A stretch of 46,091 nucleotides of DNA from Mollicutes bacterium (GTDB lineage Bacteria; Bacillota_I; Bacilli_A; Izemoplasmatales; Izemoplasmataceae). Below are positions 1 to 46,091 of this stretch, piece by piece. The stretch is taken from the NCBI GenBank assembly GCA_003553945.1, contig PWEL01000014.1:1-46091 (forward strand), in the 5' to 3' direction. Each line of letters starts with the position of its first letter. Within the stretch, counting starts at the first letter, position 1. Position numbers and translations under genes: made by a program. The notes under the pieces are model-generated. The model was not told the DNA's origin and ran no database searches. It saw nothing but the letters and a program-made list of their open reading frames with translations.

Positions 1-40
1 GACTCCCAATAATCACAAATCTTAAATAGCTTCTGACAAT

Positions 41-76
41 ACTCTCCCGCATTGTTTACATGCGGGAGAGTTTTTT
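41..76 (+). terminator. Rho-independent terminator of an upstream gene
   Basis: A perfect 10-bp stem (42-51 with 61-70), a 9-nt loop and a run of six T (71-76). No coding region can be read in the 40 bases before it, so it ends a transcription unit lying outside the window and insulates the pilus genes that follow. Confidence 0.88.
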
Positions 77-100
77 GTGGCATAAACCGCTCTTATTCTT

Positions 101-119
101 TATAATGGTGACTAGGTGA
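101..119 (+). promoter_or_regulatory. Probable sigma-A promoter and SD for the pilus operon
   Basis: A perfect TATAAT lies at 101-106, just after the upstream terminator. The -35 region is poor (around 78-83, TGGCAT). An AGGTGA Shine-Dalgarno at 114-119 precedes the ATG at 124, leaving a very short leader. Confidence 0.55.
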
Positions 120-123
120 TACT

Positions 124-882
124 ATGGATTTCATGTGGACGATCTACATGTTCATCATCGGGGCGATTCTGACTTCCTTTTTTATTCTCATCGGAATGCG
201 CCTTCCCGAGAAGAAATCAATCATGGGGAGAAGCCATTGTGATGCATGTGAAGCGCAGGTGCCGTGGCATGGTCTCATACCGATTGTTGGGTATTTCCTT
301 GTGCGAGGGCGCTGTCATGCCTGTGGCGCAAGGGTCTCTATCAAGTATCCGATTCTGGAACTCCTGGGGGCGGCCCTATTTTCCCTTGCGTATTTTTATT
401 TGTCGGATAATGTGATAGAATACATGGTAAGCATTGTGTTTATCTCGCTCATGCTCATCGTGACGGTGAGCGACTTGGAACATCATATGGTTCCCGACAA
501 GGTGCTTTTGATCATATTCCCTTTGCTTTTTGTTTTGCGCATGCTGTCCGATTGGATTACGCCGTGGACAAGCATCCTGGGGGCCTTGGGCGGCTTCGTG
601 TTCATGTTCCTCGTCGCCTGGTACGGCAAGAACCGGTTCAAAAAGGAGGCCCTCGGCGGCGGCGATATCAAGCTCTACGTTCTCGTGGGGCTATTCTTGG
701 GAATCGAGCTGGTGTTTTTGTCGCTCTTTTTCGCCGCCATCATCGCATTGCTTACGGCGAAGCTTCTTTTCAGGAATGTGAATCCCATTCCCTTCGTCCC
801 CTTCATCTTCGCCGGGAGCTTGTTAGCTTATGTAGTCGGTCCCTGGCTGCTTGAATGGTACATGGGACTGCTGGGAGTCTAA
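124..882 (+). CDS. pilD: Prepilin peptidase (A24 family)
   Basis: Membrane aspartyl protease that cleaves the leader of type IV prepilins and usually N-methylates the new N-terminus. The 252-residue protein has an N-terminal cytoplasmic domain with two CxxC pairs (C39/C42 and C64/C67), as in bifunctional zinc-containing PilD/ComC enzymes. The remainder is mostly hydrophobic membrane segments. The two expected catalytic aspartates are D117 (in SDLEHHMVPD) and D181 in the GGGD motif at 178-181. It heads a co-directional block with PilM-, PilN- and PilO-like genes, which supports a pilus or competence-pseudopilus role. The pilins and motor ATPases must lie elsewhere. Length and motifs are normal for the family. 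Confidence 0.93.
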   Translation: MDFMWTIYMFIIGAILTSFFILIGMRLPEKKSIMGRSHCDACEAQVPWHGLIPIVGYFLVRGRCHACGARVSIKYPILELLGAALFSLAYFYLSDNVIEYMVSIVFISLMLIVTVSDLEHHMVPDKVLLIIFPLLFVLRMLSDWITPWTSILGALGGFVFMFLVAWYGKNRFKKEALGGGDIKLYVLVGLFLGIELVFLSLFFAAIIALLTAKLLFRNVNPIPFVPFIFAGSLLAYVVGPWLLEWYMGLLGV

Positions 883-897
883 GGAAGAGGTGTGTAT

Positions 898-1839
898 ATG
901 CCGAGAAATACGTTGAACATATTCTTCACGGATAATGACGTCTCCTTCATCGAAAAGCCCGAGGGCTATCAGATGAAGAAGATGAAGTATAGCTCGGTCG
1001 AGCTTGAACCGGGCATCATCGAGAACGGCGTCATCTACCGTGAGGAGAAGCTCCTGAAGGTGCTCAAGGACACCTTCAAGCTCTTCAAGATACGTGCGAG
1101 ACGGGTGAACCTCGTCGTGCACGAGGAGCTCTTCACCTTCAGGAAGATCGAAGTGCCCATCATCTATAAGCCCAACGAGATCGGCGACTACATCGAACAA
1201 CAGATGCAGAAGATGATCATGGTGCCCTTCGAGGATATGAAGATGGACTATGTCATCCACAGCAAGAGCGAGGACCACTACGATGTCATCATGTTCTATG
1301 CGCCGAAGAACGAACTCAAGACCTATGTCTCCCTGTTCTACAAGATGAACATGCAGGTGATCCGCACCGACATACCCCCGCTCGCGCTACATCGTCTCTA
1401 TTATTTCAGAAAGCACGAGGAGCCGGATCTGGAATTCGACAACGACATCATGTTTCTGCCGATCTTCAACGATACTTATTCGCTCTATATCTTCGATGAA
1501 GAGATTCCGCTCTTCTCGCTTGTGCAGAGCGTTCAGGCCAAGAATCTAGAGGACGACCGCTATCTTGATGTCATCGACGCCGATATCGCCAAAATCGCCA
1601 ACTACTATAAATACAACATCCACGGCGGCGAGAAGGAGCTCTCCAAGATTGTCATCTTCAACCTCTCGAGCCGCTTCAAGGATGAGGACCTGCACGAATA
1701 TTTCATAGAGGAGTCGGGGTCCTCGAACATCGAGCTCTTCGATATGAAACGCGTCAGTAAGATCGTCGATACGCTTATCGACAGGGACTGCTATATTCCG
1801 CTCGCCGCCTCGCTCATCCAGTCCAGGGGGTGGTTCTGA
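898..1839 (+). CDS. pilM: Type IV pilus assembly protein PilM-like
   Basis: 313-residue cytoplasmic protein in the position of PilM, the actin-fold (FtsA-like) component of the pilus alignment complex that binds the PilN N-terminus. No membrane segment is visible. Sequence similarity to PilM is weak by eye, so the call leans on gene order pilM-pilN-pilO and on the mixed alpha/beta character. I chose ATG 898 over the in-frame GTG at 892 because the AAGGAAGAGG at 881-890 sits 7 nt upstream of 898. The stop overlaps the start of the next gene by one base. Confidence 0.75.
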   Translation: MPRNTLNIFFTDNDVSFIEKPEGYQMKKMKYSSVELEPGIIENGVIYREEKLLKVLKDTFKLFKIRARRVNLVVHEELFTFRKIEVPIIYKPNEIGDYIEQQMQKMIMVPFEDMKMDYVIHSKSEDHYDVIMFYAPKNELKTYVSLFYKMNMQVIRTDIPPLALHRLYYFRKHEEPDLEFDNDIMFLPIFNDTYSLYIFDEEIPLFSLVQSVQAKNLEDDRYLDVIDADIAKIANYYKYNIHGGEKELSKIVIFNLSSRFKDEDLHEYFIEESGSSNIELFDMKRVSKIVDTLIDRDCYIPLAASLIQSRGWF

Positions 1840-2426
1840 TGCCGAACAGACACTATCAGGGCAAGGAGAGGGATACACAGGAATTCATCTATGTGGACCT
1901 CCTGCCGGATATGAAGCGCCCCCGGCAGTTCAATGTGAACATCATCCTCATCGTCTTGATCGCCGTCGGGTTGAGCTGGCTCATCATCTACATGCCCCTC
2001 AACACCCGGCAGGATGAACTCGACGAAGTCCTGGAGGCACAGAACGACCTTCAGAGCCAGTACGAGCTCACGGAACAGATCATCGCCTCCTACAGGCTCG
2101 ATGCCGACAGGATCGACTTCATGCGCGACATCGAGGCGATCGATGAGCTGCAGAGTCATTATTACGACCATAAGCAGATCCTCGACGATACGATACGGAC
2201 CGTGCATTCCGACGGCCGCATCCTCCGTTTCAGCTATAATAGTTTCCAGGAAACCTACACACTCCAGGTGAGCTATGTCCGCGAAGAAGAGTTCGAGGTG
2301 CTTGAGGAATATCTCTACGACCTCGATTTCGTTGAATCGGCATCCTACGACAGCGTGAGGGTCCCGGAAGGTCCGGCGAACGTCCAGGCCAGAGTCATCG
2401 TGGAGGTGGACCCCGATGCTGAGTAA
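1839..2426 (+). CDS. pilN: PilN-like pilus assembly protein
   Basis: 195-residue bitopic protein with the PilN architecture: a roughly 30-residue cytoplasmic N-terminus, one membrane helix (about residues 30-52, containing NIILIVLIAVGLSWLIIY), then a charged coiled-coil region and a small alpha/beta domain. PilN links cytoplasmic PilM to PilO. The ATG at 1839 overlaps the pilM TGA (ATG/TGA share a base) and has AGGGGG at 1825-1830; the upstream GTG at 1830 is unlikely. The protein is too diverged to name from sequence alone; topology and neighbours decide the call. Confidence 0.72.
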   Translation: MPNRHYQGKERDTQEFIYVDLLPDMKRPRQFNVNIILIVLIAVGLSWLIIYMPLNTRQDELDEVLEAQNDLQSQYELTEQIIASYRLDADRIDFMRDIEAIDELQSHYYDHKQILDDTIRTVHSDGRILRFSYNSFQETYTLQVSYVREEEFEVLEEYLYDLDFVESASYDSVRVPEGPANVQARVIVEVDPDAE

Positions 2427-2979
2427 ACGGTTGAGCGATTTCATCTTCCTGGGCATCATCGTGCTCGTCATCATCGCCGTCGTCGTCGCCCGTTTCTTCC
2501 TCCTCGGCGTCTTCGACGACCGGATAGAAGAGGCGAAGGAGACCAACGAGGACCTGGAGATCGAGCTTCTCGAGAACCAGCAGCTCATCAGCGACTACCG
2601 TGATGACGTGCTTCCGAGCGAAGCGGAGCTTCATCGCGCCATGCCCTCCTCCTATTCCTATACGCGCCTCCGAAATAAGGTCCAGGGACACCTCGAACTA
2701 GAAGGCATCACCGCTGAAGCGCACCGCGACCGGAGCGTCGAGATCAACGAGAACGCCGCCATCCCGCCCGAGGCCGCGCTGAGTGAATACGCCGGTCCCT
2801 ACGACGCCGTCGGCATCCGCATCCGTTTCAATACGGACGATGTGAGCGAAGCGGCGGATGTGGTCGACAGGCTGTATGCGCAGGATCAGCTGTTCGTGCT
2901 TCACAGCGTGGAATACGAGACCGGGGGCACGTCGCGCCTCGACCTCCGCTTCATCACTTTCTATCATCTGCAAGAATAA
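2416..2979 (+). CDS. pilO: PilO-like pilus assembly protein
   Basis: 187-residue bitopic protein: short N-terminus, one membrane helix (about residues 10-32), a coiled coil rich in Glu/Asn, and a C-terminal ferredoxin-like domain. This is the PilO layout, a partner that heterodimerises with PilN outside the membrane. It overlaps pilN by 11 bp and has a strong SD (GGAGGTG, 2402-2408) inside pilN, which points to translational coupling. It ends the pilus block. No PilP or PilQ follows, as expected for a cell without an outer membrane. Confidence 0.7.
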   Translation: MLSKRLSDFIFLGIIVLVIIAVVVARFFLLGVFDDRIEEAKETNEDLEIELLENQQLISDYRDDVLPSEAELHRAMPSSYSYTRLRNKVQGHLELEGITAEAHRDRSVEINENAAIPPEAALSEYAGPYDAVGIRIRFNTDDVSEAADVVDRLYAQDQLFVLHSVEYETGGTSRLDLRFITFYHLQE

Positions 2980-3002
2980 AGCCGCTCGCTCGAGCGGCTT
3001 TT
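2980..3002. terminator. Terminator between convergent pilO and ispG
   Basis: An 8-bp GC-rich stem (2980-2987 with 2992-2999), a 4-nt loop and four T (2999-3002). It touches the pilO stop and lies next to the ispG stop (3003), so it serves mainly the plus strand; the T tract on the minus side is poor. Confidence 0.75.
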
Positions 3003-4046
3003 CTATAGGTTCTCGATGGCTTCGACGAGGGTGTCGTAGAGTTCATCCTGCGGGACGCGCCTCACGACCTCCCCCTTCTTGAAAAGGAGCCCGCTCTCCT
3101 TCCCGCCGGCGATGCCGACATCGGCCTCCTTCGCTTCATCCGGGCCGTTCACCGCGCAGCCCATGATGGCGACGGTGATAGGACGGGGATTTTCTTCCAG
3201 ATAGGCCTCGATTCGCCTCACGAGCGGGTCCATGTCATAGGCGAGGCGACCGCAGGTCGGACAGGCGATGAGCTTCGGACCCTTGATGAGACCGAAGCTA
3301 CTGAGGAGCTTCCTGCCAATTCTGAGCTCGTCCTCCCGGCGTTCCGTGAGGGATACGCGTATCGTGTCGCCGATGCCGTGAAACAGCATGACGCCGAGCC
3401 CGGCGCTGCTCTGCACGGTACCCTGTTCATAGGTGCCGGCCTCGGTGATGCCGATATGGAGGGGATAGGGCATTGTCTTCGCCGCAAGCAGGTTCGCTTC
3501 AACCGCGAGCGTGACATCGCTCGCCTTGAGGCTCACGACGATCTTCTCGTGCCCGTAGGATTCAAGCATCTCCGCCTGGCGCCTCGCGCTTCCGACCATC
3601 GCTTCCTTCGTACGGCCGTAGCGTTTCACAAGATCCTTCTCGAGGCTCCCCGAGTTCACGCCGATCCGGATGGGGACATTTCGTGCCTTCGCCGCTTCGG
3701 CGAGGGCACGCACATGTTCGGCCTTGTTCAGATTGCCCGGGTTGATCCTAATCTTGTCGACGCCGCTTTCGATCGCGGTGAGGGCGAGGCGGTGGTCGAA
3801 ATGGATGTCGGCGACGAGGGGCGTGTCCGTCTCTTCCTTGAGGGTCCTGATCGCTCGGGCGTCGGCCGCATCATTCACGGCGACGCGGACGAGTTCCGCG
3901 CCCGCCTCACTATAGCGTCTGATCTCTTCGATGCATGTCTCGCTTTTCGGCGGAGCCTTGGTCATGGTCTGCAGGACGACGCGGTCCTGTCCGCCGATTG
4001 CGACATTCCCGACGTGTACTGTCCGCGTGTCTTTTCGTCTATACAT
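3003..4046 (-). CDS. ispG: 4-hydroxy-3-methylbut-2-enyl diphosphate synthase (IspG)
   Basis: Iron-sulfur enzyme of the MEP (non-mevalonate) isoprenoid pathway, converting methylerythritol cyclodiphosphate to HMBPP. It has the compact bacterial form: an N-terminal TIM barrel (motif RVAVND near residue 54) and a C-terminal [4Fe-4S] domain with ligands C262, C265, C297 and E304 in CPTCG and GCAVNGPDEA. I start it at ATG 4046 (MYRRKDTRTVHVG, 347 aa), which has GGTGAT upstream and matches family N-termini; the in-frame ATG at 4091 adds 15 residues unlike the family and lies upstream of the promoter. It shows that the organism uses the MEP pathway. Transcribed alone, divergent from rpmG. Confidence 0.96.
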   Translation of the reverse strand: MYRRKDTRTVHVGNVAIGGQDRVVLQTMTKAPPKSETCIEEIRRYSEAGAELVRVAVNDAADARAIRTLKEETDTPLVADIHFDHRLALTAIESGVDKIRINPGNLNKAEHVRALAEAAKARNVPIRIGVNSGSLEKDLVKRYGRTKEAMVGSARRQAEMLESYGHEKIVVSLKASDVTLAVEANLLAAKTMPYPLHIGITEAGTYEQGTVQSSAGLGVMLFHGIGDTIRVSLTERREDELRIGRKLLSSFGLIKGPKLIACPTCGRLAYDMDPLVRRIEAYLEENPRPITVAIMGCAVNGPDEAKEADVGIAGGKESGLLFKKGEVVRRVPQDELYDTLVEAIENL

Positions 4047-4062
4047 AGCTATCACCGAATCC

Positions 4063-4068
4063 ATTATA
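4063..4068 (-). promoter_or_regulatory. -10 box of the ispG promoter
   Basis: A perfect TATAAT on the minus strand, 16 nt before the ispG ATG, with the SD just downstream. The -35 (TGCAAA at 16-nt spacing) is weak. Confidence 0.6.
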
Positions 4069-4100
4069 ATAGAGAATACGGAGTTTTGCACGTTTTAAAC

Positions 4101-4129
4101 TTGATTTTCCCCGCTTTTGATGCTACGAT
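4101..4129 (+). promoter_or_regulatory. Sigma-A promoter of rpmG
   Basis: TTGATT (4101-4106), 17-nt spacer, TACGAT (4124-4129), 30 nt before the rpmG start. It lies back to back with the ispG promoter. Confidence 0.7.
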
Positions 4130-4158
4130 AGGGTCGATAATTACAAGGAGGCATGGAC

Positions 4159-4308
4159 ATGCGCGTACAATTCACCCTTCGTTGCGAAAATTGCAGATCC
4201 GAGAACTACATCTACACCAAGAACAAGCAGAGCCATCCGAAACGCATGGAAGTCAAGAAGTTCTGCAAGAAATGCAACGAGCACACGATGCATAAAGAGA
4301 AAAAATAA
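4159..4308 (+). CDS. rpmG: 50S ribosomal protein L33
   Basis: 49-residue L33 ([12 protein letters not shown]...). It keeps two CxxC pairs (CENC and CKKC), so this is the zinc-binding (C+) form, and ends in the usual HTMHKEKK-like tail. The start at 4159 is chosen over ATG 4153 because AAGGAGG at 4145-4151 is only 1 nt from 4153 but 7 nt from 4159. It has its own promoter and is followed at once by a hairpin with a T tract, beyond which the ROK kinase begins. Confidence 0.95.
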
Positions 4309-4334
4309 AAACTTCTTGCAAAAGAAGTTTTTTT
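4309..4334 (+). terminator. Terminator/attenuator between rpmG and the ROK kinase
   Basis: A perfect 9-bp stem (4309-4317 with 4322-4330), GCAA loop, then T to 4334. The last T abuts the GGAGG (4335-4339) of the next gene. No promoter fits between, so the kinase depends on read-through here or on a promoter further up. Confidence 0.82.
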
Positions 4335-4344
4335 GGAGGTTGCC

Positions 4345-5241
4345 ATGAAAACCATTATCGGTCTCGACATCGGAGGCTCCTCGATCAAGGTCGGCCGTTT
4401 CGATTCAGAAGGGACCCTCATCGAGCGCTCGTCCCTGAGGACGCGGCTGGATGATGACGGCGCCCATATCCTGAAGGATGCCGCCCGGGCGGTGAAGGAC
4501 GATGATATCGCGGGCGTGGGCATCGGTGTCCCGGGGCCTGTCAAGGATGGCTTCATAAGCGGGGCTGTCAACCTGGGCTGGGGCACTTTCAATGTGCGCG
4601 AGACGTTCCTCGACCATCTCGGGCGCGATGTGCCCGTCTATGTGGAGAACGACGCCTCCATCGCCGGCTACGGCGAATACACCATGCGCGGCCGCCCGGA
4701 AGAGACCTTCGTGTTCCTGACGCTCGGCACCGGCATCGGCGGGGCGATCATCGAGCACGGCCGCCTCATCCGCGGCGCGCACGGGGCCGCAGGCGAGTTC
4801 GGCCATATGAAGATCGCCAAAGACGGGCCGCTCTGCGGCTGCGGCAAGCGGGGCTGTCTCGAGACCTTCGCCGGCAGCCGTGCGATGCATAACCGCGTAA
4901 AGGCCTTGAAGGATGACTACCCGGGCAGTGCGCTGCTCGATGGCAGGCTCAACGCCGCGAAGATCCTAAGACATGCGCCGCGCGATGCGCTCGCCGAACG
5001 CGTCGTCGAGGAGGCCGCCGACGCTATGGGGCGGAGTCTTTCTTTGATCATCGGTACGCTCGACCCCGACCGCATCGTCTTCGGTGGCGGGCTCGCCGAG
5101 ATTGAAAGCGACTACCTCGAGAGGATCCGTGCGCATTACGAACGCTATAGATTCCTCAATGTCACGCCCGTCTTTGAAACGGCGAAACTGGGGAATGATG
5201 CCGGTATATACGGCGCGATGGGGCTTTTACGCAATGATTGA
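4345..5241 (+). CDS. ROK-family sugar kinase (glucokinase-like)
   Basis: 298-residue ROK kinase that phosphorylates a hexose with ATP, most likely glucose feeding glycolysis. Visible signatures: phosphate-1 motif DIGGSS (residues 8-13), GIGVPGPV, the ATP-binding TLGTGIGGA segment, and the ROK zinc motif C164-G-C166-G-x2-G-C171 followed by E173. Length is typical of Bacillota GlcK, but ROK specificity cannot be read with certainty; N-acetylmannosamine or fructose kinases look alike. The true start is ATG 4345 with GGAGGT 5 nt upstream, not the TTG at 4333 that falls inside the terminator T tract. It overlaps the next gene by 8 bp. Confidence 0.88.
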   Translation: MKTIIGLDIGGSSIKVGRFDSEGTLIERSSLRTRLDDDGAHILKDAARAVKDDDIAGVGIGVPGPVKDGFISGAVNLGWGTFNVRETFLDHLGRDVPVYVENDASIAGYGEYTMRGRPEETFVFLTLGTGIGGAIIEHGRLIRGAHGAAGEFGHMKIAKDGPLCGCGKRGCLETFAGSRAMHNRVKALKDDYPGSALLDGRLNAAKILRHAPRDALAERVVEEAADAMGRSLSLIIGTLDPDRIVFGGGLAEIESDYLERIRAHYERYRFLNVTPVFETAKLGNDAGIYGAMGLLRND

Positions 5242-5845
5242 GATCATAAAGAGCGGATTCGAGGAGAACACGTATGTCCTCGTCGATGACGGCGAGGCCG
5301 TCATCGTCGACCCCGGGTCGAACGCGGAGGAGGCGCTGGATTTCATTGAGAAAAAAGGCGCTACCCTGAAGGCTTACTGGTTGACGCACGGCCATTTCGA
5401 CCACATCAGCGGTCTCGGCGCCTGCCTCAAACGCATTGATGCGCCCGTCTATATCCACGAGGCCGAACGCCATAAGCTCTTTGACGGCTCGGCCAACCTT
5501 TCAGTCTATATGGGCGACGACTATGCGCTCAGTGATGCCGCCAAGGTGAGAAGCATCGTCCATGACGACGCCTTGACGCTCGGCGACGCCACCTGGTGCG
5601 TCGTGCACACCCCCGGCCACGCCGAGGGGGCGGTCTGTCTTCATCAGGACGGCGTGCTGTTGAGCGGCGACACGCTCTTCAAGGGCGGCGTCGGCAGGAC
5701 GGACCTTCCGGGCGGCGACCCCGGAGCGCTTGAATCCTCGCTGCATTATCTGATAGAGACATTCAGGGGCGATACCTCAGTCTATCCCGGGCACGGCCCG
5801 CCGACGACGATCGCTGAAGAAAAGCGCCATAACCCCTTTCTATGA
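5234..5845 (+). CDS. MBL-fold hydrolase, glyoxalase II-like (YqgX type)
   Basis: 203-residue metallo-beta-lactamase-fold hydrolase. The THGHFDH motif (H52, H54, D56, H57) supplies dinuclear metal ligands; HTPGHAEGAVC and the C-terminal YPGHGPPTT segment carry the remaining histidines. The size and motif spacing match the short glyoxalase II-like proteins that follow glucokinase in Bacillus (yqgX next to glcK), where methylglyoxal or bacillithiol-related thioester hydrolysis is suspected but not settled. The start at 5234 (MIEIIKSGF) overlaps the kinase by 8 bp and is favoured over a longer reading from 5084, whose first 50 residues are only a shadow of the kinase gene. Confidence 0.88.
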   Translation: MIEIIKSGFEENTYVLVDDGEAVIVDPGSNAEEALDFIEKKGATLKAYWLTHGHFDHISGLGACLKRIDAPVYIHEAERHKLFDGSANLSVYMGDDYALSDAAKVRSIVHDDALTLGDATWCVVHTPGHAEGAVCLHQDGVLLSGDTLFKGGVGRTDLPGGDPGALESSLHYLIETFRGDTSVYPGHGPPTTIAEEKRHNPFL

Positions 5846-5869
5846 AGGCTACGGGAAGTAGCCTTTTTT
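5845..5869 (+). terminator. Terminator after the MBL hydrolase
   Basis: A 7-bp stem (5845-5851 with 5859-5865), 7-nt loop and T tract 5864-5869. It begins in the stop codon and separates the kinase/hydrolase pair from the heat-shock operon. Confidence 0.82.
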
Positions 5870-5881
5870 CACGGGGGATTT

Positions 5882-5908
5882 TTAGCACTCACCACTTGAC
5901 AGTGCTAC
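5882..5908 (+). promoter_or_regulatory. CIRCE operator 1 (HrcA site)
   Basis: TTAGCACTC, 9 nt, then CAGTGCTAC: the left arm is perfect and the right arm differs from GAGTGCTAA at its first and last base. It covers the -35 box of the hrcA promoter, so bound HrcA would block RNA polymerase. Confidence 0.85.
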
Positions 5909-5924
5909 GACCTTCGTTTATAAT
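5896..5924 (+). promoter_or_regulatory. Consensus sigma-A promoter of the hrcA operon
   Basis: TTGACA (5896-5901), 17-nt spacer, TATAAT (5919-5924): a perfect consensus promoter. CIRCE 1 overlaps the -35 and CIRCE 2 begins close to the expected start of transcription. Confidence 0.93.
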
Positions 5925-5928
5925 ACCA

Positions 5929-5955
5929 TTAGCATTCGGAAAGGTCGAGTGCTAA
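5929..5955 (+). promoter_or_regulatory. CIRCE operator 2 (HrcA site)
   Basis: TTAGCATTC, 9 nt, GAGTGCTAA: one mismatch in the left arm and a perfect right arm. It spans the predicted transcription start and 5' leader, immediately before the GAGGTGA SD (5958-5964) of hrcA. Confidence 0.92.
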
Positions 5956-5968
5956 AAGAGGTGAAACC

Positions 5969-6970
5969 ATGTTGACGGAGCGCCAGAAACAAGTGTTGAA
6001 ACTGATTGTCGAAGAGTTTGTGCGCACCGCGGAACCGGTAGGGTCGCGGGCGCTTTCAAAGCGTCTGAATTTTTCATCGGCGACCATCCGCAACGACATG
6101 GCCGACCTCGAGGAGGGCGGTTATCTCGAGAAGACGCATTCCTCGAGCGGACGCGTCCCCAGCGAACAGGGCTATCACTATTATGTCGAGATCCTCATGC
6201 ATGAAGGGGTCGACACGTCGCTGGACCTCACGCTGATCGACGACCTCTTCGAGAAGGACATGACCCGCGATGAAACCATCGAGCGGGCGATTGACCTGCT
6301 TTCGCAGCTGACGAACTACACCTCCGTAGCGCTCGGTCCGACGGCGCACAACTCCCGCGTGAAGAAGATCGAGATGATCCCCCTCTACGGGGAGCTGAGC
6401 GTGCTCGTCATCGTGACGAACCTCGGACATGTCGAGAGCAAGAACATCACCCTTCCCAAGGGCACGGACACTGAAGAGCTCAAGCACATCATGCAGATCC
6501 TCAACGACATCCTCTACGGCGTGCCCATCTCGCAGGTGTCTCAGAAATTGCGCTACGATGTGGACCATCAGAAGATCAAGGAGCTGCTCGCCTACAACAA
6601 GCAGATCATCGACGCCTTTTTAGACGCCTTCAGCCGCTTCACCAGAAGCAAGTTCTATCTCTCCGGCCAGTCGAACATGCTCTATCAGCCGGAGTTCAAG
6701 GACCTCGATCGGGTCAGGGAGCTGATGAATTTCTTCGAACGCAACGACATCCTGCGTCTCATCGAGCACAGCTCCTCGAACGGCGTCACCGTGCGCATCG
6801 GACGGGAGAATCAGATCAACGCCATGAAGGACTGTTCGGTCGTGACCGTGCCCTACGAGCTCGACGAGGGACAGAAAGGCACCATCGCGGTCGTCGGTCC
6901 GACGCGGATGGAGTACCGGAAGGTCATCCCGCTCCTGCAATATCTCGCCCAACACCTTTCAAAGCTATAG
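5969..6970 (+). CDS. hrcA: Heat-inducible transcription repressor HrcA
   Basis: 333-residue repressor of class I heat-shock genes. An N-terminal winged helix (TERQKQVLKLIVEEF, then EPVGSRALSKRL and SSATIRNDMADLEE) binds CIRCE, followed by the GAF-like dimerisation domain. Length is normal. It is the first gene of the operon hrcA-grpE-dnaK-dnaJ and sits under two CIRCE sites, so it represses itself. In the family, HrcA activity depends on GroEL; groESL is not in the window. Confidence 0.97.
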   Translation: MLTERQKQVLKLIVEEFVRTAEPVGSRALSKRLNFSSATIRNDMADLEEGGYLEKTHSSSGRVPSEQGYHYYVEILMHEGVDTSLDLTLIDDLFEKDMTRDETIERAIDLLSQLTNYTSVALGPTAHNSRVKKIEMIPLYGELSVLVIVTNLGHVESKNITLPKGTDTEELKHIMQILNDILYGVPISQVSQKLRYDVDHQKIKELLAYNKQIIDAFLDAFSRFTRSKFYLSGQSNMLYQPEFKDLDRVRELMNFFERNDILRLIEHSSSNGVTVRIGRENQINAMKDCSVVTVPYELDEGQKGTIAVVGPTRMEYRKVIPLLQYLAQHLSKL

Positions 6971-6982
6971 AGGAGGCATGCC

Positions 6983-7639
6983 ATGACAGAGAAGAAGCGA
7001 AAATCCACTGAGGAGGAATCCGCAAAACAAGAGACAGGAGAAAAAACGGAGGAGCCTCAGGAGGAGACGAAAAAAGACAAGAAGGAAAAGAAGAAAGAAA
7101 AGAAGGAAGAGAAGAAACAGCGCAAGGAGGACGAGAAGATCGAGGAACTCAAGGAGGAGAACGCACAGCTCAAGGAACAGATCCTCCGCAACCAGGCGGA
7201 GCTCGAGAACTTCAAGAAGCGCATGCGCGAGGAACGCATCAAGGACCGCAAGTTCGCCAACGCCGAGTTGGTGAAGGGGCTGCTCCCCATCCTTGATAAT
7301 TTCGATCTCGCGCTCGAGCGGGAGAGGCAGAACGAATCATTGCAGGCATCCCTCAAAGGCTTCGAGATGATAAAGCGCGATCTGTTCAAGACATTAAAGG
7401 ACGCTGGTCTTGAGGAGGTCGAGGCTCTCGGGGAGCCTTTCGACCCGACCTATCACCAGGCAGTCAGCACGGAGGCGCGCACTGACTGTGAAGAGAACAC
7501 CGTCCTAGAAGAGATGCAGAAAGGCTATCTCTTCAAGGACCGCTTGCTGAGACCGGCCATGGTCAAAGTGAGCGTCGTCCCCGAAGAAGATTCCGAAAAT
7601 GAAGAAAATACCGCCAGTGAAGAAAAAGGAGAGGGTTGA
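6983..7639 (+). CDS. grpE: Nucleotide exchange factor GrpE
   Basis: 218-residue co-chaperone that releases ADP from DnaK. The first 55 or so residues are an extremely Lys/Glu-rich, low-complexity tail, followed by the long dimeric coiled coil (EELKEENAQLKEQILRNQAE) and the C-terminal beta domain with GEPFDPTYHQAV. The tail is longer than usual and probably disordered. SD AGGAGG (6971-6976) is 6 nt from the ATG. The stop lies 3 nt before dnaK. Confidence 0.97.
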   Translation: MTEKKRKSTEEESAKQETGEKTEEPQEETKKDKKEKKKEKKEEKKQRKEDEKIEELKEENAQLKEQILRNQAELENFKKRMREERIKDRKFANAELVKGLLPILDNFDLALERERQNESLQASLKGFEMIKRDLFKTLKDAGLEEVEALGEPFDPTYHQAVSTEARTDCEENTVLEEMQKGYLFKDRLLRPAMVKVSVVPEEDSENEENTASEEKGEG

Positions 7640-7642
7640 TCA

Positions 7643-9481
7643 ATGGCTAAGAAAATGATCGGTATCGACCTAGGCACCACCAATTCATGCGTCGCTGTCA
7701 TGGAGGGCGGGGATCCCAAGATCATCCCCAACCCTGAAGGCGGACGCACAACCCCGAGCGTCGTCGCATTCAAAGATGAAGAGATCCAGGTCGGCGACGT
7801 CGCCAAGCGACAAGTCATCACCAACAAGGACACAGTGACGTCCATCAAGCGCAAGATGGGCAGCAAGGAAAAGACCAGGATCGAGAGTAAGGACAAGTCA
7901 TATACGCCGCAGGAGATCTCGGCGATGATCCTTCAGCACCTCAAGAAGTCGGCTGAAGAGTATCTCGGCGAAGAGGTCGAGGAGGCCGTCATCACTACGC
8001 CGGCTTACTTCTCCGACGCGCAGCGTCAGGCAACCAAGGACGCCGGCAAGATCGCCGGACTCGAGGTCAAGCGCATCATCAACGAACCGACCGCCGCGTC
8101 CCTCGCCTACGGACTCGACAAGGAGGAAGGCGACCAGACCATCCTCGTCTACGACCTCGGCGGCGGCACCTTCGACGTCTCCATCCTCGAACTCTCGGAA
8201 GGCACCTTCGAAGTCATCGCCACCGCCGGCAACAACAAGCTCGGCGGCGACGACCTCGACGAGCGCATCATCGAGCACCTCGTCAGCGAGTTCAAGCGCG
8301 AGCACGGCGTCGACCTCAAAAAGGACAAGATGGCGCTCCAGCGCGTCAAGGACGCTGCGGAGAAAGCGAAGCGCGAGCTCTCGAACGTCACATCGACCTC
8401 GATCTCGCTGCCCTACATCACCGTCGGCAACGACGGCCCGCTCCATATGGACACCACATTGACCCGCGCAAAATTCAACGAGCTCACCGACGACCTTATC
8501 GAGAAGACGCGCGAACCCATCAAGCGCGCCCTCAAGGACGCGGATCTCTCCGCGAAGGATTTGCATAAGGTCCTCCTCGTGGGCGGTTCGACCCGCATCC
8601 CCGCCGTGCAGGAGATGATCAAGAAAGAACTCGGCAAGGAGCCCTCCAAGGGCATCAATCCCGACGAAGTCGTCGCGCTCGGCGCCGCAATCCAGGCAGG
8701 CGTCCTGCAAGGCGATGTCAAGGACGTGCTCCTGCTCGATGTCACGCCCCTCTCTCTCGGCATCGAGACGCTCGGCGGCGTCTTCACCAAGCTCATCGAG
8801 CGCAACACCACCATCCCCACCAGCAAGTCGCAGATCTTCTCCACGGCGGAAGACAATCAATCCGCCGTCGACATCCACGTCCTGCAGGGTGAAAGGCCGA
8901 TGGCCAATCAGAACAAGTCCCTCGGCAAGTTCCAGCTCACCGACATCCCGCCCGCGCCGAGAGGCGTCCCCCAGATCGAAGTGACCTTCGATATCGACGC
9001 CGACGGCATCGTGCACGTCACCGCCGAGGACAAGGGCACCGGCAAGAAGCAGAACATCACCATCAAGAACCAGGAAGGCCTCACCGAAGAAGAGATCGAC
9101 CGCATGGTCAAGGAGGCCGAGGAGAACGCCGAGAAGGACAAGGAGCTCAAGGAACTGGCCGAGCTCAAGAATGAAGCCGACCAGCTCGTCTTCCAGACAC
9201 GGAAGGCCATCAAGGACCTCGGCGACGACATCGACGAGAACGAGAAGCAGGACGCCGAGGAGAAGGCCGATGCGCTGAAGAAAGCGATAGAGAACGACGA
9301 TATCGACGATATCAAGGCGAAGAAGGAAGACCTCGAATCCGTCGCTCAGCAGCTCGCCTCGAAAGCCTACGAGAAAGCGCAGCAACAACAGCAGCAACAG
9401 GACCAAGGCGACGAGGAAGCAAGCGAATCGGATTCCGACGATGACGACGTTGTCGACGCGGACTACGAAGAAGTGGACTAG
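7643..9481 (+). CDS. dnaK: Chaperone protein DnaK (Hsp70)
   Basis: 612-residue ATP-dependent chaperone. The nucleotide-binding domain opens with [18 protein letters not shown] and includes [12 protein letters not shown] and [10 protein letters not shown]; the substrate-binding domain follows the linker [19 protein letters not shown]; the lid ends in a Gln-rich, acidic tail closing with DADYEEVD. It has the short form of the first domain seen in Gram-positive DnaK. It is translated from an SD inside the end of grpE. It works with DnaJ and GrpE encoded on either side. Confidence 0.98.
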
Positions 9482-9484
9482 ACA

Positions 9485-9509
9485 CGATGCGGGCCGTGCG
9501 CCCGCATCG
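9485..9509 (+). other. Intercistronic hairpin between dnaK and dnaJ
   Basis: A perfect 9-bp stem (9485-9493 with 9501-9509) and 7-nt loop, with no T tract. It lies between the dnaK stop and the dnaJ SD (GAGGTGA, 9519-9525). This is an RNA processing or stability element rather than a terminator, perhaps setting the DnaK to DnaJ ratio. Confidence 0.7.
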
Positions 9510-9529
9510 CCTGAAATCGAGGTGAAAGC

Positions 9530-10648
9530 ATGAGCAAACGAGATTACTACGAAGTCCTGGGTGTCGACAAGAATGCGTCGAAGGACGACATAAAACGCGC
9601 CTATCGCAAACTGGCTCGAAAATATCACCCCGATGTCAGTGAAGAAGAGAACGCAGAAGAGAAGTTCAAGGAGATCCGTGAAGCCTACGATGTCCTGAGC
9701 GACCCGCAGAAGCGCGAACAATACGACCGCTTCGGCCACTCCGCCAGCCAGCAGGGCCAACAGGGCGCTGGCTTCGGCGATTTCACCGGCGGTTTCGGGA
9801 ATTTCGATTTCGAGGATATATTTTCACAGTTCTTCGGTGGCGGCGCCCGCGGCGCGCAGCGGCAGAGAGCCCGCAAGGGCCAGGATATCCAGAAGCGCAT
9901 GCGCGTGAGCTTCAAGGACGCGGTCCACGGCGCGAAGAAGAAGATCCGCACCAGAGTGTTCGAGGACTGCGAGTCCTGCGGCGGCAGTGGTGCGGAGAGC
10001 CAGGATGACATCGATACCTGTCCGAAATGCAACGGCAGGGGCAGCGTGACCGTCGAACAACAGACCATCTTCGGCCGCACGCGGACCGAGACCGTATGCC
10101 CTGACTGTCAGGGCACCGGCCAGAAGATCAAGAACGCCTGCAAGACGTGCAAGGGCGAAGGCACCGTCGCCAAGGACAAGACAGTCAATGTCAACGTCCC
10201 GGCCGGTGTGGATACGAACCATCAGCTCCGCATGCCCGGCTTCGGCCATAAGGGCGTCAACGGCGGCCCGCCGGGAGACCTCTACATTGTCTTCGAGGTC
10301 GAAGAGGACGATGTCTTCAAGCGTCAGGGCGACGACCTCTACATCGACATCCCCATCACCTTCACGCAGGCCGCGCTGGGCGATGAGATCACCGTCCCCA
10401 CGCCTTATGGCAACGTGAAGCTCAAGATCCCCTCCGGCACCCAGTCGCACAAGAAGTTCCGCATCCGCGGCAAGGGCATGCCGAACCTGAGAAGCAAGCG
10501 GAACGGCGATCTGCACGCCATCGCCAAGGTCGTCACCCCGACCAAGCTGAACAAGAAACAAAAAGAGCTGCTCGAGAAACTCTCCAAGACCGACCTCATG
10601 CAGAGCAGTTCGCTCTGGGACAAGATCAAGTCCAAGTTCACCCAATAA
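9530..10648 (+). CDS. dnaJ: Chaperone protein DnaJ (Hsp40, type I)
   Basis: 372-residue type I J-protein. The J domain has HPD at 33-35. A Gly/Phe-rich linker follows ([18 protein letters not shown]). The zinc-finger domain carries four CxxCxGxG repeats ([32 protein letters not shown]). The C-terminal substrate domains are complete. It stimulates DnaK ATPase and delivers clients. It is the last gene of the HrcA operon and ends at a strong hairpin. Confidence 0.98.
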
Positions 10649-10688
10649 AAAAATGGCCGCGATATCGAATGATGATATCGCGGCCTTT
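10647..10688. terminator. Bidirectional terminator between dnaJ and the alpha/beta hydrolase
   Basis: A perfect 12-bp stem (10655-10666 with 10674-10685), 7-nt loop. On the minus strand it is followed by seven T; on the plus strand the tract is weaker (TTTGTCTTT). It can stop both convergent units. Confidence 0.87.
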
Positions 10689-10692
10689 GTCT

Positions 10693-11586
10693 TTATTCTT
10701 CCTTGTCGAGAAGATATGCGTGGATCTTGCGGGAGATGGCGTCCGGCTTGTCGAAGAGCACGGCGTGGCCGGCCTCTTCATAGCGGACGAGCTCGACGTC
10801 GCCGGGCAGCCAGGATTTGTTGTTTTCGGCGGTCGATACGGGCACGACGCCATCGTCCTCTCCGTGGATGATGAGGACAGGCTTGTCGAGCTTCTCGATC
10901 TCACCGGTGCCTTCCACGACGCCGTTATGTTCATCCGTGATGTTGAAGGTGCCGATCGCATAGTTGACATCGGCCAGGTTGCGTTGGTTCAAAAAAGCGT
11001 CGACGTACTTGGTCATGCGGGCCTCGTTCGGCTGTCTATGCGTATAGAGGCCTTTTTCGAGAATCTTGGCGATCAAGCGTCTGGCTTCTCGTTTCCTGAG
11101 CCGCTCGACACCCTTGACGCTCTTCTCGATCTCTTCCTTCGTTTCGAGGTATCTGCCCTTGATGAGACCGAAGAGGTATTGTTTGCGGGAGGGGAATCCC
11201 TGCGCGCTGCCCGAGCCGAGAAGGACGAGGCGGTGGACCTTGTCGGGATAGTCGAGCGCGAAACGCATCGCGACATTGCCCCCGAGGGACCAGCCTGCGA
11301 CCGATGCCTTATCGAGCTTGATCGCATCCGTGAAGGCGGCCAGGTCGTCGACGAAATCCTTGAGGCTTTCGACGGGGTTCTCGTATGTGGATTCACCGAA
11401 GCCTCTCAGATCGACGGCGTAGACCGTGAAATCATCGCTCAGATAGTTCATCAGCACATCCATGTTCTCGGAACTCGTCATGTTGCCGTGGATGAGGATG
11501 AGAGGGTGGTCGCCGCCGCGCTTGATGCGGAAATACATCTTTTCTCCGTTCGGTAGCTTGGCTTTCTTTTCTTCGTAGAATTTCAT
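10693..11586 (-). CDS. Alpha/beta-fold hydrolase
   Basis: 297-residue hydrolase with a complete catalytic triad: nucleophile S100 in GWSLGG, acid D244 or D245 in HGEDDGVV, and H274 in EAGHAVLF. The oxyanion motif HGNMTSS is at 33-39. The cap region (about 130-220) is charged and helical. The substrate cannot be told from sequence; esterase, lactonase or C-C hydrolase are all possible. SD GAGGA precedes the ATG at 11586. It is a single-gene unit with its own promoter, divergent from the BCCT transporter. Confidence 0.85.
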   Translation of the reverse strand: MKFYEEKKAKLPNGEKMYFRIKRGGDHPLILIHGNMTSSENMDVLMNYLSDDFTVYAVDLRGFGESTYENPVESLKDFVDDLAAFTDAIKLDKASVAGWSLGGNVAMRFALDYPDKVHRLVLLGSGSAQGFPSRKQYLFGLIKGRYLETKEEIEKSVKGVERLRKREARRLIAKILEKGLYTHRQPNEARMTKYVDAFLNQRNLADVNYAIGTFNITDEHNGVVEGTGEIEKLDKPVLIIHGEDDGVVPVSTAENNKSWLPGDVELVRYEEAGHAVLFDKPDAISRKIHAYLLDKEE

Positions 11587-11625
11587 TGCGTCACATTCCT
11601 CATGGTCGTTTTCGTATCTAATATC

Positions 11626-11654
11626 ATTCTATCAGACCTGAAGGGCATATTCAA
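11626..11654 (-). promoter_or_regulatory. Sigma-A promoter of the alpha/beta hydrolase
   Basis: On the minus strand: TTGAAT (11649-11654), 17-nt spacer, TAGAAT (11626-11631), about 40 nt before the start codon. Confidence 0.75.
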
Positions 11655-11676
11655 ATATTAACGCGCCGGGAAAGGC

Positions 11677-11705
11677 TTGCGCCGATGCTCGGCATGATTT
11701 ACAAT
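11677..11705 (+). promoter_or_regulatory. Sigma-A promoter of the BCCT-rsmE-mtaB unit
   Basis: TTGCGC (11677-11682), 17-nt spacer, TACAAT (11700-11705). The SD AAAGGAGG follows at 11718-11725. Confidence 0.7.
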
Positions 11706-11733
11706 AAGAATGATTGCAAAGGAGGAGTGCGAC

Positions 11734-13434
11734 ATGGAAAAAGAGACAGCCTACACAGCGGACCAGAAGAAGATGGAGGAGAGGCTCTACAGCCGCAACT
11801 TCACCAAGGGCGGTTTCGACCTCAATCCCTTCGTCTCGTTCACAGCGGGAATTCTGGTGCTTATACTCATCATCTACGCCCTGATCGCGAACGCCGGCCT
11901 CTTCGGCCTTCAGCCGGCGGATGAGACCTTCCACAGCGTCCGGAGCTGGGTGACGTCGAACGCCGACTGGGTTTTCATCTTCGCGACGAACTTCTTCATC
12001 GTGCTGGCGATATTCCTCGCCTTCTCGAGACTCGGGCGCGTCCGTCTCGGCGGCATGCAGGCGAAGCCGAGATTCTCCAATTTCGCCTGGTACTCCATGC
12101 TCATGAGCGCCGGCATGGGAATCGGTCTCATGTTCTGGGCCGTCGGGGAGCCCCTGACGCATATGAACGAACCCGGGCCGATCTTTCAGGATGCGGACGG
12201 GCCTGTCTCGGCGATGGCCTCGACATTTTTGCACTGGGGCCTTCACGCCTGGGCGATCTATGCGATCATGGCGCTCGCGCTCGCCTTCTTCGCTTACAAC
12301 AAGAAACTGCCCCTCTCACTCCGTTCCATCTTCTATCCCATCTTCAAGGAACGGGTCTACGGCAGGCTCGGGGATTTCATCGACCTTTTCGCCGTGCTCG
12401 CGACGCTCTTCGGCCTCGCGACCTCGCTCGGCCTCGGGGTCCAGCAGATCAACAGCGGCCTCGGCCAGCTGACAGGTATCGAGGTCTCGCCCGTGATGCA
12501 GGTCGTCATCATCGCAGTGATCACCGCGATCGCGGCGGTCTCCATCATCTCCGGCATCGACAAGGGTGTGAAGAACCTCTCGAAGATCAACATGAAGCTC
12601 GCGCTTCTCTTCATGCTCGCCCTTTTCCTCCTCGGCCCGACGCTCTATATCGTCAGGCTCTTCGCGAGCTCCTTCGGAATGTATCTGAGCGATCTGCCTC
12701 AGGCGGCGTTCTTTTTGACCCTTACTGAAGGCGGCGCCCGCGAATGGCAGGGCTCATGGACGATCTTCTATCTTGCCTGGTGGATCTCCTGGAGCCCCTT
12801 CGTCGGCATGTTCATCGCCAGGGTATCCTGGGGAAGGACCATCCGTGAATTCATCATCGCCGCGCTTTTAGTGCCCTCCCTGCTTTCCTTCATCTGGCTC
12901 AGTGTCTTCGGCGGGGCGGCGTTCGATGTCGATGCGGCGACTGGCGGGAGGCTGTTCGCCCTCGTCGGCGACAATCTCCCCGGCGCGCTGTTCGAGCTTC
13001 TGAACCTGATCGACATCCAATTCCTGCAGGGGCTTGTATCGGTGCTCTTGATCATCCTTGCGACGGCGATCGTCATCTTCTTCTTCATCACCTCCAGTGA
13101 TTCCGGCTCCATCGTCGTCAACGCCATCGCCAGCGGCGGCAAGACAAAGACGAGATCCCGCCAGCGTGTGGCGATCGCGGTGGTCGAAGGCGTCATCGCC
13201 GCGCTGCTCATCCTCATCGGCGGCGAACGTGCGCTACAGACGCTTCAGGACGCCGTGATCGTGACGGGACTTCCTTTCGCCATCATCCTGGTGATGATGA
13301 GCGTCCTTTTGCTGCGTGCGTTGCAGACGACGTACAAGCGCCAGGAGCATCTTAGGGAGAAGCGCCGCATCAGAAGCATCATCGAGATGGAGCACGACCT
13401 CATCCCCGAGGGAGACCCCGGTTCGGAAGGGTGA
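11734..13434 (+). CDS. BCCT-family osmolyte transporter
   Basis: 566-residue secondary transporter of the betaine/choline/carnitine family with about 12 membrane segments. The family core is clear: MSAGMGIGLMFWAVGEP, whose Gly-Met-Gly-Ile-Gly stretch is typical of Na+-coupled betaine or choline carriers, and the Trp-rich WWISWSPFVGMFIARVSWGR with REW upstream. The charged C-terminal tail could act in osmosensing as in BetP. Betaine or choline uptake during osmotic stress is likely but not proven. Start ATG 11734 is set by AAAGGAGG 8 nt upstream; the ATG at 11710 has no SD. It is only 4 nt from rsmE, so the two are probably co-transcribed. Confidence 0.92.
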   Translation: MEKETAYTADQKKMEERLYSRNFTKGGFDLNPFVSFTAGILVLILIIYALIANAGLFGLQPADETFHSVRSWVTSNADWVFIFATNFFIVLAIFLAFSRLGRVRLGGMQAKPRFSNFAWYSMLMSAGMGIGLMFWAVGEPLTHMNEPGPIFQDADGPVSAMASTFLHWGLHAWAIYAIMALALAFFAYNKKLPLSLRSIFYPIFKERVYGRLGDFIDLFAVLATLFGLATSLGLGVQQINSGLGQLTGIEVSPVMQVVIIAVITAIAAVSIISGIDKGVKNLSKINMKLALLFMLALFLLGPTLYIVRLFASSFGMYLSDLPQAAFFLTLTEGGAREWQGSWTIFYLAWWISWSPFVGMFIARVSWGRTIREFIIAALLVPSLLSFIWLSVFGGAAFDVDAATGGRLFALVGDNLPGALFELLNLIDIQFLQGLVSVLLIILATAIVIFFFITSSDSGSIVVNAIASGGKTKTRSRQRVAIAVVEGVIAALLILIGGERALQTLQDAVIVTGLPFAIILVMMSVLLLRALQTTYKRQEHLREKRRIRSIIEMEHDLIPEGDPGSEG

Positions 13435-13438
13435 TCGC

Positions 13439-14167
13439 ATGCAGCGCTATTTTCTAAACCGTCCACTAGGGACGCGTATTCATATAGAGGAAGCGGATGT
13501 CATCCATCACATCAAGGACGTCATGCGCATGCAGAAGGGCGAGGAGATTGTTCTCTGCGACAGCGAGGAGACGTGCTATGCCGCGAGGATTGACGCGATC
13601 GGCGCCTCCCGCGTCGTCTGCGAACGCCTCTACCGCGTCAAGACGGCGAAACACCCCCTCGATATCACGCTGGGCATGGCGCTCGTGCGCAGGGTGCCTT
13701 TCGAATGGACGCTTGAGAAGGCTGTCGAGCTCGGCGCTCGGGCCTTCATCCCCGTTGAATGTGCGAGGAATGTCGTCCGCCTCGATAAGAAGGCAGAGAA
13801 GAAGCACGAGCGCTTCAATCGCATCGCGAAGGAGGCCGCCGAGCAGTGCCATCGGGACGATGTCATGACCGTCCATCGCGCAAGGGCGCTCGATGAGATT
13901 GATGCGGAGGCGTACGACCATGTCCTCTTCGCCTATGAGGAAGAGTCGGAGGCGACTCTGAAACATATTCTAAGCCCCATTGAAAAGCGCGCCCGCATCC
14001 TCGTCCTCATCGGCCCGGAAGGCGGATTCACTGAAGAGGAAGCCGCCATGCTCGTTTCCAAAGGGGCGCAACCTTTCTCCTTAGGGCCGCGCATTCTCAG
14101 AAGCGAGACCGCCGCGGTCTATTCTTTAAGCGCTATGAGCTATGAAAGCGAGTTGAATCATTCATGA
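13439..14167 (+). CDS. rsmE: 16S rRNA (uracil-1498-N3)-methyltransferase RsmE
   Basis: 242-residue SPOUT-class methyltransferase that makes m3U1498 in the decoding region of 16S rRNA. It has the N-terminal PUA-like domain and the C-terminal knot with LIGPEGGFTEEE and LGPRILRSETAA, which bind S-adenosylmethionine. The start at 13439 (MQRYFLN) fits the family; a longer reading from 13316 would run through the end of the transporter gene. It overlaps mtaB by 4 bp (ATGA). rsmE next to mtaB after dnaJ is a common Bacilli arrangement, here with a transporter placed in front. Confidence 0.95.
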   Translation: MQRYFLNRPLGTRIHIEEADVIHHIKDVMRMQKGEEIVLCDSEETCYAARIDAIGASRVVCERLYRVKTAKHPLDITLGMALVRRVPFEWTLEKAVELGARAFIPVECARNVVRLDKKAEKKHERFNRIAKEAAEQCHRDDVMTVHRARALDEIDAEAYDHVLFAYEEESEATLKHILSPIEKRARILVLIGPEGGFTEEEAAMLVSKGAQPFSLGPRILRSETAAVYSLSAMSYESELNHS

Positions 14168-15480
14168 AGGTCGCCTTCAGAACACTAGGCTGCAAAGTCA
14201 ATCTCTATGAGAGCGAGGCACTCAAGAACGCCTTTCATGCGCGGGGTTTCGAGACCGTCTCGGGTGAGGGCGCGGATGTCGTCATCGTCAACACCTGCAC
14301 GGTGACCCATTCCAGCGCGGCGAAGAGCCGCAAGGAGATCCGCCGGGCGACGCGGAGGAACCCGGACGCCGTCGTCGCGGTCCTCGGATGTTATTCACAG
14401 CTTTCAAAGGAACGTGTCGAAGCGATCGAGGGTGTCGATATCATCATGGGCACCGCCGACCGCGGTCGGCTCATCGACTATGTCGAGCAGGCGCTCAAGA
14501 ACAAAACGACAACCGTCGATGTCAAGGATTTCTCCCATCTCGGCGGTTTTGACGACCTCTATCTCGAGGCGTATTCCGACAAGACCCGTGCGTTCTTGAA
14601 GATTCAGGACGGCTGCGATCAGTACTGCAGCTACTGCATCATCCCCCGTGCGAGAGGTCCCGTCCGCTCGCGGGCGACCCGCGACGTCCTCGCTGAAGCA
14701 AAGCGCCTCGTTGCGAACGGTTTCAAGGAGATCGTGCTCACAGGCATCCACACCGGAAGCTATGGCAAGGACCTGCCCGACACGACATTCCACGGGCTGC
14801 TCGATGCACTTAGAAACATCGACGGCCTCCAGCGGCTGCGCATCTCCTCGATCGAGATGCATCAGATCGACGAGGCGCTGCTTGCCTTGCTTGCGGGGGA
14901 TGATACGTTCGCCCCGCACCTTCATATCCCGCTTCAGCACGGGAGCGACAGGATCCTCAGGCGCATGCGGAGGCGCTACAGTGCTTCAGAATATGAAGCG
15001 ATGATTGAGAAGGTCCGGCACTATCTCCCTGACGCGGCCATCACGACGGATGTGATGTGCGGCTATCCCGGTGAAGAGGAGGCGGACTTTCAAAAGACGC
15101 TCGAACTCGCCGAGCGCGTCGGATTCTCCGAGATGCATGTATTCCCCTATTCAGCGAGGGAGGGGACGAAAGCGTATGATGAGAACCTGGAATCGCCGAT
15201 CGCGCCGGAGGTGAAGAAAGCCCGCGTTAAGACGCTCCTTGCGCTTAACGAAAGCCTTGCCGGAGCGTATAGGGAGTTCCTCCGCCATAGGCGGAAGCCG
15301 CTCGAAGTGCTCATCGAGCACTGTGAAGCGGGGATGTGCCGGGGCCATACGGGGGAATATCTCTATGTCGAAGTCGAACATGACACCCGCGAGAACACTA
15401 TGATGCGTGTCACGCTAGAAGACGCCGCCTACCCCGTCTCGCGGGCCTTTGCACTTGAAACCGGCCCGAAACGCGGGTGA
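14164..15480 (+). CDS. mtaB: tRNA threonylcarbamoyladenosine methylthiotransferase MtaB
   Basis: 438-residue radical SAM enzyme that adds a methylthio group to t6A37 of tRNA (ms2t6A). The N-terminal UPF0004 domain holds cluster ligands C10, C45 and C76 (TLGCKVN, NTCTVT, GCYSQ). The radical SAM CxxxCxxC is C151, C155, C158 in CDQYCSYC. A C-terminal TRAM domain is expected and the length supports it. The TLGCKVN start separates MtaB from MiaB. It is the last gene of the BCCT-rsmE-mtaB unit. Confidence 0.94.
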   Translation: MKVAFRTLGCKVNLYESEALKNAFHARGFETVSGEGADVVIVNTCTVTHSSAAKSRKEIRRATRRNPDAVVAVLGCYSQLSKERVEAIEGVDIIMGTADRGRLIDYVEQALKNKTTTVDVKDFSHLGGFDDLYLEAYSDKTRAFLKIQDGCDQYCSYCIIPRARGPVRSRATRDVLAEAKRLVANGFKEIVLTGIHTGSYGKDLPDTTFHGLLDALRNIDGLQRLRISSIEMHQIDEALLALLAGDDTFAPHLHIPLQHGSDRILRRMRRRYSASEYEAMIEKVRHYLPDAAITTDVMCGYPGEEEADFQKTLELAERVGFSEMHVFPYSAREGTKAYDENLESPIAPEVKKARVKTLLALNESLAGAYREFLRHRRKPLEVLIEHCEAGMCRGHTGEYLYVEVEHDTRENTMMRVTLEDAAYPVSRAFALETGPKRG

Positions 15481-15509
15481 GACGTGATAGCAGCCGTGCT
15501 GTTCACCCG
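15474..15509 (+). other. Possible hairpin at the mtaB 3' end
   Basis: Seven base pairs (15474-15480 with 15503-15509) enclose a second small stem (15489-15492 with 15497-15500). There is no T tract downstream, only an A-rich stretch, so an intrinsic terminator is doubtful. Confidence 0.4.
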
Positions 15510-15547
15510 GAAAAACAATAAAAACACCGTCGTCAGCCATAAAATCC

Positions 15548-15576
15548 TTTACATCGCGCGCATTTTTTGGTAAGAT
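15548..15576 (+). promoter_or_regulatory. Sigma-A promoter of rpsU
   Basis: TTTACA (15548-15553), 17-nt spacer, TAAGAT (15571-15576), 54 nt before the rpsU start. Confidence 0.75.
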
Positions 15577-15629
15577 TACTATAGATTTTTAAGGAATTCA
15601 CCGTTGAGCGGAAGGGAGGGAAACCTCAC

Positions 15630-15803
15630 ATGGCCAAAACAAAAACTGTTGTGCGCAACAACGAGTCTCTTGATAGCGCGCTGAAACGTTTCAAGAAGAA
15701 TGTTTCACGTTCGGGGACCCTTGCGGAAGCGAAACGTCGCGAATATTACGACAAACCCAGCGAGATCAAGAAGAAACAGAAGAAAGAGCGGAACAAGAAA
15801 TAG
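15630..15803 (+). CDS. rpsU: 30S ribosomal protein S21
   Basis: 57-residue basic protein starting [20 protein letters not shown] and ending in a Lys-rich tail, the typical S21 of Bacillota, which assists translation initiation on the 30S subunit. The SD GGGAGG (15614-15619) is rather far (10 nt) from the ATG. It has its own promoter and terminator and so is transcribed apart from phoH. Confidence 0.96.
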
Positions 15804-15812
15804 GACATGAAT

Positions 15813-15847
15813 ATAAGCGGTGAAGACACTTTCGCCGCTTATTTTTT
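15813..15847 (+). terminator. Rho-independent terminator of rpsU
   Basis: A 12-bp stem with one G-T pair (15813-15824 with 15831-15842), 6-nt loop, then T to 15847. Confidence 0.88.
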
Positions 15848-15859
15848 CACTCCGCACAC

Positions 15860-15891
15860 AGCCCTTTGTATGCTATAATATAAGAAGGGCT
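15860..15891 (+). promoter_or_regulatory. Extended -10 promoter of phoH within a dyad
   Basis: TGCTATAAT at 15871-15879 is an extended -10 box with no clear -35. It lies in the centre of an inverted repeat (15860-15866 with 15885-15891), followed by TTATTTTTTG. It probably starts the long phoH-to-nif3 operon. The repeat could be an operator or a weak terminator. Confidence 0.6.
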
Positions 15892-15919
15892 TATTTTTTG
15901 AAAAAAGGAGTCGGATTGC

Positions 15920-16882
15920 TTGGAGCTTATAAAACTCGATATCACGTTCAAGAACATCCATACATTCAGCGCCATCATCGGTGTGAACGACCGTCACCTG
16001 GATGTGCTGAACCGCCTGTTCGACACCACGATCTACACCAAGGGCGAGACGATCAAGATTCCTGCAGAGGACGAAGCCATCAAGGAGCGGCTCGAGGACA
16101 CGTTCTTCGTGCTCATCCGTCTCGTCGACGGCGGCATCTCCATCTCCGAGCGCGATGTCATCTACGTCGCCAAGCTCGTCGAGGAGATGGACAAGGAGCG
16201 GATCGTCGAGCATTATGTCGAGCAGGTCGAGATCACGAAGACGACGACCGGCAAGCCGATTTATGCGAAGACCATCAATCAAAAGACGTATCTTGAAGCC
16301 ATAGAGCAAAACGACCTCGTCTTTTCAACCGGTCCGGCCGGAACCGGCAAGACGTATGTGGCGATCATGCATGCGGTCGCGAAGCTGAAGAACGGCGACA
16401 TCGACAAGATCATCCTCACCCGTCCGGCGGTGGAGGCCGGGGAGAGCCTGGGCTTTCTGCCCGGCGACCTCAAGGAGAAGATCGACCCTTATCTCAGGCC
16501 TCTATACGATGCGCTCAATGAAGCGCTCGGCGTCAAGCAGACCGACGAGCTCATCGAGAACGGCGTCATCGAGATCGCACCGCTCGCCTATATGCGGGGG
16601 CGCACACTCGAGAGCGCCTATGTCGTCCTCGATGAAGCCCAGAACACCACGAAGGGCCAGATGAAGCTCTTTCTTAGCCGTCTAGGGTTCCATTCCAAGA
16701 TGGTCGTCACCGGCGACCTCACCCAGACGGACCTTCCGAAGCATGCGGAAAGCGGTCTGACGCACGCCATCAGACTTTTAGAAGACGTCCGCGGCATCGC
16801 GGTCATCCGGTTCGAACGCATCGATGTCATCCGTCATCCACTCATCCAGAGGATATTGGAGCGATATGAAGATGAAGATTAA
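15920..16882 (+). CDS. phoH: PhoH-family ATPase (PhoH1/YbeZ type)
   Basis: 320-residue P-loop ATPase with an N-terminal KH-like region, Walker A GPAGTGKT (138-145) and Walker B VVLDEAQ (D238, E239). YbeZ-type PhoH proteins are encoded beside ybeY and are thought to be RNA-handling ATPases or helicases that aid ribosome maturation and RNA decay. It starts at TTG 15920, 9 nt after AAGGAG; no ATG fits the conserved N-terminus. It overlaps ybeY by 17 bp. First gene of the ten-gene operon. Confidence 0.94.
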   Translation: MELIKLDITFKNIHTFSAIIGVNDRHLDVLNRLFDTTIYTKGETIKIPAEDEAIKERLEDTFFVLIRLVDGGISISERDVIYVAKLVEEMDKERIVEHYVEQVEITKTTTGKPIYAKTINQKTYLEAIEQNDLVFSTGPAGTGKTYVAIMHAVAKLKNGDIDKIILTRPAVEAGESLGFLPGDLKEKIDPYLRPLYDALNEALGVKQTDELIENGVIEIAPLAYMRGRTLESAYVVLDEAQNTTKGQMKLFLSRLGFHSKMVVTGDLTQTDLPKHAESGLTHAIRLLEDVRGIAVIRFERIDVIRHPLIQRILERYEDED

Positions 16883-17291
16883 TGTGATCAATCAGTGCAA
16901 CGAGGAGAACCACGGCCCCTTCATCCAGAAGATCCTGAAGAAAGCCTACAAGATGATGGGCGTCAAGAAGAAGCTCGCGCTCAATGTCATCCTTGTGACC
17001 AACGACTATATGCGCGAGCTCAACAAGACCTACCGCGGGCGGGATGCCGTCACGGACGTACTGACCTTCCCGAGCGAGCTCAAGGACGAGCTCGGCGATG
17101 TCTTCATCGCCCTGCATGTAGCGTATGAACAATCGAGAGGCTACGGCCACACCTTCAAGCGCGAACTGGGATTCCTCGTTGTGCACGGCTTTTTGCACGC
17201 TCTAGGATATGACCATGATTCGGAGGAGAAGGAACACGTCATGTTCAATCTTCAGGAGAAGATTCTCAATAAGATGAAACTCTACAGATGA
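16866..17291 (+). CDS. ybeY: Endoribonuclease YbeY (rRNA maturation factor)
   Basis: 141-residue metal-dependent RNase involved in 16S rRNA 3' processing and ribosome quality control. The zinc site is H107, H111 and H117 in HGFLHALGYDHD. The motif GRDAVTDVLTFP is the usual family core. The start is 16866 or the second ATG at 16872; TTGGAG lies just before. It overlaps the end of phoH. The diacylglycerol kinase gene (dgkA) that follows ybeY in many Bacillota is absent, so ybeY is joined directly to cdd. Confidence 0.95.
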   Translation: MKMKINVINQCNEENHGPFIQKILKKAYKMMGVKKKLALNVILVTNDYMRELNKTYRGRDAVTDVLTFPSELKDELGDVFIALHVAYEQSRGYGHTFKRELGFLVVHGFLHALGYDHDSEEKEHVMFNLQEKILNKMKLYR

Positions 17292-17300
17292 GGTGAAATA

Positions 17301-17702
17301 ATGGACCAGAAACTCAGCAAGGCGGCGCAAGACGCGCTGAAAAACGCCTATGTCCCCTATTCGGACTTCCCCGTCGCCGCGGCCCTGCGCCTCGCGGACG
17401 GCAGGATCATAACGGGCGTCAACGTGGAGAACGCCTCCTACGGCTTGTCGAACTGCGCCGAGCGGACGGCGCTCTTTTCCGCCTACGCCGAAGGCTACCG
17501 GAAAAGCGATATCGTCGAAGTCGTCGTGACGACGAAGAACGAATCGCTCGTCTCGCCCTGCGGCGCCTGCCGGCAGGTCATGAATGAGCTCGTCCCCGCC
17601 GATGCGTTAGTGCACATGGTCGATGCGACGGGCGATGTCAAGACACTTGCCAACCATGAACTTCTTCCCTACGCGTTCAGCGAGGAGGAGCTCCCGGAGT
17701 GA
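17301..17702 (+). CDS. cdd: Cytidine deaminase
   Basis: 133-residue tetrameric-type enzyme that deaminates cytidine and deoxycytidine to the uridines in pyrimidine salvage. The zinc ligands C52, C87 and C90 and the catalytic E54 are in NCAERTAL and SPCGACRQ. SD GAGGTGA lies 5 nt before the ATG. Its stop overlaps the era GTG start by 4 bp. Confidence 0.97.
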   Translation: MDQKLSKAAQDALKNAYVPYSDFPVAAALRLADGRIITGVNVENASYGLSNCAERTALFSAYAEGYRKSDIVEVVVTTKNESLVSPCGACRQVMNELVPADALVHMVDATGDVKTLANHELLPYAFSEEELPE

Positions 17703-18592
17703 AATCCGGATTCATTGCGCTGATCGGCCACCCCAATGTCGGCAAGAGCACGTTCTTGAATCAGGTGCTCGGCGAGAAAGTGACCATCACCTCGACGAAA
17801 CCGCAGACCACGCGCAACACCATCCGCGGGATCTACACCGACGATGAGGCGCAGATGGTCTTTTTAGACACCCCCGGCATCAGCAAGCCCAAGCATGAAC
17901 TCGGCGCCTACATGCGCCGGACGGCGTTCAAGTCTCTTGAAGCGGTCGACCTCGTGCTGCTCATGGTCGATGCGCTCGATGACAAGCGCCCTTTTGATGA
18001 GAAGCTGCTCGAACGCATCAAGCAGATCGACACTCCGATGTTCCTCATCGTCAACAAGATCGACGCCGTCAGGGATTTCGATCGCCTGAAAGCCTATGTC
18101 GAGCGCCTCAAGAAATTATACGATGTGGATGAGGCCTTCCTCATCAGCGCGAAGGAGGGCTGGCACACCGACCGATTGCTTTCGGATATCAAGGACGGCC
18201 TGGAAGAAGGGCCCGCCTATTATCCGAAAGAGTGGAAGACGGACCAGCCGGAACGCTTTGTCATCGCGGAACGCATCCGCGAGAAAGTGCTCGAGTTCAC
18301 ACACGAGGAGGTCCCGCACAGCGTGGCCGTGATCTTAGAGAGCCTCGAAACGGATGATGCGCACGAGAATCTTCTGAATGTCTACGCCAATATCATCGTC
18401 GAACGTCCTTCGCAGAAAAAGATCGTCATCGGCAAGGGCGGGGAGATGATGAAGAAAATCGGCACCGCGGCGCGGAAGGGCCTCGCCGACCTCCTCGGCA
18501 GCAAGATCTATCTGGATCTCCACTGCAAGGTCATGAGGGACTGGCGCCACAAGCAGCAATCGCTCAGACACGTCGGCTACAAGGACGAGTGA
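17699..18592 (+). CDS. era: GTPase Era
   Basis: 297-residue ribosome-assembly GTPase. G1 is GHPNVGKST (10-18), G3 LDTPGIS, G4 NKID, and the C-terminal KH domain has IVIGKGGEMMKKIG, which binds the 3' end of 16S rRNA. The start is GTG 17699, overlapping the cdd stop (GTGA), with GAGGAG 8 nt upstream. Placement next to ybeY and phoH matches shared function in 30S maturation. Confidence 0.97.
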   Translation: MKSGFIALIGHPNVGKSTFLNQVLGEKVTITSTKPQTTRNTIRGIYTDDEAQMVFLDTPGISKPKHELGAYMRRTAFKSLEAVDLVLLMVDALDDKRPFDEKLLERIKQIDTPMFLIVNKIDAVRDFDRLKAYVERLKKLYDVDEAFLISAKEGWHTDRLLSDIKDGLEEGPAYYPKEWKTDQPERFVIAERIREKVLEFTHEEVPHSVAVILESLETDDAHENLLNVYANIIVERPSQKKIVIGKGGEMMKKIGTAARKGLADLLGSKIYLDLHCKVMRDWRHKQQSLRHVGYKDE

Positions 18593-18597
18593 GCGCG

Positions 18598-19305
18598 ATG
18601 AAAGCCTATATCCTCCGCACCATCGAATACAGGGACACCAGCCGGCTGCTTTATGCCTATACCGAAGACGGCGTCAAAAGCATGATCGCCCGCGGCGTGA
18701 AGAAGCTTCAGAGCCCGCTCGGACCGCTTTCGCAGCGCGGGCTGCTTCTGGAAGTGGACATAGGAGGCGGATCGCTGCCGACATTGAAGGATGCGCAGCT
18801 GATCGATCGCTTCGCGCCCATCAAGGAGGACATCCTCAAGTCGACGGTGCTTTCGACAGTGGAGGAGCTCATCTACTACAACGTGCACCGCGACGACGCG
18901 CATGAACGCCTCTTCGACTTCCTCATGCGCTACATCGACGTCCTCGCGCGGACCGATGCGCCGGTTGAGCTGCTCTTGGTCTTTGAGCTCAAGTTCCTGT
19001 GGTTCTTAGGCGCTGGCGTCTATCTGAAGGCGTGCCACGTGTGCGACGCGAAGGAAGGGCTTCATTATGATGCACATCAGGGCGCGCTCGTATGCGATGC
19101 GCACGCGCCAGGGAATCATAAATTATATGGAAAAGATATTTACGGGCCCTTGCGGTATTATTACTATGCGGACATCAACCGTTTCACCCCGCTTCACCCG
19201 GGAATTGATACAATCAGCAGCCTGCTTGGACATACCGATGCGCTTTACAGGATGCACCTGGGGTTCAGGAGCAAGGCGAAAACAATAGCGAAATCCCTAC
19301 TCTGA
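18598..19305 (+). CDS. recO: DNA repair protein RecO
   Basis: Recombination mediator that helps load RecA onto SSB-coated DNA with RecF and RecR. The N-terminal OB fold starts MKAYILRTIEYRDTSRLL; the helical C-terminal domain carries a zinc site (CHVC and a later CDAH). About 235 residues, normal size. The start may be ATG 18598, used here, or GTG 18589, which would overlap the era stop by 4 bp as seen at the cdd-era junction; both are plausible. Confidence 0.93.
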   Translation: MKAYILRTIEYRDTSRLLYAYTEDGVKSMIARGVKKLQSPLGPLSQRGLLLEVDIGGGSLPTLKDAQLIDRFAPIKEDILKSTVLSTVEELIYYNVHRDDAHERLFDFLMRYIDVLARTDAPVELLLVFELKFLWFLGAGVYLKACHVCDAKEGLHYDAHQGALVCDAHAPGNHKLYGKDIYGPLRYYYYADINRFTPLHPGIDTISSLLGHTDALYRMHLGFRSKAKTIAKSLL

Positions 19306-19320
19306 CTTGGAGGAATCCAC

Positions 19321-20694
19321 ATGTCACTCACAATGGAGCAACTGGTCAATTACACGAAGAACTACGGCTTCGTCTTTCAAGGGAGCGAGATCTACGGAGG
19401 TCTCGCGAACACCTGGGACTACGGACCGCTCGGCGTGGAGCTCAAGAACAACCTGAAGAACATCTGGTGGCGCCGTTTCGTCCAGGAGAGCCCCTACAAC
19501 GTCGGATTGGATTCGGCGATCCTCATGAATCCCACGACATGGGTCGCAAGCGGCCACGTGGACAGCTTCACCGACCCCTTGATCGACTGCAGATCCTGCA
19601 AGAGCCGTCACCGCGCCGACCATCTGGTCGAGGCGCATGATGCATCCATAGAAGCGGACGGCCTCTCCATGGATGAACTCGAACGCATCATTAAGGAAAA
19701 CGAGATCTCCTGCCCCACATGCGGCGCCTTCGACTATACGCCCATCCGCACCTTCAACCTGATGTTCGAGACCTCGCTCGGCGTGGTGGACGAGAAGGCC
19801 CAGTCCATCTATCTCCGCCCCGAGACCGCTCAGGGCATCTTCGTCAATTTCAAGAATGTCCAGCGCACATCAAGGATGAAAGTCCCCTTCGGCATCGCGC
19901 AGATCGGCAAGAGCTTCAGGAATGAGATCACCCCGAAGAACTTCATCTTCCGCACGCGCGAGTTCGAACAGATGGAGATCGAGTTCTTCTGCAAGCCCGG
20001 GAGCGAGATGGAATGGTTCGACTACTGGCTGAACGCCTCGGTCGACTATCTCGATGACATCGGGCTCGACAAGGATAAGATCCGTTTCGACGAGCACAAG
20101 CCGCATCAGCTCTCCCACTATTCCAACAAGACCACGGACATCCAGTATCGATACCCCTTCGGCTTCGACGAGCTCTGGGGCGTCGCCTCGAGGACGGACT
20201 ACGACCTCTCGCGGCATCAGGAGTATTCGGAGGAGAACCTAGAATACCAGGACCCTGTGACCAACGAGAAATACATCCCCTATGTCATCGAACCCTCGCT
20301 GGGCGTCGAACGTCTCTTTCTCTCCGTCCTTGACAGCGCCTATACGGAGGAGACGCTCGAAAGCGGCGAGACAAGGATCAATCTCAGGCTCAAGCCGGCC
20401 GTTGCCCCCTACAAGGTCGCTGTGCTGCCCCTGATCAAGAAGCGTCACAGGGAGAAGGCGCAGGAAGTCTTCGGGAAGGTCGCTAAGCACGTGATGACCT
20501 TCTATGACGAAGCCGGCAAGATCGGCCGCCGTTACCGCCGTCAGGACGCCATCGGCACCCCGATCTGTCTGACGGTCGATGATGAGTCCCTCGAGGAAAA
20601 TACCTTCACGCTCCGCTTCCGCGACAGCATGGAACAGATCAGAGTCAAGGAAGAGGACCTCGTCACCACCATCGAACAACACACCGCCCTCTAA
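19321..20694 (+). CDS. glyQS: Glycyl-tRNA synthetase, alpha2 single-chain type
   Basis: 457-residue class II synthetase of the dimeric type also found in Archaea, eukaryotes and some Bacillota and mollicutes, not the alpha2beta2 GlyQ+GlyS type. It has GSEIYGGLANTWDYGPLG at the start, motif 2 (FRNEI ... FRTREFEQMEIEFF), motif 3 (EPSLGVERLFL), zinc-binding CRSC and CPTC pairs in the insertion, and a C-terminal anticodon-binding domain. SD GGAGGA precedes the ATG. Its presence between recO and dnaG is a useful lineage marker. Confidence 0.97.
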   Translation: MSLTMEQLVNYTKNYGFVFQGSEIYGGLANTWDYGPLGVELKNNLKNIWWRRFVQESPYNVGLDSAILMNPTTWVASGHVDSFTDPLIDCRSCKSRHRADHLVEAHDASIEADGLSMDELERIIKENEISCPTCGAFDYTPIRTFNLMFETSLGVVDEKAQSIYLRPETAQGIFVNFKNVQRTSRMKVPFGIAQIGKSFRNEITPKNFIFRTREFEQMEIEFFCKPGSEMEWFDYWLNASVDYLDDIGLDKDKIRFDEHKPHQLSHYSNKTTDIQYRYPFGFDELWGVASRTDYDLSRHQEYSEENLEYQDPVTNEKYIPYVIEPSLGVERLFLSVLDSAYTEETLESGETRINLRLKPAVAPYKVAVLPLIKKRHREKAQEVFGKVAKHVMTFYDEAGKIGRRYRRQDAIGTPICLTVDDESLEENTFTLRFRDSMEQIRVKEEDLVTTIEQHTAL

Positions 20695-22426
20695 GCAGGT
20701 GATTGCATGAATCAAGCCCGCCGCGGCGGCGACATCGACCGCGTGCTTGAAAGCACCGACATCATCGACTTGATCGGTGAATACACGACGCTTGAGAAGA
20801 AGGGGAAAGGCTACATGGGACTCTGTCCCTTCCATGAGGAGAAGACCCCTTCTTTTTCCGTGAGCGAGGAGAAACAGGTCTATCACTGCTTCTCCTGCAA
20901 GGCGAGCGGCAATGCGCTCACCTTCGTCAAGGACATCAAGGGATACTCCACCCCTGAAGCGGTGAAGCACCTCGCCGACCGCGCCAACATAACGATCGAG
21001 GAAAAACCCTATGAACGGAAGAACCAGAAATACTTCGACATCAACTACGCGGCGATGCAGTTCTATAAAGTCGCCCTCTCCCACACCGAAGCCGCGAAGG
21101 GCGCACGTGAATATCTGAAAAACCGCGGCGTGACCCCTTCCCTCGCAGACACCTTCGACCTCGGATACGCGCCTGATAAGAAAGACGCGCTATATCAGGC
21201 GCTTTCGAAGAAGGAGTACTTGAAGAGCGACCTCACCGACCTCGGACTTGTCCGCGAGAAGGAGAATGTCTTCGATATCTTCCGCGGGCGCATCATGTTC
21301 CCCATCCAGGACGCCGAGGGACAGGTCGTCGGCTTCTCGGGCCGCATCATCGAAGGCGGTCAGGCGAAATACATCAACAGCCCCGCCACGCCGGTCTTCG
21401 AAAAGCAGAAGGTCCTCTACAACCTCCACCGCGCCCGTCGCCCTGCGAAAGAGAAGGACCGGTTCGTGCTGTTCGAAGGGTTCATGGATGTCATCGCCGC
21501 CCACAAGGCGGGCATCGAGGAGGGCATCGCCATCATGGGCACCGCCCTCACCAGACACCATGTCGACGCCATCCAAAACAGCGCCAAGCGCCTGGTGCTC
21601 TGTTTCGACGGCGACAAGCCGGGGCGCGAGGCGACGCGGACATTCCTCGAACAGCTCAAGAAGAGCCCGTTTGAAGTGCGCGTCGCGGAGATGCCCGACG
21701 GACTCGACCCGGATGATTACATCGACAGCCGCGGCGACGAGGCGTTCAGGAAGCTGATCGATGACGCTACAAGCCGTGAAGGTTACCTCTATGAAACCTA
21801 CCGGGGCGAGGCCGGTGACGACATCGCCTCGATGGATGCCTTCAAGGACCGCGTCTTCAAGCTGATCCGCCCGCTCTCGGCTGTGCAGCGGGATCATTTC
21901 CTGAAGCGTCTCAGCGAGGACCTCGATGTCTCGCTCGACACTTTGAGACAGGACTTCGAGGATATCAGACCCGCACCGCCGGCTTATTCCAAAGCGCCCG
22001 CCTTCGAGATCACGGACAAATTCCGCCGGGCCGAGCGCAGCTTCATCCATTACTTTCTCAACGACGAATACTATGAACGCCGCTTCCGGTCCGAATTCGA
22101 GGACGTCACCTACATCGACAAGGCGGCGCGGGACATCCAGTTCGAGATCTTCGAGTACTACGACTTCAACCGGCAGAGCTGCATCGTCCCCGAGCTTTTC
22201 AAGGCGTCGCTCACAGAGAATCAGCGCGCCTACTTCGACACCTATATAGATACCGAGCGCTATCCCTACAGCAACGAGGAGTTCGAAGACCTTTTGAAGG
22301 TGATGCGCGAATACACCCGCCGCAACAAGATCCGCGCGCTCAAGCAGCGCATCAAGCGTGCGGAGACTGTAGAGGAGAAGATCCGCTACAAGGAAAAAAT
22401 CGACGCCATGTACAAGGAGGCCAAAC

Positions 22427-23667
<1,241 letters not shown>

Positions 23668-23668
<1 letters not shown>

Positions 23669-24321
23669 TGCTCAGCCGACGACTGAGGCGCTGCCTCGAC
23701 AATGTAGTCGGGGATGTGCTCTATGACATCGGCACGGACCATGCCTATCTTCCCATCGCCGCTGTCAAGGAAGGCCGCGTGAAGAAAGCCTATGCCGTCG
23801 ACAACAAGCAAGGGCCCCTTGAAGCGGCGTCGCGGCACATCCGTGAAGCCGGTGTCGCTTCAAGCGTCGAGACGCGGCTTGCAAGCGGTCTCGACGGGCT
23901 CCCTGACGATGTCGACACCGTCGTCATCGCCGGCATCGGCGGCGGCCGCATCAAATCCATGCTAGAAGCCGCCGATGGCATGAATGTCCGCCGCTTCGTC
24001 CTTCAGCCCAGCACGCATCCGGAACGCGTGCGGGGGATCGTCAACGTGACCTCGCTGAAAATCGTCGACGAGGACGCAGTGGCGGATAAGAGCGGCACGC
24101 ACATCATCATCGTCATCGAGGAAGGGGCGCAGCGTCTCGATGAGAAGGAGCGCCTTTTCGGCCCCGTGCTTTTGAAAGAACGCCCCGACGCCTATTATAA
24201 GAAGCTGATCGGCGAACTCGATTTTCTCAATGCGCTGCTCGAGAGGATCCCGGAGGGGAAAGCAAAAGCCATCAGGAAGAAACGGGAATATCTGAAGGAG
24301 GTCTTACATGAGTGGAATTGA
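23668..24321 (+). CDS. trmK: tRNA (adenine-22-N1)-methyltransferase TrmK
   Basis: 217-residue Rossmann-fold methyltransferase that makes m1A22 in tRNA. The SAM motif is YDIGTDHAYLP and VVIAGIGGGRI is the second conserved segment; the C-terminal part is a coiled coil. It begins LSRRLRRCLDNV, as in the Bacilli family. Overlap of 1 bp with rpoD and 14 bp with the next gene shows tight coupling. rpoD-trmK-nif3 is the same order as B. subtilis sigA-yqfN-yqfO. Confidence 0.95.
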
Positions 24322-25084
24322 TATCAAGCGTTTCTTTGACGCGCGCTATCCCGAGCATCTGGCCTATGAATGGGACAATGTCGGATTGCAGATCGGCACG
24401 CTGAACAAGGCGCTCACCGGGGTGCTCACGGCCCTCGACCTCACGAAGGATGTCCTCGACGAGGCGATTGAAAAGGACACCAATGTCATCATTGTCCATC
24501 ACCCAGTGATATTCAAGCCCCTGAGGCAGATCCTCACCGACGCCCACAAGGGTCAGCTCATCGCGCGCATCATCAAAAAGGACATCGCCGTATATGCCGC
24601 GCATACCAACTACGACCTCGCCGACAACGGCATGAACGACATGCTCGCACGGAAGCTCGGCCTTGAAAACGTCGATATCCTCGAATATGAGAGCGAGACG
24701 CACGGCATCGGCCGCATCGGCGATGTCGAGAAAAAGCCTCTGCAAGAGACCGTGGAATGGATCAAGGCGCGTTTGGACATGCCTTACGCCCGTCTCATCA
24801 CCAAGCGGCCGAATAAACACGTCAAGCGCATCGCGATCAGCGGCGGCAGCGGCGCGCATCACATGTTCGAGGCGAAGAAGAAGCAGGCGAGCCTCTATAT
24901 CACCGGTGATGTCAGCTATCATGAAGCGCACGACATGCTCGAGATGGGGCTCACCGCGCTCGATATCGGACACTACGCCGAAAAGCACTTTGCAAAGGCG
25001 CTAGCGGAAGAGCTAAGAGCCTACGGCATCGAAGCGCCCGTACAAGAGAGCGAAATCGTCACCGACCCCTTCACCCTCGTATGA
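24308..25084 (+). CDS. Nif3-like dinuclear metal-centre protein (short form)
   Basis: 258-residue member of the Nif3/YqfO family (GTP cyclohydrolase I type 2 homologue by old annotation). Metal-ligand segments are VHHPVIFKP (H64, H65), HTNYD (H99, D103) and the C-terminal GDVSYHEA and DIGHYAEK. It lacks the roughly 110-residue PII-like insert of B. subtilis YqfO. Its function is not established in any species. SD AAGGAGG lies within trmK. Last gene of the operon. Confidence 0.92.
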   Translation: MSGIDIKRFFDARYPEHLAYEWDNVGLQIGTLNKALTGVLTALDLTKDVLDEAIEKDTNVIIVHHPVIFKPLRQILTDAHKGQLIARIIKKDIAVYAAHTNYDLADNGMNDMLARKLGLENVDILEYESETHGIGRIGDVEKKPLQETVEWIKARLDMPYARLITKRPNKHVKRIAISGGSGAHHMFEAKKKQASLYITGDVSYHEAHDMLEMGLTALDIGHYAEKHFAKALAEELRAYGIEAPVQESEIVTDPFTLV

Positions 25085-25109
25085 TGCGTTCAATACGCCT
25101 TCAATGAAC

Positions 25110-25145
25110 AAAGGACACCGGCGGGCAATCTGCCGGTGTCCTTTT
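25110..25145. terminator. Terminator between nif3-like gene and acetyltransferase
   Basis: A perfect 13-bp stem (25110-25122 with 25132-25144), 9-nt loop and TTTT (25142-25145). It ends the long plus-strand operon and probably also helps stop the convergent minus-strand gene. Confidence 0.9.
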
Positions 25146-25158
25146 AATACGCTCATTC

Positions 25159-25962
25159 CTAAGCGGTACGGAGCCCTCTTATGATCTTCGCCGCTTCATC
25201 GATGACGGTCCGCGCGTCCATGAGCCGCACTTCGCCGGGCCCGGCGGGGGAAGAGGTGACGTTCTCCGAGGGCAATTGGTTCCCGACTTCTTCGAAATCC
25301 GCTTCGTCATAAGCGTAATCTTCGTAAGTGACCCATCGGCGCACGCCGTTTTCCTTGATCGCCGCCTGTTCGCGCGTGCGGCCGACGACGCCGCTCATGA
25401 TCTCGCTCAGATGAAAGGCGCTGCATGAAGCGAATGAAGCGCCGAGAAGGAGGATTCTCCCACCATGTTCATAGATTCGACCGATCGGCGATTCACGGCC
25501 GAACATGGGCGAGAGCGGCTGTGAGGCCGTGATGGTTTCCGCGAGGGCGCCCCTTGCAGTGAAGGAGACCGTCGGATGATCCGAGCGTAGGGTATCCTTC
25601 ATGGCGAAAAACTGTACGGCGATTCTTCCCATGCCCCTAAGATGCGATGTCTCCTTGTCGAAGGCGGGGTAGTGCTCTTTGTAGCTCGCGTGCCATTTTT
25701 CAGGGAGCGGCGGATTCTTGAATTTCGCAGGGTCGGCATTGTCACCCGTATGCGCCGGCATGACGATGGTGCCGTCCTCGACGGTTTCAAGCAGCGCTTC
25801 GAGGACGGACTGTGCGGCGCCGATGACATAGCCGAGATTCGAGAGCGCACTGTGCACGAGGAGTGTATCATCCTTCTTTACGCCGACTGCTCGCAAAGCG
25901 GCGATGAGTCTCTCTTTCGTAAGCGGTGAGTCGGTCTTCTCTATGACAGCCGTTTCGCTCAT
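25159..25962 (-). CDS. AAC(3)/YokD-family N-acetyltransferase
   Basis: 267-residue member of the antibiotic N-acetyltransferase family (aminoglycoside 3-N-acetyltransferase fold, not GNAT). Conserved elements: VHSALSNLG (residues 36-44), GTIVMPAHTGD (64-74), the RSDHPTVSF signature (126-134), LLLGASFASCSAFHLSE with the likely catalytic H184. Family members include true AAC(3) enzymes and chromosomal YokD-like proteins of unknown substrate; this looks like the latter, with no mobile element beside it. SD GGGAGGT before the ATG. It is convergent with the nif3-like gene. Confidence 0.88.
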   Translation of the reverse strand: MSETAVIEKTDSPLTKERLIAALRAVGVKKDDTLLVHSALSNLGYVIGAAQSVLEALLETVEDGTIVMPAHTGDNADPAKFKNPPLPEKWHASYKEHYPAFDKETSHLRGMGRIAVQFFAMKDTLRSDHPTVSFTARGALAETITASQPLSPMFGRESPIGRIYEHGGRILLLGASFASCSAFHLSEIMSGVVGRTREQAAIKENGVRRWVTYEDYAYDEADFEEVGNQLPSENVTSSPAGPGEVRLMDARTVIDEAAKIIRGLRTA

Positions 25963-26020
25963 AATACCTCCCGTGCCCGCGTTTCGGGCGGATTCAACGA
26001 CGATTTTCTACATCCTTCAG

Positions 26021-26102
26021 TAAGGGGCGGTCCAATTTCAGCGGCGCAGGAAGGCCGCACGATGCTGGCGGGGATTGAAAGCGTGGACTGCCTCGCCCCT
26101 TA
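26021..26102. repeat. Long imperfect inverted repeat, function unknown
   Basis: The arms pair in three helices: 26021-26029 with 26094-26102 (9 bp), 26030-26034 with 26084-26088, and 26036-26040 with 26076-26080, with a side bulge at 26089-26093. A further hairpin sits inside (26041-26045 with 26054-26058). It lies between the ferredoxin terminator and the acetyltransferase, in the 5' leader of the latter if transcribed on the minus strand. It does not match a family that I recognise. Confidence 0.65.
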
Positions 26103-26133
26103 AAAAAACCGACGCCTGAAAAGGCGCCGGTTC
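26102..26133 (-). terminator. Rho-independent terminator of the ferredoxin gene
   Basis: On the minus strand: a 10-bp stem with one G-U pair (26122-26131 with 26108-26117), 4-nt loop, then seven T (complement of 26102-26108). Confidence 0.88.
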
Positions 26134-26139
26134 TTCATA

Positions 26140-26310
26140 TCACACTTCTATAATCGCATCGACGGGGCAGACAGGTTCACAGGCACCGCAGTCGATGCAG
26201 ACGTCCTCGTCGATCACATAGATTTCTTCGCCTTCTTCGATGCAGTCGACAGGACATTCCTCAACGCATGTACCGGAAGCGATGCAGTCTTCAGTGATTC
26301 TTCTCGGCAT
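26140..26310 (-). CDS. Small 2x[4Fe-4S]-type ferredoxin with a Cys-to-Ser change
   Basis: 56-residue bacterial ferredoxin, too short for most gene callers but unmistakable. The second motif is intact (C38, C41, C44, then C48-P). In the first motif the residues are C9, S12, C15 and C19-P, so the middle cysteine is serine; an extra cysteine is at C23. In the two-cluster fold, cluster I would use C9, residue 12, C15 and C48, so it has a serine ligand or is a [3Fe-4S] centre. SD AAGGAGGAGA, own promoter and terminator. Likely an electron carrier; partner unknown. Confidence 0.93.
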
Positions 26311-26354
26311 GGTCTCTCCTCCTTACATTTGTATTACAAGCTATCTACATGTAT

Positions 26355-26383
26355 ATTCTAAGGGAAACGGCGGGCTTTGTAAA
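26355..26383 (-). promoter_or_regulatory. Sigma-A promoter of the ferredoxin gene
   Basis: On the minus strand: TTTACA (26378-26383), 17-nt spacer, TAGAAT (26355-26360), 44 nt before the start codon. Confidence 0.78.
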
Positions 26384-26405
26384 CCGTTTTTCGCATGAAA
26401 GCGCT

Positions 26406-26452
26406 GAAAAGCGGAACTGTCACGCAGCGTGGGAAATGCGTGAACGCTTTTC
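26406..26452. repeat. Two-part dyad next to the yneF promoter
   Basis: Outer arms 26406-26413 with 26445-26452 (8 bp, perfect) and inner arms 26420-26426 with 26437-26443 (7 bp, perfect). It ends one base before the yneF -35 box and lies between the divergent ferredoxin and yneF promoters, so it may be a shared operator. Confidence 0.55.
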
Positions 26453-26453
26453 C

Positions 26454-26482
26454 TTGTGTTTTGTGCATATTTTTCCTATAAT
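26454..26482 (+). promoter_or_regulatory. Sigma-A promoter of yneF
   Basis: TTGTGT (26454-26459), 17-nt spacer, TATAAT (26477-26482), then SD AAGGAG (26494-26499). Confidence 0.8.
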
Positions 26483-26506
26483 GGATACCGTAGAAGGAGT
26501 GATGAC

Positions 26507-26722
26507 ATGGCTACATGGTTAGCGATTTTATTGATTGTATTAGCGCTCATTGTCGGCGCGGTGCTTGGTTTCTTCATCTCGCAACGCTATTTCAAGCGTT
26601 ATCTCGAGAAGAATCCCCCGATCAATGAAAAAATGGTCCGTGCGATGATGACGCAGATGGGAAGAAAACCCTCTGAGAAACAGGTTCGTCAGGTGCTCAA
26701 CGCGATGAACCAGCAAAAATAA
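26507..26722 (+). CDS. yneF: YneF family protein (UPF0154)
   Basis: 71-residue protein with one N-terminal membrane helix (MATWLAILLIVLALIVGAVL) and a basic cytoplasmic tail with the family motif RYFKRYLEKNPPINEKMVR followed by MGRKPSEKQ. It is conserved across Bacilli and mollicutes with unknown function. The start is ATG 26507, 7 nt after AAGGAG; the earlier in-frame codon at 26456 lies upstream of the promoter. Confidence 0.95.
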   Translation: MATWLAILLIVLALIVGAVLGFFISQRYFKRYLEKNPPINEKMVRAMMTQMGRKPSEKQVRQVLNAMNQQK

Positions 26723-26750
26723 AAATCACTTCGCCCGAAGTGATTTTTTT
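26721..26750. terminator. Bidirectional terminator between yneF and plsY
   Basis: A perfect 12-bp stem (26721-26732 with 26737-26748), 4-nt loop, T tracts on both strands. The stem begins inside the yneF stop codon. Confidence 0.9.
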
Positions 26751-26756
26751 AAATGC

Positions 26757-27428
26757 TCATTTTCTGAAGATGTTCGCTTTCGGTTCTGTGCCGTTCTTGA
26801 GGCGCTTGATGTTCGTGCGGTGCCTGTAGAAGATGAGCGAGACACCGATCAGCGCGATAATGGGCAGCCAGAGGTCGTGCATGCCGAGCAGCACGCCGCT
26901 CAGGCCCGAGTCGTCGAAACCGACGATGTAGGTCGCGATGCATATCAGCAAGACAGCGCTGGCGCCCGAGAGCGACCCGACGCTCACATAATGCGTGAGA
27001 CGGAGCCCTATCAGAAAGCCGAGCAGTCCAATGACACCGATGAGCGGTGCGTAGAAGAGAAAGATTCCGACGCTTGTCGCGACGCCGCGGCCGCCCTTGA
27101 ACCGTAGGAACAGGGAGAAGATATGGCCGAGAACGGTGATAAAGCCGTAGAAGAGCGGATGAAACACCTCGAAAGAGACATCTATCCAGAATCTAGCGAG
27201 CAGGATGGTCACGCCGCCCTTGAGGACATCGAGCAAGAATACCAGCAGTCCGAGCTTTCTGCCGAGCACCCTGACCGCATTCGTCGTGCCCGGGTTGCCG
27301 GAGCCGTAATCCCTTATGTCGACGCCTTTCGTGATCTTTCCCACGATGAGCGACATAGGGATGGAGCCTATGAGATATGCGATGACGATGAAACCGATCG
27401 TGACAGGCCAGTCATAGGCGGTGAGCAT
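26757..27428 (-). CDS. plsY: Acyl-phosphate:glycerol-3-phosphate acyltransferase PlsY
   Basis: 223-residue membrane enzyme that makes lysophosphatidic acid from acyl-phosphate and glycerol 3-phosphate, the first acylation of phospholipid synthesis. The motifs are GSGNPGTTNAVRVLG (about 42-56) and RFKGGRGVAT. Several membrane segments are evident. It is often found beside parE-parC in Bacillota, divergently as here. Its partner PlsX is not in the window. Confidence 0.96.
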   Translation of the reverse strand: MLTAYDWPVTIGFIVIAYLIGSIPMSLIVGKITKGVDIRDYGSGNPGTTNAVRVLGRKLGLLVFLLDVLKGGVTILLARFWIDVSFEVFHPLFYGFITVLGHIFSLFLRFKGGRGVATSVGIFLFYAPLIGVIGLLGFLIGLRLTHYVSVGSLSGASAVLLICIATYIVGFDDSGLSGVLLGMHDLWLPIIALIGVSLIFYRHRTNIKRLKNGTEPKANIFRK

Positions 27429-27462
27429 GGTATCGCCTCTTTCTCTACCGTGTTACTTTGAA

Positions 27463-27471
27463 ATTATATCA
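27463..27471 (-). promoter_or_regulatory. Extended -10 promoter of plsY
   Basis: TGATATAAT on the minus strand, 34 nt before the plsY ATG. There is no good -35; the TG extension should compensate. Confidence 0.62.
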
Positions 27472-27512
27472 CACGATGTATAAAAAATACACTACAAATC
27501 GCACCTCGCCTT

Positions 27513-27521
27513 TGGTATAAT
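27513..27521 (+). promoter_or_regulatory. Extended -10 promoter of parE
   Basis: TGGTATAAT, 33 nt before the parE ATG, with a poor -35 region. It is divergent from the plsY promoter about 45 bp away. Confidence 0.65.
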
Positions 27522-27554
27522 GAATAGACGAGTTTTGACAAAGGACGTGTCCCC

Positions 27555-29474
27555 ATGAATGAATATTACACCGCCGAATCCATCGAAGTACTGGAAGAGC
27601 TTGAAGCCGTGCGCAAGCGCCCGGGCATGTATATCGGTTCGACCGATGCCCGGGGTCTTCATCATCTCGTCTGGGAGATCGTCGACAACGCCATCGACGA
27701 AGCGCTTGCGGGCTACGGCAACGAGATCTATGTGACCATCAGGGAGGACAACTCCGTCGTGGTCGAGGACTTCGGCCGCGGCATGCCCATCGAAGAGCAT
27801 GAGACGGGCAGGAACACTATCGAGGTCATCTATTCCCGCCTTCATGCCGGCGGGAAGTTCTCCACCCGCGGCGGCTACAAGGTCGCGGGCGGACTGCACG
27901 GCGTGGGCGCCAGCGTGGTCAACGCGCTGAGCGAGTTTCTTGATGTGACCGTGACCCGCGAGGGAGAGCAGTACAACATGACCTTCAAGAACGGCGGCGC
28001 TGAAGTCACCCCGCTCAAAAAGATCGGCAAGCGCCGACGTCGCGGGACGAAAGTGTGGTTCAAGCCGGACCCGAAAGTCTTCTCGACCACTGTCTTCAAC
28101 TACCAGACCATCGCCGAGCGTCTGAGGGAGAGCGCCTTTTTGATCAAGGAGCTCAAGATCGTCCTCGAGGACGAGCGCTCGAAACAGCGCGAGACCTTTC
28201 AATACAATGAAGGCATCCTCTCCTATATCGGTTATCTGAACAGCCAGAAGAAGGCCATCCACGACCCGATATTCTTTCAGGGGACGTTCGAGGACATCCG
28301 CGTCGAGGTAGCGTTCCAGTTCACCAAGTCCTACACCGACCAGGTGCTCTCCTTCGTCAACAATGTGCGCACGAGAGATGGCGGGAGCCATGAGACCGGA
28401 TTCAAGACCGCTTTCACCAAAATATTCAATGAATACGCCCAGAAAGTCCAGTCCGTCAAGAACGGCAAGCTCGAGGGCGCCGACATAAGGGAGGGACTCA
28501 CCGCTATCGTATCGCTTCGCGTGCCCGAGCATCTCCTCCAGTTCGAGGGGCAGACCAAGAACAAGCTCGGGACTGCCGAGGCCCGCACCGCCGTCGAGAC
28601 AACGGTCAGCGAGAAGATGACCTATTTCTTCAACGAGAACCCGAAACTCGCCAGGACCCTGATCGACCGCGCCATCCGGGCCCAGGAAGCTAGGGAAGCC
28701 GCGCGCAAGGCGCGCGAGGAGGCGCGGATGGAGCGCAAGAACAAGAAGAAGGAGCCGGTGCTTTCAGGCAAGCTCGCCCCCGCCTCTTCCAAAGACACCG
28801 ACAAGCGCGAGCTCTACCTCGTCGAGGGCGACAGCGCGGGAGGCAGCGCCAAGCAGGGCCGCGACCGGCGCTATCAGGCCATCCTTCCCTTGAGGGGCAA
28901 GGTCATCAACACCGAGCGAGCCCGCATCGAGGATGTGCTCAAGAATGAAGAGATCAATACCATCATCCCCACCATCGGCGCCGGGCTGAGCAGCGATTTC
29001 GACTTAAGCGCCTGCAACTACAAGCGCATCATCATCATGACCGACGCCGACACGGACGGCGCCCATATACAGGTGCTTCTGCTCACCTTTTTCTTCCGCT
29101 ATATGCGCAAGCTGATCGAGGCCGGCAAGGTCTTTATCGCCCTGCCGCCGCTCTACAAGATCTCCTTCAAGCAAAGTAAGAAGCAGCGCACTGTCTATGC
29201 CTGGAGCGATGAAGAGCTCCAGGAGCTCCTCGAGCACAAGAAGGACGTCTCCATCCAGCGCTACAAGGGCCTCGGGGAGATGAACGCCGAACAGCTCTAC
29301 GAGACGACGATGAACCCCGAGACGCGCACGCTCCTCAAGGTCACCATCGACGACCTCGCCGACACGGAGAAGCGCATCAAGATCCTGATGGGCGACCAGG
29401 TCGAGCCCAGGCGCGACTGGATCGAATCCAACGTGACCTTCACCCAGGAAGACCACTTCGAGATAAAGGACTGA
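27555..29474 (+). CDS. parE: DNA topoisomerase IV subunit B (ParE)
   Basis: 639-residue GyrB-family ATPase subunit that decatenates chromosomes together with ParC. The GHKL ATPase has [24 protein letters not shown] and [15 protein letters not shown]; the TOPRIM domain has [17 protein letters not shown] and [10 protein letters not shown]. The ParE identity, rather than GyrB, rests on [23 protein letters not shown]-type context and on parC directly downstream. The SD (AAGGA, 27541-27545) is weak. First gene of parE-parC-Fic-like-argS. Confidence 0.95.
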
Positions 29475-29478
29475 GACC

Positions 29479-32004
29479 ATGGCCCAAAAACTTCAGGACG
29501 TCATCGACAAGTTCATAGAAGGCAAGGTGATGGATGAGAATCTCGAGGAGATCGTCAGCGACCGCTTCAGCCGCTACTCGAAATACATCATCCAGGACCG
29601 CGCCCTCCCCGATGTCCGCGACGGGCTGAAGCCCGTCCAGCGCCGCATCCTGTACGCAATGCACAACCTCGGCCTCACACAGGATAAACCCTATAAGAAA
29701 AGCGCCCGCATCGTCGGCGATGTCATCGGCAAGTACCATCCTCACGGCGACATCAGCGTCTATGAGGCGCTTGTGAGACTGAGCCAGGATTTCAAGATGC
29801 GCACGCCGCTCATCGACATGCACGGCAACAACGGCTCCATCGACGGCGACAGCGCCGCGGCCATGCGCTACACGGAAGCGCGCATGAGCCGCCACAGCGA
29901 GCATCTGCTTGCGGATATCGACAAGCATACCGTCGATTACATCCCCAACTTCGACGATGAGGAATACGAGCCCATCGTCCTGCCCGCGAGGTTCCCCAAT
30001 GTGCTCATCAACGGCGCCACCGGAATCTCGGCGGGCTATGCGACCGAGATTCCCCCGCATAATCTAGAAGAGATCATCAAGGGCGTTATCGAGCGCATCG
30101 AGAACCCGAAGAGCACGGTCGAGACCATGATGGAGACCATCAAGGGTCCGGATTTCCCCACCGGCGGCATCGTGCAGGGCGAGGAGGGGATCAGGGAGGC
30201 CTTCGAGACCGGCAAGGGCCGGATCATCATAAAATCCCGCACGGAAGTCGACGACAACCGCATCATCGTAACCGAGATCCCTTATGAAGTCAATAAGGCC
30301 TCCCTCGTCCGCGCCATCGACGAGATCCGCTTGAAGCGGCAGGTCGACGGCATCAGGGAGGTCCGTGACGAATCCAACAAGGAAGGCCTCCGCATCGTCA
30401 TCGACGTGAAGAAGTCCTTCGACCCGGTTGCGATCGAGAACTTCCTGCACAAGAAGACCGACCTCACAAAGTCCTATTCCTACAACATGGTCGCGATCAG
30501 TAACAAGCGTCCGGAGACGATGGGGCTTTTAGCGATCTTCGACGCCTATATCTATCATCAGAAGGAGGTCGTGACCAACCGCTCCAACTTCGACCTCCGC
30601 AAGGCCGAGAAACGCCTGCACATCGTCGAGGGCATCATCCGCATGGTCGATGTGCTCGATGAGGTCATCAAGGCCATCCGCGCTTCAAAAAGCAAATCCG
30701 ACGCCCGCAAGCGGCTCATCGACAATTTCTCCTTCACAGAAGCGCAGGCGGAAGCCATCCTCACCCTGCAGCTCTACAGGCTCTCACATACGGATTTGAA
30801 GGCGCTCAAGGACGAGGAGGCCTCTCTCAAGGACAGGATCGAGCATCTGAAGAACATCCTGCAGAACGAGGATGTCCTCGAAAAGGAGATCAAGCGCGAG
30901 CTCCGCGAGGTCATCAAGGCCTCGAAGGATCCGCGGCGCACGGAGATCGAAGCCTCGATCGAACGCATAAAGGTCGCCGAAGAGGAGCTCGTCGAGCGCG
31001 AGAACGTCATGACGGCCGTGACGAAGGAGGGCTATGTCCGCCACAGCTCCCTCCGCAGCTACAAAGCCACCGCTCAGACCGAACTCAAAGAGAGCGACGC
31101 CTTCCTCTTCATCGAAGAACGTTCGAACATGGACACCCTGCTCATCTTCACCGACAAGGGGAGCTATGTCTACCTTCCGATCTTCAAGATCCCCACATGC
31201 CGCTGGAGGGAGCTCGGCACGCATCTCAACCACATCGTCCCCATCGCCGATGATGAGCGGATCATCCATGTAGAGGCCGTCCCACAGTTCGACGAGGACG
31301 CCGGATACCTCCTCTTCACGATGAAGGACAACTTCGTCAAGCTCACGCCAATCAAGGAGTTCGATGTGCTGCGCCACAATAAAGCCTTCAAGGCGCTTTC
31401 CCTCCGCAAAGGCGACGAAGTGCGCCATATAAGCCGCGTCGACGATGCGGAAAGCGAGGCGCTCACCGTCTCGGAAGACGGCGAGGCCCTCCGCTATCAT
31501 CTCAGCGAGATTCCCATAACCAGCACCAATGCCAAGGGCGTCAAGGCCGCGAATCTGAAGGACGGCGACACCCTCGCCGCGAGCATCCCGCTCAAAGATT
31601 ACCACGACCTGCTCGTGATCACTTCGAGGGGGACCATCAAGCGTCTCTCCCCCGATGCGATCACCCGCAAGCGGCGCACCCTCAAGGGTGAGCGTCTCTT
31701 CAAGCAGATCAGGCGCAACCCCTACCGCGTCAAGGACCTCGAGCTCATGAACGCCGCCCAATACAAAAAACGCGCGACGGTGCATGTCGTCACCGAGAAG
31801 AAGAACATCGAGCTGAGCGCCTTCACCATCAAGCGTGAGACCAGCGACGCCGGCAAGAAGCATATCCGCACCAAGGACGGCGAGCCCATCGCTATGCGCA
31901 TCGACCCCGTCGAACTCGAAGAGGACGAGGTCATCGCGCCGCTTTCGACCTACGAACAAGCGCCCCGCATTAAAGAAACGCAGCAGACGCTCTTCGACGA
32001 TTGA
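29479..32004 (+). CDS. parC: DNA topoisomerase IV subunit A (ParC)
   Basis: 841-residue breakage-reunion subunit. The winged-helix domain carries KYHPHGD (85-91) and the catalytic tyrosine Y131 in AMRYTEAR; a coiled-coil gate and a C-terminal beta-pinwheel domain follow. At the main quinolone site (S80 of S. aureus GrlA or E. coli ParC, right after HPHGD) this protein has I92, while the neighbouring acidic site is E96. Serine is the usual wild-type residue, and S80I is a common resistance mutation in E. coli ParC. It starts 4 nt after parE. Confidence 0.96.
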
Positions 32005-32013
32005 GGTGAGTGC

Positions 32014-33078
32014 ATGCACTGTCTTGAGAACATCGATACGATGAGAATCCCCGGCGACATCATCCGCCGCTATCTCGATCTGTATCGCTTCATCGGCCGC
32101 AACAAGGACATGATGACGATCATCGACGATGATTTCTCCGTCTACGTGCAGGAGACCATCCAGACCGACGCCTACTATCTCAGCCACTACCTTTCGCTCG
32201 CTGTCACGGAGACGCGGCGCAAGCGGCTCATCAAGAAGGATATCAAGCCGCACAACAAACAGGAGCGTCTCCTTAAGAACATCAAGCAGGCTCTCCTCAA
32301 GGTCCACCGCGAGACGGAGACGTTCGACCTCCGCGCCCGCGAGCTCTACGACCTTCTCCTCTTCCTATACGAGGATGTCTCCCCCGCATCGTCGCTCACC
32401 TATGAACAAGTGAGCGACGACATGCCCACCACGCTCCTCTCGAGCGGAAAGAAGACGCGGCGGGAGGCGCTCGAGACGCTCTGCGAGCGCTACAATGAAC
32501 TCAAGCGCCGCGACATGCTTGAACCAGGCTTCCTCGCGAGCAGCTTCTACGTCGACCTCGCCAATCTGAAGCCGTTCAAGGCCCACAACGAGACCATCGC
32601 CCTGTTCGCGCTCTACATCCTTCTCCTCAGCAACGACTACGCGGCGTTCCATCTGAGCAGTTTCTTTGAAAAGATCCACAAGCGCGGTCAGGATTTCTCC
32701 CAGCACCTCATCGACGCATCCCACAACTGGCGGGAGGGGCTCAGCGACACCATCGGGCTGCATCGCTTCCTTCTCGATATCGCGATCGAAGCCTACAAGG
32801 ACGTCCATGAACTGCTCAGGAACTATACCTACGACCGTCAGCTCAATAAGTCCGATTATATCGAGAACACCATCTATCGCCTCAAGGAGGTATTCACCAA
32901 GGACGACATACGCCGCGTGCACCCCACCGTCTCGGATTCGACCATCGACCGGACATTGAGGCGCCTCCGTGACGAGAAGAAGATCCGCCCGCTCGGACGC
33001 GGGCGCAGCGCAAAATGGATGAAGCTCGTCCACAGGGAGGAAAAACCCATCCACGAACAACTCAATCTCAAGCTCTAA
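32014..33078 (+). CDS. Degenerate Fic-fold protein with C-terminal winged helix
   Basis: 354-residue protein. Its middle part (about 105-240) follows the helical pattern of Fic AMP-transferases, including FYVDLANLKPFKAHNETIAL at the active-site loop. The catalytic motif HPFx(D/E)GN(G/K)R is reduced to KPFKAHNET (186-194): Pro, Phe and Asn remain but the catalytic His, the acidic residue, the glycines and the Arg are gone, so AMPylation is unlikely. Residues 280-340 look like a winged helix (STIDRTLRRLRDEKKIRPLG). It lies 9 nt after parC with SD GAGGTGA, and 12 nt before argS, so it is co-expressed with topoisomerase IV. Function unknown; the fold call is from pattern only. Confidence 0.6.
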   Translation: MHCLENIDTMRIPGDIIRRYLDLYRFIGRNKDMMTIIDDDFSVYVQETIQTDAYYLSHYLSLAVTETRRKRLIKKDIKPHNKQERLLKNIKQALLKVHRETETFDLRARELYDLLLFLYEDVSPASSLTYEQVSDDMPTTLLSSGKKTRREALETLCERYNELKRRDMLEPGFLASSFYVDLANLKPFKAHNETIALFALYILLLSNDYAAFHLSSFFEKIHKRGQDFSQHLIDASHNWREGLSDTIGLHRFLLDIAIEAYKDVHELLRNYTYDRQLNKSDYIENTIYRLKEVFTKDDIRRVHPTVSDSTIDRTLRRLRDEKKIRPLGRGRSAKWMKLVHREEKPIHEQLNLKL

Positions 33079-33090
33079 GAAGGTGAAACC

Positions 33091-34725
33091 GTGAAGCACA
33101 TCGAAGAAAGGCTGAAACGTCTGATTCTCGGCGCTCTTAAAGACGCCTACGGCATCAGCGTCGACGCCGTCCATATCGAGACCCCCGCCGACAAGCGCCA
33201 CGGCGATTACGCGACGAATATCGCCATGACGCTCGCGAAACGTCTGCAAAGCAATCCCAGGGACATCGCGGCGAACATCAAGGCCGCGCTCGCTGATGAG
33301 GGCATGTTCGACGCAATCGACATCGCCGGCCCCGGCTTCATCAATTTCTATCTGGACAAAACGCTTTATTACGACACGCTCCGCGACATCCTCAAAAAGC
33401 GGGAGTCCTTCGGGGACGGAGAGGACAAGGGCGTCCACATCAATCTCGAATACGTGAGCGCCAACCCCACCGGCATCCTGCATGTCGGCCATGCCCGCGG
33501 CGCCGCCGCCGGCGACTCCCTCGCCCGTCTTCTCAGAAAGGCCGGCTACAAAGTGACCCGGGAATTCTATGTGAACGACGGCGGCAATCAGATCATGAAC
33601 CTTGCCAGAAGCGTCGAAGCGAGGTATTTCGAGCTCTTCGGCGAAGAGAAGCCCTTTCCTGAGGACGGCTATAGAGGCGGGGAGATCATCGACATCGCGA
33701 AGACGATGCGCGAGCGCTACGGGGACAGATTCCTCCATGAGGACGGTATCGATAGCTTCCGCGAGGAGAGCGTCGCCGAACTCCTCAAGGGGCTCAAACG
33801 CGACCTCGACGCCTTCGGAGTCACCTTCGACGTCTTCTACAGCGAGAAATCCCTCTATGAAACGGGCGCCGTAGAAGAAACGCGCGAAGCGCTAAAAGCG
33901 AAGGGCTACACCTATGAAAAAGAGGGGGCCCTCTTTCTGAGGACGACGGCCTTCGGCGACGAGAAGGACCGCGTCATCGTCAAGAGCGACGGCACCTACA
34001 CCTATCTCCTCCCGGACATCGCCTATCACCGGGAGAAGCTCTCAAGGGGCTTCGATGCGCTCATCGACATCCTCGGCGCCGACCATCACGGCTACGTCCC
34101 GCGCCTTCAGGCGGCGCTCGAGATGTTCACGGAGGAAAGGCGCCTTGAAGTGCTGATCCTTCAGCTCGTGAAAGTGCTCCAAAACGGCGAGGAGGTCAAG
34201 ATGAGCAAGCGCAGCGGCAGGACCATCACGCTCAGAGACCTCATCGAGGAGGTCGGCAGCGACGCAATCAGGTATTTCTTCGCCCGCCACAGCCTCAACA
34301 CCCATATGGACCTGGACTTGGACCTCGCCATCAAGCAGACGAACGAGAATCCGGTCTATTACGCCCAGTATGCGCATGCGCGCATCAGAAGCGTCTTTGA
34401 AAAGGCCGACAATGAGGGCTATGCCTACACCGACGATATCGACACCTTCGAACACCTCGACGACGAGAGGGTCCACGACCTCCTCGCCGCGCTCGGCGCC
34501 TATCCTTCGCTCATCGAGCACGCCGCGGCGACGCGCAGCTTCCACCGCATCACGCAGTTCATCCACCGGCTCGCCCAGAAACTCCACGCCTTCTACAGCC
34601 ACATCGTCATCCTCGATGAGAACGTCCGTGCGCGGAGCGAGAAACTCCTTCTGTTAGAGGCGGTGCGGATTGTGCTCAAGGATGCCTTGAATCTGATCGG
34701 CGTCTCGGCGCCCGAGAAGATGTGA
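33091..34725 (+). CDS. argS: Arginyl-tRNA synthetase
   Basis: 544-residue class I synthetase. It has the ArgRS N-terminal Add-1 domain, the HIGH-type motif HVGH in NPTGILHVGHARGAA, the KMSK-type motif KMSKRSGRTITL and the C-terminal DALR anticodon-binding domain. GTG start at 33091 with AAGGTGA just upstream; no better ATG exists. It closes the parE-parC-Fic-like-argS unit. Confidence 0.96.
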   Translation: MKHIEERLKRLILGALKDAYGISVDAVHIETPADKRHGDYATNIAMTLAKRLQSNPRDIAANIKAALADEGMFDAIDIAGPGFINFYLDKTLYYDTLRDILKKRESFGDGEDKGVHINLEYVSANPTGILHVGHARGAAAGDSLARLLRKAGYKVTREFYVNDGGNQIMNLARSVEARYFELFGEEKPFPEDGYRGGEIIDIAKTMRERYGDRFLHEDGIDSFREESVAELLKGLKRDLDAFGVTFDVFYSEKSLYETGAVEETREALKAKGYTYEKEGALFLRTTAFGDEKDRVIVKSDGTYTYLLPDIAYHREKLSRGFDALIDILGADHHGYVPRLQAALEMFTEERRLEVLILQLVKVLQNGEEVKMSKRSGRTITLRDLIEEVGSDAIRYFFARHSLNTHMDLDLDLAIKQTNENPVYYAQYAHARIRSVFEKADNEGYAYTDDIDTFEHLDDERVHDLLAALGAYPSLIEHAAATRSFHRITQFIHRLAQKLHAFYSHIVILDENVRARSEKLLLLEAVRIVLKDALNLIGVSAPEKM

Positions 34726-34731
34726 TGAGAG

Positions 34732-34760
34732 TTTTCACGGCGCGTCTTGCGTGTTATAAT
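34732..34760 (+). promoter_or_regulatory. Sigma-A promoter of apt
   Basis: TTTTCA (34732-34737), 17-nt spacer, TATAAT (34755-34760) with TG one base upstream (extended -10). Confidence 0.75.
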
Positions 34761-34791
34761 ATAGTAAGTAACCTATGAGAGGGATGATGAT

Positions 34792-35304
34792 ATGGAACTC
34801 AAGGATTATGTGAAGACGATTCCGGATTTTCCCAAGGAAGGCATCCAGTTCAAGGACATCACCCCGCTGATTGCGGACGGCCAGGCGCTTCGCTACGCTG
34901 TCAAGCAGCTGGCCGATTATTCAAGGGAGAAGGACGCGGACCTCATCGTCGGTCCCGACGCCCGAGGCTTCATCATGGGCACGCCGGTCGCCACGGCGCT
35001 CAACATCGGCTTCGTGCCTGTCAGGAAGCCCGGAAAGCTCCCCAGGAACACCTACACGGAGACATTCATGCTTGAATACGGCGAAGCGGCGCTCTCGATC
35101 CATAAAGACGACATCAAGACAGGCCAGCGCGTCGTCATCGTCGACGACCTGCTCGCGACCGGCGGCACCATCGAGGCGACGATCAAGCTCGTCGAGAAAA
35201 GTGGCGGCAACGTCGTCGGCATCGCATTTCTGATCGAGCTCGCTGCGCTCAAGGGGCGTCACCGCATCCATCAATACCCCGTTCACAGCCTGCTCGTCTA
35301 CTGA
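34792..35304 (+). CDS. apt: Adenine phosphoribosyltransferase
   Basis: 170-residue type I phosphoribosyltransferase that salvages adenine to AMP using PRPP. The PRPP motif is [13 protein letters not shown]; the hood segment PDARGFIMG and the flexible loop [13 protein letters not shown] are typical. Apt upstream of rel is the common Bacillota order; here a short hairpin separates them. Confidence 0.97.
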
Positions 35305-35326
35305 TAGACGCTCCGGCGTCTATTTT
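35304..35326 (+). terminator. Weak terminator or attenuator between apt and rel
   Basis: An 8-bp stem (35304-35311 with 35316-35323), 4-nt loop and TTTT interrupted soon after by C. Only about 20 nt remain before rel, with no room for a promoter, so rel must receive read-through. Confidence 0.65.
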
Positions 35327-35346
35327 CTTAGCAAGGAGGTGATCCC

Positions 35347-37521
35347 ATGAAAAGCCCGACATTCGAAGAGCTCCTCGAATATATCAAGACCTATATCACA
35401 AGGGAAGAGGACCTCGCGCGCATAAAGGAAGCCTATGAATACGCGCTCGCCCATCACGAAGGGCAGGCGCGCAAGAGCGGCGAGAACTACATCTCCCATC
35501 CGCTTTCGGTGACCTATATCCTCGCCAGCTATCAGACCGATCCGACGACCCTCATCGCCGGGCTTCTGCATGACTGCATCGAGGACACCTCCGCGACGTA
35601 TGACGATATCCAGGAGCGTTTCGGTGAAGAGGTCGCCCTCCTCACCGAAGGCGTGACCAAGCTCGGGCAGTACAAGTTCAAGACCCTCGAATCCGCCGAG
35701 GAGGAGAAGCAGCAGGCGCAGGCCAAGAACTATCAGAAGATGTTGCTCGCGATGGCGAAGGACATCCGCGTCATCGTCGTGAAGCTTGCCGACCGCCTGC
35801 ACAACATGCGGACGCTCTCCAACTTAGAAACCGAGAAACAAAAGCGCATCGCCAAGGAGACCCTCGAGATCTTCGCGCCGCTTGCGCACCGGCTGGGTAT
35901 GTATCTGATGAAGGCGGAGCTCGAGGATACGAGCTTCAAATATCTGAACCCCGCCCAGTACCGTCTGATCTCGCAGATGATCAAGGACACCAAGCAGCAC
36001 CGCGAGAGCGATCTCGAGCGCATGCAGCACAAGCTCGAGCATCTCCTCGACGACCATGATTTCGATTATAACGTCCGCGGCCGCATCAAGAACATCTATT
36101 CAGTGTACAAGAAGATGCAGACGCGGCAGAAGGAGTTCGAAGAGATCTACGACCTCCTCGCCCTGCGCATCATCGTCGACACCGTCGAGGCCTGCTATAG
36201 CGCCATCGGTGTCATCCATAGCCGCTTCACGCCGATACCCAACCGCTTCAAGGATTATATCGCCATGCCCAAGCCCAACCTCTATCAGTCCCTTCACACC
36301 TCCGTCATCAGCGAAGGCAAGATCTACGAGATCCAGATCCGCACCGAGGAGATGGACCGCATCGCCGAATACGGTGTCGCCGCCCACTGGGCCTACAAGG
36401 AGCACGGCTCGCAGGCGCCGATGACGGAAGTCGTGAGCGAGAAGCTCAAATGGTACGGAGAGCTCATCAAGTTCACCGAGGAGAGAGAAAGCGACGAGGA
36501 GGTGCTCAACCTCCTGCGCGACGACATATTCCAATCGAACGTCTATGTCTTCACGCCCGATGGGGACATCATCGACCTTCCGAAGGGAGCGACCCCCATC
36601 GATTTCGCCTTCCGCATCCACACGGAGGTCGGCATCAAGACGGTCGGGGCGCTGGTCAACGGCAAGATCGTCCCCCTCGAATACCAGCTCGAGACCGGCG
36701 ACGTCGTGGAGATCAAGACCAGCAAGAACAGCTTCGGCCCCAACGACAACTGGCTGAAGATCGTCAAGACCTCCGGCGCCAAATCGAAGATCAAGAGCTA
36801 CCTCAACAAGCAGCGCAAGGATGTCCTCCGCCGCATGGGCAAGGAATCCTTCGACAAGGAGATAGAACGCCGCAAGCTGAAGTTCAAGCTCGATGACAAG
36901 ACGGCGCACAGATATTTCCAGGACAAGGGAATCAAGACCGCCGACGACCTCTACGTCGAGATCGGCAAGAACACCCTCACCGCCCAGTCAGCCCTTAACA
37001 TCCTCTTCAAGGACGATTCCGTCAAGGAGGATAGACTGATCGACAGCATCAACCGCCAGAGCAAGGAGACGGTCGACCCCGAATCCAACATCGTCGTCGA
37101 GGGTCTCGACAATCCGTCCGTAAAGCTCTCGAACTGTTGCACGCCGATCCCGGGCGACGACATCAGGGGCTATATCTCCAAAGGTACCGGCATCGCCGTG
37201 CACCGTGCGGAATGCAAGAACCTGAACAATCTCGACGAGAACCGCTTCATCGATATCCATTGGGGCAGCGAGACGGATAAACGCTTCCACGTCAACGTCA
37301 AGATCATCGTCAACAACCGCGACAACATCCTCGCCGAGATCATCAACACCATCACCACCCACGAGGGCGCGGTCGACGAAGTGAGCGCCTCGACCAACAA
37401 ACGCGGCGAAGGCGTCATCAAGCTGAAGGTAGGCATCACCCACCGCCGCGAGCTCGATACCATCATCGAGAACATCAAGAAAGTCTCCGGCGTACTCAGC
37501 ATCGAAAGGTTGATGAAATGA
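35347..37521 (+). CDS. rel: Bifunctional (p)ppGpp synthetase/hydrolase Rel
   Basis: 724-residue long RSH protein. The hydrolase HD domain is intact (H51, H75-D76 in HDCIEDT, and KLADRLHNMRTL). The synthetase domain has RFKDYIAMPKPNLYQSLHT with the RFKD motif of bifunctional enzymes, and EIQIRTEEMDRIAEYGVAAHW. TGS and C-terminal ACT domains follow. It both makes and degrades the stringent alarmone and binds the ribosome. SD AAGGAGGTGA is nearly perfect. The stop overlaps dtd. Confidence 0.97.
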   Translation: MKSPTFEELLEYIKTYITREEDLARIKEAYEYALAHHEGQARKSGENYISHPLSVTYILASYQTDPTTLIAGLLHDCIEDTSATYDDIQERFGEEVALLTEGVTKLGQYKFKTLESAEEEKQQAQAKNYQKMLLAMAKDIRVIVVKLADRLHNMRTLSNLETEKQKRIAKETLEIFAPLAHRLGMYLMKAELEDTSFKYLNPAQYRLISQMIKDTKQHRESDLERMQHKLEHLLDDHDFDYNVRGRIKNIYSVYKKMQTRQKEFEEIYDLLALRIIVDTVEACYSAIGVIHSRFTPIPNRFKDYIAMPKPNLYQSLHTSVISEGKIYEIQIRTEEMDRIAEYGVAAHWAYKEHGSQAPMTEVVSEKLKWYGELIKFTEERESDEEVLNLLRDDIFQSNVYVFTPDGDIIDLPKGATPIDFAFRIHTEVGIKTVGALVNGKIVPLEYQLETGDVVEIKTSKNSFGPNDNWLKIVKTSGAKSKIKSYLNKQRKDVLRRMGKESFDKEIERRKLKFKLDDKTAHRYFQDKGIKTADDLYVEIGKNTLTAQSALNILFKDDSVKEDRLIDSINRQSKETVDPESNIVVEGLDNPSVKLSNCCTPIPGDDIRGYISKGTGIAVHRAECKNLNNLDENRFIDIHWGSETDKRFHVNVKIIVNNRDNILAEIINTITTHEGAVDEVSASTNKRGEGVIKLKVGITHRRELDTIIENIKKVSGVLSIERLMK

Positions 37522-37964
37522 TGAAAGTGCTCATCCAGCGCGTATCAAGCGCCCGATGCATCATAGGGGGCGAGACCTACTCCGAGATCGGTGAGGGGCT
37601 TTTACTGTTCGTCTCCTTCCACAAGGATGACGATGCCTCCGCCATCGAACAGCTCGCGAAGAAGACGGCCAGACTCCGCATCTTCGAGGACGAGGAAGGC
37701 AAGATGAACCGCTCCGCCCTCGATCTGGGCAGGGAAGCGCTCTCCATCTCGCAGTTCACGCTCGAAGCCCTCACCAGGAAAGGAAACCGCCCTTCCTTCA
37801 CTGAAGCCATGCCCCCCGAAAAAGCGGAGGACTACTACCATATGTTCAACGAGGCCCTCGCCCGCACCGGCCTCGATATCAAGCGCGGCAGCTTCCAATC
37901 CCGCATGGCGATCGACGCCGTCAACGACGGACCCGTCACCGTGCTCTTGGAGCGTTCCGAATGA
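37518..37964 (+). CDS. dtd: D-aminoacyl-tRNA deacylase
   Basis: 148-residue enzyme that removes D-amino acids (and glycine mischarged on tRNA-Ala) from tRNA. Key motifs: SQFTLEALTRKGNRPSF (family SQFTL...KGxRPSF) and the C-terminal VNDGPVTVLLE (family NxGPVT). It starts at 37518 (or ATG 37521), overlapping the rel stop by 4 bp. rel-dtd is a conserved Bacilli pair. Confidence 0.96.
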   Translation: MMKVLIQRVSSARCIIGGETYSEIGEGLLLFVSFHKDDDASAIEQLAKKTARLRIFEDEEGKMNRSALDLGREALSISQFTLEALTRKGNRPSFTEAMPPEKAEDYYHMFNEALARTGLDIKRGSFQSRMAIDAVNDGPVTVLLERSE

Positions 37965-38761
37965 TCCGCCGGCTAAAGGAAGGGGACAGGCGAGCGGCGG
38001 TCGATTTTCTCAACCGCGAACCGGAGATGAACCTCTATCTGCTCTCCGACATCCGCAACTACGGATTCAACGGCGAGCACCGCGATGTCTACGGGGAGTT
38101 CAAGGACGGCCGCCTCCGCGCCGTGGCGGGGAGGAACCGTTCGCAGATCACCTATTACTGCGAGGACAGGGCGTTCAATGACGCCTGGGTCGATGTCTTC
38201 AACCGCCATGAGTTTTTATTCCTGAGCGCCAAGACGGACCTCATGCAGGATATCAAGCCGCACTATCCCGGCGTGCATGAAGACAGGATGGACTTCATGA
38301 AGACCACGTCCTTCACGCCCGATGAGACCATCGACTACAGCGATGTCCGCGTCCTCTCGACAAAAGAAGAGGCGGGCGCGGTCTACGACATGCTTAAGAC
38401 CATTGAAGAGCTCTATACGGTCCACAAGCGTTCCAAGTCGGAATTCATCGATTATCTCTACGACAATTCCGGGGGCAACGGCACCACCGTCTATATCGAA
38501 AGGGACGGCTTTATCGTCGCGAGCGCGAGCGCCGTGTTCGAATCCGACCATTCCGCGATGATCGTCGCGGTCGCGACGCGCAAGGCCTACCGGAAGATGG
38601 GGTACGGCAAGAAGGTGCTCCATTATCTCATGGACCTCTATGTCAATCAGAAGGGCAAGACACTCTGCCTCTATTATGACGACCCGCGCGCCGAGAATCT
38701 CTACAAGCAGCTCGGATTCACCGACATCGGGCGCTGGTCGATGCTGGTGATGGACACATGA
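37961..38761 (+). CDS. GNAT-family N-acetyltransferase
   Basis: 266-residue protein with a C-terminal GNAT domain (about 145-266): GFIVASASAVFESDHSAMIVAVATRK, the acetyl-CoA loop YRKMGYGKKV and the YDDPRAENLYKQLGF motif. The N-terminal half (about 1-130) has the diverged helper domain seen in two-domain GNAT proteins. The substrate is unknown. It overlaps dtd by 4 bp (ATGA) and the next gene by 4 bp, so all are translated together. Confidence 0.82.
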   Translation: MIRRLKEGDRRAAVDFLNREPEMNLYLLSDIRNYGFNGEHRDVYGEFKDGRLRAVAGRNRSQITYYCEDRAFNDAWVDVFNRHEFLFLSAKTDLMQDIKPHYPGVHEDRMDFMKTTSFTPDETIDYSDVRVLSTKEEAGAVYDMLKTIEELYTVHKRSKSEFIDYLYDNSGGNGTTVYIERDGFIVASASAVFESDHSAMIVAVATRKAYRKMGYGKKVLHYLMDLYVNQKGKTLCLYYDDPRAENLYKQLGFTDIGRWSMLVMDT

Positions 38762-39351
38762 TCCCGCTGCCGACGATTCATACGCCCCGCCTGATCCTGA
38801 GGCCCGTTCAAAAGGGCGACGCCGGGGACATCTTCGATTTCGCGAGGCTTCCCGAAGTCGGACCGAACGCCGGATGGGCCCCGAACAAAAGCGTCAAGGA
38901 TACCGAGCAGTTCATCAAGCACGCCATGCGGAAGCGTCGCACGGGCCAGCCGGGCGTGTTCGCGGTCGTCTACAGGAAGACATCCCGCGTCATCGGCACC
39001 ATCGAGGTGCACTCCCATCTCCCCCGATTCAAGGGGGAGGTCGGCATGGTGCTCCATCCCGAGTACTGGGGCAATGAACTCATGGTCGAGGCCGGAGAGG
39101 CCGTCATCGTCTACGCCTTCGAGCACCTCGAGCTCAAACGGCTCGGCTATACGCATTATGCAGGCAATCACGCCTCGAAGCGCCTCAGGGAGAAACTCGG
39201 GTTCGTCTATGAAGGCCTGGGCCGGAACTTCCTCAAGCGCTTCGACGGCAAGGTCTTCGACGCCTGCTTGAGCGCGCTCACCGACACCGATTATTACATG
39301 CGCCATCGCGAGCGCTTCATGAAGGTCAAGGAGCGGATTCATTTCAAGTGA
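38758..39351 (+). CDS. GNAT-family N-acetyltransferase, RimJ/RimL-like
   Basis: 197-residue acetyltransferase. It starts in the RimJ/RimL style (TPRLILRPVQKGDA), has the beta-strand GEVGMVLHPEYWGNEL and the typical HYAGNHASKRLREKLGFVYEG ending. Members acetylate the N-terminus of ribosomal proteins or small molecules; which applies here cannot be told. It is the last gene of the apt-rel-dtd unit; no terminator is visible before the hisS promoter, which begins 7 nt after its stop. Confidence 0.85.
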   Translation: MIPLPTIHTPRLILRPVQKGDAGDIFDFARLPEVGPNAGWAPNKSVKDTEQFIKHAMRKRRTGQPGVFAVVYRKTSRVIGTIEVHSHLPRFKGEVGMVLHPEYWGNELMVEAGEAVIVYAFEHLELKRLGYTHYAGNHASKRLREKLGFVYEGLGRNFLKRFDGKVFDACLSALTDTDYYMRHRERFMKVKERIHFK

Positions 39352-39357
39352 TGCGCA

Positions 39358-39386
39358 TTGACATCGGGCCCACAAGGCACTATAAT
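39358..39386 (+). promoter_or_regulatory. Consensus sigma-A promoter of hisS-aspS
   Basis: TTGACA (39358-39363), 17-nt spacer, TATAAT (39381-39386): a perfect promoter whose transcript opens with the T-box leader. Confidence 0.93.
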
Positions 39387-39392
39387 GAAGGA

Positions 39393-39615
39393 AACCGTTG
39401 ACGGAAAGATGCGACGTGAAAGGTGTCATAGAGAGCGGTGCCCCGGCTGTAAGCACTGCACATCCATGCGACGCAGGACATTCCCGAGGGCTCTCTTGAA
39501 GCGAGTAGGGAGGGCCGTGAGGTCGCGTTAAGACCCTGAAGTGCCGGTGTTTGCCGGAACTAAGGTGGTACCGCGGTCTTTCGCCCTTAGCGTGTTTGAG
39601 GGTGATTTTTTATTT
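39393..39615 (+). ncRNA. T-box riboswitch leader of hisS-aspS
   Basis: The T-box sequence AAGGTGGTACCGCGG is at 39562-39576. The antiterminator pairs CTAAGG (39560-39565) with CCTTAG near 39585-39590. The competing terminator is 39581-39589 with 39597-39605, followed by six T (39606-39611). Stem I shows AGAGAG at about 39430-39435 and a distal stem (39435-39441 with 39453-39459). A small hairpin (GGTC...GACC) lies before the antiterminator. Uncharged tRNA should favour read-through. The specifier is unresolved: CAT at 39465-39467 (His) and GAC at 39470-39472 (Asp) are both near the specifier-loop position. Confidence 0.94.
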
Positions 39616-39631
39616 GTGAGGAGGAACAAAC

Positions 39632-40915
39632 ATGTTTCAGAAGATGAAGGGCACGTACGACATCATCAACGATATCGGCTACTATCACGCCATTGAAAAG
39701 GCCGTGCACAACATCAGCCGGCGTTTCAACTACGAGGAGATCCGCACGCCCCATTTCGAGGCCAGCGAGCTCTTCCACCGCAGCGTCGGCGAAGAGACGG
39801 ACATCGTCTCCAAGGAGACCTATGATTTCACCGACCGGGGCGACCGCGACGTCACCCTCCGCCCGGAGGGGACCGCCGGCGTCGTGCGCGCCTATATCGA
39901 GAACAAGCTCTATGCGAGCAAGAAAAGCCCGCAGAAATACTACTACCTCGGGTCGATGTTCCGCTACGACCGTCCCCAGAAGGGGCGGACGCGGGAATTC
40001 AGACAGTTCGGCGGCGAAGCCTTCGGCTCCGACCACCCGGCGCTCGACGCCGAGACCATCGCCTATGCGGTGATGTTTCTCAGGGCGATCAAGCTCAAGG
40101 GCGTCAATCTCCACATCAACTCGCTCGGCGGCGACGAAAGCAAGGCGCAGTATGAAAAGACCCTGAAAGCCCACGTCAAGCCGCATCTCGGCGAACTCTG
40201 CGAGGACTGCCGGCGACGGTATGAGGAGAATCCGCTCCGCATCCTCGACTGCAAGGTCGATGCGGACCATGAAGCCATCAAGAACGCCCCCAACCCCATC
40301 GAGAGCCTGACGGACGATGACACGGAGAACTTCCAGAACGTCCTCATGTACCTCGACGCGATGGGCATCGACTACACCATCGACAGCACGCTCGTGAGAG
40401 GGCTCGACTACTACACCCACACCGTGTATGAATTTCTCGCTTCAAGCGAGCTCCTCGGCGCGCAGCGCTCGATCGGAGGCGGCGGGCGCTACGATAAGCT
40501 TGTCGAACAGCTCGGAGGCCCCGCGACGCCCGCGACAGGGTTCGCCTTCGGCCTCGAACGCATCGTGCATCTTCTCAAGCACAGCGACGACTTCACCCTG
40601 AAACAGCAGGGCATCCATCTCTATCTGCTCACGATGGGTGAACGCGCCAAGCCCTACGCCCTGCGCCTCGCCCACAAGCTGCGCGCGGGCGGCATCAACT
40701 GCGAGACGGACTTTCTTGAAAAGAGCATGAAGGCGCAGTTCAAGCAGTCCGCCCATAACAAGGCGCGCTTCGTCGCCATCATCGGTGACGAGGAAGTCGA
40801 GGAAGCCGCAGTCACTTTGAAGGACCAGCGCGAAAAGAGCGAGGAGACCATCTCCGTGAACCACCTCTATGAGATCCTCAGACAACGTCTGCGCCATGAC
40901 AAGAAAGGAGCATGA
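39632..40915 (+). CDS. hisS: Histidyl-tRNA synthetase
   Basis: 427-residue class II synthetase. It starts FQKMKGTYDI, has motif 2 (YLGSMFRYDRPQKGRTREFRQFGGEAFG), the histidine-specific LVRGLDYYTHTVYEF and SIGGGGRYDKL segments, motif 3 (GFAFGLERI) and the C-terminal anticodon domain. SD GAGGAGGA is 6-8 nt from the ATG. It is under T-box control and is followed 3 nt later by aspS. Confidence 0.97.
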   Translation: MFQKMKGTYDIINDIGYYHAIEKAVHNISRRFNYEEIRTPHFEASELFHRSVGEETDIVSKETYDFTDRGDRDVTLRPEGTAGVVRAYIENKLYASKKSPQKYYYLGSMFRYDRPQKGRTREFRQFGGEAFGSDHPALDAETIAYAVMFLRAIKLKGVNLHINSLGGDESKAQYEKTLKAHVKPHLGELCEDCRRRYEENPLRILDCKVDADHEAIKNAPNPIESLTDDDTENFQNVLMYLDAMGIDYTIDSTLVRGLDYYTHTVYEFLASSELLGAQRSIGGGGRYDKLVEQLGGPATPATGFAFGLERIVHLLKHSDDFTLKQQGIHLYLLTMGERAKPYALRLAHKLRAGGINCETDFLEKSMKAQFKQSAHNKARFVAIIGDEEVEEAAVTLKDQREKSEETISVNHLYEILRQRLRHDKKGA

Positions 40916-40918
40916 CCC

Positions 40919-42673
40919 GTGCACACCCACCATAACAACGCCCTGCGTCAAGAGAACATCGGCGAGCGCGTCGTCCTCAAGGGCTTCGTCGCCAAGAAGC
41001 GCGACCTCGGCAACCTCGTCTTCATCGACCTCCGCGACAGCGAGGGCATCACCCAGCTCGCCTTCTATAAGGACAACGACCTGCGCTCCATCACCACCGG
41101 CATCAAGAACGAATACGTCCTAGAAGCCGAGGGCGTCGTCCGCGAGCGCTCCAGCAAGAACCCCGACATGCCGACCGGCGACATCGAGGTCGACGTCGAT
41201 CGACTCGAAGTGCTGAACACCGCCAAGCAACCGCCGCTCCTCATCCAGAACGATACGGACGCGCTTGAAGAGACGCGGCTGAGGTATCGCTATCTCGACC
41301 TCCGCCGTCCGAAGCTCCAGGAGCTCATGAAGCTCCGTCACCGCATCACGAAGGCGACACGGGACTTCCTCAGTGAAGAGGATTTCCTCGAATTCGAGAC
41401 CCCCATCCTCACGAAGTCAACGCCGGAAGGCGCCCGGGACTACATCGTCCCCTCGCGGCTCCACAAGCATACGTTCTATGCCCTGCCGCAGTCGCCGCAG
41501 ATCTTCAAGCAGCTGCTCATGATCTCGGGATTCGAACGCTACTACCAGATCGCGCGCTGTTTCCGGGACGAGGACCTCCGCAGCGACCGGCAACCCGAAT
41601 TCACCCAGATCGACATCGAGATGGCCTTCGTCGACGAAGAGAAAGTCCTCGATGTAAGCGAGCGCCTCATCAAGCGCATCATGAAGGACGCCCGCGGCAT
41701 CGATGTGAAGACGCCCTTCCCCCGCATCAGCTATGAAGACGCCATGCGGCTTTACGGCACCGACAAGCCCGACCTCCGTTTCGGCATGGCCATCACCGAT
41801 CTGAGCGCGGTGTTCAAGGATACCGCCTTCAAGATCTTCAAGGGCGTCCTCTCCGAGGGCGGCGCCATCCAGGCGATCAACGCGGAAGGCGCGGCCAAAG
41901 AGTATTCGCGAAAACAGATCGACGCGCTCGAGACTGAAGCGAAGAAATTCGGCGCGAAGGGCCTCGCCTATCTCAAATATGAAGACGGCGCGCTCGCAGG
42001 GCCGCCGGCGAAATTCCTGGAAGAAGAAGAGCTCGCCGGCGTCGCCGAGGCGACGGCCGCCGGGGAGGGCGACCTCATCCTCATCGTCGCCGATACCGTG
42101 AAGACCTCGCGACGGGCGCTCGGGCATCTGCGCAACGTCCTCGCCGAGGCGCTCGGGCTGATCGATGCCGATATCTTCGACTTCACATGGGTCGTCAACT
42201 GGCCGCTTTTCGAATACGACGAGGAGGAGGGCCGCTACCTCGCACTGCACCACCCCTTCACCCGCGTGCGCGACGAGGACAAGGACCGCATCGAAAAGGC
42301 GCCGGGCGAAGTGCTCGCCTATGGCTACGACCTCGTCGCTCAGGGTCAGGAGCTCGGCGGCGGCTCCATGCGTATCCACGAGATGTCGATGCAGCGGCGG
42401 GTCTTCGAGGCGCTCGGCATCGACGAGGCCACCCAGCAGTCCCGCTTCGGCTTTCTGCTTGAAGCGCTCGAGTACGGCACCCCTCCCCACGGCGGGATCG
42501 CCTTTGGGCTTGACCGCATCGTGATGATGCTCGGCGGGACCGACAACATCCGCGATGTCATCCCCTTCCCCAAGACACAGAGCGGACACTGCCTTTTGAC
42601 CGGGGCTCCGGATGATGTCGATACGGCGCAGCTCGAAGCGCTCGCACTCAAAAAAAGCAATCATGAAAAATGA
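40919..42673 (+). CDS. aspS: Aspartyl-tRNA synthetase, bacterial type
   Basis: 584-residue class IIb synthetase. An N-terminal OB fold binds the anticodon (LKGFVAKKRDLGNLVFIDLRD). Motif 2 is CFRDEDLRSDRQPEFTQIDIE, the bacterial GAD insertion lies around 290-410, and motif 3 is GIAFGLDRIVMMLGG. The start is GTG 40919, 8 nt after AAAGGAG. It shares the T-box leader with hisS, as in B. subtilis. The stop codon lies inside the terminator stem. Confidence 0.96.
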   Translation: MHTHHNNALRQENIGERVVLKGFVAKKRDLGNLVFIDLRDSEGITQLAFYKDNDLRSITTGIKNEYVLEAEGVVRERSSKNPDMPTGDIEVDVDRLEVLNTAKQPPLLIQNDTDALEETRLRYRYLDLRRPKLQELMKLRHRITKATRDFLSEEDFLEFETPILTKSTPEGARDYIVPSRLHKHTFYALPQSPQIFKQLLMISGFERYYQIARCFRDEDLRSDRQPEFTQIDIEMAFVDEEKVLDVSERLIKRIMKDARGIDVKTPFPRISYEDAMRLYGTDKPDLRFGMAITDLSAVFKDTAFKIFKGVLSEGGAIQAINAEGAAKEYSRKQIDALETEAKKFGAKGLAYLKYEDGALAGPPAKFLEEEELAGVAEATAAGEGDLILIVADTVKTSRRALGHLRNVLAEALGLIDADIFDFTWVVNWPLFEYDEEEGRYLALHHPFTRVRDEDKDRIEKAPGEVLAYGYDLVAQGQELGGGSMRIHEMSMQRRVFEALGIDEATQQSRFGFLLEALEYGTPPHGGIAFGLDRIVMMLGGTDNIRDVIPFPKTQSGHCLLTGAPDDVDTAQLEALALKKSNHEK

Positions 42674-42701
42674 GCAATGCCGACGCATTGCTCATTTTTT
42701 T
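42666..42701. terminator. Bidirectional terminator between aspS and the copper ATPase
   Basis: A perfect 15-bp stem (42666-42680 with 42685-42699), 4-nt loop, T tract to 42701, with an A tract on the other side. The aspS stop (42671-42673) is inside the 5' arm. Confidence 0.92.
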
Positions 42702-42716
42702 GTCTTCTTAGAAGGA

Positions 42717-44744
42717 TCAGGAAAAGGCGAGACGTTTTGCGTTGATGGCGACGATGACAGTCGAAAGGCTCATCAGCACCGCACCAATCGCGGGAGAGAT
42801 GAGGACGCCCAGTGGATAGAGGACGCCCGCCGCAAGCGGGATGGCGATGATGTTGTACCCCGTCGCCCAGAAGAGGTTCTCAACCATTTTCCTGAACGTC
42901 GCCCTACCGAATGTCAGTGCCGCTAGGACATCGCGCGGGTCGCTGTTCACCAGGATGATGTCGGCAGTCTCCGCGGCGACGTCCGTGCCGGACCCGACGG
43001 CGATACCCAGATCTGCAGCCGCCAAGGCGGGCGCGTCATTCACGCCATCTCCTGTCATGGCGGTATAGCGGCCTTCCGTCTGAAGCCGCCGCACTATTTC
43101 CTGCTTATCCTCGGGAAGGAATCCGGCCTCGTATCCATCGAGGCCCAGACGATCCGCCACGGCTTTGGCGACGCGTTCATTGTCGCCTGTCAGCATCCTT
43201 ACTTCAATGCCGCGCTTCTGAAGGGACTCGACGGCCGCTTTCGCGCTGTCGCGCACGGTGTCGCCGAGCGCTATCCTTCCGAGGGGGCGGTTTCCACGGA
43301 CTACATAGACATGCGTAGCCGCCTCCTTGAGATGTCCGACATCGGTATCGGCTCCGAGTTCATGCGCTCTTGCGGGGCTGACCACCGAGACAATCTCATC
43401 GTCCACGGTGGCCTTGACACCGACGCCTTTCTCCGCCTTGAACGATGAAGAAGCGGGCACATCGACGCCCAGGTGTTCGGCGTGTTCGAGGATTCCCTGC
43501 GCGATGGGGTGCTCGGAGTGGCTTTCGACAGCTGCCGCAAGGCGTATGAGTTCATCTTCTTCAATGCCGTTCCAAGTGTCGACGTTCATGACGTTGAATA
43601 CGCCTTCCGTCAGGGTTCCTGTCTTATCGAAGATGACCGTATCCCCTTTTCTGGCCTGTTCAAAAGCGGTCCGGTCGCGGATCAGGAGGCCGTTCTGAGC
43701 GGAAAGCGCCGTGGAATTGGCGACGACAAGCGGAGTCGCAAGACCCAGAGCGTGCGGGCAGGCGATGACAAGCACGGTGGCCATTCTCGCCACGGCGAAG
43801 GTGGGGTCGGTGCTGATGAAAAGCCAGATGAGGAGCGTGGCGGTTCCCACCGTGATTGCGGCGGTGGTCAGCCAGCGCGCCGATTTGTCCGCGAGGTGTT
43901 GCGTCCTTGACTTGGCCGCTTGAGCATCTTTCACCATGGTGATGACTTTCTGCAGGTAGGCTTCCTCTCCGGATGTCTCCACAGCGAGTGTGAGCGAGCC
44001 TTGTCTGTTGAGGGAGCCGCCGACGGCTTTATCGCCCTGCGTCTTATGCACCGGCACACTCTCGCCGGTCAGCATGGATTCATCCACATGGCTGTCGCCG
44101 TCTTCGATGATGCCGTCCGCAGGAATGCGCTCGCCGGGACGGATCAGTATATGATCGCCCCGTTGGAGTTCAGAGATGGAGACCTCCTCCATCTCATCAC
44201 CAATGATGCGTCGCGCCGTTGAGGGCATGAGCTTGGCGAGTTCATCCAGTGCGCTGGATGCACGCTCGACCGAGCGCATCTCGATGTGATGGCCCAGCAG
44301 CATGATGACAACGAGGGTGGCAAGCTCCCAGAAGAAATCATCGCCTTCCAGACCGAGCAGAGTGGCTGTGCTGTAGAAGAAGGCGACACTGATCGCCATG
44401 GCGATCAGTGTCATCATTCCTGGATTCCGCGCGGCGATCTCTTCTTTGAGACCTTTGAGGAAAGGCCAGCCGCCATAGAAATAGACAAAGGCGGAAAGCG
44501 CGAAAAGAATGACGGCTCTTCCGGGGAAGTCAAGTTCAAAGTTGAACCAATCCTGTATCATGGGGGAGAAGATGAGAATCGGTACCGTTGCGATCAAAGA
44601 TGCATAGAAACGGGGGAGAAAGTCACCGTGATGACCATGATGGTCATGACCGTCATGGTCGTGATGTTCATGGTCGTCATGGTGTTGATGTCCGTTGTGA
44701 TTGCGATGCCTCTCATGTTCATGGGCGTTGTTTTCATGAGTCAT
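42717..44744 (-). CDS. copB: Copper-type P1B ATPase with CPH motif (CopB-like)
   Basis: 675-residue metal-exporting P-type ATPase. The first 40 residues hold 17 histidines and no HMA domain. Core motifs: TGES (226-229), CPH (329-331) in the metal-binding membrane helix, DKTGT (373-377), SEHP and TGDGVNDAPAL. CPH with a His-rich N-terminus defines the P1B-3/CopB group, which exports Cu2+ or Cu+ (silver in some members). SD GAGGAGGGG. It is the last gene of a three-gene minus-strand operon. Specificity is inferred from motif only. Confidence 0.92.
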   Translation of the reverse strand: MTHENNAHEHERHRNHNGHQHHDDHEHHDHDGHDHHGHHGDFLPRFYASLIATVPILIFSPMIQDWFNFELDFPGRAVILFALSAFVYFYGGWPFLKGLKEEIAARNPGMMTLIAMAISVAFFYSTATLLGLEGDDFFWELATLVVIMLLGHHIEMRSVERASSALDELAKLMPSTARRIIGDEMEEVSISELQRGDHILIRPGERIPADGIIEDGDSHVDESMLTGESVPVHKTQGDKAVGGSLNRQGSLTLAVETSGEEAYLQKVITMVKDAQAAKSRTQHLADKSARWLTTAAITVGTATLLIWLFISTDPTFAVARMATVLVIACPHALGLATPLVVANSTALSAQNGLLIRDRTAFEQARKGDTVIFDKTGTLTEGVFNVMNVDTWNGIEEDELIRLAAAVESHSEHPIAQGILEHAEHLGVDVPASSSFKAEKGVGVKATVDDEIVSVVSPARAHELGADTDVGHLKEAATHVYVVRGNRPLGRIALGDTVRDSAKAAVESLQKRGIEVRMLTGDNERVAKAVADRLGLDGYEAGFLPEDKQEIVRRLQTEGRYTAMTGDGVNDAPALAAADLGIAVGSGTDVAAETADIILVNSDPRDVLAALTFGRATFRKMVENLFWATGYNIIAIPLAAGVLYPLGVLISPAIGAVLMSLSTVIVAINAKRLAFS

Positions 44745-44756
44745 GATTACCCCTCC

Positions 44757-44999
44757 TCAGGCGTCGTTTTCGGCGTCGACGACAGCGAGTTTCTTGACAT
44801 TGTAGCCCAGGGCTTCGATGGTCTCGACATAGAAATCGCCTTCACGTTGTGCGCCCGTGAAAGTGACTGTTCCGAAATGCCTGGAGGCATCGATGTCCAC
44901 GCGGTCGGCGCCGTGTGCATTCATTGCGTTCTCGATGCGGTTGACGCAGCCTGCGCACTGAAAACCGTCGATGCGCATCCGCAGAATCCAGCGGCCCAT
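44757..44999 (-). CDS. Heavy-metal-associated (HMA) domain protein, CopZ-like
   Basis: 80-residue HMA-fold protein with the metal-binding CxxC at C15/C18 (GFQCAGCVNRIENAM) and the conserved ALGYNV near the C-terminus. It is likely a cytoplasmic copper chaperone that hands metal to the ATPase encoded 12 nt downstream, which lacks its own HMA domain. The start at 44999 has AAGGAG 7 nt upstream. The usual CopZ motif MxCxxC is changed to FQCAGC. Confidence 0.9.
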   Translation of the reverse strand: MGRWILRMRIDGFQCAGCVNRIENAMNAHGADRVDIDASRHFGTVTFTGAQREGDFYVETIEALGYNVKKLAVVDAENDA

Positions 45000-45003
45000 A
45001 AGA

Positions 45004-45183
45004 TCACTCCTTATCTTCTAATATAACATGACAATGTGCATCTTCTTCTGTAAAGCGTTCATGATGTGGGAATTCAAGCGATTCGGACCATGTTTCCGTG
45101 TCCAAAGCTTCAGTGACGTGCAGTCCTCCTAGAAGAAGCATTCCGCTTCCAAGGATGACAAGGATATAGGCGATCACCTTCAT
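45004..45183 (-). CDS. Small membrane protein with a His/Cys-rich tail
   Basis: 59-residue protein not recognised. A membrane helix (about 3-24) is followed by an acidic tail with H40-H41 and H50-C51-H52, which could bind metal. The start at ATG 45183 (MKVIAYILV) has AAAGGAGG 8 nt upstream; the longer in-frame start at 45216 has no SD. It is the first gene of the operon with the HMA protein and the CPH ATPase, 4 nt apart from the former, so a role in metal sensing, buffering or ATPase regulation is an inference from context. Confidence 0.75.
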   Translation of the reverse strand: MKVIAYILVILGSGMLLLGGLHVTEALDTETWSESLEFPHHERFTEEDAHCHVILEDKE

Positions 45184-45228
45184 AAGTATAACCTCCTTTA
45201 TTTTCACCTCAAGCATAACAGGGAAGTG

Positions 45229-45257
45229 TGAATGAATTATGAATGAAAAATGAGTGT
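45229..45257. promoter_or_regulatory. Three 11-bp-phased direct repeats, likely response-regulator box
   Basis: TGAATGA at 45229-45235, TGAATGA at 45240-45246 and TGAGTGT at 45251-45257, each starting 11 bp after the last. Head-to-tail half-sites with one-turn spacing are the usual binding pattern of OmpR/PhoB-type regulators. The site lies between the metal operon (start 45183, minus) and the response regulator (start 45309, plus), so it may control both. Confidence 0.55.
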
Positions 45258-45308
45258 TTCATGCGGGGAACGCGCTCGCGGATGATAGATTGAAAGTGAG
45301 GTGGTTCG

Positions 45309-45977
45309 ATGAATGTTCTGATCCTTGAAGATGAAAAGCGGATCAACGAAATGATCACGCACTATATCTCGCAGGAGGGTCATGAGGCGTTGAGCGCCTT
45401 TAACGCCGAGGAGGCGCTGGAGCTGTTTCAGACGCAGGCGGTGGATGTCATCGTGAGCGACCTGATGCTCGAGGGCATGCAGGGCGAGGCGTTCGTCGAG
45501 GAGATACGGCATGCGAGCGATGTCCATATCATTGTGCTGACGGCTAAGACGACATTGGATGCGAAACTTGAACTGCTCAAGAAAGGCGCGGATGATTATA
45601 TCTACAAGCCCTTCAGCATCGATGAGCTGCTTCTGAAGCTCAAGAACATCGAGTCCCGCATCAACGCTGAACGCACGCTCTCTTTGGAAACGCCCGCAGG
45701 TCGCCTCACACTCAAGGAGAAGACCAACAGAGTGTTTCTTGATGATGCGCGCATCCCTCTCAACAGCACTGAATACAGAATTCTCCGCTATATGGCGCGT
45801 CATGCCGAGCAGGTACTCTTAAGAGAACAGATCCTCACGGCCTGCCTTGAAGAGAGTGACGCTTTCGACCGCATCATCGACGCCTATGTGAAGAAGTTGC
45901 GTAAAAAGACCGCCCCTGAACTCATCGAGACAGTCTATGGCGCAGGATACCGCCTCCGAGGTGATAAGGATGCGTAG
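45309..45977 (+). CDS. OmpR/PhoB-family response regulator
   Basis: 222-residue two-component regulator. Receiver domain: acidic E7-D8, phospho-acceptor D51 (VSDLML), T78 and K100 (YKPFS). The C-terminal winged helix (about 125-220) has LNSTEYRILRYMARHAEQVLLREQIL and the closing TVYGAGYRLRG. SD GAGGTGG lies just upstream. It is divergent from the copper-type operon and overlaps the kinase gene by 8 bp, so it probably responds to metal or envelope stress and acts on that operon. Confidence 0.94.
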   Translation: MNVLILEDEKRINEMITHYISQEGHEALSAFNAEEALELFQTQAVDVIVSDLMLEGMQGEAFVEEIRHASDVHIIVLTAKTTLDAKLELLKKGADDYIYKPFSIDELLLKLKNIESRINAERTLSLETPAGRLTLKEKTNRVFLDDARIPLNSTEYRILRYMARHAEQVLLREQILTACLEESDAFDRIIDAYVKKLRKKTAPELIETVYGAGYRLRGDKDA

Positions 45978-46091
45978 GTTATCCGATTATTTCCATGCCC
46001 ATTTCTCGAGCGCTTTCAAAATCGCGTTCACGGTGGTGTTCATACTTGTGAACCTCACCGTGATGCTGGTGAACACCTTCTATATAAGGGA
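45970..46091 (+). CDS. Sensor histidine kinase, N-terminal fragment cut by the window end
   Basis: The first 40 codons of an open frame that runs off the window. It begins MRRLSDYFHAHFSSAFKIAF and continues into a hydrophobic helix (about 17-37), as expected for the first membrane segment of a sensor kinase. It overlaps the response regulator gene by 8 bp. The kinase core is not visible, so the call depends on context. Confidence 0.7.
   Translation, partial: MRRLSDYFHAHFSSAFKIAFTVVFILVNLTVMLVNTFYIR

Follow-up and report, generated by a model that had tools for sequence, protein, structure and literature searches.

The window, by which we mean the whole stretch of 46,091 nucleotides of Mollicutes bacterium DNA analysed here, carries the two topoisomerase IV genes, followed by a gene coding for a protein of 354 amino acids. 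FicX is the name we give to the clade of Fic proteins of wall-less bacteria, apparently devoid of catalytic activity, that includes this protein. The features needed for what follows are these:

27489..27498, + strand: ACACTACAAA, candidate operator in the parE promoter, 17 nt 5' of TATAAT.
27516..27521, + strand: TATAAT, putative -10 element of the parE promoter, as read from the sequence.
27555..29474, + strand: parE, first gene of the operon, 639 aa.
29479..32004, + strand: parC, immediately 5' of FicX, 841 aa.
31981..31995, + strand: tail of ParC, QQTLF, resembling a clamp-binding peptide.
32014..33078, + strand: coding sequence of FicX, 354 aa, ATG start; Fic domain predicted to be dead, winged helix and short tail.
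32569..32595, + strand: KPFKAHNET, residues 186-194, the degenerate form of the Fic motif HPFx(D/E)GN(G/K)R (column counts over 94 orthologs).
32848..33027, + strand: modelled winged helix, residues 279-338, the best conserved part of the FicX family.
33058..33075, + strand: tail hexapeptide QLNLKL, residues 349-354, resembling a sliding-clamp-binding peptide.
33091..34725, + strand: argS, 12 nt 3' of FicX, a conserved neighbour only among near relatives.

The stop of parC, at 32004, lies 9 nt before the start of FicX, and 12 nt separate the end of FicX from the start of argS at 33091; these ORF coordinates agree with a preliminary description of the locus, which had placed the gene between parC and argS, 9 nt from parC. 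Judging from this spacing, parC and FicX would share one transcript. Full-length orthologs without internal stops are present in most relatives, so that, on comparative grounds, the reading frame is neither a chance ORF nor a decaying pseudogene. Of the 101 relatives, 87 have a match, three of these only to the weaker, active kind of Fic protein. The close relatives of the window include 'Mollicutes bacterium' MAGs; among the relatives, we take two genomes as Izemoplasma zrk13 (G027) and Hujiaoplasma nucleasis zrk29 (G052), while a third (G176) is presumably Acholeplasma laidlawii PG-8A. Carriers of FicX thus named include Izemoplasma zrk13 and A. laidlawii.

The fold of the protein comes out of sequence comparison and modelling alike. 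A phmmer search retrieved PDB entry 8uqu_A, a Fido protein from Bordetella (E=1.6e-11), with KPFKAHNET of the query aligned opposite HPFPDGNGR of the target. The AlphaFold2 model, computed with 59 orthologs, has a mean pLDDT of 88, and its comparison with the Fic fold of 8uqu gives Z 30.1 and an rmsd of 1.9 Å over 251 residues. In Pfam and NCBIfam the window protein matches no family above cut-off, and PF02661 matches 13 of the 59 orthologs, at best with 4e-06. The model places FicX in the Fic/Fido fold, as the preliminary description had proposed, and the degeneration of the motif HPFx(D/E)GN(G/K)R to KPFKAHNET, which it had also put forward, is indeed found in the window protein.

What is left of the active site can be followed over 94 FicX orthologs. 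The catalytic histidine is lost in 92 and kept in two, both arginines of GNGRxxR are found in none, and the glycine residues of the motif are largely replaced. The residues that take the place of histidine, glycine and both arginines differ from family to family. The asparagine of the motif is retained in 89 orthologs, in most of them with an acidic residue next to it. At the N-terminus, the inhibitory glutamate of (S/T)xxxE(G/N) is present in none of the 94, as against seven of nine active paralogs. FicX has therefore neither the motif HPFx(D/E)GN(G/K)R of active AMP-transferases nor the (S/T)xxxE(G/N) motif of class II auto-inhibited Fic proteins. Loss of the catalytic and of the auto-inhibitory motif together is the pattern expected of a pseudoenzyme, and from these residues FicX is expected to be catalytically dead. 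It does not look like part of a FicTA module either: no small partner gene recurs at the FicX loci examined, where the neighbours are parC and argS, or else a udk-like kinase, tsf, recJ and PHP genes.

Divergent Fic and AvrB-like proteins show new activities on the Fic scaffold, and FicX might likewise still be an enzyme, with a novel type of activity. Retention of the asparagine, followed in most orthologs by the acidic residue, speaks for this idea. One would expect an active site in use to stay invariant, however, and the family-variable residues found in place of histidine, glycine and both arginines argue against a new activity, as does the disappearance of the inhibitory glutamate from all orthologs; we deem it very unlikely.

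The best conserved part of the protein lies elsewhere. The mean column conservation over the 94 orthologs is 0.73 in the winged helix, as against 0.44 in the Fic core. Residues 266-354 display the order H-E-H-H-E-E in the model, and a structure search with this C-terminal part returned winged helices as best matches (Z 8-10), so that a winged helix added at the C-terminus, suggested before from the letters of the window, is also what the part models as on its own. Regulators of the Fur/PerR and LmrR types align with this segment alone (Z 8-9, with weak PerR/FUR profile matches), these scores being middling and common to many winged helices; the kind of metal-binding/dimerisation domain that such regulators possess is absent from FicX.

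FicX belongs to a well-delimited set of organisms. In a class-wide profile search, among the matches listed full-length, FicX proteins score at least 222 bits and active Fic paralogs at most 154 bits. FicX was found in ten families of its class, coded here f1, f2, f3, f5, f7, f10, f12, f16, f18 and f22; none was seen in the other families sampled in the class, and a search at the level of the phylum added no family. A tree of 47 FicX proteins and nine active paralogs splits the two groups (support 100/100), and within FicX the branching follows the families. On the evidence of this tree FicX is one vertically inherited clade, the dead form having arisen once and descended vertically from then on. 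Active Fic proteins that have HPFxxGNGR and an identical order of domains are patchy in the class (L067-L073, L150, L151), and some are found in f12 genomes of 0.8-0.9 Mb without FicX. In these f12 genomes (G258, G346) the active proteins were ruled out as FicX by their intact HPFTDGNGR.

The presence of active HPFxxGNGR proteins in some relatives would suit the view that FicX is an antitoxin-like shield, protecting topoisomerase IV against active Fic toxins. Set against it are the patchiness of the active paralogs, the vertical inheritance of FicX and the lack of an adjoining toxin partner. Moreover, FicX is present in the window's own genome (64% complete), where no other Fic-family match, hence no active paralog, was found. 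This reading, offered in the preliminary description, comes out weak, and we give it hardly any credence.

The link with parC is borne out when gene order is compared among relatives, FicX lying 3' of parE-parC, as a conserved pairing, in eight families. It is the next gene 3' of parC in every f1 member with sufficient flanking sequence, in f2 and in several f18 genomes. A single gene intervenes in f3 (lipoprotein-like) and in some members of f10 (a small gene), while a TGS/uridine-kinase-like gene of about 550 aa separates parC from FicX in f12 and f16. In f7 and some members of f22, FicX is not near parC, and in f22 it is found behind a TGS/uridine-kinase-like gene. The latter gene, placed between parC and FicX in Acholeplasma-type families, still accompanies FicX in f22, where the two have become separated from parC (L091, L137, L141, L142).

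A second feature accompanies FicX, the near-unique inverted repeat TATANTCA-N10-14-TGANTAYA. It was first noticed 5' of parE in f18, as TATANTCA-N11-TGANTATA, and then found 5' of FicX itself in f22, f7, f10, f5 and f3. Where FicX has its own promoter the repeat lies directly 5' of FicX; where FicX belongs to the parE-parC operon, it lies at the parE promoter. The f22 form is TATAGTCA-N11-TGACTATA, located in L141 74 nt before the start of FicX. In those f1 genera where parC and FicX lie some 135 nt apart, the repeat is again 5' of FicX, with TATATTCA-N14-TGACTACA in zrk13. In the genus of A. laidlawii, each of the six genomes has exactly one copy of the variant GATAATCA-N12-TGATTATC, which sits at the parE promoter, and the reversed control of this pattern had no match. 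Scored over its 14 positions, the motif reaches 13 or 14 at 25 FicX units from eight families; among the upstream regions of other genes two of 269 reach 13, both being the plsY/parE intergenic region of f18. It is f18 that supplied the motif, and the remaining families were not used to derive it. Taken together, the eight genomes whose FicX has an exact site contain 19 sites, eight of them directly 5' of FicX.

Some further observations belong here. A single operator at parE common to the whole class was considered and rejected: the repeat follows FicX, and the parE promoters of f1, f2, f3, f5 and f10 lack it. A motif-free scan for inverted repeats gave mostly noise in this AT-rich DNA and was informative for f12 and f18 only. 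In f18, a second copy of the repeat is present a few kb 3' of FicX (L263, at G186:C1:61321; L269, at G221:C82:12260), between convergent genes, where a promoter is not expected. The parE promoter of f10 has a conserved element of its own, TTTGCATAGAGTT, unlike that of other families (L087, L088, L112).

Because it is near-unique and moves with FicX rather than with parE, the repeat looks most like an operator at which a local autoregulator would act, and FicX carries the conserved winged helix. An operator-like conserved repeat, as one expects for an autoregulatory transcription factor, is found at FicX units in eight families, and this points to FicX regulating its own expression. The distance of the repeat to the putative promoter varies among families and would fit activation as well as repression. 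Two families count against autoregulation, f2 having no repeat at FicX and f16 a half-site only. Could the repeat then be the site of another regulator, with FicX merely one of the regulated genes and its winged helix doing something else? The window's genome, which has FicX without the full repeat, would fit. The near-uniqueness of the repeat in each genome tells against it, as do the persistence of the repeat with FicX when unlinked from parE and the fact that no winged-helix gene other than FicX is a constant member of the unit; we hold this explanation quite improbable.

The window's own genus deserves separate treatment. No full inverted repeat was found in the window's genome (G000) or in G001 and G004, in all of which FicX is joined without gap to the parE-parC operon. 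The parE promoter there displays ACACTACAAA, which recurs with at most one mismatch in 14 of the 21 parE promoters of f1. A role as a general promoter element was rejected, since G000 has a single copy in 1.17 Mb. With the right half of the repeat, written TGACTACAAA for zrk13, it shares only ACTACAAA, and it may at a stretch be a half-site for the protein that would recognise the full repeat. That the window's genome has a different element at parE counts against autoregulation by FicX. Between 27429 and 27554, plsY and parE are divergent and their promoters stand back to back with ACACTACAAA between them; the element could act on plsY too.

The last part of FicX is its tail. Residues 342-354 are modelled with low confidence and presumably disordered, and their final hexapeptide resembles the sliding-clamp-binding consensus QLxLF / QLxLxL (PMC4564189). 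A tail of either type is present in 67 of the 94 FicX proteins, as against four of 294 other genes, three of these four being ParC, in a background made of neighbouring genes and not of a proteome; shuffled FicX tails gave a mean of 2.1 of 94 and a maximum of seven. The peptides comprise QLTLF, QLSLF and QLDIF in f12, QLTIF and QLDLF in f16, QVSLF and QLNIF in f22, QLNLKL and QLDLKI in f1, and QLNFDL in f3. By sequence, most FicX proteins have what is expected of a clamp client, the motif in an accessible segment. The FicX proteins of f2, f7, f10 and f18 are without such a tail, which counts against a clamp link. PolC of the window's genome ends with QVSLFDM, showing that a known clamp client uses a peptide of this form there. 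In its form, and in its place at a disordered C-terminal end, the FicX tail resembles the clamp motifs of polymerases and of RecB (QVEMEF; PMC4564189, PMC13254535), from which it differs in being predicted only. ParC tails are of this kind as well (QQTLF, QVSLF, QQKLF and similar), also in the FicX-less families f9 and f20. Clamp-like ParC ends extend over many families (QQTLF, QVSLF, QLELF, KLSLF, QISIF; L001-L042, L082-L121, L175, L176, L178), and GyrA tails are mostly without them. Such ParC tails would predict a topoisomerase IV tethered to the clamp.

A rival view is that of a direct contact. As a non-catalytic partner of topoisomerase IV, FicX would bind ParE (or ParC) through the surface of its dead Fic domain and inhibit, protect or position the enzyme; FicX and ParC would reach the replisome by means of their clamp-like tails, and the winged helix would bind DNA near the fork or only autoregulate. 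The presence of tails on both proteins goes along with this proposal, as does operon linkage over eight families. ParE is AMPylated by active Fic proteins, and it is still bound by Fic-1 H135A, a dead mutant of a Fic type that differs from FicX (PMC7479194). The Fic core is the less conserved part of FicX, however, the gene is away from parC in f7 and some f22, and the closest solved relative of FicX is not of the FicT type. As a full account we find this unlikely; a direct contact with ParE/ParC is nonetheless possible, as the main rival of autoregulation or as an addition to it.

The preliminary description was right about the dead Fic domain, the winged helix and the parE-parC link, and of its three readings the evidence now favours the DNA-binding factor: conservation is far higher in the winged helix than in the Fic core, and the repeat tracks the FicX unit across families. 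We lean, somewhat beyond an even chance, to the view that a dead Fic protein has become a winged-helix autoregulator of its own unit, often that of topoisomerase IV, and is probably linked to the clamp. FicX, presumably dimeric, would use its winged helix to bind TATANTCA-N10-14-TGANTAYA at the promoter from which its own gene is transcribed. In the many lineages where this unit is parE-parC-FicX, the protein would set the level of topoisomerase IV. Its Fic core would act as a scaffold or a sensor, while in most families the flexible C-terminal tail would dock on the sliding clamp, and could tie the activity or the location of FicX to replication.

A bolder version, which we put forward as a rather doubtful conjecture, has this Fic pseudoenzyme couple the control of topoisomerase IV to replication in the entire class, binding the clamp through its tail, contacting topoisomerase IV, whose ParC has a clamp-like tail too, and repressing or activating its own unit. 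Decatenation capacity would then follow the replication fork. If the view of FicX taken here is right, an AMP-transferase fold would have been converted entirely into a transcriptional regulator that governs an essential topoisomerase, and would be fixed in the whole class, culturable Acholeplasma included. A sequence-specific operator would be at hand, the supply of topoisomerase IV would be linked to the sliding clamp, a conserved gene whose window protein matched no Pfam/NCBIfam model would have a role, and the label 'Fic family protein' would mislead when attached to genes of this type.

How does FicX stand with respect to known systems? FicT-type toxins (VbhT, Fic-1, FicY, Sa1560) AMPylate GyrB/ParE. 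FicX has in common with them the Fic fold and a connection with topoisomerase IV, which is genetic linkage in FicX and an enzymatic target in FicT, but it is without catalytic residues, without a FicA antitoxin partner, and has an added winged helix. It stands closest not to these small toxins but to large Fic proteins that have an inhibitory helix at the N-terminus and a wHTH at the C-terminus. Both 8uqu, from Bordetella, and SoFic (SO_4266; 3eqx/3zcn) combine, as FicX does, the Fic fold with an N-terminal helical part and a C-terminal winged helix over a similar length; FicX differs by the loss of HPFx(D/E)GNGR and (S/T)xxxE(G/N), by its clamp-like tail and by its conserved link with parE-parC. 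The literature searched, subscription papers and preprints being outside its scope, described no dead Fic clade that spans a class, goes with parE-parC and has both an operator-like repeat and a clamp-like tail, nor any clamp-binding-like tail on a Fic protein; papers that treat Fic in connection with Acholeplasma and topoisomerase IV, or clamp motifs in ParC, contained no description of the FicX system. Already on record are fusions of Fic with HTH domains, noted by Kinch et al. (2009), together with the suggestion that they regulate their own expression (PMC2686095). FicX shares with these fusions the Fic-HTH combination and the proposed autoregulation, and differs from them, active Fic proteins as they are, in being predicted dead, in having an operator-like repeat identified, and in a unit that includes topoisomerase IV.
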